A stretch of DNA of 32,186 nt from Clostridiales bacterium (GTDB lineage Bacteria > Bacillota > Clostridia > Lachnospirales > Lachnospiraceae), in contig JAJBTU010000027.1 in NCBI GenBank assembly GCA_020860715.1, forward strand, positions 1 to 32,186. Reading direction: 5' to 3'. Positions 1 to 32,186 of this stretch are shown here, in pieces (position 1 is the first letter of the stretch; every line of letters begins with the position of its first letter). The position numbers and the translations under genes are program-made. A model generated the notes under the pieces. That model was not told where the DNA came from. It saw only the letters and a program-made list of their open reading frames with translations, and did no database searches.

Positions 1-40
1 CTTAGGAGGCGGACGCTCTATCCTGCTGAGCTACAGAGAC
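1..40 (-). tRNA. tRNA-Arg (CCU), 5' part, cut by window edge
   Basis: Read on the minus strand, this is the first 40 nt of a tRNA: a 7-nt acceptor strand (GTCTCTG), TA, a D-arm with GCTC/GAGC, then a TCCGC anticodon stem strand and the loop CTCCTAA, giving anticodon CCU for arginine (AGG codons). The 3' half lies outside the window. A promoter-like sequence sits just upstream (58-86). Confidence 0.88.
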
Positions 41-57
41 TTTTTTAGTGCCTGTCA

Positions 58-86
58 AGTATACTATATCCGTCCGCAAAAAACAA
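58..86 (-). promoter_or_regulatory. predicted sigma-A-type promoter for tRNA-Arg
   Basis: On the minus strand, TTGTTT (81-86) is followed after 17 nt by TATACT (58-63), about 18 nt upstream of the tRNA 5' end. Sequence match only. The -35 box ends 9 bp from the intergenic repeat that starts at 96. Confidence 0.5.
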
Positions 87-95
87 GCTGCTTTT

Positions 96-307
96 TTCAG
101 AACAGCAGGCCGCAGACCGCCTACTTCGCAGGCTATATGCCGCTTATGCGTCATATGTCTGTGGCTTGATGGGCGTCTACGCTACCGCTTCGGTCGGTGC
201 TAAACGCGTGCCACTGGCACGCAGCACCCGCCCATCCCAAAATTAAAAGACATCCTTTAGCAGATAAATCTGCACAGTCTGTCTTTTAATTTTGCTGCTG
301 TTCTGAA
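96..307 (-). repeat. structured intergenic repeat, full copy 1
   Basis: A 212-bp element bounded by a perfect 13-bp terminal inverted repeat (TTCAGAACAGCAG at 96-108, its complement at 295-307). Read on the minus strand it holds: a 14-bp stem (AAAATTAAAAGACA with its complement, 239-252 and 280-293) enclosing GCAGATTTATCTGC; a stem GATGGGCG/CGCCCATC enclosing a 49-nt module (180-228) with GGTGCT/AGCACC around a 7-bp hairpin with AGT loop; and a hairpin at 119-133. It is the inverted counterpart of 18075-18338. It starts 4 nt after the stop of the minus-strand gene ending at 312. It contains no credible coding sequence. Confidence 0.85.
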
Positions 308-311
308 CTTT

Positions 312-1187
312 TTACGCAAAATTTATCTTTCCCTGCAGCCAGATGCTGCCCTTGAAACGGCGGCCGACCTCCGGCTCGCCAAGAAGATCGTTTTTGTTGA
401 TGCAGACGTCAAAATACATATCGTTGCACTCCAGATGCAGCACATAAATTTGCTCGTCGGTAGCGGTATTAATCACCTTTTCGTACTGCATAATATTCCC
501 TATGACCTGATACTGGTCGCACTCGGTGCCGCAGGGCATGAAGCAGGTGTCGACGATGGAATAGAGATCCTCTGTGTACATTCTGCGGGATATCATGGTG
601 TAAAGATCCATATCCTCAATGGTCAGGCTCTCGATTGCATCCTCGTCGCCGTTTTTCGCCGCGGAAAGAAGCTGACTGCGCTTGGCCGTGCTCTTTTGCT
701 GCTGATCGATCTGTCTGCTGTCCTTGAGCACCGGAAAAAGGATCTTGCCGCCGCAGGAGAGTCCGGACAGGGTGGCGGACATTCTCCGGCCAAAAATCTG
801 GTTCAGAATCTGCTCACGCTGACATTCCACGGCGTTCTGAACAAAAAAGATGAGGGAAACGCCGACTCGCCCATCGTCGCAGGCTCCGGACCAGGAAAGG
901 CCATCCACACGTTTTTCGACGGAAAGTTCCTCCTTCGTCGTTATCTGTGTTCCTTTTATACATGGAAAATAATACTGTCTGTGAAAACCGTTTTCGTCCA
1001 GATTGCCGCCGATGATGATCCCCATATTCGGCGCGTATTCCTTATACATCTGCATGCAGGCAGTATTTTTATCTCCTTTTGCGATGACCCGTTCCGTATA
1101 ATCATGAAAAGTCTCGTTCAGGTATTTTTCCGCCTCAGACTCATTATTCAGTTTTCCAAAACCAATTGCTCTTAAATAAGAATGCAT
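312..1187 (-). CDS. DUF3881-like protein of unknown function
   Basis: This 291-residue cytoplasmic protein has no signal peptide or membrane segment. The N-terminus (MHSYLRAIGFGKL) and overall length fit, from memory, the DUF3881 family of Lachnospiraceae-type Firmicutes; the function is unknown and none is proposed here. Several cysteines are scattered through the C-terminal half. The start is supported by GGGGAGA about 5 nt upstream of the ATG. It lies downstream of serS on the same strand, separated by 109 bp of T-rich sequence with no clear terminator. The structured repeat follows its stop codon directly and may form the 3' end of its transcript. The open frame on the opposite strand (435-1175) is a shadow. 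Confidence 0.75.
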   Translation of the reverse strand: MHSYLRAIGFGKLNNESEAEKYLNETFHDYTERVIAKGDKNTACMQMYKEYAPNMGIIIGGNLDENGFHRQYYFPCIKGTQITTKEELSVEKRVDGLSWSGACDDGRVGVSLIFFVQNAVECQREQILNQIFGRRMSATLSGLSCGGKILFPVLKDSRQIDQQQKSTAKRSQLLSAAKNGDEDAIESLTIEDMDLYTMISRRMYTEDLYSIVDTCFMPCGTECDQYQVIGNIMQYEKVINTATDEQIYVLHLECNDMYFDVCINKNDLLGEPEVGRRFKGSIWLQGKINFA

Positions 1188-1296
1188 GTGTTCTCCCCGG
1201 AGATTTTGTAACTGTACGATCCCAGTTACGTGATTTCTTATTTTTTCTTTTGTATCTTGTTTTTACAGCTTTTTCTTTATTCTATATGGTTTTTCT

Positions 1297-2592
1297 TTAT
1301 TTCTTATTTTCCGGCACCGGAATCACTTCCATGCCGCCCATGTACGGGCGAAGGGCTTCCGGAATGCGCACGGATCCGTCCTCGTTCAGATTGTTCTCAA
1401 GGAACGCAATCAGCATACGCGGCGGCGCCACGCAGGTATTGTTCAGGGTGTGTGCGAGGTATTTGCCGTTCTTGCCGCTGATGCGGATCTTCAGACGGCG
1501 CGCCTGTGCGTCTCCGAGGTTTGAGCAGCTGCCGACCTCAAAATATTTTTTCTGGCGCGGGGACCAGGCCTCGACGTCACAGGATTTCACCTTCAGGTCC
1601 GCAAGATCGCCGGAGCAGCATTCCAGTGTGCGGACAGGAATATCCAGTGTGCGGAAGTAATCTACGGTGTTCTGCCACAGGCGGTCATACCACATCATAC
1701 TGTCTTCCGGCTTGCAGACCACGATCATTTCCTGTTTTTCAAACTGATGAATACGGTACACGCCTCTCTCCTCAATGCCATGCGCGCCTTTTTCCTTGCG
1801 GAAGCAGGGAGAATAGCTGGTCAGTGTCTTCGGAAGCTCTTCTTCCGGGATAATGGTATCGATAAATTTTCCGATCATGGAGTGCTCGCTCGTTCCGATC
1901 AGGAACAGATCTTCGCCCTCAATCTTGTACATCATGGCGTCCATCTCGGCAAAGCTCATTACACCAGTCACGACATTGCTGCGGATCATGTACGGCGGGA
2001 TGCAGTAGGTAAAGCCGCGGTTGATCATAAAATCACGCGCGTAAGAAAGCACTGCGGAGTGCAGGCGTGCGATGTCGCCCATCAAATAATAAAAACCGTT
2101 GCCGGCCACTCTTCCGGCCGCATCCATATCAATGCCGTTCAGCTTTTCCATGATCTCCGTATGATACGGGATCTCAAAATCCGGCACGAACGGATCGCCA
2201 AAACGCTGCAGCTCGACATTCTCGCTGTCGTCCTTTCCGATCGGCACGGACGGATCAATGATATTCGGAATGATCAGCATGATTTCCCGGATTCTCGCCT
2301 CGACTTCTTTCTCCTTTGCGCTCAGTTCTTCTACGCGCTCGGCATTTGCCGTCACCTGACGTTTGACCTCTTCTGCCTCTTCCTTTTTGCCCTGTCCCAT
2401 CAACATACCGATCTGCTTGGAAATTTTATTTCGGCTTGCGCGAAGGGCTTCCACCTCCTGCTTGATGTCACGGTTCTCCTTATCAAGGGCAAGCACCTCG
2501 TCCACCAGCGGCAGCTTTTCATCCTGAAATTTATTTCGGATGTTTTGCTTTACGACCTCCGGGTTCTCTCTTACAAATTTGATGTCCAGCAT
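1297..2592 (-). CDS. serS: serine--tRNA ligase (divergent subtype)
   Basis: Charges tRNA-Ser with serine (class II aminoacyl-tRNA synthetase, cytoplasmic). The protein has 431 residues, normal for SerRS. Residues 1-105 carry the N-terminal long coiled-coil arm that grips the tRNA variable arm. The catalytic core follows, with a TSEHS loop near 234, motif 2 at 263-288 (CFRKEKGAHGIEERG, then HQFEKQE) and motif 3 at 384-400 with Arg392. The usual bacterial motif 2 (CFRxEAG) and motif 3 (GLAVGR) are not present, so this belongs to a less common SerRS branch. I chose the ATG at 2592 over one at 2607 because GGAGG lies 8 nt upstream and MLDIKFVREN is the usual N-terminus. The upstream gene's TAA ends 1 nt before this ATG, so the two are co-transcribed. 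Confidence 0.95.
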   Translation of the reverse strand: MLDIKFVRENPEVVKQNIRNKFQDEKLPLVDEVLALDKENRDIKQEVEALRASRNKISKQIGMLMGQGKKEEAEEVKRQVTANAERVEELSAKEKEVEARIREIMLIIPNIIDPSVPIGKDDSENVELQRFGDPFVPDFEIPYHTEIMEKLNGIDMDAAGRVAGNGFYYLMGDIARLHSAVLSYARDFMINRGFTYCIPPYMIRSNVVTGVMSFAEMDAMMYKIEGEDLFLIGTSEHSMIGKFIDTIIPEEELPKTLTSYSPCFRKEKGAHGIEERGVYRIHQFEKQEMIVVCKPEDSMMWYDRLWQNTVDYFRTLDIPVRTLECCSGDLADLKVKSCDVEAWSPRQKKYFEVGSCSNLGDAQARRLKIRISGKNGKYLAHTLNNTCVAPPRMLIAFLENNLNEDGSVRIPEALRPYMGGMEVIPVPENKK

Positions 2593-2593
2593 G

Positions 2594-3118
2594 TTATTGT
2601 CCTCCATTCATGTCGCTAAAATAGGTTACCGCCTGGCGAAGAGCTTCCTTTTCCTCCGGTCCGAGAACGATATAGGATTCGCCTTTTACAATTTCCTTAA
2701 TATATGTGTAGCAGCCGTCTCTTCCGTGAATCGTGTTCAGTACAAACCCGGAATCACTTTCATCGAGCATGGCAAGTGCAAAACTCAGCCTGCCGCCCAC
2801 ATCCGGAAACGCGTCATACTTAACAATTCCGATCTTATTTGCCGACCGCTTCTGGACTTCCTTTATGCGGTGAATTTCATCGTTATGCAGCCGGCTCATT
2901 TCTGTCAGCTTGTCTACCTCGAGAAATTTCTGTGAAAATGCCTTCTCCAGCGACGCCGCATCTTTTCCCTTCATAAAAATACGGTAGCGCTTCAAAAATC
3001 TTGTCATTTTCATGGATACATGCACCATATAAAGCAGTACAAGTATCAGAATACCCATCATGGCTATCACAAGAATACCAGGATCTATCCCGAGTGAATT
3101 CAATATTTTACTTTCCAT
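2594..3118 (-). CDS. DUF4446-type membrane-anchored protein
   Basis: This 174-residue protein has one N-terminal membrane helix (about residues 13-35, rich in I, L, V and M), then a basic stretch and a soluble domain. The position beside parB and the composition fit the DUF4446 family found near parAB in Clostridia; no function is known to me. The motif HRIKEVQKRSANKIGIVKYDAFPDVGG in the middle, followed by LSFALAMLDE, is the best-defined part of the domain. The ATG at 3118 has AAGGGG about 8 nt upstream. The stop is 1 nt from the serS start. It is 69 bp downstream of parB on the same strand, so it may be co-transcribed with parB or use its own promoter in the AT-rich gap; I could not place a convincing one. 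Confidence 0.8.
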   Translation of the reverse strand: MESKILNSLGIDPGILVIAMMGILILVLLYMVHVSMKMTRFLKRYRIFMKGKDAASLEKAFSQKFLEVDKLTEMSRLHNDEIHRIKEVQKRSANKIGIVKYDAFPDVGGRLSFALAMLDESDSGFVLNTIHGRDGCYTYIKEIVKGESYIVLGPEEKEALRQAVTYFSDMNGGQ

Positions 3119-3187
3119 TTTGTTTTCCCCTTATTATTGTCAATTCATTCTATAATATAATACAAACATACGTTCGATTTCCCTGAT

Positions 3188-4147
3188 TTAATTTTTTTCA
3201 TCCGATATCGACTGGAACAGATACATCAGTCTCTCGAGCTCCTCGTTCGAGTAATAATCAATCACAATTCTCCCCCTGTTCTGATTCCTGTGATCAATCG
3301 ATACCTTCGTACCAAGAAGCGCCTTCATCCGTTCCTCAAGATCCTGATAAATGAAATCCTGCGGCTGAGACTCATCCTGCTTCGGTTTTTCCTTCTTTTT
3401 TGAAGAAAGGACCTTCACCATACGCTCCACATCGCGTACGCTCAGCTTCCTGTCAAAAATTTCCTGCGCACACTGATACTGAAGTTCCGCATCCGCAATA
3501 CCAAGCAGCGCCCTCGCATGTCCGGTTGAGAGTTTTTCCTCGACCACCATCTGCTGTACACGGTCATCCAGCTTTAAAAGCCGCATGGAATTTGTCACAG
3601 CAGCCCGGCTTTTTGACACCCGGTCCGCCACTTCCTCCTGCGTCAGGTCAAATTCGTTCAGCAGTCTCTTATAGGCAACCGCTTCTTCGATCGGATTCAG
3701 ATTCTCCCTCTGAATATTCTCGATCAGAGAAATTTCCACGGCCTGCCGGTCAGAAAACTCCCGGATAATAACCGGAATTTCCTTCAGTCCCGCCATCCTG
3801 GCCGCACGCCATCTGCGTTCACCAGCGATAATTTCATAAAAATCGCCTTTTTTCTGGACAATGAGAGGCTGAATCACGCCAAACTGCCGAATGGAATCCG
3901 CCAATTCCGCAAGAGCCTGTTCGTCAAAACTCTTTCTTGGCTGATCCCGATTCGGTTCAATCTGTGTGAGTTTTAATTTCACTTCCTGATTCAAAGGAGG
4001 CTCTTTTTTTACAGCTGATTTTGTTTCATCCTTCGCGGATACATCGCCGGACGTGCCTGCACCTGCACCCGTGGAATGCTTTGCCGCTGTCTGTTTGGGA
4101 ATCAGGGAATCTAGCCCTTTTCCCAGACCTGATTTTTTTACTGCCAT
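3188..4147 (-). CDS. parB: chromosome-partitioning protein ParB (Spo0J)
   Basis: Binds parS sites, spreads along DNA as a CTP-dependent clamp and loads condensin near the origin. It has 319 residues. Residues 1-17 (MAVKKSGLGKGLDSLIP) are the conserved N-terminus that stimulates the ParA ATPase. A low-complexity linker runs to about 55, then the ParB/CTPase domain with GERRWRAA at 109-116 and ENIQRENLNP at 143-152, a helix-turn-helix at about 168-190, and a C-terminal dimerisation region from about 265. The start overlaps the end of parA by 10 bp, so the two are translationally coupled. Two parS targets lie upstream at 5011 and 5973. Confidence 0.97.
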   Translation of the reverse strand: MAVKKSGLGKGLDSLIPKQTAAKHSTGAGAGTSGDVSAKDETKSAVKKEPPLNQEVKLKLTQIEPNRDQPRKSFDEQALAELADSIRQFGVIQPLIVQKKGDFYEIIAGERRWRAARMAGLKEIPVIIREFSDRQAVEISLIENIQRENLNPIEEAVAYKRLLNEFDLTQEEVADRVSKSRAAVTNSMRLLKLDDRVQQMVVEEKLSTGHARALLGIADAELQYQCAQEIFDRKLSVRDVERMVKVLSSKKKEKPKQDESQPQDFIYQDLEERMKALLGTKVSIDHRNQNRGRIVIDYYSNEELERLMYLFQSISDEKN

Positions 4148-4914
4148 TCTTCCTCTCCCCTGTGTATTACTTCTTCTGCAAGTAATCTGTATGCTTCCGC
4201 ACCAGCTGACTTTGTATCATACTGTGTCACAGGCAGCCCATAACTGGGTGCCTCCGCCAGCCGGACATTTCTCGGAATAATGCTCTTATAGATATTCTGG
4301 TTCAGATTTTCCTTTACATTCTCCACAACCTGAAGCGACAGGTTTGTACGTGCATCGTACATGGTAAATACCACACCCTCAATTTCAATCTCAGGATTCA
4401 GCCGTTCCTTCACCAGATCAATCGTATGGATCAGCTGACTTAAGCCTTCCAGCGCATAATACTCACACTGGATTGGCACAAGTACAGTATCACCAGCACA
4501 CATGGAATTGATTGTCAGCATATTCAGAGACGGGGGACAGTCAATCAGGATAAAATCATAATCCGATTTTACCGTATCCAGTACATTTTTCAGCAAATAT
4601 TCCTTTTCCTCTATTCCAATCAGCTCTATTTCCGCTCCGGAAAGATTAATATTGGAAGGAATCAGAGACAGATTATCAAAAATATTTTTGTTCAGGCATT
4701 CTTCAAGCGTAATTTCACCGAGAAGAAGCTGATAGACCGTTTTTTCAGTATTTTCTTTGTCCACTCCCAGTCCGCTGGTCGTGTTTCCCTGTGGATCCAT
4801 GTCAACGACGAGTACTTTTTTCCCCGTCTCCGCAATGGCCGCGGACAAATTGATGGTTGTCGTGGTCTTTCCGACTCCACCTTTCTGGTTCGCTACCACA
4901 ATGGTTCTCCCCAT
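4138..4914 (-). CDS. parA: chromosome-partitioning ATPase ParA (Soj)
   Basis: A deviant-Walker ATPase that works with ParB in origin segregation and, in Bacillus, also modulates DnaA. It has 258 residues from the chosen start. The P-loop KGGVGKTTT is at residues 11-19, including the signature first lysine; VDMDPQGN follows, then DCPPSL. The frame stays open upstream to 5004, but the ATG at 4914 gives the family's standard N-terminus and has a GGGGGAAA purine stretch about 12 nt upstream. It overlaps parB by 10 bp. A perfect parS lies 97 bp upstream of the start, so ParB bound there could affect its transcription (inference). Confidence 0.97.
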   Translation of the reverse strand: MGRTIVVANQKGGVGKTTTTINLSAAIAETGKKVLVVDMDPQGNTTSGLGVDKENTEKTVYQLLLGEITLEECLNKNIFDNLSLIPSNINLSGAEIELIGIEEKEYLLKNVLDTVKSDYDFILIDCPPSLNMLTINSMCAGDTVLVPIQCEYYALEGLSQLIHTIDLVKERLNPEIEIEGVVFTMYDARTNLSLQVVENVKENLNQNIYKSIIPRNVRLAEAPSYGLPVTQYDTKSAGAEAYRLLAEEVIHRGEEEWQ

Positions 4915-5010
4915 ATAAATTAATTTCCCCCTTTTTTCTTGTTCCTTAGTGATCGCACTGTTACAGGCTTTTAAAGTATAGCACCATATCCGTGAAATTT
5001 CCACACAAAA

Positions 5011-5026
5011 TGTTTCACGTGAAACA
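5011..5026. promoter_or_regulatory. parS site 1
   Basis: TGTTTCACGTGAAACA, a perfect 16-bp palindrome identical to the conserved bacterial parS consensus. It lies between parA and the coiled-coil gene, about 10 kb from dnaA, within the usual origin-proximal range. Confidence 0.95.
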
Positions 5027-5054
5027 TTCCTCTGTTTTTCACAAAAAACAGGCT

Positions 5055-5843
5055 CTAAAACTCTTCATTTTCAACTTTTTTTGCAAAGTCTTTTATCAAT
5101 CGCATGCTGTTCTTTAATTCAGCGCGGCTTCGATTTTTATTTCCATTTAAAAAAGCAAGCGAGGTTTCTGTCCTTTTATAAATATCATTCAAAAAGGAAA
5201 GAAGTTCGGCACGTTTTTCCTGACTAAATGAACATATTATTTGTTCCGCAGGCTCTTCTGTCACTTCTTCCACAATCTCTTCTGCCGGATTTTCTGCTAT
5301 TCCTTCCGCAATTACTTTTGCCGGATTTTCTGCCATTCCTTCTGCAGGCTCTTTTGCCGGATTTTCTGCCATTCCTTCTGCAGGCTCTTTTGCGGATTCT
5401 GCATCAAACTGTTCAGACAGATCTTCAGGAAAGATCGTTTCGGAAACGTTTTCTGCAGGCAGTTCTTCTGTGATTTCGGGATCCCCGTTCAAATTTTCAG
5501 ATGCTGCGGATGTTTTTTCATCAATTTCCCCATTTAATTCTTCTTCGAGTCTGCGATATTCCTCACGCGTATTGATTCCTTCCTCAATCATTTGAGCGAC
5601 ATATTCCATTCTCTGCTTCAGCTGTGCTATTTTTTCCTGTTTTTCTATAATCTCATCGTCTAATTTCTGATTCAAAGCTCTTGGAGAAAAGATAATCGTA
5701 TCGACACTCTTTTCCTGCTTCATTTTTTCCATCATCCGCTCTGCAGAAGAGAGGTCTGTTTCAAGTTCCTGCATTTCCTCTTCTAAATCCGCGAGTCTTT
5801 TTTCATTTTCACTTTGCATATGTTGAACATAATCTTTTAACAT
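5055..5843 (-). CDS. coiled-coil protein with 12-residue Glu/Pro/Ala repeats, unknown function
   Basis: I do not recognise a family. The 262-residue protein has three visible parts: an acidic, heptad-like coiled coil (about 8-112), a disordered acidic middle (113-205), and a helical C-terminus (206-262). The middle holds three tandem 12-residue units of the type AENPAKEPAEGM at about 152-187, encoded by three 36-bp DNA repeats (5284-5391). There is no signal peptide or membrane segment. GGAG lies 9 nt upstream of the ATG. The gene sits exactly between the two parS sites, in the path of ParB spreading. A role in nucleoid or chromosome biology is only a guess from position and coiled-coil character. 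Confidence 0.72.
   Translation of the reverse strand: MLKDYVQHMQSENEKRLADLEEEMQELETDLSSAERMMEKMKQEKSVDTIIFSPRALNQKLDDEIIEKQEKIAQLKQRMEYVAQMIEEGINTREEYRRLEEELNGEIDEKTSAASENLNGDPEITEELPAENVSETIFPEDLSEQFDAESAKEPAEGMAENPAKEPAEGMAENPAKVIAEGIAENPAEEIVEEVTEEPAEQIICSFSQEKRAELLSFLNDIYKRTETSLAFLNGNKNRSRAELKNSMRLIKDFAKKVENEEF
5284..5391. repeat. tandem 36-bp repeat, three units, in frame
   Basis: Units 5284-5319, 5320-5355 and 5356-5391. The last two are identical over 36 bp and the first is diverged. The 36-bp length keeps the reading frame, so copy number can change the protein by 12 residues at a time. Identity of the last two units suggests recent duplication. Confidence 0.9.
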
Positions 5844-5972
5844 CGTTTGTTACTCCACTTATCCTGCTTTTATTCTACAATCTTTTCTTTTAAAGTATCA
5901 TTCGTACCACAACAACTTTCAGTCTGGGTCTATCATACTACAATCCGCCTTAAAACAAAAGACTTTTTCAAA

Positions 5973-5988
5973 TGTTTCACGTGAAACA
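5973..5988. promoter_or_regulatory. parS site 2
   Basis: A second perfect TGTTTCACGTGAAACA palindrome, 962 bp from the first, in the divergent gap between the coiled-coil gene and the hydrolase-like gene. It lies 74 bp upstream of the hydrolase -35 box. Confidence 0.95.
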
Positions 5989-6061
5989 TCTGCCCAGTCC
6001 GAATACTGGAAAACGCACAAATAATATTTAAAAGAATATCCCCATGGACAATATTTTTCTG

Positions 6062-6090
6062 GTGACAGATTCGGAACAACGATGTATAAT
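6062..6090 (+). promoter_or_regulatory. predicted sigma-A promoter of the hydrolase-like gene
   Basis: GTGACA (6062-6067), a 17-nt spacer, then a perfect TATAAT (6085-6090). This places the transcript start near 6097, downstream of the in-frame ATG at 6044, and so supports translation from 6119. Confidence 0.7.
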
Positions 6091-6118
6091 ACGAGAATAC
6101 AGAAAGGAGATTGCTCTT

Positions 6119-7051
6119 ATGAAAAATAAGGTTTTAAAAATTTCTGCAGCGTCCCTGGGAACGCTGCATTGTATCAATAAATATATTGATTCTAATTCTG
6201 CCAACAATACTATGAAAGCATCCGGAAAATACTATCACTGGAAGCATGGAGAGATTTTTTATCGAGTGGCAGGAGAGGGAAGTCCGCTCCTGTTGATTCA
6301 CGATCTGAATGTATTTTCTTCTGAAAATGACTGGAATCAGATAATGAACCGCCTAACATCAAAGTACAGGGTGTATGTACCGGATCTGATTGGCTGCGGA
6401 CGTTCCGAAAAACCATCTGTTACGTATACCGGATATCTCTATGTACAATTAATCTCGGATTTCATTAAGGATGTGATAGGAGAGGAGGCCAATGCGGCAG
6501 CGGAAGGACTTTCCGCAGCATACGTTATGATGGCGGACTCTCTTGACAAAAATCTGTTTAAAAAAATAATGTTAATCAATCCTCCTGCTCTTTCTTCTGC
6601 CCGGAAACTTCCGGATCAGCGGTCAAAAGCTCTGATTCGCCTGTTCGGACTCCCCATTATCGGTAAAACCTGTTACTATATCGCTGTAAACAAATCAAAT
6701 ACCGAAAATTATTTATCCGAAACCTGTTTTTATAACCCGTTTGGTTTGAAGCAGCAGACTGTAAAAGCAGCATATCAGGCGGCTCACTTCAGAAATGGAG
6801 GAGGAAGATTCTTATTTGCAAGCCTGCAGGCTAATTATTTAAATGTAAATCCGGCAGAAGCAATAAAAAAGGCAGAGAAGGAGATTTTGCTTGTACTTGG
6901 GGAACAGCTGCCGGCCATGGAAGATATTGCTGAAAAATATACGGAATTAAATGATACCATAAAAGTAAATATAATCAAAAACGCCAGAATGCTTCCGGAA
7001 GTGGAAGCACCTGACGAAATTGCAGATTTTCTGTGTGAAATGGATTCATAG
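6119..7051 (+). CDS. alpha/beta-hydrolase fold protein, probably catalytically degenerate
   Basis: The 310-residue protein has clear family landmarks: LLLIHDL (57-63, at the oxyanion-loop HG position), VPDLIGCGRSEKP (87-99) and a nucleophile elbow reading GLSAA (Ser132). The usual acid site after the late strand reads LGEQLP, with Leu264 where Asp is expected. The usual C-terminal GHxPxxExP reads RMLPEVEAP, with Met291 at the His position. Two triad residues therefore appear to be missing, suggesting a pseudoenzyme or an unusual active site. The start at 6119 has AAGGAG about 9 nt upstream and lies after a good promoter. It is the only gene here transcribed toward the origin. It converges with rsmG with no clear terminator in the 70-bp gap. 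The N-terminal 20 residues are mildly hydrophobic but not a clear signal peptide. Confidence 0.85.
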   Translation: MKNKVLKISAASLGTLHCINKYIDSNSANNTMKASGKYYHWKHGEIFYRVAGEGSPLLLIHDLNVFSSENDWNQIMNRLTSKYRVYVPDLIGCGRSEKPSVTYTGYLYVQLISDFIKDVIGEEANAAAEGLSAAYVMMADSLDKNLFKKIMLINPPALSSARKLPDQRSKALIRLFGLPIIGKTCYYIAVNKSNTENYLSETCFYNPFGLKQQTVKAAYQAAHFRNGGGRFLFASLQANYLNVNPAEAIKKAEKEILLVLGEQLPAMEDIAEKYTELNDTIKVNIIKNARMLPEVEAPDEIADFLCEMDS

Positions 7052-7121
7052 ACACAGGCAGCCATGGAGATATAAAACCATAGATATATGAAACCTGATC
7101 TGTAATCCTTTCTTTCTGATC

Positions 7122-7949
7122 TTACTTTAAGGGACTTCTGGTTGGAACACCCGCTTTTCGTGGATATCTTACAGGAGTCCCCCTTTCTTTTCGAATCATT
7201 ACAAACGATCTCTCTATATCGGTATCAGGTATGGAGGTTTTACAGACGGATTCTGTCACTCCGCCAAGAAGAAAGACCGCTTTTTTTGCTTCCAGACATT
7301 CCTGTTCGATATCCGCGGACTTATAAGCGATAAACATTCCGCCGCGCCGTACAAAGGGCAGACAGTATTCTGATAAAGAAGCAAGGTTTGCAACCGCTCT
7401 CGACACACAGTAATCAAAGCCTTCACGGTAAGCTGGGTCAGAAGCAGCGTCCTCCGCCCGTCCGTGAATGGCAATAATGTCAGATAATTTAAGTATATTT
7501 ATAGTATCTTTCAGAAAACAAACTCTTTTATTGAGAGAATCCAAAAGTACAACCTTAAGATTCGGAAATACAATTTTCAGGGGAATGCCAGGGAATCCGG
7601 CGCCGGTGCCGACATCAATCAATCTGCCGGAGAGAGGATCCATATTCTTCCAGGGAAGCACACTGTCTACAAAATGTTTTTGCACGACATCCTCATAATC
7701 CGTAATCGCAGTAAGGTTCATGACACGATTCTTTTCAATCAGCAGTTCATAATAGGTAAAAAACTGATCCGCCTGCAGCTCACTCAGCTGAATTCCGATT
7801 TTGTCAAACGATTCCCGGAGATAGTCTTTCTTTATTTTGTCATCGACTGCCATGTTCTTATAGTTTTCCACATTATCACTCATTATTTTCTTCTTAACCG
7901 CATTTGAATTCTTCCTGTTTTCTGATACCTGTTCCCAGGAACGGCTCAT
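7122..7949 (-). CDS. rsmG: 16S rRNA (guanine527-N7)-methyltransferase RsmG
   Basis: Uses S-adenosylmethionine to methylate G527 of 16S rRNA; loss is known to give low-level streptomycin resistance in other bacteria. The Rossmann-fold SAM motif LIDVGTGAGFPGIPLKI is clear, as are the family N-terminal block YYELLIEKNRVMNLTAI and the closing YPRKAGVPTRSPL. The start is uncertain. The first ATG (7949) adds about 35 basic residues not usual in RsmG and has a poor ribosome site. ATGs at 7883 and 7853 give lengths closer to the family's ~240 residues but also have weak sites. The short 28-bp gap to mnmG favours 7949. It is the last gene of the mnmE-mnmG-rsmG group. Confidence 0.93.
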   Translation of the reverse strand: MSRSWEQVSENRKNSNAVKKKIMSDNVENYKNMAVDDKIKKDYLRESFDKIGIQLSELQADQFFTYYELLIEKNRVMNLTAITDYEDVVQKHFVDSVLPWKNMDPLSGRLIDVGTGAGFPGIPLKIVFPNLKVVLLDSLNKRVCFLKDTINILKLSDIIAIHGRAEDAASDPAYREGFDYCVSRAVANLASLSEYCLPFVRRGGMFIAYKSADIEQECLEAKKAVFLLGGVTESVCKTSIPDTDIERSFVMIRKERGTPVRYPRKAGVPTRSPLK

Positions 7950-7977
7950 CGTCCAAAGCCAATGGAAGCTGACCGGT

Positions 7978-9843
7978 CTATTTCAAATGAATCAGCAAAA
8001 CCGAAATATCAGCGGGAGAGACTCCGGCAATCCGGGAAGCCTGTCCGATCGATGCCGGCCGATACTTTGAGAGTTTCTGCTGTGCTTCTATACGAAGTCC
8101 CGAAATCTGATTGTAATCTATAGTCTCCGGTATCCGCTTCTTTTCGAGTTTTTTGAACTGTTCCACCTGTTTCATCTGGCGATCGAGATACCCCTTGTAT
8201 TTGATTGAAATATTGACCTGATTACATACGTCTTCCGGAAGATCCGGTCTGGATCTGTCTATTTCAGAGAGCAGGTCATAGGACAATTCCGGACGGCGCA
8301 CCAGTTCTCCAAGCGAAATGGAAGATTTCAGCCTGGTGCTTTCATGCTTTTGAAGAAATTCCTGCACATCCTCATGATCCCCGATAAATGTATGCTCAAC
8401 CCGTTCTATTTCCTGCGCAATCTGTTCTTTTTTCTTCAAAAGGCGCTGATATCTCTCCTCATCAATCAGGCCGATTTCATAGCCCTTTTCCGTCAGGCGC
8501 AGATCCGCATTGTCCTGTCGAAGAAGCAGGCGGTATTCCGCGCGAGAGGTCATCATCCGGTAAGGCTCCGTATTTTCCTTTGTCACCAGATCGTCAATCA
8601 GTACACCAATGTAGGCTTCGGAGCGATCCAGAATCAGAGGATCTTTGCCCTGAATCAGACGGGCGGCATTGATGCCGGCGATCAGCCCCTGAGCCGCCGC
8701 TTCCTCATAACCGGAGCTGCCGTTAAACTGTCCGGCGGAAAAAAGCCCGCCGATCTCCTTAAATTCAAGAGACAGCTTCAGCTGCCGCGCGTCAATGCAG
8801 TCATACTCAATCGCATAGGCATTTTTGACGATCCGGGCATGTTCCAGCCCAGGGACAGAGCGGTACATTGCAATCTGAACATCCTCCGGAAGTGAACTGG
8901 ACATTCCGGAAATATACATTTCATTGGTATGGATTCCTTCCGGCTCGATAAATACCTGATGACGGGTCTTATCGGCAAATTTAACGACCTTATCCTCAAT
9001 AGAAGGGCAGTAGCGCGGCCCTGTTCCCTCAATCCGGCCGGAAAAAAGAGGAGAGCGGTCAATGTTTTTACGGATGATCTCATGCGTCGTCTCATTGGTA
9101 TAGGTAAGCCAGCAGGAGACCTGTTCCTTCTGCACACTTTCCGGATCCGTTGTAAAAGAAAACGGCACTACCCGTTCATCGCCTTTTTGTTCCTCCATCT
9201 TTGAATAATCAATAGATGGCCCCGCGATACGGGCAGGCGTACCGGTCTTAAAACGACGCAGTTCAATACCGAGCGCACGCATGGAATCCGTCAGATGATT
9301 TGCCGCAGCCAGCCCGTTTGGACCGGTCTGCATACTGACATCCCCATAGATACATCTGGCCTTAGAATACGTACCCGCGCACAAAACAACCGCTTTGCAG
9401 TGAAAAATCGAACCGGAATAAGTCTTAACTCCGACAATCCGTCCATCCTCCACCAGAAGATCCGTCACTTCAAGCTGCTTGATCATCAGATTTTCCGTCT
9501 GCTCCAATACCTGACGCATACTTCTGGTATAATCCGCCTTGTCCGCCTGCGCCCGAAGAGAATGAACCGCCGGACCCTTCGAACGGTTCAGCATTTTGGA
9601 CTGAATAAAGGTTTTGTCGATGTTTTTTCCCATCTCGCCGCCCAGCGCGTCCACCTCGCGGACCAGATGTCCTTTCGAACTGCCTCCGATATTCGGATTG
9701 CACGGCATCAGCGCGATGCTGTCGACGCTCACCGTAAAAATAGCCGTCTTCATTCCAAGTCTCGCGCTGGCAAGCGCGGCCTCACAGCCCGCATGTCCGG
9801 CTCCGACTACGACCACATCCACATATTCTTCCACCAAGCTCAT
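7978..9843 (-). CDS. mnmG: tRNA uridine-5-carboxymethylaminomethyl modification enzyme MnmG (GidA)
   Basis: An FAD enzyme that works with MnmE to install (carboxymethyl)aminomethyl groups on wobble U34 of certain tRNAs. It has 621 residues, the normal length. The dinucleotide-binding motif [13 protein letters not shown] is at residues 11-23. [25 protein letters not shown] follows near 48, and [21 protein letters not shown] around 380. The C-terminal helical domain that contacts MnmE is complete. The ATG at 9843 has purine-rich AAGGAG and AAAGG stretches upstream. It lies 98 bp downstream of mnmE. Confidence 0.98.
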
Positions 9844-9941
9844 TTTTAAAGCCTTTCCTGCTCCTTCTTTTCATAAAAACTTAAAACACAAGAATTTCTG
9901 AGAAATACTGCTGCAAATATGTTTTTACATTCATCCATGAT

Positions 9942-11324
9942 CTACTTGCCCATACAAAATCTGCTGAAAATCTCATTCACAAGATCCTCGCCGACCTCTT
10001 TTCCGATCACACGGCCAAGCGCCGAATAGGCATCCATCAGATCTATCGTAAAAAAGTCCTCCGGAAGCCCCATGGAAATGCTCTCAAGCACCTTTCTCAG
10101 ACTGGAAGCAGCGGATACAAGCTCCGCCTTCTGCCTGGCGCCGGTGATGATCACCTCATCGTTAAATGAGATTTCTCCGTGATAAAACATCTCTTTCAGC
10201 AGCCGTTCAAACTCATCAAATCCGGTCTCTTTTTTAGCCGAAACCTCTATGACCGGAAAACGATTCTTCGTATATTCTCTGACATCCTCTTTTGTGATAA
10301 CCGAAGGGAGATCCGATTTATTCAAAAGGACAATCGTATTTTTTCCATCGAGAAGCGCCAGAATCTTTTCATCATTCTCATCCATTGTCCTGGAAGAGTC
10401 CGCAATATATAGAATTAAATCTGCCGCTTCCGCCTTATCTTTTGCCTTCTCAACACCGATCTGCTCAATACGGTCCTCCGTACTGCGGATCCCGGCTGTA
10501 TCAACCACGTTCAGCGTAATCCCGCCCAGAGTGATCGTCTCCTCCAGCGTATCTCTCGTTGTGCCGGCAATATCCGTAACAATCGCGCGGTCCTCGCCCG
10601 CAAGCACATTCAAAAGAGAAGACTTCCCTGCATTTGGTTTGCCAAGAATCACCGTCTGTATCCCTTCCCGGATCATCCTCCCGTTATCCGCAGATGCTAT
10701 CAGAGACTCCATCTCATTCAGAAGTTCCTCTGTCCGTGTGCGAAGCCGTTCCGGATAACCATCCAGAGAATAATGCTCCGGATCATCCAGCGCGGATTCA
10801 ATAAAAGCGGTCTCATACAAAATCTGCTCCCGGAGCTGATTGACCTTACGGCTAAGAGAACCTTTCAGCTGGCTCACCGAGCTTCGAAGGGCATACTCAT
10901 TTTTCGCCTGAATCACATCGATTACAGATTCCGCCTGCGCCAGATCGATTCTGCCGTTCAAAAAAGCACGTTTCGTAAATTCCCCGGGACTGGCCGGCCG
11001 CGCACCATTTTTCAGCACGGTTTCCAGCACCCGTCTCGTCGCATAGACACCGCCGTGACAGTTGATTTCAACCGTATCCTCCGCCGTAAAACTTCTGGGA
11101 GCAAGCATCAGACTCACAAGCACCTCATCCACTGTCTGCCCCTCATCCCGGATATATCCATAATGAATTGTATGGGATTTCTGATCGATCAGCCTCTTCT
11201 TACCGCCCGGAGAAAAAAATACACGATCTCCAACAGTCAGGGCTTCCGGTCCGCTGATCCTCACAATCCCGATCCCGGAACCGCCCATCGCCGTCGAGAT
11301 TGCGGCAATCGTATCCTCCTGCAT
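9942..11324 (-). CDS. mnmE: tRNA modification GTPase MnmE (TrmE)
   Basis: Partner GTPase of MnmG in U34 modification. The 460-residue protein starts with the N-terminal tetrahydrofolate-binding domain (1-118) and has a helical domain that encloses the Ras-like G domain. G-domain motifs: GKPNAGKSS (228-236), TDIAGTTRD (250-258), DTAGIR (275-280) and NKSD. The protein ends in CMGK, the family's conserved C-terminal CxGK whose cysteine is needed for activity. The start at 11324 is supported by AAAGGAG 8 nt upstream. A terminator-like hairpin separates it from jag. Confidence 0.98.
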   Translation of the reverse strand: MQEDTIAAISTAMGGSGIGIVRISGPEALTVGDRVFFSPGGKKRLIDQKSHTIHYGYIRDEGQTVDEVLVSLMLAPRSFTAEDTVEINCHGGVYATRRVLETVLKNGARPASPGEFTKRAFLNGRIDLAQAESVIDVIQAKNEYALRSSVSQLKGSLSRKVNQLREQILYETAFIESALDDPEHYSLDGYPERLRTRTEELLNEMESLIASADNGRMIREGIQTVILGKPNAGKSSLLNVLAGEDRAIVTDIAGTTRDTLEETITLGGITLNVVDTAGIRSTEDRIEQIGVEKAKDKAEAADLILYIADSSRTMDENDEKILALLDGKNTIVLLNKSDLPSVITKEDVREYTKNRFPVIEVSAKKETGFDEFERLLKEMFYHGEISFNDEVIITGARQKAELVSAASSLRKVLESISMGLPEDFFTIDLMDAYSALGRVIGKEVGEDLVNEIFSRFCMGK

Positions 11325-11355
11325 GTGCCCGCTCCTTTCCGCAGGTTATAAAGAA

Positions 11356-11383
11356 GGGGAAAGATACCTGCATATCTTTCCCC
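11356..11383 (-). terminator. terminator-like hairpin between jag and mnmE
   Basis: An 11-bp perfect stem (GGGGAAAGATA and its complement) with a 6-nt loop, followed on the minus strand by TTCTTT. The U-tract is interrupted, so it may only partly terminate transcription from jag into mnmE. Confidence 0.6.
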
Positions 11384-11402
11384 TGTTTTCAGGCATCCAT
11401 TC

Positions 11403-12566
11403 TTACTCTTCGCCGCCCTCATTCTGATCCTCTGCCTGCGCAAATTCACTCTGCGCCGCTTCGATATCATATTCTTTCGAGTATCCGCCTCGGTTGTAAC
11501 GGCCGCGGCGGCCATTACCGCTGTATCTGGAAGAATATCCGCCATATCTTCTGTCATGATCCGCACGATCTTTCTTTAATGTAACGACAACCTTACGGTA
11601 CGGCTCTTCGCCTTCACTGTGCGTCGTCACATACGGATCATTCTGAAGAGCGGAATGAATAATTCTTCTCTCATACGGATTCATCGGCTCCAGAAATACC
11701 GGTCTTCTGGTCTTTTTCACCTTAGCGGCGATGTTTCTGGCCAGATTTTCAAGAGTTGCCTTGCGGCGGGCACGGTAATCCTCCGTATCAAGTTTTACCC
11801 GCACATAAGAAGCCTTGCCTTTATTCACCACAAGACTGGTCAGATACTGCAGGGAATCCAGTGTCTGTCCTCGTTTTCCGATCAGGATACCCATATCTTC
11901 CCCTTCAATATCCACACAAAGCGTATCTTCCTCAAATTCCGTCTTTATTTCCGCTTCAATTCCCATCGCTTTCAAAACATTGGTTAAAAACTCCGCTGCA
12001 CGGCGTTTTGCCTCTTCCGGATTTGCCGGAACTCTCGGCGCTTTTACCGCTGCGGCTTCTGCATTCTTTTCTGCGGATTCTCCCTCTTCCTTTTTCGAAT
12101 CATATTCCTTCTTCGGCTCAGATTCTTTTTTCGACTCAAATTCTTTTTTCGGCTTAGCCTTTGTCTCAGACGATGCAGCCGCAGCCTTCGGAGCCTGTGC
12201 TTTTTCCGTTTCCCTCTTCAGATCTTTTTCAGATTCTTTTTTTGTCTCTTTCTTCTGCTCCTTATATTCCTTCTTTTCCGTCTTATATTCTTTCTTATTC
12301 TCTTTTTTTGAGTCTTTTTTGAAATCCTTTTTGGATTCTTTCTTTCCCTTTTCCGGCTTATCCTCAAAGATTTCCTTTATCAGCTCCTCATCCGTCACCT
12401 TCTTCTTTGCCTCGATGACAGCCTTTCTGCCGCCCAGACCGAGAAAGCCCTTGGAACCCTCGTCAATCACCGTATATTCGATGTTGTCACTGCTCGTACC
12501 AAGCTGGATGGAGGCTTCTGTAAGCGCGTCCGCCACTGTTTTTGCTGTTACTCTGACTGTATCCAT
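11403..12566 (-). CDS. jag: RNA-binding protein Jag (KhpB)
   Basis: An RNA-binding protein linked to cell-envelope and division control in Gram-positives. The 387 residues hold an N-terminal Jag domain (1-52), a long Lys/Glu-rich low-complexity linker (about 65-180), a KH domain (about 185-255, GKRGQ at 230-234) and an R3H domain (about 265-330, with RRPVFLEPMNPYERRIIH). A glycine/arginine/tyrosine tail follows from about 337, a composition often seen in RNA-binding tails. Family members are commonly near 210-260 residues; the linker and tail explain the extra length. It begins 15 bp after the yidC stop, with GGTGGGGG as a ribosome site, and forms an operon with yidC. Confidence 0.95.
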   Translation of the reverse strand: MDTVRVTAKTVADALTEASIQLGTSSDNIEYTVIDEGSKGFLGLGGRKAVIEAKKKVTDEELIKEIFEDKPEKGKKESKKDFKKDSKKENKKEYKTEKKEYKEQKKETKKESEKDLKRETEKAQAPKAAAASSETKAKPKKEFESKKESEPKKEYDSKKEEGESAEKNAEAAAVKAPRVPANPEEAKRRAAEFLTNVLKAMGIEAEIKTEFEEDTLCVDIEGEDMGILIGKRGQTLDSLQYLTSLVVNKGKASYVRVKLDTEDYRARRKATLENLARNIAAKVKKTRRPVFLEPMNPYERRIIHSALQNDPYVTTHSEGEEPYRKVVVTLKKDRADHDRRYGGYSSRYSGNGRRGRYNRGGYSKEYDIEAAQSEFAQAEDQNEGGEE

Positions 12567-12581
12567 AAAATTACCCCCACC

Positions 12582-13841
12582 TTATTTTTTCTTATTCTTT
12601 TCGTTGTACTGCTGCACCATCTGCGCTTTTGCTGCCAGAGAACCCGGCTTCGCATTTGTATTGCTCTTATAATAATCCGTGGATGCCTGAATCTTCTTTG
12701 CTTTCTCCTCCGCAGAAATCTGCTTTTTCTCGGTCGGCTCAATATTCTTAGTGGAAATTTTTGCGGTATTGGCGATCTTCTGCGGCGGAAGTCCCTGTTT
12801 TTCACGCTTTTTGTTTTCTTTTTCAAGGTTCTTCTTTATCAGTTCATCTACGTCGATCTTGTCAATGCTCCTGTTGACAAACAGCTGCTGCACAGTACGA
12901 ACCACGGCGCCGGCAATCCAGTAAATACCAAGACCTACAGGAAGTGACAGACAGAAGACTGCCGACATAATCGGCATCACTGTATTCATCGACTTCATCG
13001 TGGCATTCATGGTATCGTTCGAATTGGAATTGTTCTGCTCATTGCCTGCAGAAGCCAACTTTGCGTTCAGCCACTGTGTGACGGCTGCCAGAATTGGAAC
13101 CAGAGCTGCGCCTATAATCAGAAGCCATGCGCCGGATTTGTACGCACTCTGAATGATCGACATCGGAGAATCCGCAATGTTCAGACCGATGAAATAATTC
13201 ATTTTATTCACGGCCTCATGTGTAGAATTAATGAGAGTACTTAAATCCGGAAACTCTTCAAGAAGTTCCGCCCAATTGGCAGTCTTGAATTTGTAAAGAA
13301 CATCGATCACCTTGTCCATGGACATCTCAAATTTGTTGACGCTAAGCGAAGTAGCCGCAGTCGTCAGAAAATCTTCCGCACCGGGCGTCTCAAGGAGTTC
13401 GGAAGCAAGAGAGCCAAACGCGCTGTAAACAGACGAAACATATGCCGGTACATTCCAGATTACCCGGTACAGGGCAAACAGGATCGGCATCTGAATCAGA
13501 AGCTGCAGACAGCTTCCCATCGGATGCACGCCATATTTTGCATAGACAGCCTTTGTTTCTTCATTCATCTTCATCATGGCTGTCTGATCGTCTTTTTTGC
13601 CTTCGTATTTTTTGTTGATCGCCTGAAGTTCCGGATTCATCTTAACCTGAAGTCTGGAAAACTTCTGCTGCTGGATCGTCAGAGGCAGCATGATCATATA
13701 GATAATAATGGTAAACAGAATAATACACAGACCAATGTTCGGTATTCCGATCTTTTCCTGTACCCAGAAAATCGCATTCATGATAAAACCGAGTACATTT
13801 GCGATTGGCCCGAGAATTCCTGTGGCTTTCGTCAATAACAT
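12582..13841 (-). CDS. yidC: membrane protein insertase YidC (OxaA)
   Basis: Inserts and folds membrane proteins, alone or with Sec. The 419-residue protein has hydrophobic segments near residues 7-30, 36-56, 105-135, 225-250 and 285-320, in the Gram-positive YidC pattern, with the cytoplasmic hairpin loop (QQQKFSRLQVKMNPELQ onward) after the second. The loop between membrane segments at about 135-225 is longer than in Bacillus SpoIIIJ. The C-terminus is Lys-rich. No lipobox cysteine is visible at the N-terminus. The start at 13841 has a strong AAGGAGG site. It lies between yidD and jag. Confidence 0.96.
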   Translation of the reverse strand: MLLTKATGILGPIANVLGFIMNAIFWVQEKIGIPNIGLCIILFTIIIYMIMLPLTIQQQKFSRLQVKMNPELQAINKKYEGKKDDQTAMMKMNEETKAVYAKYGVHPMGSCLQLLIQMPILFALYRVIWNVPAYVSSVYSAFGSLASELLETPGAEDFLTTAATSLSVNKFEMSMDKVIDVLYKFKTANWAELLEEFPDLSTLINSTHEAVNKMNYFIGLNIADSPMSIIQSAYKSGAWLLIIGAALVPILAAVTQWLNAKLASAGNEQNNSNSNDTMNATMKSMNTVMPIMSAVFCLSLPVGLGIYWIAGAVVRTVQQLFVNRSIDKIDVDELIKKNLEKENKKREKQGLPPQKIANTAKISTKNIEPTEKKQISAEEKAKKIQASTDYYKSNTNAKPGSLAAKAQMVQQYNEKNKKK

Positions 13842-13941
13842 TTTATCTTTTCCTCCTTATGGAGACCATGCCTCCGATTACCCTTTCGGGGCCGGCATGA
13901 TCCGCGGTGTTCCTGATTTTCGAAGCATTTCCAACTGTTTT

Positions 13942-14154
13942 TCACGGCACCGGGTCATATCCGCCCTTTGAAAATGGATTGCAGCGCATAATCCTCCATG
14001 CTGCCAGAACGCTTCCTTTTACGGCTCCGTATTTTTCAATTGCCTCCAGTCCGTACTGCGAACAGGTCGGCGTATACGGGCATCTGAGCGTCTTTAAAGG
14101 AGAAAGACGCTTCTGATAAAAGCGTATCATGCGTATCAGAATTTTTTTCATCAC
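13942..14154 (-). CDS. yidD: membrane protein insertion efficiency factor YidD
   Basis: A small protein believed to assist YidC-dependent insertion at the inner face of the membrane. The 70 residues carry the full family signature: [11 protein letters not shown], then [25 protein letters not shown], and a closing [14 protein letters not shown], including the three conserved cysteines. GGAAG lies 9 nt upstream of the ATG. It starts 14 bp after the rnpA stop and is followed by yidC after a 100-bp gap. Confidence 0.96.
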
Positions 14155-14168
14155 TGATCACTTCCAGA

Positions 14169-14507
14169 TTATTCTATAACAATATGCTGAAGTCTTCCCA
14201 GATGCATCAGCGCACTTTCGACCTCTGTATAGCTTTTTCCTTTTACAGCCGGTCTCGCTACCACTACCAGATCCATACCTTTGTCGAATTTTTTCTCATT
14301 CAACCTGTAGCTCTCCCTGATCAGTCTCGTAATTCGATGTCTGACTACGCTGTTCCCAACTTTTTTGCTTACCGAAATCCCGATTCGATTTCTCTGCGTG
14401 TCCTGTCTCAACACATACATGACCAGATATTTATTCGCAAATGACTTCCTGTTTCTGTAAACACGCTGAAAATCTTCATATTTTTTCAGGGAATCTGAAT
14501 ATTCCAT
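14169..14507 (-). CDS. rnpA: ribonuclease P protein component
   Basis: Protein subunit of RNase P, which removes the 5' leader from pre-tRNA. At 112 residues it has the usual length. The hallmark basic RNR region is present: RNRIGISVSKKVGNSVVRHR followed by ITRLIRESYR. It lies 105 bp downstream of rpmH and upstream of yidD, the usual rpmH-rnpA-yidD-yidC-jag order, and is probably driven by the rpmH promoter. Confidence 0.97.
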   Translation of the reverse strand: MEYSDSLKKYEDFQRVYRNRKSFANKYLVMYVLRQDTQRNRIGISVSKKVGNSVVRHRITRLIRESYRLNEKKFDKGMDLVVVARPAVKGKSYTEVESALMHLGRLQHIVIE

Positions 14508-14612
14508 ATTTTTTCCTTAATATAAAAGAAAGGATTTTTGTCAGCTGCTGTACGCCCACCATATCAGGCAGACAACAGATACAAAAATTCCTCTGCTAAA
14601 ATACTGGCGGAC

Positions 14613-14747
14613 TTAAGCAGACAATACTTTTCTTCCCTTTGCTCTTCTTGCGGCCAATACTTTTCTTCCGCCTGCTGTGCTCATTCTCGCACGAAATCCA
14701 TGTACTCTCGACCTGTGTCTTCTGCCAGGCTGAAACGGCATTTTCAT
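14613..14747 (-). CDS. rpmH: 50S ribosomal protein L34
   Basis: A 44-residue basic protein of the large ribosomal subunit. The translation begins [18 protein letters not shown] and ends KGRKVLSA, a near-textbook L34. A strong AAGGAGGTG site lies 9 nt upstream of the ATG at 14747. It is the first gene of the leftward operon and marks the left edge of the origin region. Confidence 0.97.
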
Positions 14748-14856
14748 AATCCGGCACCTCCTTCTTCATTCTCTTTGCAGCAGTTCACCTGTAATATCAT
14801 ACACCGCTGCTTTTCTGGTCAACCCATTTATGTTCTTTTTTAGAGACATCAGTTCG

Positions 14857-14885
14857 ATTATATTCACAAAGGCCTTTGAAGTCAA
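14857..14885 (-). promoter_or_regulatory. rpmH operon promoter
   Basis: On the minus strand, TTGACT (14880-14885), a 17-nt spacer, and a perfect TATAAT (14857-14862). The predicted leader to rpmH is about 100 nt. This is one of the best sigma-A-type matches in the window. Confidence 0.82.
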
Positions 14886-15195
14886 GCAATTCCTTGAAAA
14901 AATTTATAACCGATCCTGACCGCAAAAATATTTTTTTCAGAAGCTGTGAGAAAGGTGTGAATAACTTTATCCACCTCTTTTGGTTTACGTAAGTTTTCCA
15001 CATTTTGTGGATAATCTGTTGATAATTTTTTTTTCAGTTTGTCTGATCCGGCTTGTCTGCAACTTTACTTTTCCTGTGCACATCATTTTCCACTCAGCTG
15101 TTTATAAATCGAATTATGTCAGAATTTCTGTTTTATCCTCATCTTATCCACTTTTGTTCACAGGTTTATCAACAGGAAAAGAAGAAAAATTAACA

Positions 15196-15224
15196 TTGAT
15201 AATTCATCGTTTTTGGTTTAATAT
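15196..15224 (+). promoter_or_regulatory. predicted dnaA promoter
   Basis: TTGATA (15196-15201), 17-nt spacer, TAATAT (15219-15224), 36 bp before the dnaA ATG. DnaA boxes end about 20 bp upstream of the -35, so autoregulation by DnaA is plausible. Confidence 0.6.
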
Positions 15225-15260
15225 TAGCGTAGGTAAAATTCGATTTTTGGAGAGAAAGAA

Positions 15261-16631
15261 ATGGACTTACTGAAAGAAAAATGGAATGACATTCTCTTAA
15301 CCGTAAAAGAAGAGCATGAGCTTTCCGACATAGCGTTTAAAACCTGGCTGAAACCGCTTGAAATTCATGATGTCAGCGACCACACGATCACTATTCTGGT
15401 GCCGTCCGGAAAAGTGGGGATTGATTATATCAGCAAGCGTTATACCTTTCCGCTGAAGGTCGCGATCACGGAATTTACCGGCAAAGAATATGAACTGGCG
15501 TTTATTCTGCCGGAGGAAGCAGAAGATTTACATAACAGCCGGTCAAATACTCTTACGCAGGGAAACGGAGCGGATTCTACCCGTGTGATTACGGAAAAAG
15601 CAGGGCTGAATCCAAAATACACGTTTGACACTTTTGTGGTAGGCAACAACAACAAGTTCGCTCACGCAGCCGCGCTTGCCGTATCGGAGTCTCCGGGCCG
15701 GATGTATAACCCCCTTTATATCTATGGAGGCGCAGGACTAGGTAAAACGCACCTGATGCATTCGATTGCCCATTACATTCTGAATCAGGATCCGCAAAAA
15801 CGGGTGATCTATGTGACAAGTGAGACATTCACCAATGAAGTCATTGACGCGATCCGCAATGGCAACGCGACATCCATGTCCAAATTCCGGGAGAAATACC
15901 GGAACGTGGATGTACTGCTGATTGATGATATACAGTTTATAATAGGAAAGGAATCCACTCAGGAAGAGTTTTTCCATACCTTCAACGAGCTGCATAATAA
16001 TAAGAAGCAGATCATCATTTCATCGGATAAACCTCCGAAAGAAATCGAGACTCTGGAAGCCAGACTCCGTTCCCGTTTTGAATGGGGTCTGATTGCTGAC
16101 ATTTCTTCTCCGGATTTTGAAACCCGTATGGCGATTCTTCAGAAAAAAGAAGAGCTGGACGGCTACAATATTGACAATGAGGTCATCAAGTACATTGCCA
16201 TGAATGTGAAATCCAACATCCGGGAGCTGGAGGGCGCCCTGAATAAACTGATCGCCATGAGCAGGCTTGATAAAAAGGAAATCAATGTTGCCCTGGCGGA
16301 GGAAGCCATCAAGGACATCATCTCTCCGGACAGCAAACGGGAGATCACACCGGAACTCATTATTAATACGGTAGCGGAGCATTTTCAGATTTCACCGGAG
16401 GACATCAAGGGAAGCAAACGCAATTCTGAGATTGTATTTCCCCGTCAGATTGCCATGTATCTGTGCCTGGAGATGACCAATGCCGGCACAAAACATGTAG
16501 GTACCATTATGGGCAACCGGGATCATTCGACCATCATCCACGGCCAGAAAAAGATTGCCGGTGAGATGAAGACCTCTGAAAATACCAGAAATACCGTTGA
16601 GATAATAAAAAAGAAAATCAATCCGAATTAA
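15261..16631 (+). CDS. dnaA: chromosomal replication initiator DnaA
   Basis: An AAA+ ATPase that binds DnaA boxes and opens oriC. It has 456 residues. Domain I is at 1-80, followed by a short domain II linker (about 85-115). The AAA+ core has Walker A GGAGLGKTH (156-164) and Walker B VLLIDDIQF. Sensor residues and the arginine-finger block EARLRSRFEWGL follow. The C-terminal DNA-binding domain carries the signature GNRDHSTIIHG. GGAGAG lies upstream of the ATG at normal spacing. DnaA boxes lie on both sides of the gene. Confidence 0.99.
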   Translation: MDLLKEKWNDILLTVKEEHELSDIAFKTWLKPLEIHDVSDHTITILVPSGKVGIDYISKRYTFPLKVAITEFTGKEYELAFILPEEAEDLHNSRSNTLTQGNGADSTRVITEKAGLNPKYTFDTFVVGNNNKFAHAAALAVSESPGRMYNPLYIYGGAGLGKTHLMHSIAHYILNQDPQKRVIYVTSETFTNEVIDAIRNGNATSMSKFREKYRNVDVLLIDDIQFIIGKESTQEEFFHTFNELHNNKKQIIISSDKPPKEIETLEARLRSRFEWGLIADISSPDFETRMAILQKKEELDGYNIDNEVIKYIAMNVKSNIRELEGALNKLIAMSRLDKKEINVALAEEAIKDIISPDSKREITPELIINTVAEHFQISPEDIKGSKRNSEIVFPRQIAMYLCLEMTNAGTKHVGTIMGNRDHSTIIHGQKKIAGEMKTSENTRNTVEIIKKKINPN

Positions 16632-16968
16632 GTGCGGACAACAGGATAATAAAAAGTTATCCACATTTTTATCCACTTATCCACATGATAAACCACAGAA
16701 TATGGTGTTGAAAAGATGAGGATATTCCATTATCCTGTTTTTACGGTTTGAGAATGATTTTCAGGAGAAAACCGCTTATGTGGATAAAAAAACAGTTTTC
16801 CAGATCCTGTGAGTGGAAAATGCACAGGGTTTTCCATTCGGATTTTGGGCTGTTTTCTGCGGATAAAACGTGTTTTACACTTATCAACAGACCTTAATAC
16901 TACGTTTACGGATTCTTTTATATTTATTTCTATATGGTTCAGAATCAAAACCGAAGGGAGACATTTTC
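16632..16968. other. oriC, right part (dnaA-dnaN intergenic region)
   Basis: A 337-bp noncoding gap. Three boxes are packed into 29 bp: TTATCCACA (16657-16665, perfect), TTATCCACT (16669-16677) and TTATCCACA (16677-16685, perfect). More follow: minus TTATCCACA (16779-16787, perfect), minus TTATCCGCA (16858-16866) and plus TTATCAACA (16881-16889). This matches the downstream half of a bipartite origin, where unwinding starts in Bacillus subtilis; the DnaA-trio pattern was not resolved by eye. Confidence 0.88.
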
Positions 16969-18072
16969 ATGAAAATCACCTGCAGCAAACAGGAACTTAT
17001 GAAAGCCATCAATATTGTAAGCAAAGCGGTACCGGCTAATACAACCATGCCTGTTCTGAAATGCATTTTTATCGATGCGTCTTCATCTGATATCAAACTT
17101 ACAGCCAACGACATGGAACTTGGGATTGAAACAAGGGTCGATGGAATCGTGACTGAGAATGGCGTCGTTGCCCTTGAGGCAAAACTTTTCTCTGATATGA
17201 TCCGAAAGATGGAGGAGAGCGATGTCACGATCTCTTCTGATGAGAATTACAATACAACCATCACCTGTGAAAAAGCGAAATTCAATATTATGGGACAAAG
17301 CGGAGAGGATTTTCCTTATCTGCCGTTTGTTGAGAAGGATTATCAGGTCGTTCTTTCGCAGTTTACCCTGAAAGAAGTCATCCGGCAGACGATTTTCTCT
17401 ACAGCCGCAAATGATACAAATAAAATGATGACCGGTGAATTATTTGATATCAGAGAAAATCTTCTTCGGGTCGTTTCTCTTGACGGACACCGGATTTCCA
17501 TCCGGAATATCGAACTGAAGGATGCTCTGGAGGCGCGCAGGGTAATTGTACCGGCCAAGACGCTGAATGAGATTTCCAAAATTCTGACCGGAGATACAGA
17601 GGATGAAGTTGATATTTATCTGACAGAAAATCATATTCTTTTTGAATTTGATGAAAGTATCGTGGTATCCAGACTGATCGAAGGAAAATATTTCAATGTG
17701 GATCAGATGATTACGAATGATTATGAGACGAAGGTGAAGGTCAACCGACAGGATTTCACCAGCTGTCTGGATCGTGCAACCCTGATGGTAAAAGAAGGGG
17801 ACAAGCGCCCGATCATTCTGAATATTGCGGACAATGTGATGGAGATGAAGATCAGTTCCCAGATCGGAAAGATGAACGACGTCCTTGATGTTGAGTCGGA
17901 AGGGAAGCAGATCAAGATCGGGTTTAATCCCCGGTTTCTGCTGGATGTGATGCGTGTCATTGATGATGAGGAGATCGATATCTATTATATGAATTCGAAA
18001 GCGCCTTGTTTTATCCGGGATGAGGAGCAGAATTACAATTATATGGTGCTGCCGGTGAACTTTGTGGATTAA
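16969..18072 (+). CDS. dnaN: DNA polymerase III sliding clamp, beta subunit
   Basis: The ring-shaped processivity clamp of replication. The protein has 367 residues from the chosen ATG and the family pattern of three repeated domains. It opens MKITCSKQELMKAINIVSKAVP and ends YNYMVLPVNFVD, close to the usual C-terminal MP(V/I/M)R(L/I) clamp end. The frame is open upstream to 16870, but only the ATG at 16969 has a ribosome site (AAGGGAG, 9 nt upstream) and the standard N-terminus. The structured repeat begins 2 nt after its stop codon. Confidence 0.98.
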   Translation: MKITCSKQELMKAINIVSKAVPANTTMPVLKCIFIDASSSDIKLTANDMELGIETRVDGIVTENGVVALEAKLFSDMIRKMEESDVTISSDENYNTTITCEKAKFNIMGQSGEDFPYLPFVEKDYQVVLSQFTLKEVIRQTIFSTAANDTNKMMTGELFDIRENLLRVVSLDGHRISIRNIELKDALEARRVIVPAKTLNEISKILTGDTEDEVDIYLTENHILFEFDESIVVSRLIEGKYFNVDQMITNDYETKVKVNRQDFTSCLDRATLMVKEGDKRPIILNIADNVMEMKISSQIGKMNDVLDVESEGKQIKIGFNPRFLLDVMRVIDDEEIDIYYMNSKAPCFIRDEEQNYNYMVLPVNFVD

Positions 18073-18074
18073 AA

Positions 18075-18338
18075 GTTCAAAGCAGCAGCAAAATAGAAGA
18101 ACAGACCGTGCAGATTTATCTGCTAAGGGCTGTAATTCTATTTTGGGATGGGAGGGTGCTGCGTGCCAGTGGCACGCGTTTAGCACCGACCGAAGCGGTA
18201 GCGTAGACGCCCATCAAGCCTCAGGTGCTGAGCGCCAGTGGCGCTCGTTTAGCACCGACCGGAGCGGCAGCGGAGAATATGACGCGTTAAGCGGCATATA
18301 GCCTGCGAAGCAGGCGGTCTGTGGCCTGCTGATTGAAC
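18075..18338 (+). repeat. structured intergenic repeat, full copy 2, with internal module duplication
   Basis: A 264-bp element homologous, in opposite genome orientation, to 96-307. The ends are an imperfect inverted repeat (GTTCAAAGCAGCAG and CTGCTGATTGAAC). The first stem here is AAAATAGAA/TTCTATTTT (18090-18098, 18136-18144) plus ACAG/CTGT around the shared GCAGATTTATCTGC: a different sequence from copy 1 but the same pairing. The 49-nt module is present twice (18155-18203, 18224-18272) with six differences, four of which form two compensatory base-pair changes in the 7-bp hairpin. A further hairpin lies at 18301-18315. The element fills the dnaN-S4 gene gap. Confidence 0.87.
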
Positions 18339-18362
18339 TTTAATGTGAGGAAAGTAAGAAAA

Positions 18363-18578
18363 ATGAATATAACAGATATTAAATTGCGGGACGATTACAT
18401 CAAGCTCGGCCAGGCATTGAAGGCAGCCGGCATAGCGGAATCCGGTGTAGACGCAAAATTTCTGATCCAGGACGGGAAGGTTCTGGTGAACGGGCAGGTG
18501 GAGCTGCAGCGGGGAAAGAAGCTGCATGATGGTGACGAAGTGATTTGCGGGGATGTGAATATTAAGATTCATTCATAG
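18363..18578 (+). CDS. yaaA: S4-domain RNA-binding protein (YaaA/RlbA type)
   Basis: A 71-residue protein made of a single S4 RNA-binding domain: LGQALKAAGIAESGVDAKFLI, then DGKVLVNGQVELQRGKKLHDGDEV. Members at this dnaN-recF position (B. subtilis YaaA/RlbA) are linked to ribosome assembly. The ATG at 18363 gives the normal length and has AGGAAAG about 12 nt upstream. In-frame GTG (18345) and TTG (18333) starts exist but the latter lies inside the repeat. It is 28 bp upstream of recF and probably co-transcribed with it. Confidence 0.9.
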   Translation: MNITDIKLRDDYIKLGQALKAAGIAESGVDAKFLIQDGKVLVNGQVELQRGKKLHDGDEVICGDVNIKIHS

Positions 18579-18606
18579 GAATAAGCAGGATGCAGGATGT
18601 AAGTTT

Positions 18607-21824
<3,218 letters not shown>

Positions 21825-21887
21825 ACATATACGACCGTCCAGGGGGACAATTTTGGACACGCTCGCGCGAGCAGGAGGATATAAGTA

Positions 21888-24476
21888 GTGGAAGACAATA
21901 TTTTCGATCAGATTAAGGAAGTTGACTTAAAGAAAACGATGGAGGAGTCGTATATTGATTACGCGATGAGCGTGATCGCGGCAAGGGCGCTTCCGGATGT
22001 GAGGGATGGTCTGAAGCCGGTGCAGCGCAGGGTGCTGTATTCGATGATCGAACTCAATAACGGGCCGGACAAGCCGCACAGAAAGTGTGCGCGTATTGTC
22101 GGTGATACGATGGGTAAGTATCATCCGCATGGAGACAGCTCGATCTACGGCGCTCTGGTGAATATGGCGCAGGAATGGTCGACGCACTATCCGCTTGTGG
22201 ACGGACATGGAAATTTTGGTTCGGTGGACGGCGACGGCGCGGCGGCGATGCGTTATACGGAAGCGCGTTTGAGTAAAATATCCATGGAGATGCTGGCGGA
22301 TATCAATAAAGATACCGTGGATTTTGTGCCGAACTTTGATGAGACGGAGCGGGAGCCGGTGGTGCTGCCGTCGAGATATCCGAATCTTCTTGTGAACGGT
22401 TCCAATGGTATCGCGGTCGGCATGGCGACGAATATTCCTCCGCACAATCTGCGAGAGGTGATTTCCGCTGTCGTGAAAATGATTGACAACCGTGTAAATG
22501 AGGACCGGGATACGTCGATCGAGGAGATCATGGAAATCATCAAGGGACCGGATTTTCCGACCGGCGCGCAGATCCTCGGTAAAAGAGGGATTGAGGAGGC
22601 TTATCGGACAGGCAAGGGGAAGATCCGTGTCCGTGCTGTGACGAATATCGAGACAATGAGCAACGGAAAAAGCCGCATTATTGTGACGGAGCTTCCGTTT
22701 ATGGTGAATAAGGCGCGTCTGATTGAGAAGATGGCGGATCTGGTGAAGGAGAAACGCATCGACGGCATTACTGCGATCACGGATGAGTCAAACCGGGAAG
22801 GTATGCGGATCAATATTGAACTGCGGCGCGACGCGAACGCGAATGTGATCCTGAACCAGCTTTACAAACATACGCAGCTGCAGGATACATTCGGCGTGAT
22901 CATGCTGGCGCTGGACGGCAACCAGCCGAAGGTCATGAATCTCCATGAGATGCTGCAGCTTTACCTGAACCATCAGGAGGAAGTCGTCACCAGACGGACA
23001 AAATATGACCTGAATAAAGCGCAGGAACGCGCTCATATTTTGGAGGGTCTGCTGATTGCGCTGGATAATATTGACGAGGTCATTAAGATTATCCGCGGGT
23101 CACAGACTACGCAGCTGGCGAAAGCCGGACTGATGGAGCGGTTTGGTCTTTCTGACGCACAGGCACAGGCTATTGTCGATATGCGTCTGCGTGCTCTGAC
23201 CGGTCTGGAACGTGAAAAGCTGGAGACGGAATACAAGGAACTGATGGAAAAAATCAAGGAGTACAAGGCAATTCTTGCGGATGAAAAGCTGCTGCTCGGC
23301 GTGATTAAAAAAGAGATCAGTCTGATCGCGGAAAAATATGGTGACGACCGCAAGACGACGATCGGTTATGACGCGACGGAATTTTCTGCGGAGGATCTGA
23401 TCGAGGATGAAAAGGTCGTCATTGCGATGACAAAACTTGGCTATATCAAGCGCATGCAGCCGGATAATTTCCGCAGCCAGAACCGCGGCGGCCGCGGCAT
23501 CCGCGGGATGCAGACTCTGGATGAGGATTACATAGAAGAAATTCTGGTGACGACGACGCATCATTATCTGATGTTCTTTACAAATAAAGGCCGTGTTTAC
23601 CGCCTGAAGGCATACGAGATTCCGGAAGCAGGCCGCATGGCGCGCGGTACTGCGATCATCAATCTGCTGCAGCTGCAGCCGGAGGAAAAGATCACGGCGA
23701 TGATCCCGATCAAAGAATATCAGGAAGGCAATTATCTGTTCATGGCCACAAAGAAGGGACTTGTGAAAAAGACTTCGATCATGGCGTTTGCATTCGTAAA
23801 AAAAAATGGTCTTGCTGCCATTACTCTCCGTGAGGACGATGAATTAATCGAGGTGAAATTTACAGATAATAAAAGAGAAATCTTCCTTGTGACAAAATTC
23901 GGACAGTGTATCCGTTTTAAAGAGACGACGCTGCGTCCTACCGGCCGGACATCGATGGGTAATATCGGCATGAAGCTGGCTAAAGGTGATGAAGTCATTG
24001 CCATGCAGCTGGATATACAGGGAGAATACCTGCTGCTTGTGTCGGAAAAGGGTATCGGAAAGCTGACGAAAACCAGTGAATTTACAACCCACGGCCGCAA
24101 CGGAAAGGGCATGAAGTGTTATAAAATCACGGAGAAAACGGGCAGTCTGGTCGGCGCAAAGGCAGTCTGCCTGGATGATGAGATCATGATGATCAACAAG
24201 GATGGTATTATCATCCAGATGGCATGTGAAGACATCTCCATCTGCAGACGTGCGGCAAGTGGTGTGAAGCTGATGAATCTGGACGTCGATCCGGAGACGG
24301 GCATTGCGGATCAGGTTGCGAGCATCTCGAAAGTGGGAAAGACGCAGCCGCAGGAAGAAATGACTGAAGAAGATTCTGATATCATTGATGAAACGAATGA
24401 CAATGAGGTGTCTGAAGATTCATTCAGTGATAAAGATGGTGATAAGGTGTCCGAAAATTCGCCGGATGAAAATTGA
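21888..24476 (+). CDS. gyrA: DNA gyrase subunit A
   Basis: The DNA cleavage-rejoining and wrapping subunit. It has 862 residues. The start is GTG, with AGGAGG 9 nt upstream. The catalytic tyrosine is Tyr123 ([10 protein letters not shown]). In the quinolone-resistance region [11 protein letters not shown], Ser84 is kept but Gly88 occupies the position of E. coli Asp87. The GyrA box QNRGGRGI, needed for DNA wrapping, lies near residue 531. The last 45 or so residues form an acidic, disordered-looking tail ending SPDEN. It follows gyrB after 63 bp with no terminator visible, so the two are probably co-expressed. Confidence 0.99.
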
Positions 24477-24556
24477 TGCGTATGCCATGAAAATGGTATA
24501 GGGAAACAGGTAGTTTATACAGGCAGCTTTAAAAACAACAGAAAAAAGGACAGCAT

Positions 24557-26239
24557 ATGAAACTACGCAGGATGATTGCCATATGGACGGCAAAAATCAT
24601 CAGCGCTGCGTGCAGGATTTCCGGCAGACAGGGCGTCACGTTTGCCGGAAAAGTTGCATTAAGGATTGATCCGAATATACTGAAGGATCTGTCCGCGCAG
24701 GTGCGGGAAAAGATTTTTGTAGTCTGCGGCACAAACGGAAAAACAACGACAAATAATCTGCTTTGTCAGGCAATCGAGACGGAGAGGACAGCAAATAAAG
24801 GTGAAATGTCCGGCGGCAGCCGACCGATGCGGGTCGTCTGCAACCATACCGGCTCGAATATGCTGGATGGCGTAGCGGCAGCTTTTGTACTGGCGGCGAA
24901 TAACGACGGAACGCTGGATGCGGATTATGCCTGTATTGAGATCGACGAGGCGTCCACTCTGCGCGTATTTCCGCATTTTAAGCCGGATTATATGGTGCTG
25001 ACCAATCTGTTCCGTGATCAGCTGGACCGCTACGGTGAGATCGATATCACGATGGATATGCTGAACCGTGCGATGCAGATGGCGCCGGATATGAAGATCA
25101 TTGTGAACGCGGACGACGCTCTGTCCGCGTATCTGGCGATGGAGAGCGGGCATGAATATTTCACGTATGGTATCTCCGAGCAGGTTTTTTCGGAAGAAGA
25201 GTTAGGAGAACAGCATGAGATCCGCGAAGGCCGTTTCTGTAAAAAATGCGGAGCGCGGCTGGAGTATGAATTTTACCATTACAGTCAGATCGGGAAATAC
25301 AACTGCCCGAACTGCGATTTTACCAGACCGGAGGTTGATTTTGAGGCTCTGCATATCGATATGACGGAAGGGCTTTCCTTTGATGTGCTGGAACGGTATG
25401 TTCTTCCGGAGAAAGAGCTGGACAGTGTGGTTACGATTGATGATCTGGCGGCGGGCGATGGCACGGGTTTGGGTCACGAGGAAGAGGCTGCTGCAACAAG
25501 AGAAGACGTGGATGATAAAGCAGGAATCAGTGATAATGAGGCAGAAGCAGAAGAAAAAACGGACATAAATGCAGGAAAAAACAGGATCATTCACAGATAC
25601 GAGAGCAGCCATCTTTTCGCCGATTATCGGGGCTTTTACAATATTTACAACATCCTTGCCGCCTATGCGGCGGGCAGGAGCGCAGGGCTGAAGCTGGCGG
25701 ATTATGAGAAGGTGCTGACAGATTTTCACCCGCAGAACGGACGGATGGAGCATTTTAAAATCAGCGGGAGCGATGTCGTGCTAAATCTTGCCAAGAATCC
25801 GGCCGGATTCAACCAGAATATATCTGCGGTGATGGAGGATAAAAAAGAAAAAGACATCATCATTGTGATCAACGATAACGCGCAGGACGGGACGGATATC
25901 TCCTGGCTTTGGGATGTGGATTTTGACCGGTTTGGGAACAGAAAAGGCTGCGGATCAGAAAAAAAGAATGCGGATTCGGCGGACAGATCAAATACGATCC
26001 GCTCCATCACGGTCAGCGGCATCCGCTGTCAGGATATGCGGCTTCGCATGAAGTATGTGGATATTTCGTGCGAGATGATCGGTGATGTGAAGAGCGCGAT
26101 AGAAGCGCGGCTTGCCGACGGCTGCGGGAATCTCTATGTACTGGTGAATTATACGGCTCTGTTTTCTACGCGGAATATTCTGGCGGAAATGCAGGAAACA
26201 AAGGTACAGAAGTATAGCAGAAACCAGACAGAAATTTAA
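24557..26239 (+). CDS. murT: lipid II isoglutaminyl synthase subunit MurT
   Basis: With GatD, amidates the alpha-carboxyl of D-Glu in lipid II at the inner membrane face. A Mur-ligase fold is visible: P-loop VCGTNGKTTTN (57-67), a central domain with YMVLTNLFRDQLDRYGE (145-161), a four-cysteine zinc ribbon (Cys228, 231, 250, 253) typical of MurT, and the DUF1727 C-terminal domain with NDNAQDGTDISWLWD (439-453), which includes the family's catalytic aspartate region. At 560 residues it is longer than the usual 430-480; an acidic low-complexity insert at about 283-348 and a smaller one near 463-480 account for this. It overlaps or abuts gatD. Confidence 0.96.
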   Translation: MKLRRMIAIWTAKIISAACRISGRQGVTFAGKVALRIDPNILKDLSAQVREKIFVVCGTNGKTTTNNLLCQAIETERTANKGEMSGGSRPMRVVCNHTGSNMLDGVAAAFVLAANNDGTLDADYACIEIDEASTLRVFPHFKPDYMVLTNLFRDQLDRYGEIDITMDMLNRAMQMAPDMKIIVNADDALSAYLAMESGHEYFTYGISEQVFSEEELGEQHEIREGRFCKKCGARLEYEFYHYSQIGKYNCPNCDFTRPEVDFEALHIDMTEGLSFDVLERYVLPEKELDSVVTIDDLAAGDGTGLGHEEEAAATREDVDDKAGISDNEAEAEEKTDINAGKNRIIHRYESSHLFADYRGFYNIYNILAAYAAGRSAGLKLADYEKVLTDFHPQNGRMEHFKISGSDVVLNLAKNPAGFNQNISAVMEDKKEKDIIIVINDNAQDGTDISWLWDVDFDRFGNRKGCGSEKKNADSADRSNTIRSITVSGIRCQDMRLRMKYVDISCEMIGDVKSAIEARLADGCGNLYVLVNYTALFSTRNILAEMQETKVQKYSRNQTEI

Positions 26240-26268
26240 TGAAAGAACCTGGAAAAAGGAGAGCGCAC

Positions 26269-26988
26269 ATGAAACTGACCATCGGGCATCTTTACCCTGA
26301 TCTTTTGAATCTGTACGGCGACCGCGGCAACATTCAGTGCATGAAAAAGCGCTGTGAATGGCGCGGGATTGAGGCCAGTGTGCAGGAATATCAGATCACG
26401 GATGAAGTGAAATTTACAGATCTGGATATCGTGCTGCTGGGCGGCGGTTCCGACCGGGAGCAGATGCTGGTGTGTGAAAAGCTGAAGACCATACGTGAAG
26501 ATTTTTACGCCTATGTAGAGGACGGAGGCAGCGTGATCGCGGTCTGCGGCGGATATCAGCTGCTCGGACATTATTATGACACTTCGGACGGGCGGATCGA
26601 GGGACTGTCTCTGGTGGATCTTTATACGGAGCAGGGCAGTCCGCGCCTGATCTCGAATATTGTCATTTCGAATGATGATTTTCCGTATCCGATCGTCGGC
26701 TTTGAAAATCACGGCGGCAGGACGTTTATCGGAGAAAATAAACCGCTCGGAAAAGTGCAGTTTGGTTTTGGAAATAACGGGAAGGACGGCGCGGAGGGCG
26801 TGCTTTACAAGAATGTCGTCGGCACCTATCTGCACGGTCCGCTGCTTCCCAAGAACCCGCATATCTGCGATTATCTGATCGGAAATGCGCTGGAACACAA
26901 ATATGGTACAAGGCAGCTTGCCCCTCTGGATGATGAACAGGAGCTGGAGGCGAACCGGTATATTGTAGAAAGGTTTACCGGAAAATAA
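26269..26988 (+). CDS. gatD: lipid II isoglutaminyl synthase, glutaminase subunit GatD
   Basis: A class I glutamine amidotransferase that supplies ammonia to MurT. It has 239 residues. The catalytic Cys93 lies in AVCGGYQLLG and His189 in TYLHGPLLP; the N-terminus MKLTIGHLYPDLLNLYGDRGN is family-standard. The ATG at 26269 has AAAGGAG 8 nt upstream and is preferred over an in-frame ATG at 26239 that overlaps the murT stop (TAATG). The murT-gatD pair is a conserved operon. Confidence 0.96.
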   Translation: MKLTIGHLYPDLLNLYGDRGNIQCMKKRCEWRGIEASVQEYQITDEVKFTDLDIVLLGGGSDREQMLVCEKLKTIREDFYAYVEDGGSVIAVCGGYQLLGHYYDTSDGRIEGLSLVDLYTEQGSPRLISNIVISNDDFPYPIVGFENHGGRTFIGENKPLGKVQFGFGNNGKDGAEGVLYKNVVGTYLHGPLLPKNPHICDYLIGNALEHKYGTRQLAPLDDEQELEANRYIVERFTGK

Positions 26989-27039
26989 GCAGACAGGGCA
27001 GCTGTTTTCCTAATTTGTGCAAATAACGCGGAATGCCTA

Positions 27040-27068
27040 TTGACATCCGTATCATAACGCTGTATCTT
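27040..27068 (+). promoter_or_regulatory. predicted promoter of the SAM riboswitch-metK unit
   Basis: A perfect TTGACA (27040-27045), 17-nt spacer, TATCTT (27063-27068), placing the transcript start about 35 nt before the aptamer. Confidence 0.75.
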
Positions 27069-27109
27069 ATGCTGTGTTTCAAGTATACAGCACAATTACA
27101 TATGCTTTT

Positions 27110-27281
27110 CTCTTATTCAGAGTGGTGGAGGTACATAGGATCTGTGAAGCCACGGCAACCCCGGCGCGGGATATCGGAAGATGGATGACGCAATGGAAGG
27201 TGCCAACCTGAGCGAGTGAACTCGAACAATAAGGGGATTTGATGATTGTTTATTGAGTCCGCCTTTTTGGCGGACTCTTTT
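27110..27281 (+). promoter_or_regulatory. SAM-I (S-box) riboswitch with terminator
   Basis: The aptamer opens CTCTTATTCAGAGTGGTGGAG and contains the S-box core AAGCCACGGCAACC, a distal stem near GGAAGGTGCCAACCTG, and a closing P1 strand AATAAG (27228-27233) that pairs with CTTATT (27111-27117 region). An intrinsic terminator follows: GAGTCCGCC, loop, GGCGGACTC, TTTT (27255-27281). By family knowledge, bound S-adenosylmethionine favours the terminator and shuts off metK. The whole 26989-27332 gap is accounted for by promoter, riboswitch and leader. Confidence 0.95.
27255..27281 (+). terminator. riboswitch expression-platform terminator
   Basis: A 9-bp GC-rich stem GAGTCCGCC/GGCGGACTC with a T5 loop, followed by TTTT. 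It forms the off-state of the SAM-I riboswitch upstream of metK. Confidence 0.9.
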
Positions 27282-27332
27282 CATCAGGACCAGCGGAGAA
27301 AAACATACCACTTCAAAGAAAGGATGATTGAA

Positions 27333-28532
27333 ATGGACAGATACTTATTTACTTCCGAATCGGTGACAGAGGGACATCCGGACAAAATCTGCGACCAGAT
27401 CTCAGACGCGATACTGGATGAACTTCTGAAGCAGGATCCGATGAGCCGCGTCGCCTGCGAGACGGCTACAACGACCGGTCTGGTTTTGGTTATGGGCGAA
27501 ATTTCGACCAGGGCTTATGTGGATATCCAGAAAATTGTGCGCGATACGGTGCGCGAGATCGGCTATACCAGAGGAAAGTTCGGCTTTGACGCAGATACCT
27601 GCGCGGTGATCACCGCGATCGACGAGCAGTCGCCGGATATTGCGATGGGTGTGAACAAAGCTCTGGAGGCGCGGGAAAAATCGAACGAGCAGAACATGAC
27701 AGAGGATGAGCTGGATGCGATCGGTGCTGGCGATCAGGGCATGATGTTCGGATACGCGACGAATGAGACAGAGGAATATATGCCGTATCCGATCGCTCTG
27801 GCTCACAAACTGGCGCGGCAGCTTACGAAGGTGCGCAAGGACGGCACTCTTTCTTATCTGAGGCCGGATGGCAAGACACAGGTGACCGTGGAGTATGATG
27901 AGAACGGAAAGCCGTTCCGTCTGGATGCGGTGGTGCTCTCGACACAGCATGATCCGGAGGTATCGCAGGAACAGATTCACAGGGATATTAAAAAATATGT
28001 ATTTGATGAAATCCTTCCGCAGGAACTGATCGATGAGAATACCAAATTCTTTATCAATCCGACAGGACGTTTTGTTGTAGGCGGACCGAACGGCGATTCC
28101 GGTCTGACCGGCCGCAAGATTATTGTAGACACCTACGGCGGATTCGCGAGACACGGCGGCGGCGCTTTTTCCGGTAAGGACTGCACCAAGGTAGACCGTT
28201 CCGCTGCCTATGCAGCGCGCTATGTGGCAAAGAATATTGTAGCCGCAGGCCTGGCCTCGAAATGTGAGATTCAGCTTTCCTACGCGATCGGTGTGGCACA
28301 GCCGACCTCCGTCATGGTGGATACGTTCGGCACCGGAAAGCTGTCCGATGAGAAGCTGACGGATATCATTCGTGAGAACTTTGATCTTCGCCCTGCAGGC
28401 ATCATCAAAATGCTTGACCTGCGCCGTCCGATCTATAAGCAGACGGCAGCCTACGGACATTTCGGAAGAAATGACCTCGACCTGCCCTGGGAGAAAACGG
28501 ACCGTGCGGAGTCGCTGCGGAAGTATCTGTAA
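27333..28532 (+). CDS. metK: S-adenosylmethionine synthetase
   Basis: Makes S-adenosylmethionine from methionine and ATP, the very ligand sensed by its leader riboswitch. It has 399 residues, the usual length. The N-terminal ATP-site motif [13 protein letters not shown] is at 6-18, [15 protein letters not shown] in the middle, and the phosphate-binding loop GGGAFSGKD later. The frame is open back to 27246, but that part lies in the riboswitch terminator. The ATG at 27333 has AAAGGA 8 nt upstream and the standard N-terminus [10 protein letters not shown]. Confidence 0.98.
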
Positions 28533-28549
28533 ATCTATTTTTGTAAATA

Positions 28550-28578
28550 TTCAGAACAGCAGGACACAGACCGCCTTC
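28550..28578 (-). repeat. remnant of the structured intergenic repeat
   Basis: 26 of 29 bases match the end of copy 1 at 96-124 (TTCAGAACAGCAGG, then CAGACCGCC). Only one terminus remains. It starts 17 nt after the metK stop, in the opposite orientation relative to the upstream gene compared with the two full copies. Confidence 0.7.
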
Positions 28579-28637
28579 TATTTTATAAAAATTTTAGATT
28601 CCATCCGCTTTCTTTAGGAGAAATGCGTTATTTCCTA

Positions 28638-28646
28638 TGGTATAAT
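28638..28646 (+). promoter_or_regulatory. extended -10 promoter of the sensor-kinase gene
   Basis: TGGTATAAT: a perfect TATAAT (28641-28646) with the upstream TGn of extended -10 promoters; no good -35 at 17 nt. The predicted start falls at the base of the hairpin 28651-28685. Confidence 0.6.
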
Positions 28647-28650
28647 AAAA

Positions 28651-28685
28651 GCCGTGCCAGACAAATACATTTTTGCTGGTACGGC
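28651..28685 (+). terminator. leader hairpin with U-rich tail (terminator or 5' stem-loop)
   Basis: GCCGTGCCAG pairs with CTGGTACGGC (10 bp, one G-U), with further pairing CAAA/TTTG in the loop, followed by TTGTCTTTT. It lies between the predicted promoter and the kinase ATG. It could end metK transcription, attenuate the kinase operon or protect the mRNA 5' end. Confidence 0.5.
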
Positions 28686-28711
28686 TTGTCTTTTCAGCAG
28701 GGGAGCAGAGA

Positions 28712-30202
28712 ATGAAATTACGAACACGGCTTGTCGTAGCCTTTTTGATTATTATGTTGGTGCCGTTTCTGATGTTCGGCATTATCATACTGAGCTTTAC
28801 CAGATATCGCGGCGCGCTGGAAAATAATTACGGCGTGACTATCACCATGGATAACATTACCGACTCGGTGAAGATCATCAGCAACTCCACGCAGGAGGTA
28901 TTTAACGATCTGCAGGAGCAGGCGGATGAGAACGCGGAAGCATTTCTCGATGAGGAGTATCTGGACGAAATGAACAGAGAACTTCTGGAGCACTATTCGT
29001 TTCTTCTGGTAAGAGTGGATGAAGAACTGTATTACAATGGCTCAGGGGAAGATGTGTCGGAGTTTTTTGACAGCCTGCCGATCTTTCAGGAGGCAGGAAG
29101 CGCCTCGGAGGCCAGTGCGTACATCGGCGAGGAAACGCAGTCCTTTGTACGGCAGCTGGATGTGGAATTTGAAGATGATTCTGCCGGCAGCGTATTTATT
29201 ATTTCATCAGTCGGACAGATTGTGTCGCAGACACGCAAGCTGTTTCAGGATCTGTTGATCGCGGTAGCAGTGATTCTGGTCTTCACAGCCCTGATCATGA
29301 TTATCTGGATTTATACCGGGGTCAACGTTCCGTTAAAAAAACTCAGCGAGGCGACGCATCGGATCAAAGAAAAAGACTTTGATTTTGAGATTGAGGTAAA
29401 AGGAAACGACGAGATCAGTATGCTGTGCCGCGACTTTGACGACATGCGGCGGCAGCTGAAGATGCAGGAGGAAGAAAAGGAATCCTTTGACCGTCAGAGC
29501 AAGGAACTTATCAGCAACATCTCCCATGATCTGAAGACGCCGATCACGGCAGTGAAAGGCTATGTGGAAGGGATTATGGACGGCGTCGCGGACACGCCGG
29601 AGAAGATGGACCGGTATATCCGCACGATTTATATCAAAGCAAACGATATGGACCGGCTGATCAATGAACTGACCTTTTACTCGAAGATCGATACGAACCG
29701 CATCCCCTACAACTTCAGCAGGATCGATGCGGTAGAATATTTTGACGACTGCGCCGAGGAGGTCGGTCTGGAAATGCACGAGCGCGAGATCCGTTTCTCT
29801 TATATTAATAATGTAGAGATCGGCACGCTTGTCATCGCGGATGCGGAGCAGCTGAAGCGGGTCATCAACAACATCATTGGCAACTCCATCAAATACATGG
29901 ATAAGCCGAAAAAAGAAGTGCAGCTGCGCGTTTTTGACGCCGGAGATTATGTGCAGGTGGAGATCGAGGACAACGGAAAGGGCATCGAAAACAAAGACCT
30001 TGTGAATATTTTCGACCGCTTCTACCGCACCGATATGTCGCGCAATTCCTCACAGGGCGGAAGCGGGATCGGCCTTTCCATTGTGCGGAAAATCATCGAG
30101 GATCATGGCGACCGGATCTGGGCCACAAGCCGGATCGGAGAAGGTACGACGATGCATTTTGTGTTGAGAAAATATGCGCTGGGCACTTCTGCGCAGCAGT
30201 GA
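28712..30202 (+). CDS. membrane sensor histidine kinase
   Basis: The sensor of a two-component system. It has 496 residues: membrane helix 1 at about 8-29, an extracytoplasmic sensing domain (about 30-180, acidic, not recognised), membrane helix 2 at about 183-207, and a HAMP linker to about 258. The dimerisation/phosphoacceptor domain has SNISHDLKTPITAVKGY (His about 271). The ATPase domain has NNIIGNSIKY, DNGKGI, FDRFYRTD and GGSGIGLSIV. The start at 28712 has GGGGAG 6 nt upstream; a longer frame to 28673 lies inside the leader hairpin. The response regulator follows after 105 bp. The signal and targets are unknown. Confidence 0.93.
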   Translation: MKLRTRLVVAFLIIMLVPFLMFGIIILSFTRYRGALENNYGVTITMDNITDSVKIISNSTQEVFNDLQEQADENAEAFLDEEYLDEMNRELLEHYSFLLVRVDEELYYNGSGEDVSEFFDSLPIFQEAGSASEASAYIGEETQSFVRQLDVEFEDDSAGSVFIISSVGQIVSQTRKLFQDLLIAVAVILVFTALIMIIWIYTGVNVPLKKLSEATHRIKEKDFDFEIEVKGNDEISMLCRDFDDMRRQLKMQEEEKESFDRQSKELISNISHDLKTPITAVKGYVEGIMDGVADTPEKMDRYIRTIYIKANDMDRLINELTFYSKIDTNRIPYNFSRIDAVEYFDDCAEEVGLEMHEREIRFSYINNVEIGTLVIADAEQLKRVINNIIGNSIKYMDKPKKEVQLRVFDAGDYVQVEIEDNGKGIENKDLVNIFDRFYRTDMSRNSSQGGSGIGLSIVRKIIEDHGDRIWATSRIGEGTTMHFVLRKYALGTSAQQ

Positions 30203-30212
30203 AATGCACTTG

Positions 30213-30243
30213 CAGCCGGAGCAAATTTATTTGCGGAGAGCTG
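30213..30243 (+). other. intercistronic hairpin between kinase and regulator
   Basis: CAGC/GCTG enclosing GCAAATTTATTTGC (30221-30234), a 5-bp stem with TTTA loop. It resembles the GCAGATTTATCTGC hairpin of the dispersed repeat, with matching changes on both sides. No U-tract follows, so it is not a terminator. Confidence 0.4.
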
Positions 30244-30307
30244 TGATGGCATTTCAGGATGGAGCCTGGTGCGAAGAAGGATATAAATAACGCAGGAGGT
30301 AAAATGT

Positions 30308-30997
30308 GTGAGCAGAATATTAATCGTAGAAGATGAAGGCGCGATCGCCGATCTGGAAAAAGATTATCTGGAACTTTCCGGATTTGAGGTACAGATTGAA
30401 AACAGCGGCGACAGGGGACTGAAGCGTTCTCTGGAAGAAGACTTTGATCTGATCATTCTGGATCTGATGCTGCCGGAGATTGATGGTTTCGAGATCTGCC
30501 GCCAGATCCGGGAGAAAAAGAATCTTCCTATTATAATGGTATCCGCCAAAAAAGACGACATCGACAAAATCCGCGGTCTTGGCCTCGGCGCTGACGATTA
30601 TATGACCAAACCATTCAGCCCGAGTGAACTGGTGGCCCGTGTCAAGGCGCACCTTGCCCGCTATGAGCGTCTGGTAAACAGCAATGTTCAGGAGAACGAT
30701 ATCGTCGAGATCCGCGGCATCAAAATTGACAAGACCGCCCGCCGTGTATGGGTTAATGGCGAGGAGAAAAGTTTTACGACAAAAGAATTCGATCTGCTCA
30801 CATTCCTCGCACAGAATCCGAACCATGTCTTTACCAAGGAAGAACTTTTCCGCGAGATCTGGGACATGGAATCCGTCGGCGACATCGCGACCGTCACCGT
30901 CCACATCAAAAAGATTCGCGAAAAAATCGAGCGCCAGTCCTCTAAACCGGAATACATTGAGACCATCTGGGGTGTCGGGTACCGGTTTAAGATGTGA
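30308..30997 (+). CDS. OmpR/PhoB-family response regulator
   Basis: A DNA-binding regulator phosphorylated by the upstream kinase. It has 229 residues. The receiver domain (1-120) has acidic Glu8/Asp9/Glu10, the phosphoacceptor Asp52 in LIILDLMLPEIDG, MVSAKKDD, and DDYMTKPFSPSEL. The winged-helix domain (about 130-229) has FTTKEFDLLTFLAQNP and ends TIWGVGYRFKM. The start is GTG at 30308 with AGGAGG about 9 nt upstream; the ATG at 30304 is out of frame. Target genes are not apparent, as the next gene downstream looks unrelated. Confidence 0.95.
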   Translation: MSRILIVEDEGAIADLEKDYLELSGFEVQIENSGDRGLKRSLEEDFDLIILDLMLPEIDGFEICRQIREKKNLPIIMVSAKKDDIDKIRGLGLGADDYMTKPFSPSELVARVKAHLARYERLVNSNVQENDIVEIRGIKIDKTARRVWVNGEEKSFTTKEFDLLTFLAQNPNHVFTKEELFREIWDMESVGDIATVTVHIKKIREKIERQSSKPEYIETIWGVGYRFKM

Positions 30998-31136
30998 GAT
31001 GCTCTGGCGCAAAGTAAAACGATTTGCGTCGTTTACTATAAAATGATGCTTGATAGAAAAGGTGCTTTATGGTAAGTTAAAGGCATAATACGAATGACTG
31101 ATGCGGATTTGCAGGCATAGTTGAGGAGATGATTGC
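30998..31136 (+). other. boundary between core genome and accessory cassette
   Basis: This 139-bp noncoding gap contains a possible hairpin (31014-31036, GTAAAACGA pairing with TCGTTTAC) and weak promoter-like AT-rich hexamers (TTGATA at 31050, CATAAT at 31084). Neither a convincing terminator for the regulator nor a convincing promoter for the cassette can be fixed. Base composition becomes more AT-rich from here. Confidence 0.4.
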
Positions 31137-31340
31137 ATGAGCAAAATATCTTTTGTATCTTTTTGCGTTGAATATTATGCTGACTATATGAATCAACCAG
31201 GTGAAAAAGTATATGAGTTATTCAAAAGAGAAAAAGTTCTGGATATGCTCCGTGATGATTATGAAGACCTTCATGGTATGAGTATGGAATATATGATGCA
31301 GTTTATTGAACAGTATCTGGGAGGTGACATGGCATGTTAG
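31137..31340 (+). CDS. small DUF3791-like protein, first gene of the DUF3990 cassette
   Basis: A 67-residue predicted helical protein. The pattern FCVEYYADYMNQPGEKVYELFKRE, then LRDDYEDLHGMSMEYMMQFIEQYL resembles, from memory, DUF3791 proteins commonly encoded next to DUF3990 genes. The function is unproven; a cognate-antitoxin role is an inference from size and position. GAGGAG lies upstream of the ATG. Its end overlaps the next gene's start by 7 bp (ATGTTAG), so the two are translationally coupled. Confidence 0.78.
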   Translation: MSKISFVSFCVEYYADYMNQPGEKVYELFKREKVLDMLRDDYEDLHGMSMEYMMQFIEQYLGGDMAC

Positions 31341-31828
31341 TGTACCATGGAACGACGCTGGAGATACGGAATCCGCAAATTATCGCCAATGAAATGGGCA
31401 GGGATTTTGGATTTGCTTTTTATACTACAGATATAAAAGAGCAGGCTGAGCGCTGGGCGATTCGCCGCGCGAAGGTTCAGGCAAGGTTTAGCAGAAAAGA
31501 AGAACAGGCAGTTGTAAATGTTTATGAATGGAGCGAAAGTCATATTCTGAAAGAAAAGATTTTTCGCGATGCTTCGATAGACTGGCTTGATATGGTAGTA
31601 CGGTGTCGAAGTGACCTTAGATATCACCATGATTATGATATTGTTACCGGAAAAATCGCAAATGACAATGTAGGAGAGACGGTATCTTATGTCGTGCAGG
31701 GGATTATGAGAAAAGAAGATGCTGTGGAGCGACTGAAATTTGAAAAGATTAATAACCAGATCGCTTTCTGTACGGAAGCAGCATTGACTGAACTGACATT
31801 TGTTAAAAGTTATATTGTGGAGGTGTAG
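31334..31828 (+). CDS. DUF3990-type protein, ADP-ribosyltransferase-like
   Basis: The 164-residue cytoplasmic protein opens LVYHGTTLEIRNPQI, followed by RDFGFAFYTTDIKEQAERWA. This YHGT...GFYxTxxxxxAxxWA pattern is that of the DUF3990 family, which I recall as related to the ADP-ribosyltransferase fold, where the His of YHG would contact NAD. The catalytic acidic residue cannot be assigned by eye. The conserved tail ENxQIxFCTExAL is seen as KINNQIAFCTEAALTELTF. It is flanked by two small genes, overlapping the first by 7 bp and 5 bp before the next. It is the likely toxin or effector of the cassette (inference). Confidence 0.85.
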   Translation: MLVYHGTTLEIRNPQIIANEMGRDFGFAFYTTDIKEQAERWAIRRAKVQARFSRKEEQAVVNVYEWSESHILKEKIFRDASIDWLDMVVRCRSDLRYHHDYDIVTGKIANDNVGETVSYVVQGIMRKEDAVERLKFEKINNQIAFCTEAALTELTFVKSYIVEV

Positions 31829-31833
31829 ATTTT

Positions 31834-32040
31834 ATGGCACACGCAACGATAAGGGCAACACTGATACCGGAAATTGTTCGTTTGATCGCGGAGAAATTTC
31901 GTATATCAGAAGAGGAGGCGATGGATCAGTTCTATACTTCAAAAACGGCAGAGGCATTCTCGGATTCTGAAACTGGCTTATATGGTCAGTCTGCGTTATT
32001 CATTTTTGGCCTGTTCTGTCAGGAGATCCGGAACCCTTGA
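31834..32040 (+). CDS. small uncharacterised protein, third gene of the DUF3990 cassette
   Basis: A 68-residue predicted helical protein containing IPEIVRLIAEKFRISEEEAMDQFYTSK and GLYGQSALFIFGLFCQE. I do not assign a named family. Its size, strong ribosome site (GGAGGTG) and tight 5-bp spacing after the DUF3990 gene argue that it works with that protein, perhaps as an accessory or second neutralising factor. A strong terminator follows 53 bp downstream and closes the unit. Confidence 0.75.
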   Translation: MAHATIRATLIPEIVRLIAEKFRISEEEAMDQFYTSKTAEAFSDSETGLYGQSALFIFGLFCQEIRNP

Positions 32041-32093
32041 ATGACGCATTTAAAACCTGAATTCCTTTGATAAACTTTGGCTTTGTCAAAACC

Positions 32094-32129
32094 AAAAAAT
32101 TCACGGTGCCTGGCACCGTGAATTTTTTT
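32094..32129. terminator. strong bidirectional intrinsic terminator
   Basis: An A6 run, TTCACGGTGCC, a one-base centre, GGCACCGTGAA and a T7 run: near-perfect dyad symmetry with U-tracts in both directions. It ends the DUF3990 cassette. The inner GGTGCCTGGCACC is also a sequence type found in REP-like repeats. Confidence 0.88.
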
Positions 32130-32152
32130 CCTTGTTAGGGCATGGCCCTGTT

Positions 32153-32170
32153 CTCCATTGTGGAGTTTTT
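32153..32170 (+). terminator. small second hairpin with T-run
   Basis: CTCCA-TTG-TGGAG followed by TTTTT, just after another short palindrome, AGGGCATGGCCCT. It may be a back-up terminator or part of a repeat continuing past the window edge. Confidence 0.4.
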
Positions 32171-32186
32171 CGTCGTTCCGAAAAAC

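What the first reader, a model, noticed from the sequence alone, without database searches (positions are those of the whole stretch)
96..307. Dispersed ~210-260 bp structured intergenic element with compensatory changes between copies
Two full copies (96-307 and 18075-18338) share terminal inverted repeats and the same set of nested stems. The first stem is 14 bp in copy 1 (AAAATTAAAAGACA and complement) but AAAATAGAA plus ACAG in copy 2, still paired in both. Changing sequence while keeping pairing indicates selection for the fold, as RNA or as hairpin DNA. It is not a known riboswitch, T-box, tRNA or IS that I recognise. It could be a MITE-like element or an undescribed 3'-UTR RNA.
Basis: partly seen in the sequence, partly recalled or inferred. 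Interest (0 to 1): 0.78.

Follow-up and report, generated by a model that had tools for sequence, protein, structure and literature searches.

The report
Mobile DNA element with conserved fold
A short, non-coding jumping DNA element, copied many times in gut bacteria of the Lachnospiraceae family, keeps an elaborate hairpin fold by matched changes that look like those of folded DNA rather than of an RNA made from one strand, and it seems related to a database entry that is at present listed as an RNA.

Summary
Window copy 1 (96-307, +) and copy 2 (18076-18337, minus strand) are two of 19 near-full copies that I extracted from this genome. The core is ~162 bp; the length difference comes from one or two inserted ~53-bp units ("S"), a separate repeat.

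The core is a MITE. Of 97 copies from relatives, 33 are flanked by 8-bp direct repeats (>=7/8) against 0.53 expected; of 37 with both ends (GTAAC..TTC..) well kept, 31 are. The window copies themselves are old and lack them. The family spans the genus and other Lachnospiraceae genera.

Covariation is massive: 51 of 59 pairs change on both sides; score 0.341 against 0.114 shuffled. It is strand-symmetric: 56 G-U and 56 A-C of 5385 cells; a small tRNA control gave 11 and 0. One conserved pair closes a 2-nt loop, 92 of 92. This fits a DNA fold, or a fold used in RNA from both strands alike, not a one-strand RNA.

Five related TIR-bounded elements match Rfam RF01699 "Clostridiales-1 RNA" below its cut-off. 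No transposase partner was found; the role of the fold is inferred.

The parts
96..307 (+). Copy 1 of the core element (with one S unit inside); outer ends decayed, no target duplication left
   Evidence: CM R1 match L001 96-307 +, 168.8 bits (L001 is one of the sequences the model was built from); ends and flanks
96..108 (+). Left arm of outer stem P1 (inner part of the terminal inverted repeat)
   Evidence: I2, 13 nt, 100%
295..307 (+). Right arm of outer stem P1
   Evidence: I2
168..175 (+). Left arm of hairpin P5 (GATGGGCG), whose loop holds the S unit
   Evidence: I3
229..236 (+). Right arm of hairpin P5
   Evidence: I3
238..252 (+). Left arm of long hairpin P6 (CAAAATTAAAAGACA)
   Evidence: I1, 15 nt, 100%
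280..294 (+). Right arm of long hairpin P6
   Evidence: I1
176..228 (+). Inserted S unit (53 bp), a separate dispersed repeat with its own variable hairpin
   Evidence: 25 strict copies in this genome, reversed-pattern control 0
18076..18337 (-). Copy 2 of the core element (with two S units), between dnaN and the next gene; no target duplication left
   Evidence: CM R1 match L005 1506-1767 minus, 104.6 bits (not used to build R1); dnaN by Pfam
18224..18276 (-). S unit in copy 2, at the CATAT point
   Evidence: (D1)
18155..18207 (-). S unit in copy 2, in the P5 loop
   Evidence: (D1)
28549..28579 (+). Remnant of the left end of a further copy
   Evidence: (E 3.6e-5), sequence

Best explanation
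It is a non-autonomous DNA transposon (MITE, ~175 bp with its ends GTAAC[A/T][G/A]TTCAG). It was moved in trans by a transposase that makes an 8-bp staggered cut in AT-rich target DNA; GTAA ends and an 8-bp duplication are those of IS66-type elements, but the enzyme was not found. The interior folds as a four-way multi-hairpin (outer stem P1 formed by the two ends; P2 carrying P3 and P4; P5; long P6). SHOWN: ends, 8-bp target duplications, copy number, spread, conservation of the fold by Watson-Crick to Watson-Crick changes without strand preference. INFERRED: the fold is kept as DNA (extruded cruciform or single-stranded hairpins). The role I think most likely, and only inferred, is to bring the two paired ends together in an element about one DNA persistence length long, where looping of plain duplex is costly; lineages that lose the fold stop spreading. 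The window copies are old relics that sit between genes, copy 2 carrying two and copy 1 one nested S unit.
For: 8-bp direct repeats: >=7/8 in 33 of 97 copies (28 perfect) against 0.53 expected from re-paired flanks; 31 of the 37 with both ends >=7/9; a length scan on a looser set of 142 peaks at 8 only. Ends: GTAACWRTTCAG counts of 3 to 268 per genome in 12 genomes, reversed-pattern control 0-3. Recent spread: 8 fetched copies with an identical 162-nt core in genomes of different congeners, most at different sites. Covariation: 51 of 59 pairs changed on both sides, score 0.341 against 0.114, slid controls 0.045-0.060. Strand symmetry: G-U 56, A-C 56 of 5385 cells; 12 and 13 of 976 in a structure-blind MAFFT alignment of own-genome copies; tRNA control 11 and 0 of 158, p 0.0009. 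The pair closing a 2-nt loop in P6 is complementary in 92 of 92 (78 T-A, 14 C-G); an RNA hairpin loop needs three nucleotides (recalled), DNA does not. Copies with decayed duplications still have 94.3% Watson-Crick inner pairs, against 95.8% in young ones.
Against: No transposase partner: 0 IS66 (PF03050) in the own genome and in G088 and G115, which are rich in these ends; the long TIR-to-TIR stretches that I read (L298, L299, L318, L319) hold no transposase by eye. The TIR resemblance to IS66 ends is weak (best 14 of 20; 11 of 5244 unrelated GTAA sites do as well). Window copies lack target duplications, and only 1 of 18 own-genome copies has >=7/8. Equal G-U and A-C would also arise if the fold worked as RNA in both orientations. 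The A5 alignment is fitted to the model. The tRNA control is small (7 tRNAs). In one orthologous pair the inner element differs at 1 of 154 positions where the rest differs at 36 of 196, in another 0 of 176 against 7 of 172; this could mean host-level selection in place, or gene conversion, rather than selection on transposition only. No empty site was shown. Nothing here tests the end-synapsis role.
Confidence: 0.72

Rival explanations
1. Orientation-blind RNA element: the MITE is real, but the fold is kept because transcripts that read through it, from either strand, must fold (3'-end protection, insulation or harmlessness between genes).
For: 45 scored copies: 37 between co-directional genes, 5 convergent, 3 divergent (fewer divergent than the 19.6% of intergenic bases, p 0.015); orientation 16 same, 21 opposite; many start within 20 bp of a stop codon. 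MITE reviews describe stable transcripts (PMC10969869, passages seen). Orthologous copies seem slower than their flanks.
Against: The conserved pair across a 2-nt loop is not available to RNA. G-U pairs are no more frequent than A-C. No expression data. Gene context rests on a simple ORF heuristic, with 5 of 50 copies left out at locus edges.
Confidence: 0.25
2. The fold is kept without selection: template switching between hairpin arms during replication re-copies one arm from the other (quasipalindrome correction).
For: Known mechanism that makes multi-base compensatory changes (PMC8794818, abstract and opening text seen). It would give strand-symmetric Watson-Crick changes.
Against: At 0-2% divergence 37 pairs of copies show 0 double and about 14 single pair changes; doubles take over only beyond about 4-6%: two-step, not one-step. 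The P6 loop never appears inverted (TTTA or CTTG 0 of 92) and the commonest P5 loop TTC never as GAA (0 of 92). The outer stem P1, with ~140 nt between its arms, covaries too. Pairs of copies are not independent.
Confidence: 0.15
3. One-strand non-coding RNA or 3'-UTR regulatory RNA, as the first reader proposed as an alternative.
For: Very stable fold, strong covariation, sub-threshold resemblance of relatives to RF01699, which Rfam lists as an sRNA.
Against: G-U 56 against A-C 56; both orientations to genes; mobile-element ends and target duplications; no Rfam match of the window copies.
Confidence: 0.06
4. REP/BIME-like palindromes moved by a REP-associated Y1 transposase.
For: Small dispersed palindromes in intergenic places, mosaic with the S unit; S is inserted in one orientation only (22 of 22).
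Against: No Y1_Tnp (PF01797) in the own genome; the core has 8-bp target duplications, which Y1 enzymes do not make (recalled). The S unit alone could still be of this kind.
Confidence: 0.03

Closest known systems
Bacterial MITEs in general (review PMC10969869, passages seen)
   Same: Short, no coding capacity, terminal inverted repeats, direct repeats that wane with age, AT-rich targets, stable predicted stem-loops.
   Different: Here the whole multi-hairpin interior is conserved across genera by pair-wise changes with no strand preference; that review has no occurrence of 'compensatory' or 'IS66'.
IS66-family insertion sequences
   Same: GTAA terminus and 8-bp duplication: 5 IS66 loci here have GTAA ends and perfect 8-bp duplications (L165; L189, L195; L339, L341).
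   Different: Beyond GTAA the ends differ (best 14 of 20); no IS66 in the own genome or in G088 and G115.
Rfam RF01699 Clostridiales-1 RNA (Weinberg et al. 2010, PMC2864571: table entry, RNA? 'y', cis-reg 'n'; passages seen)
   Same: Matches on 5 related TIR-bounded elements nearly end to end: L331 39.7 bits E 1.2e-5, L328 29.1, L333 28.0, L326 33.7 E 2.8e-4, L124 30.0. L328 and L124 are also hit by our model R1, on the opposite strand.
   Different: All below the gathering score of 48; 31 other element-bearing loci given to the scans, both window copies among them, gave no RF01699 match on the element at the thresholds used; the L326 match was not reported again. No bona fide RF01699 member was at hand to check its ends.
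Composite intergenic repeats such as BIMEs, ERIC, BOX (names and features recalled)
   Same: Dispersed, palindromic, mosaic of sub-units between genes.
   Different: Different sequences and hosts; here 8-bp target duplications and a nested, orientation-fixed S unit.

Membership tests
MITE | Terminal inverted repeats | tested here: met
   GTAACWRTTCAG ends, counts against reversed control; 37 of 97 copies keep both ends >=7/9
MITE | Target-site duplication of fixed length | tested here: met
   8 bp: 33 of 97 against 0.53 expected; not present at the window copies
MITE | Short, without a transposase gene | tested here: met
   162-nt core; no ORF of 80 aa or more touches copy 1; two mechanical ORFs of the minus strand overlap copy 2
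MITE | An autonomous partner with the same ends | tested here: inconclusive
   No transposase in the TIR-to-TIR stretches read; the lists of ends were capped for some genomes
MITE | Empty sites in relatives | tested here: inconclusive
   Flank comparison among fetched loci only; no clean empty site
IS66-derived | GTAA terminus and 8-bp duplication | tested here: met
IS66-derived | Ends homologous to a particular IS66 | tested here: inconclusive
   Best 14 of 20 identities, chosen among several ends; 11 of 5244 other GTAA sites reach 14
IS66-derived | IS66 transposase in genomes rich in the element | tested here: not met
   0 in own genome, 0 in G088, G115, G010, G030, G035; present in others such as G110 and G024
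RF01699 Clostridiales-1 RNA | Score at or above the gathering score (48 bits) | tested here: not met
   Window: no match; relatives 28.0-39.7 bits
RF01699 Clostridiales-1 RNA | Shared fold and ends with bona fide members | not testable with these tools
   No bona fide member could be fetched; viral-contig pattern scans gave none with these ends
One-strand structured RNA | G-U well above A-C at pairs on the transcribed strand | tested here: not met
   56 and 56; 12 and 13; tRNA control 11 and 0
REP/RAYT | Y1_Tnp gene in the genome | tested here: not met
   0 of 1 genome; control rings in 5 of 14 genomes
Riboswitch / T-box / tRNA | Rfam match at the element | tested here: not met
   Only the SAM riboswitch elsewhere in the window; no match on copy 1 up to E 5

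The most novel reading that the evidence does not exclude
A superfamily of bacterial transposable elements whose conserved, covarying multi-branched fold is a DNA fold, kept because hairpin DNA takes part in transposition of elements too short to loop; it includes what Rfam lists as the Clostridiales-1 RNA, so that strong covariation, usually taken as proof of an RNA, here marks mobile folded DNA.
Probability: 0.3. Interest if true: 0.8.

Novelty: new variant of a known kind. Interest (0 to 1): 0.6.

Why it matters
Covariation is the standard evidence for a structured RNA. This family shows about as much of it as a structural RNA, yet without strand preference, on a transposable element with target duplications. 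If that holds, (1) some catalogued 'RNAs' such as RF01699 may be mobile DNA, (2) the ratio of G-U to A-C at paired columns is a cheap test to tell the two apart in any candidate, and (3) folded DNA may be under selection in MITEs, which would make the question why some MITEs spread directly testable.

Tried and rejected
A strict S pattern with wrong spacing found nothing and was replaced. Y1 transposase as mover: none in the own genome. IS66 as mover: ends alike only in GTAA and duplication length, and no IS66 in several genomes rich in the ends. Autonomous partner from TIR pairs 1-6 kb apart: L298, L299, L318, L319 hold ordinary genes; L304 and L320 have poorly matched end pairs and were not read further. 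Empty sites by flank BLAST among fetched loci: only same-site copies, two close sites in opposite orientation (L011/L261) and a degraded one (L008/L148). Literature: the TIR strings occur in 17 papers whose titles suggest primers (listing only); three searches on IS66 MITEs, on compensatory hairpins and on Rfam with MITEs gave nothing close, one on MITE with Clostridium gave 0; a claim of novelty rests on these searches in an open-access library only. Viral contigs: pattern scans for the RF01699 motif gave 0 and 52 hits, none of them with these ends, and one for the TIR pair 0. A first tRNA parse failed and was mended; an RNAalifold script stopped with an error after printing the alignment and was replaced. 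The ortholog counts used in the Fisher test were rough counts by eye; one search gives the exact ones, which I use.

Rows dropped before counts: L006 (contig end) from A2; L005, L021, L006 and L008 from the model alignment A3; 1 of 100 fetched stretches (L217) gave no match at E 1e-10; 7 identical rows in A5; copies too near a locus end.

Full report
WHAT IS THERE. The two copies are real. The window is contig 6 of a 2.67-Mb, 39-contig genome. A search with copy 1 gives 54 matches in that genome, most of them partial, one with a minimal copy 46. I extracted 19 near-full copies. Minimal copies such as L009, L011 and L017 are 160-162 bp between the inner ends. Longer copies, including both window copies, hold a 53-54-bp unit S at one to three places. 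S also occurs alone; a strict pattern finds 25 in this genome and the reversed pattern none. S has its own hairpin with variable arms: 34 of 35 distinct copies perfectly paired, with at least eight different arm sequences. Inside core elements S lies in one orientation only, 22 of 22 in 163 distinct elements, at about six insertion points.

FOLD AND COVARIATION. Consensus: P1 joins the two ends; P2 carries P3 and P4; P5; long P6. In 92 distinct copies from relatives, 51 of 59 pairs have changes on both sides, 95.1% of cells are standard pairs, the covariation score is 0.341 against 0.114 in shuffles (0 of 500) and 0.045-0.060 with slid partners. That alignment is fitted to the model, so it leans to the structure; the structure-blind alignment of 18 own-genome copies gives 25 of 56 pairs with both-side changes.

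DNA OR RNA. A G-U in one strand is an A-C in the other. An RNA read from one strand tolerates G-U and not A-C. Counts: Watson-Crick 5067, G-U 56, A-C 56, other 206 of 5385; own genome 929, 12 and 13 of 976. Seven tRNAs of the fetched loci gave 147 Watson-Crick, 11 G-U and 0 A-C of 158 (difference p 0.0009); this control is small. In P6 the pair that closes a 2-nt loop is complementary in 92 of 92 distinct copies (78 T-A, 14 C-G), which an RNA hairpin cannot use (recalled). Copies separated by less than 2% show single but no double changes (about 14 and 0 in 37 pairs), and doubles come to predominate at larger distances: two-step compensation, as expected from selection, not one-step arm copying. 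Loops do not appear inverted. A fold needed in RNA of both strands equally would give the same G-U to A-C balance; I cannot exclude it.

MOBILITY. Intact copies run 5'-GTAAC[A/T][G/A]TTCAG ... CTGAA[C/T][A/T]GTTAC-3'. Of 97 copies from relatives 28 have perfect and 33 at least 7-of-8 direct repeats of 8 bp next to these ends; re-paired flanks give 0.53; of 37 with both ends kept, 31 do. The matching duplications are 80% A+T. Eight fetched copies share an identical 162-nt core in genomes of different congeners. The own genome is different: 0 of 18 perfect, 1 of 18 at 7 of 8, with decayed ends: old copies. Copies with decayed repeats still have 94.3% Watson-Crick inner pairs (n 57) against 95.8% in those with repeats (n 34).

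SPREAD. DNA search: 28 of 36 genomes of the genus (own included), 0 of 24 from other families of the order. Model R1: 20 of 299 genomes of the family at E 1e-5, nearly all of other genera, with only nine candidates scored per genome, so a lower bound; ten of the 20 have a best score of 60 bits or more. Weak ones include elements with perfect 8-bp repeats (L115, L132 in G088; L116 in G342). The named records found are MAGs called Lachnospiraceae bacterium (30 stretches). Other elements share the ends: a ~134-bp family B (L298, L317, L334, all with perfect duplications) and several in G088 and G115.

MOVER. GTAA ends and an 8-bp duplication fit IS66. As a control, five IS66 loci here show GTAA ends with perfect 8-bp duplications. 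But the ends agree at most at 14 of 20 positions, the own genome and the end-rich G088 and G115 have no IS66, and TIR-to-TIR stretches read hold no transposase. The mover is unknown.

CONTEXT. Of 50 copies, 45 could be scored with a simple ORF heuristic (five of these have a neighbour farther than 600 bp): 37 between co-directional, 5 between convergent, 3 between divergent genes; orientation to co-directional genes 16 same, 21 opposite. Two orthologous pairs: L009/L227 inner element 1 of 154 different, the rest 36 of 196 (whole element with outer ends 9 of 176, flanks 28 of 174); L235/L232 0 of 176 against 7 of 172. Either the fold is also kept in place, or copies convert each other. At one locus two species have the element at neighbouring points in opposite orientation (L011/L261).

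RFAM. The window copies match no family. Among 37 loci (36 with such elements) given to permissive scans, RF01699 Clostridiales-1 was reported on five elements, nearly end to end: L331 39.7 bits, L326 33.7, L124 30.0, L328 29.1, L333 28.0, gathering score 48; L326 was not reported again when scanned with more sequence. A sixth match lies in a flank of an element (L108, 44.7 bits). L328 and L124 are also hit by R1, on the opposite strand (28.3 and 38.5 bits), which links the two. Weinberg et al. 2010 list Clostridiales-1 as probably an RNA, not cis-regulatory, in Clostridiales and human gut (PMC2864571, passages). That RF01699 is the same kind of mobile DNA is a lead, not a result.

VERDICT. 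A MITE superfamily with a fold conserved in a DNA-like way: new variant of a known kind. The MITE assignment is strong, the DNA reading of the fold good but not exclusive, the role of the fold conjecture.

Noticed in passing
window 176-228; 18155-18207; 18224-18276: The S unit, a ~53-bp repeat with a hypervariable, perfectly paired hairpin, nested in core elements in one orientation only (22 of 22), replacing about three bases at some points; its mover is unknown.
   Followed up: partly
L334 95-228 (own genome C31:121994-122127); L298 2340-2473; L317 99-233: A second ~134-bp MITE family (B) with the same ends and perfect 8-bp duplications, also multi-hairpin.
   Followed up: partly
L302 79-173 (G110): A 95-bp perfect foldback made of two inverted copies of the element's right end, with a 7-of-8 target duplication.
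   Followed up: no
L011 1499-1660 and L261 87-247: Two species carry the element behind the same gene, at neighbouring points and in opposite orientation: independent insertions or inversion in place.
   Followed up: partly
L074 (own genome C31:87037-87091): An S unit appears to lie inside a gene that reads like an aminotransferase, the frame seeming to stay open (read by eye).
   Followed up: no
window 27110-27235: SAM riboswitch (RF00162, 67.5 bits).
   Followed up: no
L025 1373-1454: GA-cis RNA (RF02987, 41.4 bits, above gathering) beside a solo S unit.
   Followed up: no
window 28549-28579: A remnant of the left end of a further core copy in the window.
   Followed up: no
L061, L068, L080, L057: Longer variants of the S unit with an extra hairpin between its two halves.
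   Followed up: no
own genome contigs C9, C19, C20 ends: Several contigs end in or near these repeats, so the assembly breaks there and the copy count is a lower bound.
   Followed up: no
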